Assembly: GCA_009692265.1 (NCBI GenBank)
Contig: SHZM01000028.1
Coordinates: 1-43,133, forward strand
Direction of reading: 5' to 3'
Length of the DNA stretch: 43,133 nt
From: Gammaproteobacteria bacterium
GTDB lineage: Bacteria > Pseudomonadota > Gammaproteobacteria > Ga0077536
Numbering within the stretch: position 1 is the stretch's first letter; each line of letters starts with the position of its first letter. Shown in pieces: positions 1 to 43,133 of the stretch. A model generated the notes under the pieces. It did no database searches. It saw only the letters and a list, made by a program, of their open reading frames with translations, and had not been told where the DNA came from. The translations under genes and the position numbers were made by a program.

Positions 1-63
1 CTGCAACTGGGCCGGCGTCACTAATTGTTTGTCGTTCATATCGATCACCATGCCTCGCATCAT
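1..63 (-). CDS. Transposase N-terminal fragment (partial)
   Basis: The minus strand has in-frame ATG codons at 63, 60, 51 and 39, followed by an open frame to the window edge. The segment after the ATG at 39 reads MNDKQLVTPAQLQ, which resembles the N-terminus of some ISNCY-type transposases. The fragment is too short for a firm family call. Without the sequence to the left, the true start and the completeness of the gene cannot be judged. Confidence 0.4.
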   Translation of the reverse strand, partial: MMRGMVIDMNDKQLVTPAQLQ

Positions 64-82
64 GACCGAACCCAGCTACCCC

Positions 83-139
83 TTCAGACTCATACTCCGT
101 TGGATTCACGCCCTTTGTTCAGACTCATACCCCATTGGA
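83..139. repeat. Two 22-bp direct repeats in the element end
   Basis: Positions 83-104 and 118-139 carry nearly the same 22-mer, starting TTCAGACTCATAC and ending TTGGA, with a 35-bp period. They differ at only a few bases. Repeats of this kind just inside an insertion-sequence end are usually transposase-binding sites. Confidence 0.55.
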
Positions 140-151
140 CAAGGCTTCGGC

Positions 152-180
152 TTTACCGTCCACACCTCATCAGGCACAAT
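152..180 (+). promoter_or_regulatory. Candidate sigma70 promoter for infA
   Basis: A -35-like TTTACC (152-157) and a -10-like CACAAT (175-180) are separated by 17 bases, the optimal spacing. Each matches consensus at 4 of 6 positions. It lies 47 bases before the infA ATG and starts only about 11 bases beyond the presumed element end, so the promoter is either native sequence spared by the insertion or a hybrid. Confidence 0.35.
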
Positions 181-227
181 CGCGGGCCCGATGCCGCCGG
201 CATCTATCGAGAGTGAACCCATAGCGC

Positions 228-446
228 ATGCCGAAAGAAGATCACATTGAAATGCAGGGCAAGGTCGTCGAAACCTTGCCTAACACCATGTTTAGAGTCC
301 AGCTGGAAAACGGTCACATCGTCATCGCTCACATCTCGGGTAAAATGCGTAAGAACTACATTCGCATCCTGACTGGCGACAGTGTCGTTGTCGAACTCAC
401 ACCGTACGATTTAAGCAAAGGTCGAATTACTTTTCGCGAGCGCTAG
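228..446 (+). CDS. infA: Translation initiation factor IF-1
   Basis: The 72-residue product is a full-length IF-1, the S1/OB-fold factor that binds the 30S A site together with IF-2 and IF-3. The sequence is highly characteristic: [19 protein letters not shown] at the start, then [22 protein letters not shown], and the C-terminal [16 protein letters not shown]. Length and ends match the family exactly. The ribosome-binding site before the ATG is weak. It is a single gene on the plus strand, flanked by a mobile-element end on the left and converging with the kdsB group on the right. Identification is close to certain. Confidence 0.98.
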
Positions 447-472
447 TCGCTATCGTTCATTGGCCTTCCGCT

Positions 473-946
473 TCACTCCGCTAGCAGGCGTTCCAATAAC
501 CGCCTAGTCCCGATCTCGATTAAGCGCGCGGCATATTCGAAGTCTTCGCGCCCACCGCCATAGGGATCTGGCACTTCTGCGTTACCACTACCGGAGTGCC
601 CCCCTAGGAGCAGCTGTATCTCGGCCGTGGAGTGCGCAGGCCGCATAAACCGCAGATGGTCGAGATGCCCTAAGTCAAGCCCGACCAACAGATCGAACGC
701 GACATAATCCTTTTCACCAAGGGGTCGAGAGCGCTGCTGCGCGATGTCGACACCGTAGGTGGCTGCGACTGCGATGGCGAGAGGCTCTGGTGGTATCCCG
801 GTATGCGCCTGGGTACCCGCTGAATCAATTACAAACTCGGCCCGTAATCCACGCTGCGCCACTGCCGCTTCCATCAAGCCTTGGGCGAGCGGAGAGCGAC
901 AAATATTGCCGGTGCACACGAACAGGATCCGACGCGCGCTCGTCAT
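473..946 (-). CDS. Low-molecular-weight protein tyrosine phosphatase
   Basis: This 157-residue cytosolic phosphatase has the P-loop CTGNICRS (C-x5-R-S) right after the start and the general-acid motif DPYGGG near residue 128. In proteobacteria such enzymes act on tyrosine kinases of polysaccharide synthesis or on small phosphoesters; the substrate here cannot be told. The frame is open further upstream to 1126, but that stretch is a shadow of kdsB. The ATG at 946 overlaps the kdsB stop (ATGA, 943-946), which indicates translational coupling and fixes the start. It is the last gene of the exbB-exbD-lpxK-ycaR-kdsB run. Confidence 0.9.
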   Translation of the reverse strand: MTSARRILFVCTGNICRSPLAQGLMEAAVAQRGLRAEFVIDSAGTQAHTGIPPEPLAIAVAATYGVDIAQQRSRPLGEKDYVAFDLLVGLDLGHLDHLRFMRPAHSTAEIQLLLGGHSGSGNAEVPDPYGGGREDFEYAARLIEIGTRRLLERLLAE

Positions 947-1704
947 GCCGTGCTCCCGGACATTAGCGCACGTTGCCAACGAACAAGATCGGCCGGGGTA
1001 TCGATACCAACGCCACACTCGGCAACCGCGTCGGGCACGGCGATTCTGGCACCCTGCGCCAGCGCGCGCAGTTGTTCTAGCTTTTCGCTGGATTCGAGGG
1101 GGTGGGGTGGCTTCGCGACGAACCACAACAAGGTTTCAACCGAATACGAATAGATCCCGACGTGACGGCGATACTGACCATCCGCTGACCACGAAAATTC
1201 CGAGAGCTCGCGCGGATATGGAATCGGCGCGCGGCTGAAATACAGGGCCCGAGTGTCCTCGCGACGCACCACTTTAACTTGATTCGGATCGCGCCAATCA
1301 AGTTCAGTATCGAAAGGTTCGCACACCGTTCCGATATCCGCCGCGTCGGTCGCCCCCACCAACGCAGCGACTTGTCGAATCACACTCGCCGGCATGCTGG
1401 GCTCGTCGCCCTGCAGATTCACAATGATCGTGTCGGCCGGTTCGCCGCGCGCCACCACGGCTTCGGCAATTCGATCGCTACCCGAGAGATGGGCCGGCGA
1501 AGTAAGGCAAACAATCGCGCCGAAATCGCGGGCGACCGCCTCGACCCGTTGATCATCCGTCGCTATCACAACTTCGCTTGCGCCGCTGGCGAGGGCGCGT
1601 TCATACACATGCTGAATAAGTGATTTGTTTTGGACGACGAGCAACGACTTTCCTGGCAGGCGCGTCGAAGCATAACGCGCCGGAATGTACACCTTGAACT
1701 TCAC
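943..1704 (-). CDS. kdsB: 3-deoxy-manno-octulosonate cytidylyltransferase (CMP-KDO synthetase)
   Basis: KdsB activates KDO with CTP to CMP-KDO for the inner core of lipopolysaccharide. The 253-residue protein has the N-terminal nucleotidyltransferase signature [13 protein letters not shown], then ATDD, the NLQGDEP motif and the C-terminal GIDTPADL segment, all typical of KdsB. Length is normal. The start is GTG at 1704, overlapping the stop of the YcaR-like gene (GTGA, 1701-1704); the stop overlaps the phosphatase start. With lpxK two genes upstream, this is a lipid A/core synthesis operon. Confidence 0.96.
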
Positions 1705-1892
1705 CGCCCCAGACGTTCCATCTCTTCGTCAGAAAGTTCACGTGCTTCCTCTTCAAGCATAATCGGGATGTCATCTCGAATTGGGTAGGCTAGACGCGCG
1801 GCACGTGAAATAAGTTCATTGCGGTTCGCATCAAAAATCAGCGGCCCCTTGGTTACCGGGCAGACCAGAATATCCAATAAACGTTTATCCAT
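1701..1892 (-). CDS. Trm112/YcaR family small protein
   Basis: A 63-residue protein starting [18 protein letters not shown] and containing the [19 protein letters not shown] segment that defines the YcaR/Trm112-like family. In bacteria these proteins sit almost always between lpxK and kdsB, as here; their molecular role is not well established. Only one cysteine remains in the zinc-ribbon region, as usual for bacterial members. The ATG at 1892 overlaps the lpxK end by 8 bases; a longer frame to 1964 lies inside lpxK and was rejected as a start. Confidence 0.93.
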
Positions 1893-2919
1893 GAGATCCT
1901 CGTGCAAGTAAGGTTTCAAGCCTGGTCGCGAATACCTCCAGCATCTCGGCGGTAGCTGGCACAAACCAGGCCCGCGCGGGCGCGAACGCTTCGCACTTCA
2001 CCGCGTCTTTCTCCGTCATCAGAATCGGCAGCCCGTCACCGAACGCCAGATCGGAAGCACGAAATCGATGGTGATCCGGAAACGCGTGCGTAATCGGGCG
2101 TAAACCTCGACTCCGTAAGCTCGTAAAGAATCGCTCCGGGTGCCCAATTGCCGCCAAAGCATGCACCGGTTCACTCGCGAGCGACTCCAGGGTCATCGAG
2201 CGATCGCGTCTATTCAGATTGACCGCATGTGTTGTCACATACTTCATCGAGAATTCACCGCGGCCGGCCACTCCGTAGGTGACTATCATGTCAACTTCGC
2301 GTAATCGCGCGATCGGCTCCCGTAGCGGACCAGCAGGTAAACATCGGCCGTTCCCAAATCGACGTACGCCGTCGATAACGGCAATTTCAATATCTCGTTC
2401 CAACGCGTAATGCTGGAGTCCGTCATCGCTGATGAGAACGTCGCAGTTCGCGTGTTCGATTAACGCCTTGGCGCTCGCGCGACGATCGGGGCCTGCGGCA
2501 ACCGGGCATTGCGCGCGGCGCGCGATCACAACGGCTTCGTCTCCCACCGCAAAGGGATCGCTATCCGCTCTGACCTGTTGCGGCCATTGACGCGCCCGTC
2601 CACCGTAGCCTCGCGCCAGCACCCCAGGCCGATATCCCATCGACTTCAAGTAACCGGCCAGCCAGATCACCAACGGCGTCTTGCCGGTACCACCGACCGT
2701 TAGGTTGCCCACCACGATCACCGGTACCGGCGCGCGATAACTCTTCAGCAACCCATTTTGATAGGCATGGCGTCGCACCTTACCACTCAGCCGATACAGC
2801 GATCCGAGCGGTGCCAACGCCACGGCTAGAGGATGTCGGCCATACCAAATCTCATTAATAAAATTCGTCACCGTATAGCCAAATTGCGGCAGGGCGACGG
2901 CTGTGGTGCCATCGGTCAT
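1885..2919 (-). CDS. lpxK: Tetraacyldisaccharide 4'-kinase
   Basis: LpxK phosphorylates the 4' position of tetraacyldisaccharide-1-phosphate at the inner membrane, the sixth step of lipid A synthesis. The 344-residue sequence has the Walker [13 protein letters not shown] at residues 71-82, the following ARGYGG motif, the SDDGLQHY motif near residue 165 and the late FPDHHRF and MTEKDAVK motifs. A hydrophobic N-terminal segment fits membrane attachment. Start ATG at 2919 overlaps the exbD stop by four bases. Length is normal. Confidence 0.96.
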
Positions 2920-3335
2920 TCGGGTTTCCGTACGGTGGTTGGAAACGTCACGCGATAAAGCCCTGCGAGGCGGGCGGCGTCCATTGCATCGACCGCCAAT
3001 TGAAACGGGGCCTCGCGATCCGCGCTGATCACCACCATGGAATCGCGCGTTTGCTGCTTCACCTCGGTGAGTGCTTGTTGAATTGTTCCGATCTTTCCGT
3101 TGATCAGCGCTTTCGTGTTGACAAAGAACTGTCCCTTCTTATCGATCACAATTTCGATCGCATCGGGAATTTTGTCCACCGGTTGCTGGCTCGCGGACGG
3201 CAATACGAGATTGATTTTTGATTCATCGATAAACCGCGTGCTGACCATGAAAAAAATCAACAACAACAGGACTACGTCGATCAGCGAGGTCACGTTGAGT
3301 TCGACCTCTTCGGGTTGGCGCGTCTTGAAGCGCAT
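2916..3335 (-). CDS. exbD: ExbD/TolR family biopolymer transport protein
   Basis: A 139-residue protein with one transmembrane helix near residues 16-36 (LIDVVLLLLIFFMVSTRF) whose aspartate at about residue 20 is the proton-carrying residue of the ExbD/TolR family. The rest is a periplasmic domain. It works with the ExbB-like protein encoded 14 bases upstream as a proton-driven motor. Its place just before lpxK is common in gammaproteobacteria lacking a neighbouring tonB; a role in envelope transport is possible but unproven. A ribosome-binding site AAGGAA precedes the ATG. Confidence 0.92.
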   Translation of the reverse strand: MRFKTRQPEEVELNVTSLIDVVLLLLIFFMVSTRFIDESKINLVLPSASQQPVDKIPDAIEIVIDKKGQFFVNTKALINGKIGTIQQALTEVKQQTRDSMVVISADREAPFQLAVDAMDAARLAGLYRVTFPTTVRKPE

Positions 3336-3349
3336 TAATTCAGTTCCTT

Positions 3350-3970
3350 CTAGGCTGCTAGATCTTCGCGCTCACCATGCAGGACTTCGACTAATTTCAA
3401 AGACTCCTGCTCCATGGTGATCACGATGGTGTCGACCCGGCCACGAAAATAGCGATAAAAATACAGCGCCGGGATCGCGACCATTAAGCCGGCCGCCGTG
3501 GTGATCAATGCCTCGGCGATTCCTCCCGCGAGGGCCGAGGGATTCCCCCCCCCATGTGTTTTAATCGCGGCAAACATCCTAATCATCCCGAACACGGTTC
3601 CGAGCAAGCCCATCAAGGGCGAGATCGCGGCGATCGTGCCCAAGGTGTTGAGGTAACGTTCCAATTCATACACGGCGTGGCGCCCTGCTTCTTCGATACT
3701 TTCCTTGATGATCGCACGCTCATGACTGCGGTTAGCCAATCCCGCCGCGAGTATTCGCCCCAGCGGTGAGCTGGTGCGCAAGGTCTGCATGCGCCGCTCA
3801 TCGAGCGTGCCCGCCCGTAACCACTGCCAGACTTGCGCGACCAGGTTGTCGGGGGATACGCGGCTGATCTGCAACGACCAGAAGCGCTCAACGATAATCG
3901 CCAAGCCAACGATCGAGGCAAGCATGATCGGACACATCACCCAACCGCCAGCCCGAATAATTTCAAACAC
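3350..3970 (-). CDS. exbB: ExbB/TolQ/MotA family proton channel protein
   Basis: A 206-residue inner-membrane protein with three hydrophobic segments: residues about 10-30, 110-135 and 150-172. The conserved core ISPLMGLLGTVFGMIRMF followed by GGIAEALITTAAGLMVAIPAL is the MotA/TolQ/ExbB signature. It forms the pore-forming pentamer that energises the ExbD partner. The start is GTG at 3970 with GAGG upstream. The codons for three successive glycines (in HGGGNPS) are all GGG, giving a 9-base homopolymer that is in frame here. Confidence 0.92.
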   Translation of the reverse strand: MFEIIRAGGWVMCPIMLASIVGLAIIVERFWSLQISRVSPDNLVAQVWQWLRAGTLDERRMQTLRTSSPLGRILAAGLANRSHERAIIKESIEEAGRHAVYELERYLNTLGTIAAISPLMGLLGTVFGMIRMFAAIKTHGGGNPSALAGGIAEALITTAAGLMVAIPALYFYRYFRGRVDTIVITMEQESLKLVEVLHGEREDLAA

Positions 3971-4134
3971 CCTGCATTTTCCTCATTACTCCGTGACATC
4001 CGGCGCAGGCCGCGCCGCGGCGGAAGTTATCAGACCATGATGATGGCGGGAAGGGTCGTTGTTTAAACGGCACTCGTCACACATGGAGCGAAACAACGCC
4101 GAGAAATCCAATTCGGTATAAGGCTCGGCATGAA

Positions 4135-5763
4135 CTAAGGATCCCAATAGCGCCGCTGCCGCTCGCGCACGCCGTGTGGCCGCTCCAGAGTATCGTCGAT
4201 GCGGACTGTAATGGCGCCGAGTTCGACCGTCGAAAATAATTCAGTACCGCGCCTTCGGTAGGCGGTGCGGACAGTTTCCGCCGGATGACCGAACCGATTG
4301 CGATATCCCGCCGATACCAGCGCATAACGCGGTGCAACGGCGGCGAGAAACGCGCTAGTCGAGGAGGATTTGCTGCCATGGTGCCGCACCAGGAGGATTT
4401 CGGCGCCTAGATCTACTTTCGACGCCAGCAGTGCCCGCTCAGCCTCGCCTTCGATATCGCCAGTTAAAAGCGCGGTCCCGTGGGTGCCGCGAATACGCAC
4501 GACGCACGAGAGATTATTTTTGTCTCCGCCTTGGCGAGGTGCGGGATGCAGGGTTTGAAACTCGACGCCATCCCACTGCCAGGTGCGACCTGCAACACAG
4601 GGATTGGGCAGGCGTTGAGCAAAAACCCCGCGCGGTGCCGTCACCACGCCAACACGTAGGGCTGCGAACACTGAGGCAGCACCGCCTGCATGATCGTTAT
4701 CGCCGTGACTGATGAGTAATTCATCCACCCGCTGTCGACCGATCGCCTTTAGAAACGGCACGACGACTTGGGCGCCGATATCCCCACCAGCCGGAAAGCG
4801 CGCACCTGCGTCGTAGACAAGCGTATGGCGCGCAGTGCTGATTATGACGCTTAGTCCCTGACCGACATCCAGTATATCGAGTTGAAATTCACCTGCAGCC
4901 AATGGAGCGGTTCTGGGCGCGGCGAGCATTAAAAGCAAACTGGGAACAAGGAATACCCGCATCGCACGAAACGGGGATAACAGCAGCAGCATCGCGACAA
5001 GGCTCGCGAGAAACACGAGCGAAGACGGCAACACCGGCAGATTGATCGGTCCCACAAGTTCCGCCAGCAAGGCGAGGAAGCGCACCAGTAGCTGCCAACA
5101 CGAGGCCGCCATCGCCCAACAGGCATCACTCAAACTTGCGAACCAAGGATTCAGCGCGATGCCAAGCAACAGAAGTGGCACGATTAACAGGGTGACGAGC
5201 GGGATCGCGACGGCATTCGCCACGGGTGACGTCAGCGACAACGACTGAAACGCGAAACCCGTGATCGGAGCGAGTAACAGCGCGAGCCAGCAATGGTTAC
5301 TCACCCACGCGCGCCATCCCGCAAACCGCGGTCGCACGTGGCCGAGGTAGAGCACCAGCGCCAGGGTGCCGAACGAAAACCAAAAGCTTACGCTTAATCC
5401 AGTTAACGGATTGAGTGTCAGCAGCAGCGCGGCTGCGATCAGCAGACTGTCGATACTTAACACGGCATTCGCGCGCGTCTTCGCCCAAAAGCCGATTGCG
5501 ACCATGATCAAGGTGCGCTGGGTTGGGATCGAGAATCCGGTTAGCAGTGCATAAGCCGCGGCAATCGTTAACGCACCACAGGCGGCGACGCCGAAGGTGG
5601 GGAATTGCGGGTGCCGCAGTACGGCCAGCGCTGCTATAGAGCGCGCGATCGCGTAAACCAGTATCGCGACCATTCCCAGATGCAGCCCGGAGACCGAAAT
5701 CAGATGAACCACGCCGGTGTCACGTAAGAGCTGCCATTGCTGATCCGAGATTTCAGCCCGCAC
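4135..5763 (-). CDS. comEC: ComEC/Rec2 DNA uptake channel, C-terminal part (after in-frame amber)
   Basis: This 542-residue open frame holds the Competence core membrane domain (many hydrophobic segments from residue 18 to about 285, beginning LISVSGLHLGMVAIL) and then a soluble metallo-beta-lactamase-like domain with LDILDVGQGLSVIIST, SHGDNDHAGG and VRHHGSKSSS. ComEC moves single-stranded DNA across the inner membrane in natural transformation. The frame continues upstream without shift to the amber codon at 5881-5883 and then into the N-terminal ORF. The first ATG at 5763 is internal to the family alignment, so it is probably not a natural start. The complete gene would be about 755 codons, a normal ComEC length. 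Confidence 0.88.
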   Translation of the reverse strand: MRAEISDQQWQLLRDTGVVHLISVSGLHLGMVAILVYAIARSIAALAVLRHPQFPTFGVAACGALTIAAAYALLTGFSIPTQRTLIMVAIGFWAKTRANAVLSIDSLLIAAALLLTLNPLTGLSVSFWFSFGTLALVLYLGHVRPRFAGWRAWVSNHCWLALLLAPITGFAFQSLSLTSPVANAVAIPLVTLLIVPLLLLGIALNPWFASLSDACWAMAASCWQLLVRFLALLAELVGPINLPVLPSSLVFLASLVAMLLLLSPFRAMRVFLVPSLLLMLAAPRTAPLAAGEFQLDILDVGQGLSVIISTARHTLVYDAGARFPAGGDIGAQVVVPFLKAIGRQRVDELLISHGDNDHAGGAASVFAALRVGVVTAPRGVFAQRLPNPCVAGRTWQWDGVEFQTLHPAPRQGGDKNNLSCVVRIRGTHGTALLTGDIEGEAERALLASKVDLGAEILLVRHHGSKSSSTSAFLAAVAPRYALVSAGYRNRFGHPAETVRTAYRRRGTELFSTVELGAITVRIDDTLERPHGVRERQRRYWDP

Positions 5764-5880
5764 GCCAACGGCGAGTGCGCTGAGGATCGAGGCGGTTGCC
5801 GGTTCATCGACGGCGTGCCTTATCGCAGTGGCGTACTGGTCGCGCAGGCGCGCCAGCCAAAGTTCTGGATCCCGCGCACA

Positions 5881-6402
5881 CTAGTTGTCCGGATGCGCGA
5901 CCACATAGCCAATCGCATCGATCGCGTTCGCGAAATACCAGCGTTCGGCGTCAAAGCCGCCGAGATTGCGCAACCCTCGCGGCGGCTTCAAACGAACGTA
6001 GACACGACAGCGCATGCCGGGTTCCAGCGCAAAGGGCGGGCGATACCAACTCAATCGCACGCTTATATGTTGCCGCGACCAGCGGTGAGTCGCGACGTTT
6101 ACGCCGGTTAAGCTAAGCCGGAGGCTATCGAACGCACTTTGCGGCGCTTCGATTAACACTCCGACGATTTGAAATGTCTGCCCGGCCAGTGCTTCGGGTA
6201 AGCGTCGCTCCAAGGCGTGCGCTGCGTACCAGCCGGCCCAGCTGATGGCGGCGAGCAGACATCCGCACCAGCGCAGGCGAGGGATGCAGCCAAGTGCCAG
6301 GGCCACAATAACGAATAACCAGCCCAACGCCGGCCCGGGCAGACGTGGAAGCAATTGCACGAAAAGCAGACCGCAGCACCAAGCGGCTAGAAGTAAACGC
6401 AT
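5881..6402 (-). CDS. comEC: ComEC/Rec2, N-terminal part (ends at amber codon)
   Basis: The 173-residue frame starts at an ATG with AAGGAAG upstream and encodes hydrophobic helices near residues 1-60 followed by the OB-like domain found between ComEC helices: FQIVGVLIEAPQ, CRVYVRLKPPRGLRNLGGFD and AERWYFANAIDAIGYV. It stops at TAG (5881-5883). The next codons in the same frame read CARDPELWLARLRDQY and lead directly into the Competence domain, so the amber codon is the only interruption. Either the gene is inactivated by a point mutation, or the base is a sequencing error. comEC follows the exbB gene divergently from the DUF2062 gene. Confidence 0.88.
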   Translation of the reverse strand: MRLLLAAWCCGLLFVQLLPRLPGPALGWLFVIVALALGCIPRLRWCGCLLAAISWAGWYAAHALERRLPEALAGQTFQIVGVLIEAPQSAFDSLRLSLTGVNVATHRWSRQHISVRLSWYRPPFALEPGMRCRVYVRLKPPRGLRNLGGFDAERWYFANAIDAIGYVVAHPDN

Positions 6403-6573
6403 GACAGTCTTCCTTGACTGATTCTTTTCGAAGATCGCTCATTGAGGGTGAACGCAATCCAGCGTCTACTCCTGATTATCGCTTATGATAGCTCACGATC
6501 GCGGGTGCGCCGCGTTGTAAATTCACCCAATCACTTAATTTCGATCGAGTTAGCCTCCACGAAGTCCTCCACC

Positions 6574-7134
6574 ATGGCTCTGCTAGAAAAGCTCCGCGCG
6601 CGCCTAGGGCGTCGCGATGACATGCTGAATCACCGCGCGCTGAGTTGGCTCGGAACCCGGCTACACGACCCGAAATTATGGCATTTCGGTCGCCGCTCGG
6701 TAGCAGGTGGTTGTGGCTTGGGACTGTTAATCGCCTTCTTTCCGCTACCGATCCACATGGTGGTTGCGCCGCCGATCGCGGTCGCCTTACGCGTAAATCT
6801 TCCGCTCGCCCTCGCGGTGACCTGGATGAGCAACCCCGTGACGCTGGTTCCCCTGCTCTACCTTGACTACGAAATTGGCAGCTGGATCCTCGGCACGCCG
6901 GCGGTGGCAGCCGGTTTTAATGCGGATTTTAATTTCGCGGCGCTCACCGAAGCCGCGAGCCGCCTATGGTTACCGCTGTGCCTGGGTTCGATTGTTTGTG
7001 GCGTTACCGCGGCCAGTGGCGTTTACTTCGCGGTGCAGGGGCTGTGGCGATGGCGGATTCGTCAACGCCTACGGCGGCGGCGTGAAAGACGCGGTGTTAG
7101 TAAGGCGTTGGCACCGCGGCCACGCCTTCAATAA
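6574..7134 (+). CDS. DUF2062 domain membrane protein
   Basis: A 186-residue protein with the DUF2062 core: [41 protein letters not shown], where the WMSNPVT motif is diagnostic. Predicted helices lie near residues 45-65, 70-90 and 130-155, followed by a very basic tail ([13 protein letters not shown]). The function of the family is unknown. In gammaproteobacteria the gene is commonly found between comEC and the lol genes, as here. The ATG at 6574 was chosen because homologues start close to the basic [13 protein letters not shown] segment; the longer frame from 6442 overlaps the promoter region. The 3' end overlaps lolD by 38 bases on the other strand. Confidence 0.85.
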
Positions 7135-7798
7135 CACCACCGCGTAACTGGATGATGCGATCCATGCCTTCAGCGACCCGGCGATCGTGGGTTACGACGA
7201 CCAACGCCGTACCATAATCCGCTTTCAGCGCCAGCATCACGTCGAATACCGACTGCGCAGTTGCTTCGTCCAGGTTGCCAGTAGGTTCGTCGGCGAGCAC
7301 GCAGCGGGGTGCCATCACCAGCGCACGCGCGATCGCCACGCGTTGCCGCTCGCCCCCCGAAAGCTCCGCCGGTCGATGTTCCAGGCGATGCCCGAGACCG
7401 ACCTTCGCCAACAGCGCGGTTGCCCTTGCGCGCGCGACCGCCACCGCCGCGCCACTGATCAACACTGGCATCGCGACGTTTTCGAGCGCACTGAATTCCG
7501 GTAACAAATGGTGGAACTGGTAGACGAACCCTAATTGGCGATTTCGCACCAGACCGCGTTCACGTTCGTTCATCCGGCCGAAATCCTGGCCGCAACACCA
7601 CACCTCTCCCGCACTCGGTTGCTCGAGACCGCCGAGCAAATGCAGCAAGGTGCTTTTGCCGGAACCCGAAGCACCGAGGATCGCAACGCTCTCTCCCTGC
7701 GCGATCTCGACATCAATGCCCTTGAGTACCGCAACATCGAGGGCACCGTCGGTGTAACGCTTTTCGAGCCCGCGTGCGCGCAAGACTGGTTCATTCAT
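7097..7798 (-). CDS. lolD: Lipoprotein-releasing ABC transporter ATPase LolD
   Basis: The 233-residue ATPase powers the release of outer-membrane lipoproteins from the inner membrane to LolA. Walker [10 protein letters not shown] is at residues 42-50, the Q-loop lies in [19 protein letters not shown], the signature is [15 protein letters not shown], Walker B is [11 protein letters not shown], and the H-loop is VVTHDRR. The [10 protein letters not shown] stretch is typical of LolD rather than of the related FtsE or MacB. The ATG at 7798 overlaps the end of the membrane-subunit gene by 8 bases. Confidence 0.95.
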
Positions 7799-9038
7799 AG
7801 CGCAAGGCCTCCGCCGGGCGCGTACGGCTCGCGATCCATGCGGGATATAGCGGTGCTATCAAGCACAACACGACAGCACAGCCCAACGTCACGAACACGT
7901 CCGTGGCTTCTAACTGTGCCGGAATATGGCTGATGTAGTAGACGTCAGGCGCGAGGATCTTGAAATGAAAAGCTTCCTCGATCCACGCGATGACATTTTC
8001 AATGTGGCGCGCCAACCAAATGCCGGCGGTGCCACCAACCACCACTCCGGTTAACCCTATTAACGCGCCCTGCGTGAAAAATATGCGCAGGATCCGCGGC
8101 GGAGTCATGCCCAGGGTTTGCAGGATTGCGATCTCTGTGTGCTTTTCGGCAACCACCATCACCAAGGTTGAGACAAGATTGAACGCGGCGACACCGACGC
8201 TCAGTAACAAAATTACAAACATCACAATTTTTTCAGTCTCCAGGGCTCGAAATAAACTCGCGTGACGGGTAGTCCAATCCTGTACGACAAGATTTTGTGC
8301 GCCGGGACGTTGCAAAATAGCGCCGCGCGCGGCCGCGATCGCAAATGGATCGTGCAGCGTGATGTGCAGACCTTGCGCACCGGCGCGACGGAACATTCGG
8401 GCAGCATCGTCGAGATGTATAAAGACGCTCGCGGTATCGTATTCCTGGACCCCAGCTTCAAAGATCCCAACCACATGAAAGCGTTTTAGCCGCGGTAACA
8501 TGCCGGTTGCGGTACGCAAAGGCTCGGCGAGGATTAACGTCACATCATCGCCGGGCGTAAGCCGTAGTGAATCGGCCAGCCCCCGCCCGATTATCACGTT
8601 AAAGCGCCCTGGCGCGAGCGCTTCGAGTTGACCAATCTGCATTCTCGCGGCCAGCACACTGACATTCGCTTCGCGCGCTGGCTCGATCCCATGTACGGCA
8701 ACCCCTTGAACGTTGCCAGCCTCCGCTAACATCGCCTGCCCCTCAATGTAAGGCGCCCACGCCGCAACCGCTTCGAGCGCTTCAACTTCCGCGCCAATGC
8801 TCGACCAGTCTTGCGGAGTCTTCGCGGTAGAGTTGATTTCAAGGTGGGCGGTCATGCCGAGCAAGCGCTCACGCATTTCGCGCTCGAAGCCGTTCATGAT
8901 CGAAAGTATCGTGATCAGGGCCATGATTCCAAGCGCGACTCCCGAAATCGATGTCGCGGCGATAAACGACACCAGGTGAGTGCGACGGCGCGAACGCGTG
9001 TACCGCCAGGCGATGAAGGATTCGATAGGGGTAAACAT
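7791..9038 (-). CDS. Lipoprotein-releasing permease, LolC/LolE (possibly LolF) type
   Basis: A 415-residue MacB/FtsX-like permease. The N-terminus [19 protein letters not shown] is typical of LolC/LolE, followed by a transmembrane helix near residues 25-48, a long periplasmic domain, and three helices near residues 270-300, 315-345 and 375-400. It pairs with LolD, whose gene overlaps its 3' end. Only one permease gene lies beside lolD, as in species where a single LolF forms a homodimer; a second copy elsewhere is not excluded. The start at 9038 matches the family N-terminus; the frame further upstream to 9194 overlaps tsaB. Confidence 0.9.
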
Positions 9039-9105
9039 GCCGGCTGGAGTATAACGGGCAGAGCCTGCAATACCGAACAAGCCACCAACCAACGATGCAC
9101 ACACG

Positions 9106-9771
9106 ATGAAAGTCCTGGCCATTGAGACCTCCGCCGAAATGTGTTCAACCGCGTTTTGGTCCGACGGAGAAATTACCGTCCGCGAAACCAGCACTGCTAA
9201 TCGTCACACCGAATTCGTGCTGCCGCTCCTCGACGAATTGCGCGCGCAGGCCCGATTTTCGTTGGCGGATTTAGACGGCATTGCCTTTGGTGCCGGGCCA
9301 GGTGCGTTTACCGGAGTACGCGTGGCGGCGAGCATCGCGCAGGGTATCGCGCTGGCGTGCGGCGCCCCGGTATTGGCGATTTCGAGTCTCGCGGCGCTCG
9401 CGCTTGGTGGCTGGCGACAGACCGGCATCACGACCCAGCTTGCAACCCTCGATGCACGACGCGGCGAAGTTTATTGGGGCCTGTACCGCGTGGAAGAAAC
9501 GGGCGAGACCGTGTGTTCACTCAGCGCGGATACAGTGCAAGCACCGCACGAAATTCCAGCGCCAACAATGCCATGGTGTGCTGTTGGCCGCGGCTGGGAA
9601 GTGTATGCGGAGACCTTGTCGTTACGCCTGCGGCCGACCTGCGATGCGAGTAACCAGGTCCGATATCCGAAGGCCTCGGATATCGCTGCGCTGGCGGTCG
9701 CGGAATTACGCGCAGGCCGCGGCCGCGCCGCGCACCTTGCCCTGCCGGTGTATCTACGCGCGCCGATTTGA
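9106..9771 (+). CDS. tsaB: tRNA threonylcarbamoyladenosine synthesis protein TsaB
   Basis: TsaB is the non-catalytic partner that joins TsaD and TsaE to make the t6A modification at position 37 of ANN-decoding tRNAs. The 221-residue protein starts MKVLAIETSAEMCSTA, has the RHTEFVLPLLDELRAQA segment and the GAGPGAFTGVRVAASIAQGIA motif, all hallmarks of the family. Length is normal. It is divergent from the lolC/E-type gene with 67 bases between them. No downstream partner is present; nrdA follows after about 500 bases. Confidence 0.95.
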   Translation: MKVLAIETSAEMCSTAFWSDGEITVRETSTANRHTEFVLPLLDELRAQARFSLADLDGIAFGAGPGAFTGVRVAASIAQGIALACGAPVLAISSLAALALGGWRQTGITTQLATLDARRGEVYWGLYRVEETGETVCSLSADTVQAPHEIPAPTMPWCAVGRGWEVYAETLSLRLRPTCDASNQVRYPKASDIAALAVAELRAGRGRAAHLALPVYLRAPI

Positions 9772-10124
9772 GGGCCTCTCTAATCTAAACGCTGATCACG
9801 CGCTAGCCGCGTAACGTTGCGCAGGCACACGGTGCAGAGTTTTCCAAATCGACGATCATCACCCTTCCACTGAACCCCTCGCCTCCTTGACTCGACAGCG
9901 AATTTCGGGGGGGGTGCGGATTGCTCGCGCTCGCCGCTCACGGCTCAAGTAGTCGCTAAAAATTTCTTTGGTCGGGAACTCTGGACAGGGTTTAATCAGT
10001 TTGTTGCCGCAAGCGCCGAAGCTCTGCTTGAGCCGCCAAGGTATAAGCACCTGATCCGCCTCAGCTTCACCCTCGTTGGCCCCCGTTTATGGCCGACTTA
10101 CACCCCCGCAGTGCACAACCACGT
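9772..10124. other. Gap between tsaB and the nrdA control region
   Basis: No convincing gene or RNA was found in these 353 bases. A minus-strand 63-codon frame at 9859-10050 has no recognisable sequence and no convincing ribosome-binding site. A run of eight G bases lies near 9907-9914. No clear terminator for tsaB is visible. Confidence 0.6.
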
Positions 10125-10172
10125 ACACTGTATCTTGTGGTTTAAATCCACCTTGACCACATGTTATTGTGG
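10125..10172 (+). promoter_or_regulatory. Paired NrdR boxes upstream of nrdA
   Basis: Two 16-mers at 10125-10140 (ACACTGTATCTTGTGG) and 10157-10172 (CCACATGTTATTGTGG) match the NrdR consensus ACACWATATATWGTGT at about 13 and 11 positions. Their centres are exactly 32 bases apart, three helical turns, the arrangement known for cooperative NrdR binding. NrdR is the ATP/dATP-sensing repressor of ribonucleotide reductase genes. Confidence 0.8.
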
Positions 10173-10183
10173 TGTTATACAAT
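10153..10183 (+). promoter_or_regulatory. Candidate nrdA promoter overlapping the second NrdR box
   Basis: A -35-like TTGACC at 10153-10158 is followed by two overlapping -10 candidates: TATACA at 10176-10181 (17-base spacer) and TACAAT at 10178-10183 (19-base spacer). The second NrdR box falls in the -35/spacer region, which fits repression by occlusion. The leader to the nrdA ATG would be about 80 bases. Confidence 0.5.
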
Positions 10184-10267
10184 CATTTACAACACGTTCA
10201 TAGAATTCGTCGAAGGCTTGGTCACAAGTCCGACACGAAGCCCTAGGCCACACTACGAGGAGCATGC

Positions 10268-13159
10268 ATGGAACTGGAAAAGTCCACTGGAGTCCACGGC
10301 ACGACCCGCACTTTCTGGTCCGCAAGCACTGCGATTGGCGCCACAGAACCAGAAGTCGCCGCCACGGCACCGGGCGAATTCAAAGTCATCCGACGCAACG
10401 GCAAGGTGACGACTTTTGATGGGGACAAAATCAAGATTGCGATGACCAAGGCCTTCCTCGCGGTCGAAGGCGGTAATGCCGCAGCCTCCACTCGTGTGCA
10501 TGAAACGGTCGAGTCGCTCGTGGCGCTGGTCCTCAGTGCCCTTACCCGACGGATGCCGATGGGTGGGGCAATCCATATCGAAGACATCCAAGACCAGGTG
10601 GAATTGGCACTCATGCGCAGCGGTCAGCACAAGATCGCCCGCGCCTACGTGCTGTACCGTGATGAACGCGCCCAGGAGCGGCTGCGCAAAGCCGAGACCG
10701 CGGAAGTCGCCGAGGCGCGTTATTCGACCTTACACGTCCTGCGCAAGGACGGCACACGCCTGGTATTGGACGAAAACCGCCTGCGCCGAATCGTGACTGA
10801 AGCTTGTCAGGACATCCCAAACACCGAACCAGAACTCATATTGTCAGAGGCGCTGCGTTCGCTGTTCGATGGCGTGGCCGAAGCGGATGTCGCCAAGGCC
10901 CTGGTCATGAGCGCTCGCACGTTCATTGAGCGCGAACCGAAATACACCTATGTCGCCGCGCGCATGTTGCTCGATTCATTCCGCCAGGAAGCCCTGACCT
11001 ATGTGGGGAACCACGTCGACGCGGCGACCCAGCAGGAAATGGCGGAGCGTTACCCGCGGTATTTCGAGGCCTATGTAAAACGCGCGATCGATCTCGAATT
11101 GATGGATCCGCGCCTGGGCAATTTTGATCTCAAGCGACTGGGACACGCAATCAAGTCCGAGCGCGATTTCCAGTTCACCTACCTTGGCCTGCAGACGCTT
11201 TACGATCGCTACTTTCTGCAATTCGACGAGAACCGATTCGAGCTACCGCAAGCATTTTTCATGCGCGTGGCGATGGGCTTGGCGATCAACGAGATGGAGC
11301 CCGAGACCTGGGCGATTAAGTTCTACGATCTGTTGTCATCCTTCGACTTCATGAGCAGCACCCCGACCCTGTTCAACTCCGGCACTCTGCGTCCGCAATT
11401 GTCGTCCTGTTACCTCACCTCGGTGCCGGATGATCTCGACGGCATCTTCGGCGCGATTCGCGACAACGCGCTGTTATCGAAGTTCGCCGGCGGACTGGGC
11501 AATGATTGGACCCCAGTGCGCGGCATGGGCGCGCACATCAAGGGGACCAATGGTAAGTCGCAGGGTGTCGTGCCCTTCCTGAAAGTCGCCAGCGACACCG
11601 CCGTTGCCGTCAATCAGGGTGGTAAGCGTAAAGGCGCGGTGTGCGCGTATCTTGAAACCTGGCACATGGATGTCGAAGAATTTGTCGATCTCCGGAAGAA
11701 CACTGGAGACGATCGACGCCGTACCCACGACATGAACACCGCGAACTGGGTCCCTGACTTGTTCATGAAGCGCGTGTGCGAAGACGGCGACTGGACCTTG
11801 TTCTCACCGGACGAAGTACCTGACCTGCACGATCTTTACGGCCCGGAATTCGAACGCCGCTATTCGTTTTATGAAGAGAAAGCCGCGCGCGGCGAAATCC
11901 GCAATTTCAAAAAAACTCGCGCACTCGAACTGTGGCGAAAAATGCTTGGCATGCTCTATGAGACGGGGCATCCGTGGATCACCTTCAAGGATCCCTCGAA
12001 CCTGCGCTCGCCCCAGCAACATGTCGGCGTCGTACACAGTTCGAATCTCTGCACCGAGATCACGTTGAATACCTCGCCTGGCCACGAGATCGCGGTGTGC
12101 AATCTCGGCTCGGTCAATCTGGCGCAACATCTCAACGCCGATGGCCTCGATAGAGAGAAGCTCGAGCGCACCATCTCGGTAGCGATGCGCATGCTCGACA
12201 ATGTCATCGATTACAACTTCTACAGCGTCCCGACCGCGCGCGCGTCTAACTTGCGCCACCGACCCGTTGGGCTAGGCATCATGGGTTTCCAGGATTGCCT
12301 CTACCAAATGCGCATCCCGTACTCCACGACAGAGGCGGTCGAGTTCGCGGATCAGTCGATGGAAGCGGTGAGCTATTTCTCGATCAAGGCCTCGACCGAT
12401 CTCGCCGCGGAACGTGGCAATTATGCGAGCTTCGATGGGTCGCTGTGGAGTCGCGGGATCCTGCCGCTCGATTCGCTCGATCTGCTGCAACAAGGCCGTG
12501 GCGGTTATTTCGAGGTTGATCGCAGCTCTGTATTGGACTGGGAACAGCTGCGCCAGCGCGTCAGAACTGTCGGCATGCGCAACTCGAACTGTATGGCGAT
12601 TGCGCCGACCGCGACTATCTCCAATATCTGTGGGGTCAGCCAATCGATCGAACCGACCTATCAAAACCTGTTTGTTAAATCGAATCTGTCGGGCGAATTC
12701 ACGGTCGTGAACATGTACCTGGTGGACGACCTCAAACAACGTGGGTTGTGGGACGAAGTCATGGTGAACGATCTGAAGTACTACGACGGCAGCGTGGCGC
12801 TGATCGATCGCATCCCAACTGAGCTTAAAGCGTTATACGCGACGTCATTCGAAGTCGATCCACGCTGGCTGGTTGAAGCGGGATCGCGGCGTCAGAAATG
12901 GCTGGACCAAGCTCAGTCCTTGAACTTGTACCTGGCCGAACCCAATGGCGCGAAGCTGGACAATCTCTACAAACTTGCGTGGGTACGTGGTCTTAAGACC
13001 ACGTATTACCTGCGCACGATGGGGGCAACCCATGTTGAGAAGAGCACGTTGAGCGATGGGAAATTAAATGCAGTACAGCAGCCGCTCGCAACGAGCGTAC
13101 AGACCGAGGGGGCCAAGGCATGTTTAATCCTCGATCCGGACTGCGAGGCATGCCAGTGA
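10268..13159 (+). CDS. nrdA: Ribonucleoside-diphosphate reductase class Ia, alpha subunit
   Basis: NrdA reduces ribonucleoside diphosphates to deoxy forms in the cytosol. The 963-residue chain carries two ATP-cone domains: one from about residue 38 (FKVIRRNGKVTTFDGDKI) and a second from about 152 (LHVLRKDGTRLVLDENRL). The catalytic barrel follows, with redox cysteine region STPTLFNSGTLRPQLSSCYL, active-site SNLCTEITLNT, second redox cysteine in EIAVCNLGSVNL, and the C-terminal redox pair DPDCEACQ. The two-cone, 963-residue architecture matches the enzyme known from Pseudomonas aeruginosa, where the outer cone gives dATP inhibition. GAGGAG precedes the ATG. nrdB lies 90 bases downstream. Confidence 0.97.
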   Translation: MELEKSTGVHGTTRTFWSASTAIGATEPEVAATAPGEFKVIRRNGKVTTFDGDKIKIAMTKAFLAVEGGNAAASTRVHETVESLVALVLSALTRRMPMGGAIHIEDIQDQVELALMRSGQHKIARAYVLYRDERAQERLRKAETAEVAEARYSTLHVLRKDGTRLVLDENRLRRIVTEACQDIPNTEPELILSEALRSLFDGVAEADVAKALVMSARTFIEREPKYTYVAARMLLDSFRQEALTYVGNHVDAATQQEMAERYPRYFEAYVKRAIDLELMDPRLGNFDLKRLGHAIKSERDFQFTYLGLQTLYDRYFLQFDENRFELPQAFFMRVAMGLAINEMEPETWAIKFYDLLSSFDFMSSTPTLFNSGTLRPQLSSCYLTSVPDDLDGIFGAIRDNALLSKFAGGLGNDWTPVRGMGAHIKGTNGKSQGVVPFLKVASDTAVAVNQGGKRKGAVCAYLETWHMDVEEFVDLRKNTGDDRRRTHDMNTANWVPDLFMKRVCEDGDWTLFSPDEVPDLHDLYGPEFERRYSFYEEKAARGEIRNFKKTRALELWRKMLGMLYETGHPWITFKDPSNLRSPQQHVGVVHSSNLCTEITLNTSPGHEIAVCNLGSVNLAQHLNADGLDREKLERTISVAMRMLDNVIDYNFYSVPTARASNLRHRPVGLGIMGFQDCLYQMRIPYSTTEAVEFADQSMEAVSYFSIKASTDLAAERGNYASFDGSLWSRGILPLDSLDLLQQGRGGYFEVDRSSVLDWEQLRQRVRTVGMRNSNCMAIAPTATISNICGVSQSIEPTYQNLFVKSNLSGEFTVVNMYLVDDLKQRGLWDEVMVNDLKYYDGSVALIDRIPTELKALYATSFEVDPRWLVEAGSRRQKWLDQAQSLNLYLAEPNGAKLDNLYKLAWVRGLKTTYYLRTMGATHVEKSTLSDGKLNAVQQPLATSVQTEGAKACLILDPDCEACQ

Positions 13160-13189
13160 GTCTTGGCAACGGGTGGCGTTAGGCGGTAA

Positions 13190-13205
13190 CTGGCGAAGCC
13201 GCCAG
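13190..13205 (+). other. Intercistronic hairpin between nrdA and nrdB
   Basis: CTGGCG (13190-13195) and CGCCAG (13200-13205) form a perfect 6-bp stem with the tetraloop AAGC. There is no T-run after it, so it is not a normal terminator. It may affect mRNA processing or the subunit ratio. It sits 44 bases before the nrdB ATG. Confidence 0.4.
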
Positions 13206-13249
13206 CACAATAATTCTAATTGAATGAATATTTTTTGGGGGGGACGAAA

Positions 13250-14455
13250 ATGCTGAATTGGGACGATCCAATCGCGAAATTTCAGGCACCAGAAAAGCTT
13301 GATTACGCCAAAGCAATGCTTGCGAGCGAAATGCTGGAGGCACTTGACCTTGCCGAGCATGCTCGTGCTCCCGAGAGTGCGCTGATGACACTCGAAACGC
13401 CGGGGATCACTGGGCTCGAACAAGTTCAGTTCGGAGCACGCCGACTGGTGGTTGACGATAAACGCATGCTCAACTGCCGCGCAGATCTCAATCAACTCGT
13501 GCCCTTTAAATATAAGTGGGCGTGGCAGAAATACCTGAATGCCTGCGCCAACCACTGGATGCCGCAAGAGATCAACATGACCGCGGATATCGCGTTGTGG
13601 AAAAGCCGCGACGGGCTGAGCGAGGATGAGCGCCAAATCATCAAGCGCAATCTGGGGTTTTTTTCAACGGCGGATTCGTTGGTCGCGAATAACCTGGTAC
13701 TGGCGGTCTATCGACATATCACAAACCCCGAATGTCGTCAGTACTTGTTGCGCCAGGCGTTTGAAGAGGCACTGCACACGCATGCGTACCAGTACTGCGT
13801 GGAAAGCCTCGGCTTGGATGAAGCCGAAATCTTCAACATGTATCGCGAGATCCCCGCGGTGCATGACAAGGCTTCGTGGGCCATGCGCTTCACTGAAAGC
13901 CTCGGCGATCCACTGTTCCACACCGGAACCCCTGAGGCAGATCAACGCCTGCTGCGCGATTTGATCGCGTTTTACGTCGTCTTCGAAGGGATCTTCTTTT
14001 ACGTCGGGTTTGTGCAAGTGCTGTCTATGGGTCGGCGCAACAAAATGACCGGGGTCGCGGAGCAATTCCAGTACATCCTGCGCGACGAATCGATGCACAT
14101 GAATTTTGGAATCGACGTGATCAATCAGATCAAAGTCGAGAACTCGCAGTTGTGGACAGACGAATTCCAACAGGAAATCGCCGATCTCATCAGAAATGCC
14201 ATTGCCTTAGAAATCAGGTACGCGCAGGACACCATGCCGCGCGGGATCCTCGGGTTGAACGCGAATATGTTCGAGGAATACCTGCACTACATTGCGAATC
14301 GGCGCTGCGCGCAGATCGGGATCGCGGAGCAATATCCTGGAGCGACGAATCCGTTCCCGTGGATGAGCGAAGTGATCGATCTGAAAAAGGAGAAGAATTT
14401 TTTCGAAACGCGAGTCACCGAATATCAGACAGGCGGCGCGCTTAGCTGGGACTAA
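13250..14455 (+). CDS. nrdB: Ribonucleoside-diphosphate reductase class Ia, beta subunit
   Basis: NrdB holds the diiron-tyrosyl radical cofactor that starts NrdA catalysis. The 401-residue protein has the expected metal ligands and radical residue in the [17 protein letters not shown] segment (E, H and the radical tyrosine at the spacing seen in E. coli), and the later ligands in [10 protein letters not shown] and [10 protein letters not shown]. The C-terminal tail [13 protein letters not shown] fits the NrdA-docking peptide. ATG at 13250 was chosen: it follows a seven-G ribosome-binding site and starts the conserved MLNWDDP; the frame extends upstream to a TTG at 13220 but that has no support. 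A terminator follows the gene. Confidence 0.96.
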
Positions 14456-14504
14456 TTGGGCATTAGACCAGACCTCCTTACATGGAGCTAAGAGCGCTGC
14501 ATTG

Positions 14505-14539
14505 GCCAGCGACCGGGCAACCGGCCGCTGGCTTTTTTT
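14505..14539 (+). terminator. Rho-independent terminator of the nrdAB operon
   Basis: GCCAGCG (14505-14511) pairs with CGCTGGC (14526-14532), with extra CCGG/CCGG pairing in the loop region, followed directly by seven T bases (14533-14539). It lies 50 bases after the nrdB stop. Confidence 0.88.
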
Positions 14540-14883
14540 ATCCTAAAGGTTCGACCCGGCTAGGCCGCTACCCCATGGGGGAGCACGCTTTAAGGGGGGC
14601 GCATCAGGGCCACTGAAACTCGGCACCAACCTCGCGGCATCGCGCGGAGTGCGGAGTGCGGAGTGCGGAGTGCGAAGTGTGTTACGGAAATTTCGACGAA
14701 AAGTGTGAGCGAAAGCCACATTCGTAGGAGCAACTACATTGAATACCGCGATCTGGCCGCCTATAGTCGTCTTCACAGTCAACTTAACTCGACCTCCCGT
14801 TGGGCGGTCGCCGAACCGAGCATGAATAATTACCCGGGTCCGACAAACAGGACCTCTAGCGACTTAAATTAAGGAACCAAAGC
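14540..14883. other. Gap between nrdB terminator and RTX-like gene
   Basis: No gene is supported in this 344-base stretch. It contains a tandem heptamer repeat (14644-14678) and the ribosome-binding site of the RTX-like gene (AAGGAACC near 14871). Short frames crossing the heptamer repeat have no recognisable sequence. No clear promoter was identified. Confidence 0.55.
14644..14678. repeat. Tandem heptamer repeat, five units
   Basis: Four perfect copies of GCGGAGT (14644-14671) are followed by one variant GCGAAGT (14672-14678). Short tandem heptamers like this are prone to copy-number change. The tract is intergenic, about 200 bases before the RTX-like gene and beyond the nrdB terminator. 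Confidence 0.85.
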
Positions 14884-16285
14884 GTGGCAACGATTGCTTT
14901 AACCGGTGGTCTAGACAACGTAACCGGTACAACTGGTGTCGATACTTTCGTTATTTCCGATCCGGCATTTTTATGTCGATCCGGATTCAATTGCCGGTCT
15001 CGCAGGCAAGGACACCATCCAATTCACAAGCACCGTTGCCAATGATTTACTGACTCTCGATGCCGACGTTACGGGAATTGAGGCCGTTACGTTTACCGGC
15101 TCGGCCGCTATCGGCCTCGATGCTTCAACCGTTGTCAACGCACTCATCATTAACGGCAACAGCGGTAATAACGACATTACCGGTACCGGATTCAACGATA
15201 CTATTGACGGTAACGGTGGCGTGGACACCCTGGACGGTGGCGCTGGAGACGACAAATTCGTCCTGGACTCGCTCGCCGAATTCAACTCGATAGCGATTGC
15301 GGCCGACGCCGGAACAATCACCGGTGGCGACGGCACTGACACGGTGTTTTTCACCGGTGCGGTGGCCACCTCGCTAGTCCTGACTGACGACTTTGCTGTC
15401 GAGAAATTCACACTCGGGACACTGGCCGGCAAGACTAACGAGCTCGCTAACATCAACATTGACGCAAGCGCCCTGACGAACGGCATCACCCTGACGGGTA
15501 ACTCGGGCAAGAACATCCTCATCGGAAGCGACTTTGCAGATACCTTGATCGGCGGCGCTGGCAAGGACACCCTCACCGGCGGTGACGGCGATGACGAATT
15601 CCATTTCGCCAGTTCAACCCATTTCGTGGTGGGTGAGATCGTTAACGGCGAAGCGGGTACGGATACCGCGAGCTTAACGGGCACCGGCACCCTAACTCTC
15701 ACCGCAGCGGGCTTTCTGAACATCGAACAATTCGCGGTCGGTGCCACTGTAGCCACTACGAACGCCGGCAGTATCAACGCCTCAGCCCTCGCCTCGGTTG
15801 TCCTTCGCGGAAATAACGGCGGTAACGTACTGACAGGCACGCTCGGCGCGGACACCATCGACGGCCATGGCGGCAAGGACACCTTGAACGGTCGCGCGGG
15901 CGCGGATGATCTCGACGGCGGCGATGGCGACGACATCCTGCTGCTTGGCTCAACCGCCGACTATGTCGGGGATATCATCCAAGGCGGCCTTGGCACTGAC
16001 ACCCTGCGGTTTACCGGCGTGGCAGGGCAGACCTTAACGCTTAACACCGACACGGACGGACTAGATAAAGTGGTTCTCAGCACCGCGACCGGCACCGACT
16101 TTGACGACGTTCTTACCGGCGGTGCCGGCTTGGATACCCTGATCGGCGGCGACGGTAACGATACCTTTGCGTTCACCGCCACCTCGCATATCGCGGGTGA
16201 AGTCTTCCAAGGCGGGTACCGGCACCGATACGGTGACCTTCAATTACATTGGCAGCCCGGCCTCCGCCACCTTTACCGTCACTGA
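14884..16285 (+). pseudogene. RTX-like secreted repeat protein, N-terminal part
   Basis: The gene appears to start at GTG 14884 (AAGGAACC upstream), reading VATIALTGGLDNVTGTTG and VDTFVISDPAF, then slips into another frame at the T5 tract near 14969-14973; dropping one T joins PAF to YVDPDSIAGLAGKDTIQF without a gap. The following frame (open ATG at 14936) carries four repeat modules of roughly 100 residues. Each has a Ca-binding stretch (for example DTIDGNGGVDTLDGGAGDD, or DTLIGGAGKDTLTGGDGDD) followed by a beta-rich spacer ending in INxxAS-like residues. Near 16213 the frame is lost again at a GGG; removing one G restores FQGG-TGTDTVTF. Proteins of this type are exported by type I secretion. 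Confidence 0.75.
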
Positions 16286-16622
16286 TACCCCCATGGACAG
16301 CATTGAGGTAGTAGCCGCTGGCGGTAGCAAGGCGGTTAACATCAATGCCAACGGCTTTACGGAAAATGCGTTGACAATGACCGGTAATGCAAAGGTTAAC
16401 ACTTTGACCGGCACCATCTTCGGCGACGTCTTAATCGGCGCGGGCGGGATAGATAATTTGAACGGCGGTGCCGGCAACGACACATTCCGCTATAACGCTC
16501 TTTCGGAGTATGTAACGGGCACTACCCCCCCGGTACCCGCGAAATCGTCAACGGCGGTGCCGACGTGGACACTCTGCTGTACATGGGCGGCGCGGGCACA
16601 CTTACGCTCAATGCGAACCTGA
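16167..16622 (+). pseudogene. RTX-like secreted repeat protein, middle part
   Basis: From about 16214 this frame continues the RTX-like protein: TGTDTVTFNYIGSP, a beta-rich spacer, then the fifth calcium-binding block (LIGAGGIDNLNGGAGNDTF). The codons between 16167 and about 16213 are an out-of-frame shadow of the preceding segment. At the C7 tract 16515-16521 the frame shifts once more; adding one C, or removing two, joins VTGTT with GTREIVNGGADVDTL in the next frame. It is thus a piece of one gene, not a gene of its own. Confidence 0.7.
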
Positions 16623-17893
16623 CCCTGGTTGAGATCGTGGATGCCAGTGGCGCAACCGGCGCCATCAACATTAATGCAAGCGCAGTAGGTACCGGTTTGA
16701 CGATTAGTGGCAACGGCAGCATCAATATCCTAACCGGAACCGCCAACGCGGATGAACTTAACGGCAACGCCGGTAACGATATTTTCCTGATCGCTAGCGG
16801 GGCTCATCACGATGCTGGGGAAACCATCGACGGTGGCGCCGACACTGACGTCATCCGCTTCATCAGCGCGACCGTTGGAGACTCGCTGGTGCTCGATGCC
16901 TTTACAGCGAACATCGAATCGGTCGTCATTAGCGATAAGAACGGCCTCGCCAGCGGCGTCACGAATCTGAATCTAGATGCCAGCGCGGTGGTGAGCAGCG
17001 GTCTCATACTGACCGGCAACGCCGGCCGCAATACCATCACGGGTACCGACGGCGCCGACACCATCACCGGTGGCCTGGGTGCCGACACCTTGAACGGCGG
17101 CGACGGCGACGATCTCTTCATGCTCACCGCGACGAGCGACTTTGCGGCCAGCGAGATCATCAGCGGTGCCATCGACACGGATACCATTCGCTACAGTGCC
17201 ACGAGCGGCACCTTGACCCTAACCAGCGCCGTCACCGGAGTCGAAATCGTCGAAATCGCGACCGGCACAGCGGCGCTCGGCGTCTTCACGGGCACTCAGG
17301 CGATTAACGTGAATGCTTCGGCGATTACCAGCAACGGTATTACCCTCACGGGTAATGCTGGCAACAATACCTTGACCGGTACAGGCTTGGCCGACACTGT
17401 GAACGGCAATGGCGGCAATGACACCCTCAATGGTGGCGCGGGCGTCGATACGCTCAACGGCGATGCGGGCACGGATACCTTGAACGGTGGCGCGGACGCC
17501 GACACCCTCAACGGCGATGCAGGCAATGACACTCTGAAAGGCGGCACAGGCAGCGACATGCTTACCGGCGGTGCCGATAGCGATACCTTCCATTTCGACA
17601 CCGCGATCGGGACCGATATAGATACAGTCACCGACTTCAGCGCAGCGGATGATGGTTTTGCTCTCGATAACCTGATCTTTACCGCCTTGACCGACGGCGC
17701 GTTGGCGGGCGCCGCGTTTGAGTCCGGCGCTGGGTTGTTGGCGGCGACTGGTGCGGCTATCCGCATCTTCTACGACTCCACCGCTGGCGATCTGTCCTAC
17801 GACGCGGATGGGAACGGTGCCGATGCCGCGGTCCACTTCGCAACCTTGCAAGGTACACCGAGCGTGACTGCAGCTGACTTCCTCGTGGTGTAA
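16565..17893 (+). pseudogene. RTX-like secreted repeat protein, C-terminal part with type I secretion signal region
   Basis: The 442-codon frame (open from about 16522, before the ATG at 16565) contains modules six to eight. The last one has a dense run of nonapeptides (ADTVNGNGGNDTLNGGAGVD and four further turns). The C-terminus, DTVTDFSAADDGFALDN followed by IRIFYDSTAGDLSYDADG and the final TAADFLVV, is the domain typical of type I secreted RTX proteins. No catalytic domain is seen, so a surface or adhesive role is possible but not shown. No type I secretion genes are in the window. A strong terminator follows. Confidence 0.82.
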
Positions 17894-17915
17894 ACCGCCA
17901 ACGAAGATCGTTTTG

Positions 17916-17943
17916 AAAGCCCCGGCTTGCCGGGGCTTTTTTT
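17916..17943 (+). terminator. Terminator of the RTX-like gene
   Basis: AGCCCCGG (17918-17925) pairs with CCGGGGCT (17930-17937) around a four-base loop, followed by seven T bases. It begins about 23 bases after the RTX stop. The cupin gene converges on it from the other side. Confidence 0.9.
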
Positions 17944-17960
17944 GTTGTGGTCAGGCGCCG

Positions 17961-18464
17961 TTATTTCTTGCGCACCTTAGCCGCTGGTTTCGTCGCGACT
18001 TTAGCACTTGGCTTTTTCGCCGCGGCGAGCTGGGAATCCCACAACCCTTGCGCCTGCTCCCACCCCACCACGGCGACTGTGGCGTTATCCGCTGTGATGA
18101 ATTCCAACGGCCCAAGGAACGTCATGTAGAACTCGCTGGCCATGGGGAAGTAGGTTTTGTCGTGACGTGCGTTGCAGGATTCGTAACCATAACCTAGCGC
18201 GGTGGCGGTCGCTCCGCCTGCTTGGACTCCGCCGCGAACTTCCATTTTGCCTTTCGTCAGCAAATATTCCCCGGGGCCGATATGTCGATGGCTGGCAAAC
18301 GAAGATCCTTTGGGACAATCGAATATCGCCGTCCACGCGCCAACTTCAGGTGAAACGTGCAAGAGCTTCCATTGGATCCCGCCGGCGGAGAATTGCGCCG
18401 GAAACGGCATCCACGGTTGGCTATCGATGTGCACGTATTCTTCGTTTATTTTCGGTTTCAGCAT
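17961..18464 (-). CDS. Cupin domain protein with Lys/Ala-rich tail (ChrR-like)
   Basis: The 167-residue protein has a cupin core: a motif SHRHIGPGEYLLTKGKMEVRGG near residues 58-79 offers the H-x-H and Glu metal ligands of cupin motif 1. It resembles the acetylacetone-cleaving-enzyme/ChrR cupin group, whose members are metal-dependent dioxygenases or zinc-binding anti-sigma domains; the substrate is unknown. The last 18 residues (KKPSAKVATKPAAKVRKK) form a basic, low-complexity tail unusual for a cupin enzyme. AAGGAG precedes the ATG. It is the last gene of the run from the MfnF-like gene. Confidence 0.75.
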   Translation of the reverse strand: MLKPKINEEYVHIDSQPWMPFPAQFSAGGIQWKLLHVSPEVGAWTAIFDCPKGSSFASHRHIGPGEYLLTKGKMEVRGGVQAGGATATALGYGYESCNARHDKTYFPMASEFYMTFLGPLEFITADNATVAVVGWEQAQGLWDSQLAAAKKPSAKVATKPAAKVRKK

Positions 18465-18488
18465 GACCGCTCCTTCATTGGTGGTGGT

Positions 18489-18824
18489 TTAACGAGTGCT
18501 ATGGGGCCTTGGGTTAGGCACTGGGCGCGCAATAAGGTTTGCATAGCCGCCCATGTTTTCGACCTTAGTGTAACCGACACTTTCAAGTTGGATCTTGGCG
18601 ATTTGCGCACGCACGCCGACCGTGCGGTAAACAATAACCTCAGCGTTGCGGTCAGGCAGAATTTCCGGAACCCTTACGGCAACCTGCAGATACGGAATAT
18701 TGATCGCATCACTAAAACGACCACTGGCGTATTCGTCCGGCGAGCGTACATCGATCCATAGCGCTGCGGCGCTCGCGGTCACTGCCAGCCCGAACCAGCA
18801 GATGCCGAAGACGAATCGACCCAT
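18489..18824 (-). CDS. Exported rhodanese-like protein lacking the catalytic cysteine
   Basis: A 111-residue protein with a probable signal peptide (MGRFVFGICWFGLAVTASAAA) and a single rhodanese fold: WIDVRSPDEYASG, the central strand VIVY, then a loop RTVGVRA, and VGYTKVENMGGY. Active rhodaneses have Cys right after the Y of this strand; here it is Arg, so sulfurtransferase activity is unlikely. The ATG at 18824 has GAGGAG upstream; the longer frame from 18872 overlaps the kinase gene. It lies between the MfnE-like and cupin genes with about 24 bases on each side. Confidence 0.8.
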   Translation of the reverse strand: MGRFVFGICWFGLAVTASAAALWIDVRSPDEYASGRFSDAINIPYLQVAVRVPEILPDRNAEVIVYRTVGVRAQIAKIQLESVGYTKVENMGGYANLIARPVPNPRPHSTR

Positions 18825-18847
18825 GTAGCCACTCCTCGCTATGTAGG

Positions 18848-19465
18848 TTACATAATGCAGGTCCGCGCGCACACTGCCAGCGAGCCCTCGGCGATCTCAC
18901 CGATCTCATGTTTCGCGAACACCACCACGGGCAATGCCACGGCTGCGAATACTGTCGGAAAGTGTGCATCCACGTAGGTATCCTCGGCTAACGCCGAGCT
19001 CGTCAGAACGCCGCTGGGCGCGCGCGCCTTGACTAGGCACAGGCCGGCCGCACCACTGCGTCCTGCCAGCCACAACGCGATACTATCGGCGCTCACCGAC
19101 CAATCCTGTGGCAAATCGGTCATGCGCTCGACATCCTCTAGGCGCGGAATCCACACGCCGGCTCCGCTGACACTAAGTGCTTCGCGTACTTCGTCGAAGT
19201 CGTGCAGTAACCGAAGACGCGGCTCCATAGCGTGAAGCATTAGTCCGTACTGCGCCATCGCGAGCAGCGCCATGCAGTGCGCGGCAGCCTCTGAATAGGC
19301 CCACTGCGTTTGCGTCTCATCAATAAACTCAACGAACCGACCACCGCCCGGGACTATGACGCACCCGTGTTCGCGGCTCGTCAGCTGCGCGAGCCACGCA
19401 GGCAATTCCGGCGACAGCGCAAGGCTGCCGCCAAGCTTAACTATCCAACCGCTCGATTTCGGCAT
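18848..19465 (-). CDS. MfnE-like amino acid kinase family protein (methylofuran synthesis)
   Basis: A 205-residue protein of the amino acid kinase fold: the N-terminal WIVKLGGSLA (phosphate-binding Lys-Gly-Gly) and IVPGGGRFVEFI are clear. In archaea the homologue MfnE makes aminomethylfuran methyl diphosphate from the monophosphate with ATP. Bacterial copies occur in H4MPT/methylofuran gene clusters, as here between pabB and C1 genes. The ATG at 19465 overlaps the end of pabB by 29 bases; a TTG two codons earlier is possible. The MfnB and MfnC equivalents are not in the window. Confidence 0.8.
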   Translation of the reverse strand: MPKSSGWIVKLGGSLALSPELPAWLAQLTSREHGCVIVPGGGRFVEFIDETQTQWAYSEAAAHCMALLAMAQYGLMLHAMEPRLRLLHDFDEVREALSVSGAGVWIPRLEDVERMTDLPQDWSVSADSIALWLAGRSGAAGLCLVKARAPSGVLTSSALAEDTYVDAHFPTVFAAVALPVVVFAKHEIGEIAEGSLAVCARTCIM

Positions 19466-20828
19466 GCGCAAACACTTCCAACATCGCGGCGGCCTTGGTC
19501 AGACTTTCCTCGTATTCAAGCTCAAGTTCCGAATCCATAACGATGCCCCCACCGGCCCAGCAGTAGAGTCGATCGCGGTGCTGCACCAAGGTTCGGATCG
19601 CGATGTTCGTATCCATCCGACCGTTGCAGCTGACATACCCAATCGCACCACAATAGACTCCTCGGCGGTACGGCTCCAAGTCCTCAATGATTTCCATCGC
19701 GCGGATTTTCGGTGCACCAGTGATCGAGCCACCGGGAAAACACGCGCGCAACACGTCTAATTCCGAGGTGTGGGCGGCACGCCGGCCTCGCACCGTACTC
19801 ACTAAATGATGCACCTTGGCATAGGATTCGAGCGCACAGAGTCGTGGCACCTCGACACTGCCTATCTCGCAGCATTTGCCGAGATCATTACGTAGGAGAT
19901 CGACGATCATCACATTCTCCGCGCGATCCTTGTCGCTCTGCGCGAGTTCTGCCGCGTAGCGGCGATCGAGTTCTGGATCCGGGCTGCGGCCGCGGGTGCC
20001 TTTAATCGGTTTGGTTTCGACCCTATCGTTCACGACTTGCACGAAACGCTCGGGAGACGAACTCAAAATAGTACCGCCGGGCACTGTCAAATAGGCCGAG
20101 TACGGTGCTGGATTAACGTTGCGCAAGCGCAGATACGCATCCCACGGCGCACCGCGGGCCGCAGCCGAAAATCGCTGTGCAAAATTAACCTGGTAGACAT
20201 CGCCAGCTTCGATATAGCGTTTAATGCACCGCCACGCGTGTGCGTATTGCTCGAAGGTGATCTCCGGACGAACACTCGTGGTGACTTCGAACGAAGTCGC
20301 GAACACCGGCGGGGTAAGCGGAGCATGCGCGGACCACGCGGCTTGCAGAACTGCGGCATCCGTGCGCGCTCGTGGATGCACGACCAGCCATGCCGTACGC
20401 GCCACGTGGTCGACAATTACCGCGTGATCGTAGATGCCGATCGCCATGTCCGGCAGTTCGATATCGCGGAGCGCGAGGCTCGGAAGTTGTTCGATACGCC
20501 GGCCAAGATCGTAGCCAAAGTAGCCGACTGCGCCGCCGACAAACGGTAACTCGCTACTGGCTGGGCCGAGCTCCGCGACGGCTTGGGCAACTAATGCAAA
20601 CGGATCTTCGGTACTGGATTTAGTCTCGGCACCGCGCCGAATTTCAGTTACCTCTCCTACAGTCACGAGGGTTGCCACCGGATCGCACACCAGGACATCG
20701 TAGCGCCCTGCGCTACCGCGATTCACGCAGCTATCCAAGAGCATGAACCACGGGCGATCAACCACGCGCGCTGCACCCGCCGTGCTGTCCACCGAATATG
20801 GCAACGCAATGATGCGCAGCTCACTCAT
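19437..20828 (-). CDS. pabB: Aminodeoxychorismate synthase component I
   Basis: The 463-residue chorismate-utilising enzyme has the PabB-type PIKGTRGR motif, then DRAENVMIVDLLRNDLG, and FPGGSITGAPKIRAMEII, and ends with the GGGIVMDSELELEYEESLTKA signature. With a glutaminase partner it makes 4-amino-4-deoxychorismate, the precursor of 4-aminobenzoate. The PIKGT lysine identifies PabB rather than TrpE. Its overlap (ATGA) with the MfnF-like gene upstream and with the MfnE-like gene downstream suggests that it feeds 4-aminobenzoate into H4MPT through the RFAP synthase encoded at 28478-29443, though folate is the other possible sink. Confidence 0.93.
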   Translation of the reverse strand: MSELRIIALPYSVDSTAGAARVVDRPWFMLLDSCVNRGSAGRYDVLVCDPVATLVTVGEVTEIRRGAETKSSTEDPFALVAQAVAELGPASSELPFVGGAVGYFGYDLGRRIEQLPSLALRDIELPDMAIGIYDHAVIVDHVARTAWLVVHPRARTDAAVLQAAWSAHAPLTPPVFATSFEVTTSVRPEITFEQYAHAWRCIKRYIEAGDVYQVNFAQRFSAAARGAPWDAYLRLRNVNPAPYSAYLTVPGGTILSSSPERFVQVVNDRVETKPIKGTRGRSPDPELDRRYAAELAQSDKDRAENVMIVDLLRNDLGKCCEIGSVEVPRLCALESYAKVHHLVSTVRGRRAAHTSELDVLRACFPGGSITGAPKIRAMEIIEDLEPYRRGVYCGAIGYVSCNGRMDTNIAIRTLVQHRDRLYCWAGGGIVMDSELELEYEESLTKAAAMLEVFAHAEIERLDS

Positions 20829-21856
20829 AGACGTTTCCAGTGCGCAAGCTTAGCCACCGCGACTGCGGGTGCGCACGTCGAAACATCGCTAGATAAAGCC
20901 GACGGAGCGTGCACGAGTTCGGCGAAGCTCTGGAAGATCACCTCATTGAAATTGGCAAGGCGTCGGACCAGGAATTCGCCGCTGCCCACGCCGACGATTT
21001 TCTCGGGTCGAGTGTATTGACTCACGACCTGAGAAAATCCGCGCTGTAATTGGTTGAAGTGGCTAAACGCAACAAATCTGGCACAGTCCGCCAACGCCCG
21101 CTCGTTACCGAGGTCGGCGTCCTCACCCACCATGCGCGCGAGTCGCCGCAAGCTATGCGGACGATCCGCCGGGCGCCCATCCGCGGTGGCATGCTTATCC
21201 GCGCCGTCCGGCAATTCACCCGTGATGCGATAGACATCCGCCATCGTCGCAAAAGTTTCCGCCGTAACCGCGCGCCAGCGGCCATTCATCGGCACCTCCT
21301 TGATCACCGCCATCACCGGCGTGCGACTCACCCCGGCATAGAGCAACTCGCCGGTTTCCAAACGCGCCGCATCGGTCTCGGCGCAGACAACCTGTCCGTG
21401 TTGGAGCGCGATGATATCCGTCGTCGTACTACCAATATCGATCACCATTGCATCGGGTGCGCGTCGCGCGCACCAACTCGCCGTTGCGTGCCAATTTTGC
21501 GAGGCTACCGCCGCGGCCGTCGCAACCGCCGCTGACGGTGCCAGCCACCCGCGCGACCCGGCATAGACCATCAGGGGTGCATCCCTTACCGTGCTGACCA
21601 TCCGCTCGATAATTCGTGTTACGCCCTGCTCCCGATGTTCAAACAGATCACACAACTCGCCAGTCATGGTCAGGGCATGCCGTCCGTGTTCGAACGAAAA
21701 TTGCTGGGCCAGCCGCTGCAGCGCGTCAATCAAGCGATCTTCACCCTGCCATAACGCGCACGCTACCTGTCGCACCGCGATCAGCGCCCCATCGTCGTCG
21801 AGCACCGCGAGCTTGAGATGCGCGCCGCCGACGTCCCAACCGTAGTACTGTGGCAT
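20825..21856 (-). CDS. MfnF-like protein, hydantoinase/oxoprolinase fold, of H4MPT gene clusters
   Basis: This 343-residue protein matches the family annotated as H4MPT-linked C1 transfer pathway protein. It has an ASKHA-type fold: GWDVGGAHLKLAVLDDDG at the N-terminus, VIDIGSTTTDIIAL near residue 136 and VGVGSGEFLVRRL near the C-terminus. The archaeal homologue MfnF condenses the furan unit with glutamyl-tyramine in methanofuran synthesis. It is the first gene of the minus-strand run to the cupin and is divergent from the HisA-like gene with only 43 bases between them, so the two promoters must overlap. Confidence 0.85.
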   Translation of the reverse strand: MPQYYGWDVGGAHLKLAVLDDDGALIAVRQVACALWQGEDRLIDALQRLAQQFSFEHGRHALTMTGELCDLFEHREQGVTRIIERMVSTVRDAPLMVYAGSRGWLAPSAAVATAAAVASQNWHATASWCARRAPDAMVIDIGSTTTDIIALQHGQVVCAETDAARLETGELLYAGVSRTPVMAVIKEVPMNGRWRAVTAETFATMADVYRITGELPDGADKHATADGRPADRPHSLRRLARMVGEDADLGNERALADCARFVAFSHFNQLQRGFSQVVSQYTRPEKIVGVGSGEFLVRRLANFNEVIFQSFAELVHAPSALSSDVSTCAPAVAVAKLAHWKRL

Positions 21857-21899
21857 GTATGATTAACCTGAGTATTCACGCTACGCGCAAACGACAGAC

Positions 21900-22613
21900 A
21901 TGATTCTAATTCCCGTCATCGATCTCTTCGACGGCCTGGTTGTGCACGCAGTGCGCGGCCAGCGTGATGCCTACCAACCGATCGTATCGCAGCTTGCCAG
22001 CACCCCGTCGCCGGCGGCGATCCTTGCCGGATACCTCGCCGTATTCCCGTTCACTCACTGTTATATTGCGGACCTAAACGCGCTGCGTGCCCATGGCGAC
22101 GCCGATCGTGAGATAGCCACGCTACTCACGCAACATCCGGGCATCGAATTCTGGATCGATGCGGCGTTTGGCGCGCGAAGGCCACTGCCACTCTACCTGG
22201 GGAGTCCTAATGCGCGTGGCATTATAGGCAGCGAATCGATCGCGACGCTGGCCGATTATCACCGCGCGTTCAGCAGTCTCACCGGCGGGCTTGAGCCAAT
22301 GTTGTCCTTGGATTTCAAAGCTGGCGAGTTTCTCGGGCCGGCGCCGCTACTTCAGGAGACGACACTTTGGCCGCAACGGGTTATTGCCATGAACCTCGAT
22401 CGGGTCGGCAGTAAGGAAGGACCGGACCTCGACACCCTTCAACACTTACGCGCGCGTTCACCACGAAGCTTATTAACCGCCGCGGGTGGTATTCGTAATG
22501 CCGATGATCTCAGCGCGCTGAACGACCTTCAAATTGCACACGCACTCCTCGCGACCGCGCTGCACAACGGGCAGCTCTCGGCCGAAGACTTAGCGCGGGT
22601 AAGCGATCGCTAG
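21900..22613 (+). CDS. HisA/HisF-like TIM-barrel protein of the C1 gene cluster
   Basis: The 237-residue protein is a paralogue of the histidine enzyme HisA: IPVIDLFDGLVVHAVRGQR aligns with the first strand of HisA and keeps the aspartate after the first beta strand, and LSLDFKAGEF supplies the second aspartate. The phosphate-binding parts (TAAGGIRNADDL and GIIGSES) are also retained. Such genes are typical of bacterial H4MPT clusters and not of his operons; no other his gene is nearby. The reaction is not established, but retained aspartates suggest a working isomerase-like or related site in pterin or furan cofactor synthesis. Confidence 0.8.
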   Translation: MILIPVIDLFDGLVVHAVRGQRDAYQPIVSQLASTPSPAAILAGYLAVFPFTHCYIADLNALRAHGDADREIATLLTQHPGIEFWIDAAFGARRPLPLYLGSPNARGIIGSESIATLADYHRAFSSLTGGLEPMLSLDFKAGEFLGPAPLLQETTLWPQRVIAMNLDRVGSKEGPDLDTLQHLRARSPRSLLTAAGGIRNADDLSALNDLQIAHALLATALHNGQLSAEDLARVSDR

Positions 22614-22617
22614 ATCA

Positions 22618-22647
22618 AACAAAGCCCTGCGGGAGCGGGGCTTTGTT
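22618..22647. terminator. Bidirectional terminator between the HisA-like gene and fae
   Basis: AACAAAGCCC (22618-22627) and GGGCTTTGTT (22638-22647) form a 10-bp stem with a ten-base loop. It lies 5 bases after the HisA-like stop and 17 bases beyond the fae stop on the other strand, so it can serve both transcripts. T-rich runs are short. Confidence 0.75.
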
Positions 22648-22663
22648 ATACACGAGAGCCCGT

Positions 22664-23173
22664 TTACTTCGCTTGAAACGGGTGAGCAACCTTGCTCTTT
22701 TGCGCTACCACTTGGGCGGCTTTCGGCTCGCGAGCAACCGCACGCTTGATCGATTCTTTAACAGCTTGGTAGTTGTAGTCTTGAATCTTTTTGTCGTCTT
22801 CGGCCAACCAGTGAATGAACACCCCAACGCAGATAAAAATATCGTCGGCTTCGACCGCCGGAATCGTGCCATCTTCGACGCAATCGGCGACTGCCATCGC
22901 CACACCGCGTTGGGCTGGGCCAAACATTTGCACAGCTTGCTTGGAGCCCTTGATGGTCACTTTGTTGAACATCACGGTGTTTGGCTTGGTTATCAGGTTC
23001 GGTGCAACCACGGCCAGTAGGCTGCTGAAACCGTCTTTGTTGTTGGTGATGCAATTACAAAAAGCGGCTTCGACGGCACTGTCACGTGGCCCCATGATGA
23101 GGTCAATATGGGCGACTTCATTGCCATCGCCCACCAGGGATTCTCCGACTAATACTCTATCTACAACAGCCAT
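22664..23173 (-). CDS. fae: Formaldehyde-activating enzyme
   Basis: Fae condenses formaldehyde with H4MPT to methylene-H4MPT in the cytosol and is the entry enzyme of the pathway. The 169-residue sequence is close to the well-known Methylorubrum protein: [20 protein letters not shown] at the N-terminus (H22 is the expected catalytic histidine), [25 protein letters not shown] and VGVFIHW. The ATG at 23173 has GAGAGGAG upstream and matches the family start; the frame runs back to 23242 but that part is unlike Fae. It is 102 bases after the CitG-like gene, so it may be read from the operon or from its own promoter. Confidence 0.97.
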
Positions 23174-23275
23174 GGTTCGTTCTCCTCTCGCTGACTCTGA
23201 AGCCAGGGATTTCGTGCCGAATAATGCTTTGAATATCGACATGTTATGACCCTGGATTCAGGTATGCGTGTAAAT

Positions 23276-24244
23276 TTATGGTTCGTTTTCTTGCAAGCCG
23301 CTGGTTGAACCCAGCTGCTCGGTGCCGCAGGAGTTTGTCTTGAGGGCGGTGTCCAGCAACAAGGCCAAGAGGCTTGCCACCGTGAGATCCGCGCTCGTCC
23401 CGGGATTCACACCCTCGGTTTTTAGCTCTGTATCGAACGCTCGTAGGATCGATGTGCGGGCGGTTGGATCTTCGCACGCTTTCCACCTTGATGCCACCGC
23501 CCGAGCGCGGCGTTGGACCGACGCCGCCGTGGCGGTGCCGTGCTTGCGGGCAATATGCGAATCAGGGTTCATCGTGAGGAAGTCGAGAAAGCAGGCGGTG
23601 GTGGCCTGCGCCAGCGACGTTGTCTCGTCGCGGAAGCGACGCAAGGTGAGGAGGCCACTGTTTAATACCTCGTCAAAGCCGTTCGCGTACTGCGCCGCGA
23701 CGAGGTCGCGAGCGGCGGCTAAACGCATCACCTCGACCAGTGGTAACGTCGGTACCGCCCCGACGTCCTGTTCGTTGCTTCGCCCCAGTCCTGCAGGATT
23801 GGCTCGGCGGATCGCGGCAAACACCGCCACCGCATCGGCGAGCGTGCTTACCGTCAAAACCGTGGCCAGTCTTGCCGCGAGATCCCGGGCCGGGTGGGAT
23901 ACGAGACTCGCCCGCAGCAGTGGAACACAGAGCAGGACGATTCCCAAATTGGTATTACACCGTACGGCGACGAAGGTCGCCTCTATCGCGGCGAGGATGC
24001 TCTGGCCCAGCCCCTGCTCAATGTCTGTTGCCGGATCGGCCGCGACTTTCGCGCTCAACAGAAACTCAGCCGCGGACATGCCATGCCCCGCCGCTTCGAA
24101 ACTCACATTGCCTGGTTTATCCGCCAATACGTCGTAGCGGCAGGCCATTCGAAACGCGGCCGCAGCCTCCCTTCTGGCCAGCCGAAACGGTTCACGCGAG
24201 ATCGCCGACACTGCATCCCCGCTCAAGTTTCGCGCAGAACGCAT
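23276..24244 (-). CDS. CitG/MdcB-like (triphosphoribosyl-dephospho-CoA synthase family) protein of the C1 cluster
   Basis: The protein has the family motifs LADKPGNVSFEAAGHGMSAAEFL and NTNLGIVLLCVPLL, and GVNPGTSADLTVASLLA near the C-terminus. CitG makes the prosthetic group of citrate lyase, but homologues in methylotroph H4MPT clusters are thought to act in cofactor synthesis, with an unknown substrate. No citrate lyase or malonate decarboxylase genes are nearby. The start is uncertain: ATG 24244 has no clear ribosome-binding site, and GTG 24211, which overlaps the end of the ATP-grasp gene by 20 bases, is a good alternative. Confidence 0.82.
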   Translation of the reverse strand: MRSARNLSGDAVSAISREPFRLARREAAAAFRMACRYDVLADKPGNVSFEAAGHGMSAAEFLLSAKVAADPATDIEQGLGQSILAAIEATFVAVRCNTNLGIVLLCVPLLRASLVSHPARDLAARLATVLTVSTLADAVAVFAAIRRANPAGLGRSNEQDVGAVPTLPLVEVMRLAAARDLVAAQYANGFDEVLNSGLLTLRRFRDETTSLAQATTACFLDFLTMNPDSHIARKHGTATAASVQRRARAVASRWKACEDPTARTSILRAFDTELKTEGVNPGTSADLTVASLLALLLDTALKTNSCGTEQLGSTSGLQENEP

Positions 24245-25121
24245 CGACAAGGCGCGCTGTCACATCAAGGCCGGTGGCACGCGCCAGCCCCCACCACGCG
24301 GGTACTCCATTAACCTCACCGATCCACCAGCGTCCGTGTACGTCGCGCATCAGATCGACCCCGGCATAATCGATGTCGAGCGCAGCGGCCGCGGCCTCGG
24401 CCAGTGCCGCCATTTCCAGGGTCAGAGCCGTACTCACGCAGTCCGCGCCTAATGCGCGATTCGTGATCCAATGCGTACTACGCCGTTCCATCGCGAACTC
24501 GGCCCGCCCGGCGATTACCAACACCCGCCAATCACTAAACGGCGGGCCGCTGCGTGCAACGTATTCCTGGGCATAGAACACACCGCCCACCGGGGTCACC
24601 GCAGTAAGTTCCGCGGTGGAATCTATGCGCAGGATGCCCTCTCCCTGCGAGCCGAATAACGGTTTCAGGACGATACTGCGCTGATCGGCGAATAGCGAAG
24701 AAAATGTGTCGGCTCGATCAGCCCACTCGCTCACCCAGGTACGCGGGGTTGCGAGTCCGTGCAGTGCCAGGCGAAAACTCGTCATCGCTTTATCCACGGT
24801 ACGTTCGATGGCACGCCCCGAATTAAATACCGGCACTCCGAGTTGCGCTAGCCAGTGCAACACATCGAGCCGCAACACCACTTCTTCGAGTGAACCGCCA
24901 GGAACCCCTCGCACGAACGCGCCGCGTGGGAGCGCGCCGTTAAACCCGGGCAGGAATAAGCGTGGAACTCCGCCGGTGATCGCGAGGTAACAGGATTTCA
25001 GTGAGAGGGTTACAGCCTCAAGACCCCGCGCCGCCAATGCGCGCACGAGCATCCGACCGTGCCATCCGGGATCGTCCGTAAAGAGGACTACGCGGGGATC
25101 TCGCTCCGCGCTCTCGTTCAT
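24192..25121 (-). CDS. RimK-like ATP-grasp ligase of the C1 cluster
   Basis: The 309-residue protein is an ATP-grasp ligase of the RimK type: [20 protein letters not shown], the ATP-binding [17 protein letters not shown] near residue 150, and the metal-binding [21 protein letters not shown] at about 250-271. Family members attach glutamate to cofactors, for example MptN in H4MPT-derived cofactors. Bacterial methylofuran carries a long polyglutamate chain and this gene is a candidate for building it, or for modifying H4MPT. Its ATG overlaps the mch stop (ATGA, 25118-25121). Confidence 0.85.
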
Positions 25122-26101
25122 CCTCCGAACGAAAGTTCGAGCAGATCCTCGCGGAGTCCACCGCCCTCAAATGTCCGACCGCTTTTCACAGCGGTCACCG
25201 AGCATTGTGCCGGCGAAAACAACATCGGATCTATTTGATAGAAGTCGTATTTGTAGTCTTTAAACACCTTGCCGAACGGCTTGCCGAAATCGCGCGAGGT
25301 CGCGCTCGGAAGTTGCGCGGCGAGTTGGGCCGCGGCATCGTCGTCAGTATCAACGTAAAGCCGGACACGCCCCCCGAACAGAATCGCGTCATTGGTTCTG
25401 CCCATCGCGGTGATGAAGTCGGCGGTTGGTGGTGGCACCGGCGCGGTGCCGGCGCCGTCGATGATCTTATCCAGCGGAAATTTCAATTCGTGGACTTTAT
25501 GCAAAGCGACCTCGAGCACGCGAGCAACGATTTGGACGCCGCCGGCCAAGCTCGTGGTCGGCGTTAAGATCAAGGTAAGTTGGGCGGGATCGATTTGGCA
25601 GTAAGTCGCTATCTTGTCGACGATCTCTTGCGGCGGGATCCGATCCACTTCCAGGACTAAGCAGGTATCACCTGGCGGATTACGGTAGGCTAGTTCGTCA
25701 AATAAGGGCTCGCGGCTCCCGATCGAGCGGGCGGGACCCGACCCTAGCGCGTTGAACCCCTCTTTCCCCTTGCCGTGATTAAGACTCCAACCCGCGTATT
25801 GCGACCCGAGGCAGGCGGTGACTGGATCGCTGGAATGGACATCCACCTGCCAAGGCCACCGCTTGAAATCGGTCGCCGCCCGTAACGTGACGGTACCCAA
25901 GCCGCCCATGCAAATCTCGGCGATTAAACGCCCCGCTTCAATCCCGCCGGCACAGCTAATTCCAGCGTCGAGAATGCGCGTGCCGCAGTCTAGTCGGGAC
26001 AGCGTGACCCGGTAACGCGCGGGATCGGCGAGCAACCGTTCGACCAGTGTCTGCGCACAGAGATTCACGTTCGCGCGGGGTAATTGGGTATCGGTGTGCA
26101 T
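25118..26101 (-). CDS. mch: Methenyltetrahydromethanopterin cyclohydrolase
   Basis: Mch hydrolyses methenyl-H4MPT to 5-formyl-H4MPT in the oxidative pathway. The 327-residue sequence shows the family landmarks: [83 protein letters not shown] and [21 protein letters not shown]. Length is normal. The ATG at 26101 was chosen; one codon earlier is a TTG. The gene lies 39 bases after the second ATP-grasp gene and overlaps the RimK-like gene by four bases. Confidence 0.96.
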
Positions 26102-26140
26102 CAATTTCTCGCTCCATGAAGAAGGCGAACAAGGCAGAAC

Positions 26141-27310
26141 TCATCCGCAAGGTTTTAGGGCGAGGAGCTGCCACAACAGGAGGAGTCGCCTGTGTAACAG
26201 TGCTTCGACCGTCGCAATTGTCGCGCCCGCCGCAGCCAGCGTGCACACCGGTGAGTGTGCAGGAATAAGCGTGCCATCAAGCGGCTGATCGGCGGACCAG
26301 CTCGGCCAGTTTAGCGACTTTGGGATCCGAATGGGATGTGGCGCGTAGGCGACGAGATGGCCGCAAGCCTGCTCGCTATATGCTAACGGTGTCATCGCGC
26401 TGGCACGCGACGCCGCGACATGCGCTCTAAACGCGGCGGCGGGTTGGAGCAGCAGATCGCACGTAGCGGTTGGTCGAGGGTTGACGTCGACAACCTGTAC
26501 CTGGGTACCCTCGCACACGAAGTCAAACCCCCCTAAGCCGCGTAAACCACACCTCGCGAGCGCGTGAGCGTAACGCAGGCATTGCGTGCGCACGGAGGTC
26601 GGTAACTCCGCTGGAGTTACCGCCCCCGCATAACGGTACGGCGCGGTCGGCGCGGGCTGGAGATTCAAATGCCGGTTAAACCCGAGCGCAGTGACCGCCC
26701 CACCTGCGGCCAGAAAACTCAGCGAGTAACTGCCCCCACGAACGCGTTGTTGCAGATAGTCGTGAGGAGCAACGGGTGCCATCGGCGCGTAATCCCGTAC
26801 ATGTTGGCCGCCGGCACCGCCGCGGGTTTTCAGCAGCCAGGCGGATTCCGGGCGCGGGTCGTAGGCCTGTGGCGGCTGCGGGATCTCCAGTTGTGCCAAG
26901 CAGCTAGCGCGTTGCTCCGGGCACGCCATTCGCGCGACGAGATCAAGATCGCTGCCGAGCAGTTCACCGCGCGCGGCCAGTAACCGTAACACCACTGGAT
27001 GTCCCTCGAAGCCACCACCCCAAACGATAGCGATCCCTGGTGGCACGATCCGCTCAAGCAGTTCGCAGGAGGCGCTCTCGTTGAGTACGCCGCCACGGTG
27101 CGGCAACTCGTAATAAGCGGTCGCCAGCGCGCGCGTATCGCGATCGCCAAAGCAATCGGCGACCAGCGGTCGGTAACCGGCCGCCGCCGCCGCAGCCGCT
27201 AATTGGCGAGCAGCGTGCGCAATGACAAAAATCTCACCGCCGGGCGACGATCTGGCGGGCGAGTTCAAAGGCTTCCTGGTAGGCAAGGTAGATAGGCCCG
27301 GAGGCCTCAT
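26141..27310 (-). CDS. ATP-grasp domain protein of the C1 cluster (MfnD-like role possible)
   Basis: This protein begins its recognisable part with IFVIAHAARQLAAAAAAAGY and VADCFGDRDTRALA, then LLKTRGGAGGQHVRDY (ATP-binding) and VVDVNPRPTATCDLL (metal ligands), a typical ATP-grasp set. Such proteins recur next to mtdB and mch in bacterial H4MPT clusters. Methanofuran synthesis in archaea uses an ATP-grasp ligase, MfnD, for tyramine plus glutamate, so an analogous ligation is a reasonable guess. The start is unclear: ATG 27310 gives 389 residues; TTG 27268 with AGGAAG upstream is also possible. Both overlap the end of mtdB. Confidence 0.8.
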   Translation of the reverse strand: MRPPGLSTLPTRKPLNSPARSSPGGEIFVIAHAARQLAAAAAAAGYRPLVADCFGDRDTRALATAYYELPHRGGVLNESASCELLERIVPPGIAIVWGGGFEGHPVVLRLLAARGELLGSDLDLVARMACPEQRASCLAQLEIPQPPQAYDPRPESAWLLKTRGGAGGQHVRDYAPMAPVAPHDYLQQRVRGGSYSLSFLAAGGAVTALGFNRHLNLQPAPTAPYRYAGAVTPAELPTSVRTQCLRYAHALARCGLRGLGGFDFVCEGTQVQVVDVNPRPTATCDLLLQPAAAFRAHVAASRASAMTPLAYSEQACGHLVAYAPHPIRIPKSLNWPSWSADQPLDGTLIPAHSPVCTLAAAGATIATVEALLHRRLLLLWQLLALKPCG

Positions 27311-28142
27311 GCATTTGCGCGAGCAAACCCGTGTGCACGCGGTATTTAATATCGCCGACAGCCAGTGCGCCGATGCCAACACCGCTTCCAGCTGTGGTCT
27401 GCAGAGGTACCCCGTTGTCTTTTAAGCCGACGCCCTCGATGCCCGTCGGTGGTACCGCATTCGCATCGACCGCGACCCGCAGCTGTCGGGCCTTTTCGAG
27501 CGCCGCCGCCGTGATCACCCGCGCGCCGGCTTTGGCTGTGTTGAAGACTACGGTCGCTTTGTCCAGGATCGTGGCAATCGCCGCAGGTGATCCGCCAGCG
27601 ACGCCATTCACTTCAATGTTATAGCGCGAAGCTAGTGCATCAGCCGCAGCCAGCGCGGATTCGGTGCCGCGATTACTCACCAGGGTCACCCGGGCTTTGC
27701 AGGCAGCCGCGAGCAACGCCACACACGCGCCCACCGGCCCGGTGCCACCCAGGATATACACGGCTTGATCGGTGAGATCGGTTTGAAACGACTTGGCGAG
27801 CCAGCGCTCGGCGAGTGCCACCATCGCGGCCGCGGTGGTGATCGCACCACTGGGATCGGCCAGCACCGAGACCGCAAACGGCGGCACCATAGCATTGCGC
27901 GCCGCGTCCAGCATGTCGAGCGCCACACTTAAATCCCGTCCGCCGATGAAAATTCCGGTGCGTCGACCACCTTCAGGGCTACGCGAAAAGATCGTGTCCT
28001 GGGTTAACGAGTGAATTTCGTCCAAGGCCACATTGCAGTATGGAATGACCCCGTCATAGTGTGCTTCGTAGGCCATGTTGATATCGAACGGGCTGACATA
28101 TTTCGTTGGACTAAAAATATGCAACAGGTACGGGTCTTTCAT
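27234..28142 (-). CDS. mtdB: NAD(P)-dependent methylene-H4MPT dehydrogenase
   Basis: MtdB oxidises methylene-H4MPT to methenyl-H4MPT with NAD(P). The 302-residue chain has the N-terminal LLHIFSPTKYVSPFDINMAYEAHYD typical of the MtdA/MtdB family, SRSPEGGRRTGIFIGGRD near residues 52-69 and the dinucleotide-binding YILGGTGPVGACVALL near 121. Its place beside mch and fae makes MtdB more likely than MtdA. The ATG (28140-28142) lies on the edge of a 240-bp repeat element: the A and T of the start codon and all upstream sequence belong to that element. The open frame continues upstream through the element to 28307 but that part is not MtdB sequence. Confidence 0.93.
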   Translation of the reverse strand: MKDPYLLHIFSPTKYVSPFDINMAYEAHYDGVIPYCNVALDEIHSLTQDTIFSRSPEGGRRTGIFIGGRDLSVALDMLDAARNAMVPPFAVSVLADPSGAITTAAAMVALAERWLAKSFQTDLTDQAVYILGGTGPVGACVALLAAACKARVTLVSNRGTESALAAADALASRYNIEVNGVAGGSPAAIATILDKATVVFNTAKAGARVITAAALEKARQLRVAVDANAVPPTGIEGVGLKDNGVPLQTTAGSGVGIGALAVGDIKYRVHTGLLAQMHEASGPIYLAYQEAFELARQIVARR

Positions 28143-28380
28143 CCTAGAAACCTCAGTTGAACGGCCCGTGCAGTGTGTTTCGTGGGGTGCAGGGCAAGGC
28201 GCGATGAGGAGTAATAGCGAGCTATTGCGACGAGTTGCAACGCCGCCATGCACGCCACGAAACACACTGCACGTGGCGCAGCGACCCTTAACCAAAAGGT
28301 GACGCATATTTGAATGATAGATCCCATTCCAGCCATACGCTTACTCACGTGTTTAAGCGGTCAACTGAGGTTTCTAGGAT
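28141..28380. mobile_element. 240-bp MITE-like element with 20-bp perfect terminal inverted repeats
   Basis: The ends 28141-28160 (ATCCTAGAAACCTCAGTTGA) and 28361-28380 are perfect 20-base inverted repeats. Inside is a long imperfect hairpin: 28168-28185 pairs perfectly with 28255-28272, and pairing continues in part to the centre near 28220, where AATAGC and GCTATT close the loop. There is no transposase gene. The structure is that of a miniature inverted-repeat transposable element, or of a structured repeat family. No clear target duplication was seen. It separates the RFAP synthase gene from mtdB and forms the mtdB 5' leader. Confidence 0.85.
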
Positions 28381-28477
28381 CATACCGTCCTCCAGACAAA
28401 GTGATACCGCATGACTAAACCTGCACGCCTCGCACAGGACAAGTGAGGGCTAAGCCACCTCGATTGACTCAGACAAC

Positions 28478-29443
28478 TTAGCTTCCAAGCAGCACGCTAG
28501 CGCCATGATTACAACCCGAGACGAGTTGCAGGCGTAGGCCCGCTTGCGCACCGACGACGTCTTCACCGAACTGCAGCATGGCCGTGGCCAGCGCCTCGGT
28601 GGGGGCAAAGACGAATGCTGTCGGACCCCACGAACTTTGACCCGCCCCGCGGATACCGAATTTTCGCGTCAATTTTGCAACGATCTCGGCCACGCGTGGA
28701 CTGGTGTAATGGGTACCACCCTGAACCGGGGCGAAGTGCCGGCCGATGCGAGCTTGGATCTCGCCCACACCGCGCTCGAATTGGGTGAAATCCGAATCCG
28801 CGATTGCCGGGAGTAATCCGACCAGGCACCAACGCGCGATTTCGGCCGCAATCTGAGGTGACATCGGTGGGAGCGCGGCAAAGGCATTGCGCTCCGCTGC
28901 GCCATGCAGCCCCTGCGCCTCATCATCGAAGATCAACAGGATTCGCCAAAGGTCTGGAAACTGGAGTCGAGACAACACGGGGGCAGTGGTATTCGTCTTG
29001 GCCCGACCACCGTCAACGATGAAACCACCACCCTCAAACGCCGCGATTCCGATCCCACTGCGTTCGCCACGACCGAGCGCCGGTGCCAGCGCGCGCGGAG
29101 TCATGTCGTGGGCATAGAGGCGCGCACACGCCGTGGCGACCGCGAGGCCGAGTTGGGTGCCAGAACCCAGCCCTGCATGACTGGGCGGTAGCTGTTCAAC
29201 CTGCAAGGCCACCCCTCGCGTCTCTCCGAGCGCCTGTAATGCCAGACTGGCGCTCGACGCAGCCCGCGCCGATTCCACGCCGCGTACTTCGAGAGTCGCG
29301 GCCGGACGCGCGGTTAACACGGCATCAAGGCCCGTGATGGTTAAACCGAGGCTGCCAAAGTGCCGATCGAGGTTTCCGTTCAAATCGACGAAGCCAAGAT
29401 GCAGGCGTGCTGGCGCGGCTATTTGAATACTTCGCTCAGTCAT
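28478..29443 (-). CDS. mptG: Beta-ribofuranosylaminobenzene 5'-phosphate (RFAP) synthase
   Basis: RFAP synthase joins 4-aminobenzoate to phosphoribosyl pyrophosphate with loss of CO2, the first committed step of H4MPT synthesis. The 321-residue protein has a GHMP-kinase-like fold: IAAPARLHLGFVDLNG at the start, QLPPSHAGLGSGTQLGLAVA near residue 85, and GIRGAGQSSWGPTAFVF near residue 260. Length is normal. AAGG lies upstream of the ATG at 29443. It is the first gene of the minus-strand run to fae, and the fhc operon starts 186 bases away on the other strand, so both share a divergent promoter region. Confidence 0.93.
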   Translation of the reverse strand: MTERSIQIAAPARLHLGFVDLNGNLDRHFGSLGLTITGLDAVLTARPAATLEVRGVESARAASSASLALQALGETRGVALQVEQLPPSHAGLGSGTQLGLAVATACARLYAHDMTPRALAPALGRGERSGIGIAAFEGGGFIVDGGRAKTNTTAPVLSRLQFPDLWRILLIFDDEAQGLHGAAERNAFAALPPMSPQIAAEIARWCLVGLLPAIADSDFTQFERGVGEIQARIGRHFAPVQGGTHYTSPRVAEIVAKLTRKFGIRGAGQSSWGPTAFVFAPTEALATAMLQFGEDVVGAQAGLRLQLVSGCNHGASVLLGS

Positions 29444-29629
29444 CTAATGACACACCTTCTCGCACATCGCTTCATTATCGTCGGATTGAACGTATTGCCA
29501 ACCCAGCACAGCGGTCGTCTATCCCGCAAGACTATGTTACCTTTCGCCCGTCATCGCGGATGCTGCTAGCGCGGGACGAAGCAAGCTGACTTTATTTTTT
29601 TCCAGCTGGCGAAGGCCCTATAGCAACCC

Positions 29630-30877
29630 GTGTCCTCACGACCTGCAACTATCGAACATCACGACGTCACGTGCCCCTTCTGCGGGCTGTTGTGTGACGA
29701 TCTCACTGTGCTGGTCGACGATGAATTGCATCCGGATGCGAAGGCCTGCGCCAAGGCCACGCGTGCCTACGCCGCTATCGCACCTTTCGCCGCACCCACC
29801 ATCGACGGCAAGCCAGTAACTTTTGACGCGGCCATCGCGCAGGCTGCGAAATACCTCAAACGTAGCCGTCAACCGCTATTTGCTGGCCTTGGCACTGATG
29901 TCGCCGGCATTCGTGCCGCGCTCGCCTTGGCCGAACGCTGTCGTGGCACTGTTGATCACCTGCACGGCGCGGCACTCGCCCGTGGCATGCAAGTACTGCA
30001 ATCGCGCGGCTGGCACACCACGACATTGGGTGAGGTTCGCAACCGCGCCGATCTCGTGGTGTTGGTCGGGGTCGATATTAACGTTAACTATCAAAATTTG
30101 ATCCGTCGCTATCTCGCACCGGCCGCGGCACTCCAACCTGCGCGCCGCACGAGCCGGCGCCTGGTCTACCTGGGGCCAAGACGCGCGCAACCAAGCAGCC
30201 CCGAACTGCCGTGCGAGGTCATCGCGACGACCAAGTCACTGTCAGAAACCCTGCGTCACCTACAAGCCCTGCTCGGGGCACGCACCGTCGCCGGTCCGGA
30301 TCGTGGGCAGGCGCTCGCCTCGCTAGCCACCGCGCTGCGCGCTGCGCAGTATCCCGTATTAATCTGGGCCCCGGGCCAGCTAGACTCGCTTGACGGTGAT
30401 CTGACGATCGCGGCCGCATGTGACGTTATCGCTGATCTGAATAAAACCCAGCGCGCCGCAGGTCTCGCTCTCGGCGGTGACGATGGCGGCCAATCCGCGC
30501 AAGCCGCATGTGCGTGGTTAACGGGATTTCCGCTCGGACTGTCCTTCGCGGGCGAGCAGTTGGACTACGCGCCGGCGCGCTACAACACCACTCGCGTGCT
30601 CGCCGAAGGCCAGGCCGATCTGTTGTTGTGGATCAGCACGTTCGCGCGCCATCTTCCGCCGACCCACGCGTTGCCCCAGATTGTGCTGGCCCCGTTGGGA
30701 ACTGAACTGCGCGGCAAGCGCACCGTCTATATCCCAGTCGGCACGCCGGGCATTGATCACGCGGGCCAATTAGTGCGGACCGATGGGGTGGTGTCGTTAC
30801 CCTTACCTGCCCTGCGCGATGTCGGGTTACCGTCTGCCGCAACCGTGCTCAGCCGGCTTCACCAGGCATTGGACTGA
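29630..30877 (+). CDS. fhcB: Formyltransferase/hydrolase complex subunit B (FwdB/FmdB-like)
   Basis: FhcB is the bacterial counterpart of formylmethanofuran dehydrogenase subunit B. In the characterised bacterial complex it no longer acts as a redox enzyme. The 415-residue protein keeps the N-terminal motif CPFCGLLCDDL near residues 15-25, which binds an iron-sulfur cluster in archaeal FwdB, and VVLVGVDINVNYQNLIRRY. The molybdopterin-ligand Cys of the archaeal subunit could not be identified in its usual context. The start is GTG 29630; GAAGG lies further upstream than usual. It is the first gene of fhcBADC-fdhBA and its stop is 5 bases before the fhcA ATG. Confidence 0.92.
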   Translation: MSSRPATIEHHDVTCPFCGLLCDDLTVLVDDELHPDAKACAKATRAYAAIAPFAAPTIDGKPVTFDAAIAQAAKYLKRSRQPLFAGLGTDVAGIRAALALAERCRGTVDHLHGAALARGMQVLQSRGWHTTTLGEVRNRADLVVLVGVDINVNYQNLIRRYLAPAAALQPARRTSRRLVYLGPRRAQPSSPELPCEVIATTKSLSETLRHLQALLGARTVAGPDRGQALASLATALRAAQYPVLIWAPGQLDSLDGDLTIAAACDVIADLNKTQRAAGLALGGDDGGQSAQAACAWLTGFPLGLSFAGEQLDYAPARYNTTRVLAEGQADLLLWISTFARHLPPTHALPQIVLAPLGTELRGKRTVYIPVGTPGIDHAGQLVRTDGVVSLPLPALRDVGLPSAATVLSRLHQALD

Positions 30878-30882
30878 TCTGG

Positions 30883-32550
30883 ATGCAGGCCAAAATCACC
30901 GAACTGCGCGGCGCTCGGATCTACGATCCAACGCATGGGATCGACGGCGAGGTACGCTCGGTCTTCGTCAGCGGTGACGGAATCGTCGCGTCGCCACGTG
31001 ACCCCGGCACGATCAAGGAGCTACTTGATCTCAGCGGCTGCGTGATGATGGCCGGAGGCATCGACATCCACACCCACATCGGTGGCGGCAAGGTTAACAT
31101 CGGCCGCATGCTGCTGCCCGAGGACCACCTCGCGGAGCGCTCGACCCGCGGCGAATACCCACGTCTGGGCAGCGGCCGCTACTCGCCCTCAACGTTACTC
31201 GCGGGCTATCGCTATGCCGAGATGGGCTACACCGCGTGTTTCGAACCGGCGATGCTACCGGCTAATGCACGCCAGGCGCATATGGAAATGGCGGATACAC
31301 CGATCGTCGATAAGGGCGCCTACGCGCTCCTCGGTAACGACGATTTCCTGTTACGCCAATTGGCGGGCGGTGCCGATCCGAAGCTCATTCAGGACTATAT
31401 CGCGTGGACTCTGCATGCCTCCCAGGCGCTCGCGATCAAGGTTGTGAACCCGGGCGGAATTAACGCGTTCAAATTCAATCAGCGCAGGCTTGATCTCGAC
31501 GAACGAAACGCGGCGTACGGCATCACGCCAAGACAAATACTTTTGGCGCTGGCCGAAGGGATCCACGCGCTCGGTCTGCCGCATCCGCTGCATATTCATG
31601 GCTGCAATCTCGGCGTGGCGGGAAATGTGAACACGACCTTGGCCACAATCGAAGCCCTGGCCGGGCTGCCCGCGCATCTCACGCATGTGCAGTTCCACAG
31701 CTATGGCACCGAGGGCGATCGTAAATTCTCGTCCGGTGCACAGCGCATCGCGGAAGCGGTGAACGCGAATGCCAATATTTCGATCGACATCGGGCAGATC
31801 ATGTTCGGCCAGACCGTGACCGAGTCGGGTGACAGCATGCGCCAGTACGCGGGCAGCGCGTTTGCCTACCCCAAGAAAAGCGTGATCATGGACATCGAGT
31901 GCGACGCCGGTTGTGGAGTCGTGCCGTTCAAGTACAAAGACAGCAGCTTCGTGAATGCACTGCAATGGGCAATCGGGCTGGAATTGTTTTTGAGCGTAAC
32001 CGATCCGTGGCGGGTGTTTTTAACCACCGACCACCCGAATGGCGCACCCTTCACCAGCTATCCGCATCTCATCCGCCTGCTGATGGATCGCTCGTTCCGC
32101 CGCGACATGCTCGCGACAATTTTGCCAGAGGCGGCCGCGGCCAGTGTGCTCGGGTCGTTGGAGCGCGAATACTCACTCTATGAGATCGCGATCATCACTC
32201 GCGCGGCACCGGCGCGCAGCCTTGGGTTGAGCACGCTCGGCCACCTTGGGATCGGCGCGCGCGGCGATATCACGGTCTACACCGATCATCCCGATCGCGA
32301 GCGCATGTTCAAGGCACCACGGCTGGTCTATAAAGCGGGCGAGCAGATCATCCGTGAGGGAAAAATCGTCGCGACTCCACGCGGCGCGACGCACGTGGTA
32401 CGACCTGAATTCGACTCCAGCATCGAACGTCTACTCGACACGTATTTCGATCAGTACATGAGTGTGAGGCGCGCCAATTTTATGGTCTCGGATCACGAGA
32501 TCGAAGAATTCGGGCAAAGCCCGCTGATCCGCCATACCGCCCGCCGATGA
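30883..32550 (+). CDS. fhcA: Formyltransferase/hydrolase complex subunit A (FwdA-like amidohydrolase)
   Basis: FhcA hydrolyses formylmethylofuran to formate and free cofactor. The 555-residue amidohydrolase has the first metal motif GIDIHTHIGGGKVN near residues 59-72, the HIHGCNLGVAGN segment near 232 with further His ligands, THVQFHSYG near 265, and TTDHPNGAPFTSYP near 385 with the catalytic aspartate. Length and gene neighbours fit FhcA. Its stop overlaps the fhcD ATG (32547-32550), so translation is probably coupled. Confidence 0.96.
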   Translation: MQAKITELRGARIYDPTHGIDGEVRSVFVSGDGIVASPRDPGTIKELLDLSGCVMMAGGIDIHTHIGGGKVNIGRMLLPEDHLAERSTRGEYPRLGSGRYSPSTLLAGYRYAEMGYTACFEPAMLPANARQAHMEMADTPIVDKGAYALLGNDDFLLRQLAGGADPKLIQDYIAWTLHASQALAIKVVNPGGINAFKFNQRRLDLDERNAAYGITPRQILLALAEGIHALGLPHPLHIHGCNLGVAGNVNTTLATIEALAGLPAHLTHVQFHSYGTEGDRKFSSGAQRIAEAVNANANISIDIGQIMFGQTVTESGDSMRQYAGSAFAYPKKSVIMDIECDAGCGVVPFKYKDSSFVNALQWAIGLELFLSVTDPWRVFLTTDHPNGAPFTSYPHLIRLLMDRSFRRDMLATILPEAAAASVLGSLEREYSLYEIAIITRAAPARSLGLSTLGHLGIGARGDITVYTDHPDRERMFKAPRLVYKAGEQIIREGKIVATPRGATHVVRPEFDSSIERLLDTYFDQYMSVRRANFMVSDHEIEEFGQSPLIRHTARR

Positions 32551-33443
32551 AAATTAATGGCGTCGTAATCGAGAACACCTTCGCGGAAGCCTTTCCGATG
32601 AAGGCGACCCGTCTCATCATCACCGCCTTGAATCCCACCTGGGCGATGAATTCGGCGCAGGCCCTCACGGGCTTTGCGACTTCCGTCATCGCCTGCGGCT
32701 GCGAAGCCGGGATCGAACGCGTGTTATCCCCCAGGGAAACGCCTGATGGTCGACCTGGGGTCGCGGTGCTGCTATTCGCGATGAGTACGAAAGAACTTAC
32801 CAAGCAATTGCAGAATCGGGTCGGGCAATGTGTATTGACCTCGCCGACGAGTGCGTGCTTCGCCGGCATTGACCACGGCGATCCGCTGCCGCTGGGGAAG
32901 ACCCTGCGCTACTTCGGCGACGGCTACCAAATCGCAAAGAAACTTGGTCCTACCCGCTACTGGCGGGTGCCGGTGATGGACGGGGAGTTTCTGTGCCAGG
33001 ACGTGACCCATCTGACGAAGGCCATCGGCGGTGGAAATTTCTTAATCCTCGCCGAAAACCAAACCCAGGCTCTCGCCGCGAGCGAACGCGCGATCGAGGC
33101 CATGCGCAAAATCCCTGAAGTGATCATGCCGTTCCCCGGCGGGGTGGTTCGTTCTGGCTCGAAAGTCGGATCGAAGTACAAGGCCTTGCCCGCGTCGACC
33201 AATCATCGCTACTGCCCAACGTTGAAAGACGTCGTCGATTCAGCACTGACCAAGGACGTAGGCGCGGTGCTTGAAATCGTGATCGATGGGTTGACCTCGG
33301 AAGCCATCTCACTGGCGACCAAGGTCGGGGTCCGCGCCGCCTGCGGCTTGGGTCGCAAGGGTGGGATCATCGCGATCAGCGCCGGCAACTACGGTGGCAA
33401 CCTCGGACCCTATCATTTCAAGCTGCATGAGATCTTGAAATGA
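32547..33443 (+). CDS. fhcD: Formylmethanofuran:H4MPT formyltransferase (FhcD/Ftr)
   Basis: FhcD moves the formyl group from 5-formyl-H4MPT to methylofuran. The 298-residue protein starts MKINGVVIENTFAEAFPMKA and includes TALNPTWAMNSAQALTGFATSVI, GCEAGIERVL, TRYWRVPVMDGEF and CGLGRKGGIIAISAGNYGGNLG, all typical of formyltransferase. Length is normal. It overlaps fhcA and fhcC by four bases each. Confidence 0.97.
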   Translation: MKINGVVIENTFAEAFPMKATRLIITALNPTWAMNSAQALTGFATSVIACGCEAGIERVLSPRETPDGRPGVAVLLFAMSTKELTKQLQNRVGQCVLTSPTSACFAGIDHGDPLPLGKTLRYFGDGYQIAKKLGPTRYWRVPVMDGEFLCQDVTHLTKAIGGGNFLILAENQTQALAASERAIEAMRKIPEVIMPFPGGVVRSGSKVGSKYKALPASTNHRYCPTLKDVVDSALTKDVGAVLEIVIDGLTSEAISLATKVGVRAACGLGRKGGIIAISAGNYGGNLGPYHFKLHEILK

Positions 33444-34255
33444 TTTCCTTGACGCTCAACGTCGCCCTCACCGCCGGCCTTGATCTGGCTGCGATCAATC
33501 CTACTGCTTTCGCGGGACTCAACCTCGCGAAGATTGAACGACTTCGAATTCAATACGGCCCCGCGCAGGTGCGCCTGGCGGATTTGTTCAGGATCACTGG
33601 AACCCTCGACGAATCACTCGAGATCAACTCAGAGAGCGCTACCCTGCACGGCATTGGCAGCGCGCTCAACTCCGGCAAAATCACGCTTAACGGCGATGCC
33701 GGAGACTACCTCGGCGCGGGGATGCGCGGTGGTGAAGTCGTTTGCGCTGGCAATGCTGGCGAGCGCGCCGCGGCCGGCATGCGCGGGGGGCGAATTGAAG
33801 TCACGGGATCGGTCGGTAATTTCGCGGGTGGCACGCTAATGGGTGCCACCACGGGCATGAAGGGTGGCGCTCTGATCGTCGGCAAGCACGCCGGTGCCCG
33901 CTTAGGCGATCGCATGCGGCGCGGCCTGATCATGGTGCGCGGTAATGTCGGGCCGCAAGCCGGCAGCCAAATGATCGCCGGGACCCTCGCCTTGTTGGGC
34001 GGCACGGCGACGGGGCTCGGCACGGGCATGCGCCGCGGGACCTTGCTCGTGGCCGATCGCGACGCGGTTCTGCCGGCGAGTTTTGTCGTGACGGGGTGCT
34101 ACGCGCTGCCATTCGTCGCGGTGTTATGCCGCCACCTTGCCGCACTCAAACCACCTTGGCGAAGTAGATTAGCGGCGTTTACCGAAATCGAACGCGCGGT
34201 CGGTGATCGCGGCTGCGACGGGCTCGGAGAAATATTGATTGCGAGGGGCGAATGA
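33440..34255 (+). CDS. fhcC: Formyltransferase/hydrolase complex subunit C (FwdC-like)
   Basis: FhcC is the structural beta-helix subunit, related to the C-terminal domain of glutamate synthase. The 271-residue sequence repeats G-x-x-M-R/K-G-G turns, for example LGAGMRGGEVV, AAAGMRGGRIEV, TTGMKGGALIV, DRMRRGLIMV and LGTGMRRGTLLV, across residues 90-205. The ATG overlaps the fhcD stop and the stop overlaps the fdhB ATG (34252-34255), so the complex and the formate dehydrogenase are coupled in translation. Confidence 0.95.
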   Translation: MISLTLNVALTAGLDLAAINPTAFAGLNLAKIERLRIQYGPAQVRLADLFRITGTLDESLEINSESATLHGIGSALNSGKITLNGDAGDYLGAGMRGGEVVCAGNAGERAAAGMRGGRIEVTGSVGNFAGGTLMGATTGMKGGALIVGKHAGARLGDRMRRGLIMVRGNVGPQAGSQMIAGTLALLGGTATGLGTGMRRGTLLVADRDAVLPASFVVTGCYALPFVAVLCRHLAALKPPWRSRLAAFTEIERAVGDRGCDGLGEILIARGE

Positions 34256-35907
34256 GTAAGGGACAGACAAACGGTCGGATGCGGGGCCGCGCGGTCGATC
34301 CCAGCGTGCTAGGCGAGGTTCAAACCCTGCTCGGGGATTTACCGCGACGGCGTGATCTACTCATTGAGTACTTACACCGAATTCAAGATCACTACGGACA
34401 TATCGCGCCGCCGCAGATGGTCGCGTTAGCGGAAGAATTAAAGCTCGCGACGACCGAAATCTATGAGGTCGCGACGTTCTATCATCATTTCGACGTGCTA
34501 GCCGACGACGACACCCCGCCGCCAGCGATGACTGTTCGCGTCTGCGAGTCACTCACCTGCGCGATGTTCGGGGCGGCCGAACTCGCCAGTAAGCTTGAGG
34601 CTAGTTTAGAGTCCGTGCGGGTGCAGCGGGTGCCCTGCGTGGGTCGCTGTGCCCAGGCACCAGTCGCGGTCGTCGGCCAACATCCGCTCGGGCATGCGAC
34701 ATCAGCCAAAATAAAAACGACCTTGGCGGCCGGCGTAAAAACGCCTGAAGCCACGACCCCAATCAGCTTGGACGAATATCGGCGCTCCGGCGGCTATTGC
34801 CTGTTGCAGGCCTGCGTCGCGGGTAGCAGTTCACCAGAGGACGTCATCAAAGCCTTACAGGATTCGAAACTACGCGGGCTCGGCGGTGCCGGCTTTCCGG
34901 CCGGCACCAAGTGGTCGATCCTGCGCCAACAAGCGGCACCCCGGATGATCGCCGTGAACATCGACGAGGGTGAGCCCGGCACGTTTAAGGATCGGCATTA
35001 CTTGGAGCGCGATCCACATCGCTTCCTCGAAGGGATGCTAATCGCGGCCTGGGCGATCGAGGCCAGCGCCTGCTATCTCTACCTACGCGACGAATACGCG
35101 GCGTGCCGCGAATTGCTCAGCCGCGAACTTACCGCCTTGCAGGCGAATCCTCCGTGCCCGCTGCCGCCGATCGAATTACGCCGCGGCGCGGGGGCGTACA
35201 TCTGCGGTGAAGAATCCGCGATGATCGAATCGATCGAAGGTAAGCGCGGCATGCCCCGGCTGCGGCCACCCTATGTCGCGCAAGTCGGATTATTTGGCCG
35301 ACCCACCCTGGAGCATAATCTCGAAACCCTGTACTGGGTGCGCGACATTCTTGAGAAAGGGCCAGGATGGTTTACCGGATTTGGCCGTCGCGAGCGACAT
35401 GGTCTGCGTTCATTTTCGGTCAGTGGACGGGTCACTAAGCCCGGAGTGCATCTCGCCCCAGCGGGGATCTCCGCGCGCGAGTTAATCGATGAATTCTGCG
35501 GCGGCATGTTGCCCGGCCACGAGTTCTATGGGTATTTTCCAGGCGGAGCTTCGGGTGGCATCCTGCCAGCCTCACTCGGCGATCTCGCACTCGACTTCGA
35601 CACCTTGCAGCCACACGGCTGCTTCATCGGCTCTGCCGCAGTTATCATTTTCTCGAAAACTGATCGGGCCCGCAACCTGGCGCTTAACGCCATGCGCTTC
35701 TTTGAACACGAATCGTGTGGACAGTGCACGCCCTGCCGCGTCGGGACGGCGAAAGCCTCATTGTTAATGGCCAAGCGCGAGTGGGATCAGCCCTTGCTCG
35801 AAGAACTCGCGCGCGCGATGGAAGATGCGTCGATCTGCGGGCTCGGTCAAGCCGCACCCAATCCACTGCGCTGTGCGATCCGTTACTTTCCGCAGGAGTT
35901 CACCTAA
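34252..35907 (+). CDS. NAD-dependent formate dehydrogenase beta subunit (NuoE-NuoF fusion)
   Basis: The 551-residue protein passes electrons from the formate dehydrogenase catalytic subunit to NAD. Residues about 20-165 form a NuoE-like domain with the [2Fe-2S] cysteines in CESLTC and CVGRC. The NuoF-like part follows: LRGLGGAGFPAGTKW and NIDEGEPGTFKDR near the NADH/FMN site, RGAGAYICGEESAMIESIEG, and the [4Fe-4S] motif ESCGQCTPCRVGT with a distant Cys in CGLGQAAPNP. This fused arrangement is that of Fdh1B of methylotrophs. Its ATG overlaps the fhcC stop; fdhA begins on the base after its stop. Confidence 0.94.
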   Translation: MSKGQTNGRMRGRAVDPSVLGEVQTLLGDLPRRRDLLIEYLHRIQDHYGHIAPPQMVALAEELKLATTEIYEVATFYHHFDVLADDDTPPPAMTVRVCESLTCAMFGAAELASKLEASLESVRVQRVPCVGRCAQAPVAVVGQHPLGHATSAKIKTTLAAGVKTPEATTPISLDEYRRSGGYCLLQACVAGSSSPEDVIKALQDSKLRGLGGAGFPAGTKWSILRQQAAPRMIAVNIDEGEPGTFKDRHYLERDPHRFLEGMLIAAWAIEASACYLYLRDEYAACRELLSRELTALQANPPCPLPPIELRRGAGAYICGEESAMIESIEGKRGMPRLRPPYVAQVGLFGRPTLEHNLETLYWVRDILEKGPGWFTGFGRRERHGLRSFSVSGRVTKPGVHLAPAGISARELIDEFCGGMLPGHEFYGYFPGGASGGILPASLGDLALDFDTLQPHGCFIGSAAVIIFSKTDRARNLALNAMRFFEHESCGQCTPCRVGTAKASLLMAKREWDQPLLEELARAMEDASICGLGQAAPNPLRCAIRYFPQEFT

Positions 35908-38682
35908 ATGCCTGCTGCGGACACCGTGCGCTTCACCCTCGATCACCAGCCGCTTGAGGCCAACCCTGGCGAGACCATTCTGCAAGCGGCACGGCGTGTG
36001 GGCATCGAAATCCCCTCGCTTTGCTACAAGGAAGGCTATCGCGCGGACGGCAACTGCCGCGCCTGCATGGTCGAGATCAAGGGCGAGCGGGTACTCGCGC
36101 CTGCATGCTGTCGCGCGCCGATCGCCGGGATGGAAGTACAGGCTAGGAGCGAACGCGCCAGACATTCACAGCGCATGGTGCTGGAGCTCTTGAAATCCGA
36201 TATGCCGAACGCGGGTCCCTTGCCCTACATCCCGCGCTCCGAGCTCGACCACTGGGCCGAACGTCTACAGGTGAACGTCTCGCGGTTCGAGGCGCGCGTG
36301 CAACCGGTGCGCGATGTGTCGAACCCGGCGATCGCGGTGAACCTCGATGCCTGTATTCAATGCACGCGCTGTGTACGTGCCTGCCGCGAAGAGCAGGTCA
36401 ATGATGTCATTGGTCTCGCGTTTCGCGGTTCGCACTCCGCGATCGTGTTTGATCTCGGCGATCCAATGGGTGCCAGTAGCTGCGTCAGTTGCGGGGAATG
36501 CGTGCAAGCCTGCCCGACCGGCGCGCTGATGCCCGCGCAAATTGCCGCGGAGCAGACGCCTGATCGCGAAGTAGATTCCGCCTGTCCTTATTGCGGGGTG
36601 GGCTGCCTGTTGAAATTCAAAGTCAAAGACGAGCGCATTATCGCGGTCGATGGCCGCGATGGTCCGTCCAATCATTCCCGGCTGTGCGTCAAGGGCCGCT
36701 ATGGCTTTGACTACGTGCACCATCCCGAACGCCTCACCAAGCCCTTGATTCGACGCGACGGAGTGCCAAAAACAGCGGCGCTCATTCCGGCTACTGAACG
36801 CGCGAAATATTTTCGCGAAGCGACCTGGGAAGAAGCCCTGGAAGTCGCCGCTGGCGGCCTGCGCACGATTCGCGATCACGAAGGCCCATCGGCATTAGCT
36901 GGCTTTGGCTCCGCGAAAGGCTCCAATGAAGAAGCCTATCTATTTCAGAAACTCGTGCGCACCGGCTTTCACACCAATAATGTGGATCACTGCACGCGGC
37001 TATGCCACGCCTCGTCGGTCGCGGCCTTGTTAGAGACGATCGGGTCGGGCGCGGTGTCGAACCAGGTGTCCGACGTCGCACAAGCCGAGGTTATCGTCAT
37101 CATCGGCGCGCGTCCGACAGTGAATCATCCGGTCGCAGCCACGTTTATCAAAAACGCGGCGAAGGCTGGCAAGACCTTGATCCTGATGGATCCCTATCGC
37201 TCGGATCTCGCCCGCCACGCGCGCTATTTCTTGCAGTTCCGACCGGACACCGACGTGCCGATGCTGAATTGCCTGATGCACGTGATCATTGCCGAGGACT
37301 TGCACAACCGCGACTACATCGCGCATCACACGGAGGGCTTCGACGAACTGCGCCGCGCGGTTGCCGATTACAGTCCAGAAAAAGTTGCGCCCATCTGTGG
37401 GATCCCGGCCGAGACTTTGCGTGACGTTGCGCGCACCTACGCCACCTCCAAGGGTTCGATGATTTTCTGGGGCATGGGGATCTCACAACACATCCATGGC
37501 ACCGACAATGCGCGTTGCCTGATTTCGCTCGCACTGCTGACCGGGCAAATCGGGAGACCCGGCACCGGCCTGCACCCGCTGCGCGGACAGAACAACGTGC
37601 AAGGCGCCTCCGACGTCGGCCTCATTCCGATGGTGTTTCCGGATTACCAGCGCGTCGACAACCCCCAAAATCGCGCGAGGTTCGAGACCCTGTGGGGCGC
37701 GGAACTAGACCCGAAGCCCGGGCTCACGGTGGTTGAAATCATGCACGCGATTCACGCCGGCAGGATTCGCGGGATGTACATTATGGGTGAGAACCCCGCG
37801 ATGTCGGACCCGAACTTGAATCACGCCCGCCTCGCACTCTCCGAACTCAAGCACCTAGTCGTGCAGGACATCTTCTTCACGGAAACCGCAGGGTTTGCCG
37901 ATGTGATCCTTCCCGCCTCGGCGTTTCCAGAAAAAACCGGCACATTCACCAATACGGATCGCCGCGTGCAACTGGGGCGGCAGGCGCTCGCGCCGCCGGG
38001 CGACGCGCGCCAGGATCTCTGGATCATTCAGGAACTCGCGCGACGGCTGGGCCTGAACTGGCATTACCCCGATGCGCGTGCAGTGTTTGCCGAATTGCGC
38101 CTTGCTTCACCCAGTATTGCGGGAGTGACTTGGGAACGCTTGGAGCACTCCCATTCTGTGACCTATCCGTGTGAACATGAGGGCGATCCCGGTGAGCCGA
38201 TCCTGTTCAAGGGTGGTTTCCCCACGCCGAACGGACGCGGGAAATTCGTCCCCGCAGCGTATACCCACGCGGCCGAATTACCCGACGAAGCCTACCCGTT
38301 TATTTTGATCACCGGCCGTCAGCTCGAGCATTGGCATACCGGAAGCATGACCCGGCACGCCAGCGTGCTCGATGCGCTCGAACCCGAACCCGTCATGAAT
38401 CTGCATCCCCAGGACATCGTCGAAGCAGGACTCACGGCAGGCAGTTTTGTACGGGCGGAATCACGGCGCGGGCATCTGAGCGCGCGGGTGCGCGCCGATC
38501 CCGGAATCCAGCGTGGTACTGTGTTCATCGCGTTTTGCTATGTGGAGGCGGCGGCGAATCTGTTAACAAATGAAGCGCTGGACCCGTTCGGGAAGATCCC
38601 CGAATTTAAGTTTTGCGCGGTGCGGATCGCGTGCGCGCGCGACATGCGCTTCTCGTCACGTCGTACCTTCCACCATGGGTAA
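35908..38682 (+). CDS. NAD-dependent formate dehydrogenase alpha (catalytic) subunit
   Basis: The 924-residue subunit oxidises formate to CO2 at a Mo- or W-bis(molybdopterin) site. In order: N-terminal [2Fe-2S] ferredoxin domain (SLCYKEGYRADGNCRACMVEI), a two-cluster ferredoxin region (CIQCTRCVRAC and CVSCGECVQACPTGAL), the CPYCGVGCLLKF cluster motif, and the molybdopterin domains with catalytic NVDHCTRLCHASS near residue 358. The metal ligand is Cys, not selenocysteine, and the adjacent His is kept. The C-terminal RQLEHWHTGSMTRHAS and ALDPFGKIPEFKFCAV are typical. It ends the fhc-fdh run; the next genes are an insertion sequence, so a downstream partner such as fdhD may have been lost or displaced. 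Confidence 0.94.
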   Translation: MPAADTVRFTLDHQPLEANPGETILQAARRVGIEIPSLCYKEGYRADGNCRACMVEIKGERVLAPACCRAPIAGMEVQARSERARHSQRMVLELLKSDMPNAGPLPYIPRSELDHWAERLQVNVSRFEARVQPVRDVSNPAIAVNLDACIQCTRCVRACREEQVNDVIGLAFRGSHSAIVFDLGDPMGASSCVSCGECVQACPTGALMPAQIAAEQTPDREVDSACPYCGVGCLLKFKVKDERIIAVDGRDGPSNHSRLCVKGRYGFDYVHHPERLTKPLIRRDGVPKTAALIPATERAKYFREATWEEALEVAAGGLRTIRDHEGPSALAGFGSAKGSNEEAYLFQKLVRTGFHTNNVDHCTRLCHASSVAALLETIGSGAVSNQVSDVAQAEVIVIIGARPTVNHPVAATFIKNAAKAGKTLILMDPYRSDLARHARYFLQFRPDTDVPMLNCLMHVIIAEDLHNRDYIAHHTEGFDELRRAVADYSPEKVAPICGIPAETLRDVARTYATSKGSMIFWGMGISQHIHGTDNARCLISLALLTGQIGRPGTGLHPLRGQNNVQGASDVGLIPMVFPDYQRVDNPQNRARFETLWGAELDPKPGLTVVEIMHAIHAGRIRGMYIMGENPAMSDPNLNHARLALSELKHLVVQDIFFTETAGFADVILPASAFPEKTGTFTNTDRRVQLGRQALAPPGDARQDLWIIQELARRLGLNWHYPDARAVFAELRLASPSIAGVTWERLEHSHSVTYPCEHEGDPGEPILFKGGFPTPNGRGKFVPAAYTHAAELPDEAYPFILITGRQLEHWHTGSMTRHASVLDALEPEPVMNLHPQDIVEAGLTAGSFVRAESRRGHLSARVRADPGIQRGTVFIAFCYVEAAANLLTNEALDPFGKIPEFKFCAVRIACARDMRFSSRRTFHHG

Positions 38683-38779
38683 CGGGCGGAATCTATCGGC
38701 CAATGTCGTGGTGAGTACGAGCACCCGCAGGCGGCTGGCGGCTCTCAGCGCTGTGTCTCGAGATACCACGAAGCCCTAA
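38676..38779 (+). other. Possible 5' remnant of a gene following fdhA
   Basis: An ATG at 38676 overlaps the fdhA stop (ATGGGTAA) and opens a frame of 34 codons that ends at 38779, just where istA homology begins on the other strand. An overlapping start is the style of this operon, so it could be the cut-off beginning of the next gene. The sequence (MGNGRNLSANVVVSTSTRRR) is not recognised. It may equally be chance. Confidence 0.2.
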
Positions 38780-40169
38780 CACTCTTCAGGTCGAGCGCCC
38801 GTTGACAGGCAATCTCCAACTGCTCAGGGCTGAAGTCGTGGGTCAGGCGCAGAATGCCCAGGCTCGCGCGTAACGTCTCATCGCGATGTTTGCGGCGCTC
38901 GGCTTGGGCACGGATGACCGCGGCAGTCGCTTCCCCAATCGCCTCCGCACGGCGCGAAATCCGTTCATGATTGAGCTCGATGACGGCTTGATGCGCCGGC
39001 GGACGATGCGACGGCTCGGTCGTGAACTGGCCTTTATACGAGCCCTTCAGGTGTGCCGCCACCCGTTGTCCGTGATGGAATACTTCAACCGTGCGCGCAG
39101 CAATCCGTAAATCCACGGTCTTGCCGACCAACGCGTGTGGCACCGAGTAATAGCGCCGCTCCAGTTCAACGTGATAATCCAGATGCACCTTCGCCTTCTT
39201 CCACGTCGCGTATTCGTAACCGGAGATCGGCAACGGACGTAACGCACGACGCTCCACGGCCTCGAACACAATCTGCCAACTGTCTTCCCGCTTCTGGAAC
39301 GCTCGCGCGTTCAGCGCAGCCAACAACGGCCGCATGGCGGCATTGAGGGCAGCGAGCGAGAAGAACTGTCGGTCACGTAAGGGGGCTAGCACCCACCGCT
39401 CGACGACTAGCACCGCACTTTCCACGACCGCCTTGTCACGGGGGGTCGCGATGCGTGCCGGCAACACCGAGAGCCCGTAGTGAATCGCCAAGTCTTGATA
39501 CGCCGGATTGATATCCGGATCGTAGCGATGCGCCCGGCTGACCCCACTCTTCAAGTTGTCCGGCACCACTGCCGCCGGCACCCCGCCGATGAACTCAAAC
39601 GCCCGCACATGACTCGCCAGCCAATCCGCCACATTCTGGCTCCACGTCGCTTCCGCATACGTGTAGCCCGAATGACCCAACGTCGCGACGAAGATTTGCG
39701 CCGTGCGGATTTCGCCGGTCGTCGCCTCAATCACCGGCATCGTCAGTCCGGCGTAATCGACGAATAGCTTGTCGCCCGGGAGATGTTCAAAGCGCAGCAC
39801 CACGTCCTGGGTCTTGCGCCACTGCCGATACAGCGTACAGAACTGGCTATATTCGAGACCGCCTGTTTCGCGCTCGCGATATTCCAACCACAGCTGGCGA
39901 CGCGTTACCCCTTTACGCGATAACTCGCCGCGCATCGCGGCAAAGTCCGGTAACGACACCGCGAGCGGTTTCGGCCCCGGTTTAGTCGGATACAAGCTCG
40001 CTTCAAGCGCCTTCTCGTCCCCCTCTAATGGCCATGACAATCCGGCCGACACCAAGCGGCTCACCGCCGTTTGCACCGTCGAGCGCGACACCCTAACCGC
40101 CGCCGCAATCTCCGTATAGGTCCGCCCCGCTGCAAAACGTAGCCGGGCAATCTCTTTGATCTTCCGCAT
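38745..40169 (-). CDS. istA: IS21-family transposase IstA, C-terminally truncated
   Basis: The protein has an N-terminal helix-turn-helix region (MRKIKEIARLRFAAGRTYTEI) and a DDE integrase core: FVDYAG with the first Asp near residue 142, VVPDNLKSG with the second Asp near 203, and RDKAVVESAV with the Glu near 241. The later LDYHVELERRYYSVPHALVG is also typical. Normal IstA ends a little after the LEIACQRALDL-like segment with a conserved KSIL/NGLD tail; here that is replaced by VRASWYLETQR and a stop, so the end is lost. ATG 40169 has AGGAGAGG upstream. The helper gene istB is absent. Confidence 0.88.
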   Translation of the reverse strand: MRKIKEIARLRFAAGRTYTEIAAAVRVSRSTVQTAVSRLVSAGLSWPLEGDEKALEASLYPTKPGPKPLAVSLPDFAAMRGELSRKGVTRRQLWLEYRERETGGLEYSQFCTLYRQWRKTQDVVLRFEHLPGDKLFVDYAGLTMPVIEATTGEIRTAQIFVATLGHSGYTYAEATWSQNVADWLASHVRAFEFIGGVPAAVVPDNLKSGVSRAHRYDPDINPAYQDLAIHYGLSVLPARIATPRDKAVVESAVLVVERWVLAPLRDRQFFSLAALNAAMRPLLAALNARAFQKREDSWQIVFEAVERRALRPLPISGYEYATWKKAKVHLDYHVELERRYYSVPHALVGKTVDLRIAARTVEVFHHGQRVAAHLKGSYKGQFTTEPSHRPPAHQAVIELNHERISRRAEAIGEATAAVIRAQAERRKHRDETLRASLGILRLTHDFSPEQLEIACQRALDLKSVRASWYLETQR

Positions 40170-40248
40170 GGATAACCTCTCCTGCACTGTGGTCGACTCC
40201 TAAAGTGAAGCCGACGACCTTAAGGGTTACCCGTTCACGCCGTACCGA

Positions 40249-40821
40249 TTAATTCCGTAATCGTGTACCGGCATCACTCATATTCGCGTACTGGATAATT
40301 CCGGAATCACGTACCGGCATCCTCCGGAATCGCGTACCGACTTGCGTCGGATTACGCAACAAATCGGACTCGTCGGTGTAAACGAAGTCCGCGCACACGA
40401 TATCGGCATCGGAAAAAGTCTCGAGTACTGCAAGGCGAGTAGCGATAGAGTCCGGGAGGCAGACATCATCGGAATCCAAGAATGCGATCCATTCGCCGCG
40501 TGCCACTTCGAGGCCGGTATTGCGGGCTCCAGAAACACCTTTACGACGCTTGTTAAGCATCGGGACGATGCGGCTGTCGTTGCGCGCTAGTTTTTCTACG
40601 ATGCCCCTGGAGTCGTCGGTTGATCCGTCATCAATAACGAGAATTTCGATGGCTTCAAAATCTTGCTCGGTAACCGAGCGCACCGCTCGCTCGATGTAAA
40701 CCGCAGTATTAAAGCTGGGTACGATAATTGAAACGATCGGAAACGGCGGCGTGCTAATTCCAGGTTTCCTTGATGTGGTAGTAGTAGGTGCCGGTGCGTT
40801 CATCGGGGTACTAATGACCAT
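40249..40821 (-). pseudogene. Glycosyltransferase family 2, N-terminal fragment cut by the IS
   Basis: Residues about 30-160 are a GT-A family 2 domain: VSIIVPSFNTAVYIERAVRSV, LVIDDGSTDDSRGIVE, GVSGARNTGLEVARGEWIAFLDSDD, where the DSDD carries the nucleotide-sugar/metal-binding DxD. Near residue 160 (NPTQ) the frame runs into the IS21 terminal repeats and the last 30 residues are encoded by them. The fragment lacks the acceptor half and should be inactive. Two starts are possible, ATG 40821 and 40803; neither has a strong ribosome-binding site. It follows the exported protein gene by 16 bases, so it may have been in that operon. Confidence 0.82.
40253..40341. repeat. Multiple terminal repeats of the IS21-family element
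   Basis: Three imperfect copies of a roughly 20-base unit, consensus TTCCGGAATCRCGTACCGGC, occur at 40253-40274, 40299-40320 and 40322-40341. Weaker copies are seen near 40234-40249 and 40281-40296. Multiple terminal repeats are characteristic of IS21-family ends and mark the transposase binding region. Confidence 0.75.
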
Positions 40822-40837
40822 TAGCCGTTACCGCTAC

Positions 40838-41572
40838 CTATTTCCGAGGCGTGATTGACTTAAGCTGCAGTACCTCATGAATCAACGGCGGTGCGCCAAC
40901 GCCCTCCCCTGGCACGCTCGTTTCGAGCTTATACAGATAACCGGGCAGCTCGTCCGAGACGATTACCGAATAGACTTTATCCGCAAACCGTTCGAACTCG
41001 GCGCGTTTCGGATCGTTTACGAAAGGTGAGAACTGAATATGCTTTCCTTGATATTTCCTGCCGTCGAATTCGATTTGGATCGGCTGCACTGTCGCGCTCT
41101 CGACTAATGCAAATTTGATCCGACGCTGAAAGTAGCGCCAACGTTCGCGCGCCTTCCCGTCAGGATCTGTCAGCCGATTCATCTCGTAGACGTCGCCTTG
41201 GAAGTAAATCTTTAACACCGGATTGACGTCGGTCTTGTCCTCCGGCGCAATCGGGAACCGTCGCTCACCGGTAAAAAACTCAATGGCCGCAGCCTTCATT
41301 CCGTCCGGGTGAAGCTTTGTAACTCTAAACACGATCGAATCAGTAAAGCCCTTTTCGAACGACCCTGATTTTTCGAAAGAGTAAGTCAGCACCGTGGGTT
41401 CGGTGACGGTGGCAAGCTGATCGCCGAGCCACAAGATTGTTTCGGCTTCGGAGAATTTAACCTCGTCGGGAGCCGCGGACGGTGCGCTGGTCTCCGTTGC
41501 CTGCGCCGCGCCGAGAAACATCGCTAACAGCGCGGTTACCGCGCCGGTCCATGCACCATCAATCATCATCAT
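40838..41572 (-). CDS. Exported protein of unknown function in a methanol-oxidation context
   Basis: I do not recognise the family. The start lies in a run of three ATG codons (41572, 41569, 41566) after GAGAGG, overlapping the end of the XoxJ-like gene; the last ATG has the best spacing. The first 25-30 residues (IDGAWTGAVTALLAMFLGAAQA) are a signal peptide. The mature part of about 210 residues is rich in beta-strand-like, charged sequence, with LTYSFEKSGSFEKGF, KIYFQGDVYEMNRL and ARERWRYFQRRIKFAL, and has no cysteines, so it is probably a periplasmic protein. Coupling to xoxJ suggests an accessory role for methanol dehydrogenase or its electron transfer. Confidence 0.7.
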   Translation of the reverse strand: MMMIDGAWTGAVTALLAMFLGAAQATETSAPSAAPDEVKFSEAETILWLGDQLATVTEPTVLTYSFEKSGSFEKGFTDSIVFRVTKLHPDGMKAAAIEFFTGERRFPIAPEDKTDVNPVLKIYFQGDVYEMNRLTDPDGKARERWRYFQRRIKFALVESATVQPIQIEFDGRKYQGKHIQFSPFVNDPKRAEFERFADKVYSVIVSDELPGYLYKLETSVPGEGVGAPPLIHEVLQLKSITPRK

Positions 41573-42428
41573 CCTCTCGCGTCGCACTTGGCAGTAATTC
41601 AAGCCGTGGCACGCCGTAATCGTCCAGTATCTGGTTAATCTCGGCATGGTTTCTCTCTATTAGTCCATCGATTTGCTTTTCCCACGCGGTGTCCGGGTGA
41701 CGCACTGCCATCGCGATTTGATAATCAAATTTAAGACCAGACTCACTAGTGAGGGGAATGACGACGAGCGTGTGTTCGGTAATTTTCTTGCTCAAATACC
41801 CTGCAATTGGCCCCCACACGAACGTGAGGTTCACTTTATCCTGGAGCAAGTCGTTCTCGATCACGTGCCCAGGGCCTTCGCGCGCATCGCCGGACATGAT
41901 TGGGAACGCCGTCGCGTTATCGATCAGCCCTAAATTGTAAATCCACTCGGTGGTGGGGCCTTGATCCCAGATCCCGATCTTCAAGAGCCTTTTCTGATCT
42001 TCGGTAAGGTTCTTTAAATCATTCTGGGTTTTGATGAAGTCCAGCCTGCGGCCCTTCACATACACCATCGCCCACGACGAGCGTAGGTAGGGCCGCGTGG
42101 TCGCCGCCAATTCGAAGTTATCGATCACGCCCATGACTAAATCGCATTTATAACTCCCGTCTTCGGTTTCATTATTCTTGAGGGTGGCGCGGATGAAACC
42201 CATGCGCTGAGGGAACCAAGTGAATTCGAGGGGTAACTTCAGCTGCTTGGAAAATAACTGGGCGATCTTATTTTCGTACCCGGACTCATCCTTGTCCGAC
42301 ATCGGCAGATTATAGGGCGGCGCGCAGACCTTCAGAACTGTTCGGGCCGGTAGCTCGGTCGCAGACAGTTCCAGCGCCGCAACCAGTAGAATTGCCAGCC
42401 CGCACCATCTTGGTCTTCTAGTTGTCAT
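41559..42428 (-). CDS. xoxJ: XoxJ/MoxJ-like quinoprotein dehydrogenase-associated binding protein
   Basis: The 289-residue protein has a signal peptide (WCGLAILLVAALELSATELPA) and a periplasmic solute-binding fold: LKVCAPPYNLPMSDKDESGYENKIAQLFSKQL, the FTWFPQRMGFIRATL segment, CDLVMGVIDNFELAATTRPY and the late VWGPIAGYLSKK. This matches the group found next to PQQ methanol dehydrogenase genes, where XoxJ/MoxJ helps dehydrogenase maturation. Between xoxJ and moxJ the choice is from context only; no dehydrogenase gene is in the window. ATG 42428 was chosen because it starts the signal peptide. The gene ends in four Asp codons that overlap the next start. Confidence 0.85.
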   Translation of the reverse strand: MTTRRPRWCGLAILLVAALELSATELPARTVLKVCAPPYNLPMSDKDESGYENKIAQLFSKQLKLPLEFTWFPQRMGFIRATLKNNETEDGSYKCDLVMGVIDNFELAATTRPYLRSSWAMVYVKGRRLDFIKTQNDLKNLTEDQKRLLKIGIWDQGPTTEWIYNLGLIDNATAFPIMSGDAREGPGHVIENDLLQDKVNLTFVWGPIAGYLSKKITEHTLVVIPLTSESGLKFDYQIAMAVRHPDTAWEKQIDGLIERNHAEINQILDDYGVPRLELLPSATREDDDD

Positions 42429-42507
42429 GGAATTCGCTCTGTGCTGCCCGAGGTGCACGGATATCTCGCCGGTTTGGGTAACACACCTAAGGCGGCGGGG
42501 ACTCGGT

Positions 42508-42960
42508 TTATTTCATTCGTCCTGTTTTGACGAGATCTTCTTTTATTTTCTTAATCGCCCGCGCCACCATATTTTTACCGACCTTGACGTTTGGTAGCGC
42601 CGTTTCAAGCGTTGCCAAATTCTCTGGCACACCGTCGCCTACGACGATCGCGCCGACCATGCCGGTGGTCATGTGCGGATTGCATTTGTAGATATACGCA
42701 CCTTCCTTGTCTAAAGTCACGCTGAATCCCTCCTGCCCCATCGTGGCTTTCCACGGTGTCGCGCCTTCCGGAAACATCCCTTCGATCGTTTCGGTGTCGT
42801 GGCCAGCCATTTGGACAAATTTAAGCGTGTCACCAGGCTTGGCGTAGGTTATTAGCGGCGTCCAATTCGTGATCACCGCCCTTATCACATACTCGTCGGC
42901 CACGACCTGCGCGCTTAGCAGCAGCCCCACGAGGGCGACCGAAATTCTATTCATCGACAT
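42508..42960 (-). CDS. Pseudoazurin-like type I copper protein
   Basis: A 150-residue exported cupredoxin. A short signal peptide (MSMNRISVALVGLLLSAQVVA) precedes a pseudoazurin-like domain, with copper ligands H54 in AGHDTETI and C93, H96 and M101 in YKCNPHMTTGM. The segment IEGMFPEGATPWK is typical of pseudoazurin. Such proteins shuttle single electrons in the periplasm; next to xoxJ it may serve methanol oxidation in place of, or besides, a cytochrome c. A tail of about 35 residues rich in Lys (KNMVARAIKKIKEDLVK) follows the domain, as in other pseudoazurins. GTGGAGAG precedes ATG 42960. An ISL3-type element ends 28 bases upstream. Confidence 0.88.
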   Translation of the reverse strand: MSMNRISVALVGLLLSAQVVADEYVIRAVITNWTPLITYAKPGDTLKFVQMAGHDTETIEGMFPEGATPWKATMGQEGFSVTLDKEGAYIYKCNPHMTTGMVGAIVVGDGVPENLATLETALPNVKVGKNMVARAIKKIKEDLVKTGRMK

Positions 42961-42987
42961 TTCTATACTCTCCACTTTTAATTGAAT

Positions 42988-43133
42988 GGGTCTTCCGGAC
43001 TTAGTGTGGGTAAAACTTGATCATTTTTCGGTCAAAGCTTAGGCAACATGCAGGTGAGGGTCTTCAATCGAAGGTATTCTTCGTCACGCAGTCCGTAGGC
43101 GCGACGCTGCAACACACGGATTTTATTGTTCAA
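42988..43133 (-). mobile_element. ISL3-family insertion sequence end (partial, runs off right edge)
   Basis: The sequence from 42988, GGGTCTTCCGGACTTAGTGT and following, has the look of an ISL3-family terminal inverted repeat (GG-TCTTCCG...GTGTGGG). Inside it lies the C-terminus of an ISL3-type transposase. The rest of the element is beyond the window. Its end is 28 bases upstream of the cupredoxin start codon, so the native promoter of that gene may be displaced. Confidence 0.8.
43032..43133 (-). CDS. ISL3-family transposase, C-terminal fragment (partial)
   Basis: The open frame from the window edge ends at TGA 43032-43034 and reads NNKIRVLQRRAYGLRDEEYL and then RLKTLTCMLPKL. This NKIR...RRAYGLRDEEYLRLK...CMLP ending is highly characteristic of ISL3-family transposases. 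Only about 33 residues are visible. Confidence 0.85.
   Translation of the reverse strand: MNNKIRVLQRRAYGLRDEEYLRLKTLTCMLPKL

Follow-up and report, generated by a model that had tools for sequence, protein, structure and literature searches.

A miniature inverted-repeat element, probably derived from an IS1380-like insertion sequence, at the start codon of mtdB

Correia/NEMIS, ERIC, RUP and MITEAba12 are small, multicopy elements that are bounded by terminal inverted repeats (TIRs) and fold when transcribed, and bacterial MITEs are often co-transcribed with their neighbours (PMC2229807, PMC4133298, PMC6382973). Mostly TA termini are described for the reviewed MITEs (PMC2229807) and 9-bp repeats for MITEAba12 (PMC6382973). 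For the IS1380 family of insertion sequences, the IRL of ISEcp1 is given as CCTAGATTCTACGT (PMC7864471) and IS1247 is listed with a 5-bp repeat (PMC3281130, Table 2). The element analysed here, which lies at the start of mtdB, is likewise small, multicopy, TIR-bounded and able to fold. However, its family differs from those MITEs in having a 5-bp NTNAN repeat that is able to contain start and stop codons. Titles and abstract openings of the papers found by literature search describe neither an IS1380-derived MITE nor a MITE with a duplication by which a start codon is restored, which is a weak absence.

The window, which is the whole stretch of 43,133 nucleotides that was analysed, is one of the 118 contigs of a 3.4-Mb draft genome (G000). 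It carries mtdB, near which lie genes that pass the curated cutoffs for mch, fhcA and fhcD and one that scores lower than the cutoff for fhcB. Most of the nearest named mtdB records are metagenome-assembled Gammaproteobacteria, which points to an uncultured gammaproteobacterium. ATGAA, the site of the mtdB start codon, was probably the target of an insertion by a miniature, non-autonomous derivative of an IS1380-like insertion sequence. This reading draws on a 236-bp repeat family, its 5-bp NTNAN duplication, element-free loci in relatives and an insertion sequence with a matching end in another genus. The features of the locus are the following.

27234..28142, minus strand: mtdB, methylene-tetrahydromethanopterin dehydrogenase, 302 aa; intact open frame; Pfam Mpt_N 113 bits
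28138..28142, minus strand: near target-duplication copy; ATGAA on the mtdB strand; contains the mtdB start codon
28143..28378, minus strand (given in mtdB sense): MITE proper, 236 bp; boundaries from 29 two-ended copies and the 5-bp duplication
28143..28160, minus strand: mtdB-proximal TIR; TCAACTGAGGTTTCTAGG on the mtdB strand, a CCTC variant of CCTAGAAACGGCAGTTGA
28162..28195, minus strand: internal hairpin arm, mtdB-proximal
28245..28278, minus strand: internal hairpin arm, distal
28361..28378, minus strand: distal TIR, CCTAGAAACCTCAGTTGA
28379..28383, minus strand: far target-duplication copy; ATGAT on the mtdB strand; begins the leader ORF
28478..29443, minus strand: upstream gene, beta-RFAP synthase family; TIGR00144 142.5 bits (cutoff 113.5), NF040726 172.2 (below its cutoff of 328)

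The inverted repeat formed by 28141-28160 and 28361-28380 is perfect over 20 bp and extends to 23 nt at 96%, and the internal inverted repeat formed by 28162-28195 and 28245-28278 covers 34 nt at 88%. Both had been reported in the first-pass annotation and are confirmed here, as is the position of the element exactly at the mtdB start codon, where it stands between mtdB and the RFAP synthase gene. That annotation proposed a MITE-like element of 240 bp. A multicopy, TIR-bounded insertion is indeed present, but its length is 236 bp, as comparison with other copies places the ends at CCTAG...CTAGG, namely at 28143-28378. The two outermost base pairs at either end are part of the target duplications TTCAT (28138-28142) and ATCAT (28379-28383). 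The A and T of the mtdB ATG, formerly taken as the first bases of the element, are most likely host bases of the 5-bp duplication, judging from the comparison of the 29 copies. The fold of 28140-28383 on the mtdB strand has a z score of -9.98 and that of 28143-28378 on the opposite strand one of -11.4; none of 200 shuffles was equally stable in either case.

Other genomic copies, which the first-pass annotation had suggested looking for, are numerous. The element gives 23 matches in its own genome at E<=1e-3, a count that includes the copy in the window itself, incomplete copies and a few hairpin arm-to-arm matches, and TIR-like sites with at most two mismatches number 45 in G000 versus 2 for a reversed control. 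At the same threshold, with partial matches included, there are 26 matches in the sister genome G005 and one in the sister genome G001. Matches occur in five of 36 genomes of the taxonomic family (the order-level set consists of the same 36 genomes), those in G020 and G027 being merely 24-40 bp long, and exact family ends occur in three, all of one genus. The 29 two-ended copies (ends at most 300 bp apart) comprise 13 in G000, 1 in G001 and 15 in G005; 26 one-ended copies are listed as well, some of them internally unrelated. With its short length, its 18-bp TIRs, its lack of a transposase gene and these 29 two-ended copies in three genomes, the element is a MITE. CCTC/GAGG ends occur at 2 of the 45 sites in G000, both in the window, and are thus unique to the window copy in that genome. 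In G005, the CCTC-ended variant accounts for 5 of 32 exact TIR sites, and one G005 copy, L111, shares 91% identity with that of the window. With copy L008 as the query, a distant-mode search of plasmid and phage collections found nothing, and the exact 18-base family end had no match in viral contigs.

A candidate parent type is found in G027, which belongs to another genus of the same taxonomic family. A 1,637-bp insertion sequence in this genome has an end on the side of the transposase start that is identical to the family end at 17 of 18 positions; 14 of 18 positions agree at its other end (4 mismatches), and the sequences on its two sides, TTCAA and TTAAT, differ from one another. Its 468-aa transposase matches PF13701 (DDE_Tnp_1_4) with 58.7 bits (cutoff 34.7), and its best NCBIfam match is IS1380 (NF033539) at 123.5, which is below the cutoff of 180. 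Transposase relics are present in G000 (80% identity over 64 aa) and in G005 (75%, residues 298-383), with weaker matches in G004 and G007. No intact partner transposase was found in the 118-contig assembly of G000, only the relic. Inside the element, 6 of 22 copies match the G027 insertion sequence better than all 200 shuffles, and copy L003 shares 18 of 20 bases with its transposase start. In the window copy, the match to this start is no better than in shuffles (122 of 200 as high).

28287..28306, minus strand: position that matches an IS1380-like transposase start in other copies; unrecognisable in the window copy, 18/20 in L003

In its 17/18 end and its 5-bp duplication, the MITE fits a derivative of the IS1380 family. 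The IRL of ISEcp1, CCTAGATTCTACGT, and the MITE end, CCTAGAAACGGCAGTTGA, both begin with CCTA, and the 5-bp repeat is shared with IS1247, so that an IS1380 origin of the family would agree with both sources (PMC7864471, PMC3281130). Unlike IS1380-family elements and the G027 insertion sequence, the MITE is 236 bp long, has no transposase gene and contains a long internal hairpin, and its right part gave no convincing match to the G027 insertion sequence.

The mtdB ATG at 28142-28140 on the minus strand agrees with homologous starts in relatives. The mtdB upstream region in relatives, a comparison that had been proposed together with the original claim, is free of the element: the family profile matches none of 26 mtdB loci of named genomes, two of them archaeal, and none of 6 loci of genus relatives, and these 26 + 6 empty sites are all from other species. 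Among the 24 mtdB loci listed, the match begins at ATG, GTG or TTG in 22 and a few residues later in the other two (L084 and L085). In G001 and G005, the start codon (GTGAAAGAT and TTGAAAGAT, respectively) lies 19 and 11 bases past the stop of the upstream gene. Because element-free relatives have a homologous start, the mtdB start codon most likely belongs to the gene itself, is older than the element and was copied with the target; it would have survived because the insertion duplicates five target bases, so that the mtdB strand now reads ATGAT...ATGAA. Three mtdB loci (L072, L074 and L077) come from records titled Klebsiella pneumoniae and are 61-74% identical to the window mtdB. The coordinates of L072 on its contig identify it as the mtdB locus of G005, in the window's genus, so at least that title looks wrong.

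The consensus fold of the family is much stronger on the strand opposite the mtdB sense (-71.5) than on the sense strand (-45.3), as G-U pairs at several stem positions of the former correspond to C-A in the latter; five stem columns are of this type in most of the 22 aligned copies. Covariation exceeds both shuffle and slide controls, although the alignment tested is also the one that yielded the structure. In this family, RNA transcribed in the direction opposite to mtdB may thus be under structural selection. The very stable fold and the covariation across copies would also suit a conserved cis-acting RNA of mtdB that is not an insertion at all. However, such an RNA is extremely improbable, as the other mtdB loci examined lack the sequence, which recurs at many unrelated sites, and 27800-28700 has no Rfam match at the gathering threshold. 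The inner stem of the window copy (28162-28278) has 24 pairs, of which 23 are Watson-Crick and none is G-U, whereas the other 21 aligned copies have 4-6 G-U pairs. On the simplest reading of these alignments, one arm of the window copy would have been rewritten from the other by template-switch (quasi-palindrome) correction, selection being a conceivable alternative. The regularity of this copy may explain why it had been singled out initially.

The target-site duplication is 5 bp long with the motif NTNAN. When registers 2-8 were tested on the 29 copies with shuffled flank pairs as the control, register 5 alone gave a strong excess of matches: positions 1, 3 and 5 agree in 18, 19 and 20 of 29 copies (11.5, 9.3 and 11.4 expected from shuffling; P 0.0035, <0.0005 and 0.001), and the other registers gave only two single positions at P<0.05 (0.046 and 0.026). 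Position 2 is near-invariantly T and position 4 near-invariantly A. It is from this excess and these two bases that the 5-bp NTNAN duplication follows. All 5 bp agree in 8 of 29 copies and the central 3 bp in 18. Because the window's own duplication copies, ATGAA and ATGAT, differ at one of five bases, a duplication of just 3 bp (TNA) next to a variable A/T element terminus has to be weighed. The mtdB start codon would then be an element/host hybrid, with its A as the last element base and TG from the duplication. The identical central TGA/TGA in the window copy and the more frequent agreement of the central 3 bp (18/29 versus 8/29) speak for it. However, the excess at positions 1 and 5 (18 and 20 of 29 versus about 11.5 shuffled), the full 5-bp repeats of L110 (CTTAC/CTTAC) and L113 (ATAAC/ATAAC) and the 5-bp repeat listed for IS1247 in PMC3281130 make it quite unlikely.

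Within the 5-bp duplication, the central base in element sense is a purine (NTRAN) in 22 copies and a pyrimidine (NTYAN) in 4 (P=0.0005), 3 of the 29 copies being left out as mixed. The 17 usable single ends split 10 to 7, which brings the pooled total to 32 versus 11 (P=0.002). Eight copies lie at a codon that begins or ends a frame no shorter than 100 codons, all in gene orientation; copies at starts are L001, L007, L020 and L111, and copies at stops are L111, L113, L114, L118 and L119. Because the split weakens to 14 to 4 (P=0.03) without these eight copies, the orientation bias may in part reflect tolerance and not a preference of the transposase.

Besides the window copy, three copies lie at or near gene starts, two of them at stop/start junctions. 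L020 lies at the start of an S-methyl-5'-thioinosine phosphorylase gene. At this site, all five genus relatives compared have an ATGA overlap between the upstream frame and the phosphorylase gene; in L020, the upstream stop is in one duplication copy and the start in the other, and the upstream gene has an internal stop. The CCTC-ended copy L111 (G005, contig C73) lies between a YbiB-like and a tetrapyrrole-methylase gene, the latter of which we take to be cobA-like. One duplication copy holds the TGA of the YbiB-like frame (350 open codons) and the other the presumed start of the methylase, the frame of which closes after 119 codons; this gene may be broken, or else misassembled. Given this early end and the internal stop before L020, some of the junction genes may be broken. 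L007 lies directly before an rlpA-family gene, the true start of which may be Met6 because its orthologues align from residue 7 or later. Among the frames that end at stop-codon copies, only that of L111 is identified as a gene.

The exact hit on a start codon would not need special targeting, because NTNAN, mostly NTRAN in sense, includes NTGA starts and TAA/TGA stops; such codons stay intact because of the 5-bp duplication. A tolerated NTNAN site coincides with a start codon with a probability of 0.062 (WTNAW: 0.11), as estimated from a 343-kb sample (300 kb + window) with 340 genes from an in-house rough script and from frames of at least 100 codons, which leaves out L121 (67 codons), L005 (61) and L099 (58). 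Start hits are seen in 4 of 29 copies (P 0.10 for NTNAN, 0.40 for WTNAW) and, within the genome of the window, in 3 of 13 (P 0.042 and 0.17). These hits are no clear excess over tolerated sites, so a special preference for start codons is not supported; they are common because of the motif NTNAN itself. A transposable element of this type can thus enter a start codon, or the junction of two operon genes that overlap, with neither being broken.

At the right end of the element, one frame continues outwards into the target duplicate; 21 of the 22 aligned copies keep it open over 25-77 codons, and L002 over 5. Through this open frame, genes next to a copy could gain in-frame N-terminal extensions in this family. 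At mtdB itself, this frame is open from 28307 through into the gene, which would permit an MtdB with a 55-residue element-encoded N-terminal extension from the ATG at 28307. However, the homologous ATG is used as the start in relatives, no strong Shine-Dalgarno sequence was seen upstream of 28307 by direct reading, and the in-house gene-calling script picked 28142, making an extended MtdB very unlikely.

Insertion into ATGAA would also have changed the sequences from which mtdB may be translated. A staggered cut across ATGAA would have left one copy on each side, so that the near copy would remain the mtdB start codon. The presumed original ribosome site stayed with the far copy.

28151..28154, minus strand: GAGG in the TIR, candidate Shine-Dalgarno sequence; 8 nt before the mtdB ATG; anti-SD duplex -6.3 kcal/mol
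28345..28383, minus strand: 12-codon leader ORF made by the insertion; spans the distal TIR
28389..28393, minus strand: GGAGG, presumed original mtdB Shine-Dalgarno sequence, displaced; anti-SD duplex -9.3 kcal/mol

As read in the sequence, GGAGG is now about 240 bp further from mtdB and ahead of the 12-codon leader ORF, and mtdB would now be translated from the weaker GAGG of the element end. A GAGG from the TIR ahead of mtdB had been suggested in the first-pass annotation and was found 8 nt before the ATG. Expression of mtdB may depend on the element. An ordinary family end forms an anti-SD duplex of -1.8 kcal/mol, compared with -6.3 for the GAGG end. Because the CCTC variant also occurs in G005, the GAGG end need not have arisen at mtdB, and an adaptation made at this gene is an unnecessary assumption. 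The locus is a natural test case of a C1-pathway gene without its own Shine-Dalgarno sequence, placed behind a structured, transposon-derived leader.

In RNA that reads through from upstream, the terminal repeats would pair, GAGG would be buried and translation of mtdB would be low. In the model of this RNA, the terminal repeats are fully paired and GAGG has a P(unpaired) of 0.00. Escape from low translation would occur if ribosomes on the leader ORF opened the distal repeat or if transcripts started inside the element. With the leader ORF held open, the modelled P(unpaired) of GAGG rises to 0.44-0.70, and the mtdB ATG pairs elsewhere (0.00-0.02). The model thus permits translational coupling from the leader ORF to mtdB without proving it. 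In erm-type control, a leader peptide is combined with a sequestered Shine-Dalgarno sequence. The arrangement at mtdB is similar in that a short leader ORF overlaps one strand of a stem and the other strand hides the next Shine-Dalgarno sequence; it is dissimilar in that it would have arisen by insertion and has no known inducer. A one-step translational switch, in which the displaced Shine-Dalgarno sequence and the duplicated start would give the leader peptide, the terminal repeats the hairpin, and CCTC/GAGG a hidden mtdB ribosome site that opens solely upon leader translation, is compatible with the modelling and is rather unlikely overall. If it were true, similar switches could arise again and again from this family at the boundaries of operon genes, because the target motif holds start and stop codons and insertion is mostly co-oriented.

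A promoter inside the element is a somewhat likelier possibility, still a doubtful one, in which the mtdB transcript would lack the distal repeat and GAGG would be largely free. GAGG accessibility is mixed in modelled transcripts starting inside the element: those from 28330, 28300, 28260, 28200 and 28190 leave it partly unpaired, whereas those from 28378 or 28230 bury it, and a scan of 28100-28520 for promoters of the sigma-70 type, the only type covered, gave 0 sites (0.3 expected). The displaced stronger Shine-Dalgarno sequence and the weaker new one, buried in the model, would also suit an insertion that lowered mtdB expression, with the gene now being lost and its function perhaps covered by an mtdA-like gene elsewhere. 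However, the mtdB frame is intact, and mtdB shows no faster decay, because its identity to G001 (75.8%) and G005 (74.5%) is like theirs to each other (74.2%), and such a loss appears improbable. A distant MtdB homologue with 33% identity beside fchA, which could serve as such cover, is encoded on contig C50. This homologue (L058) lies at about 41525-42304 of that contig in G000 and adjoins the methenyltetrahydrofolate cyclohydrolase gene fchA; we take it to be mtdA-like, a name that comes from no family model.
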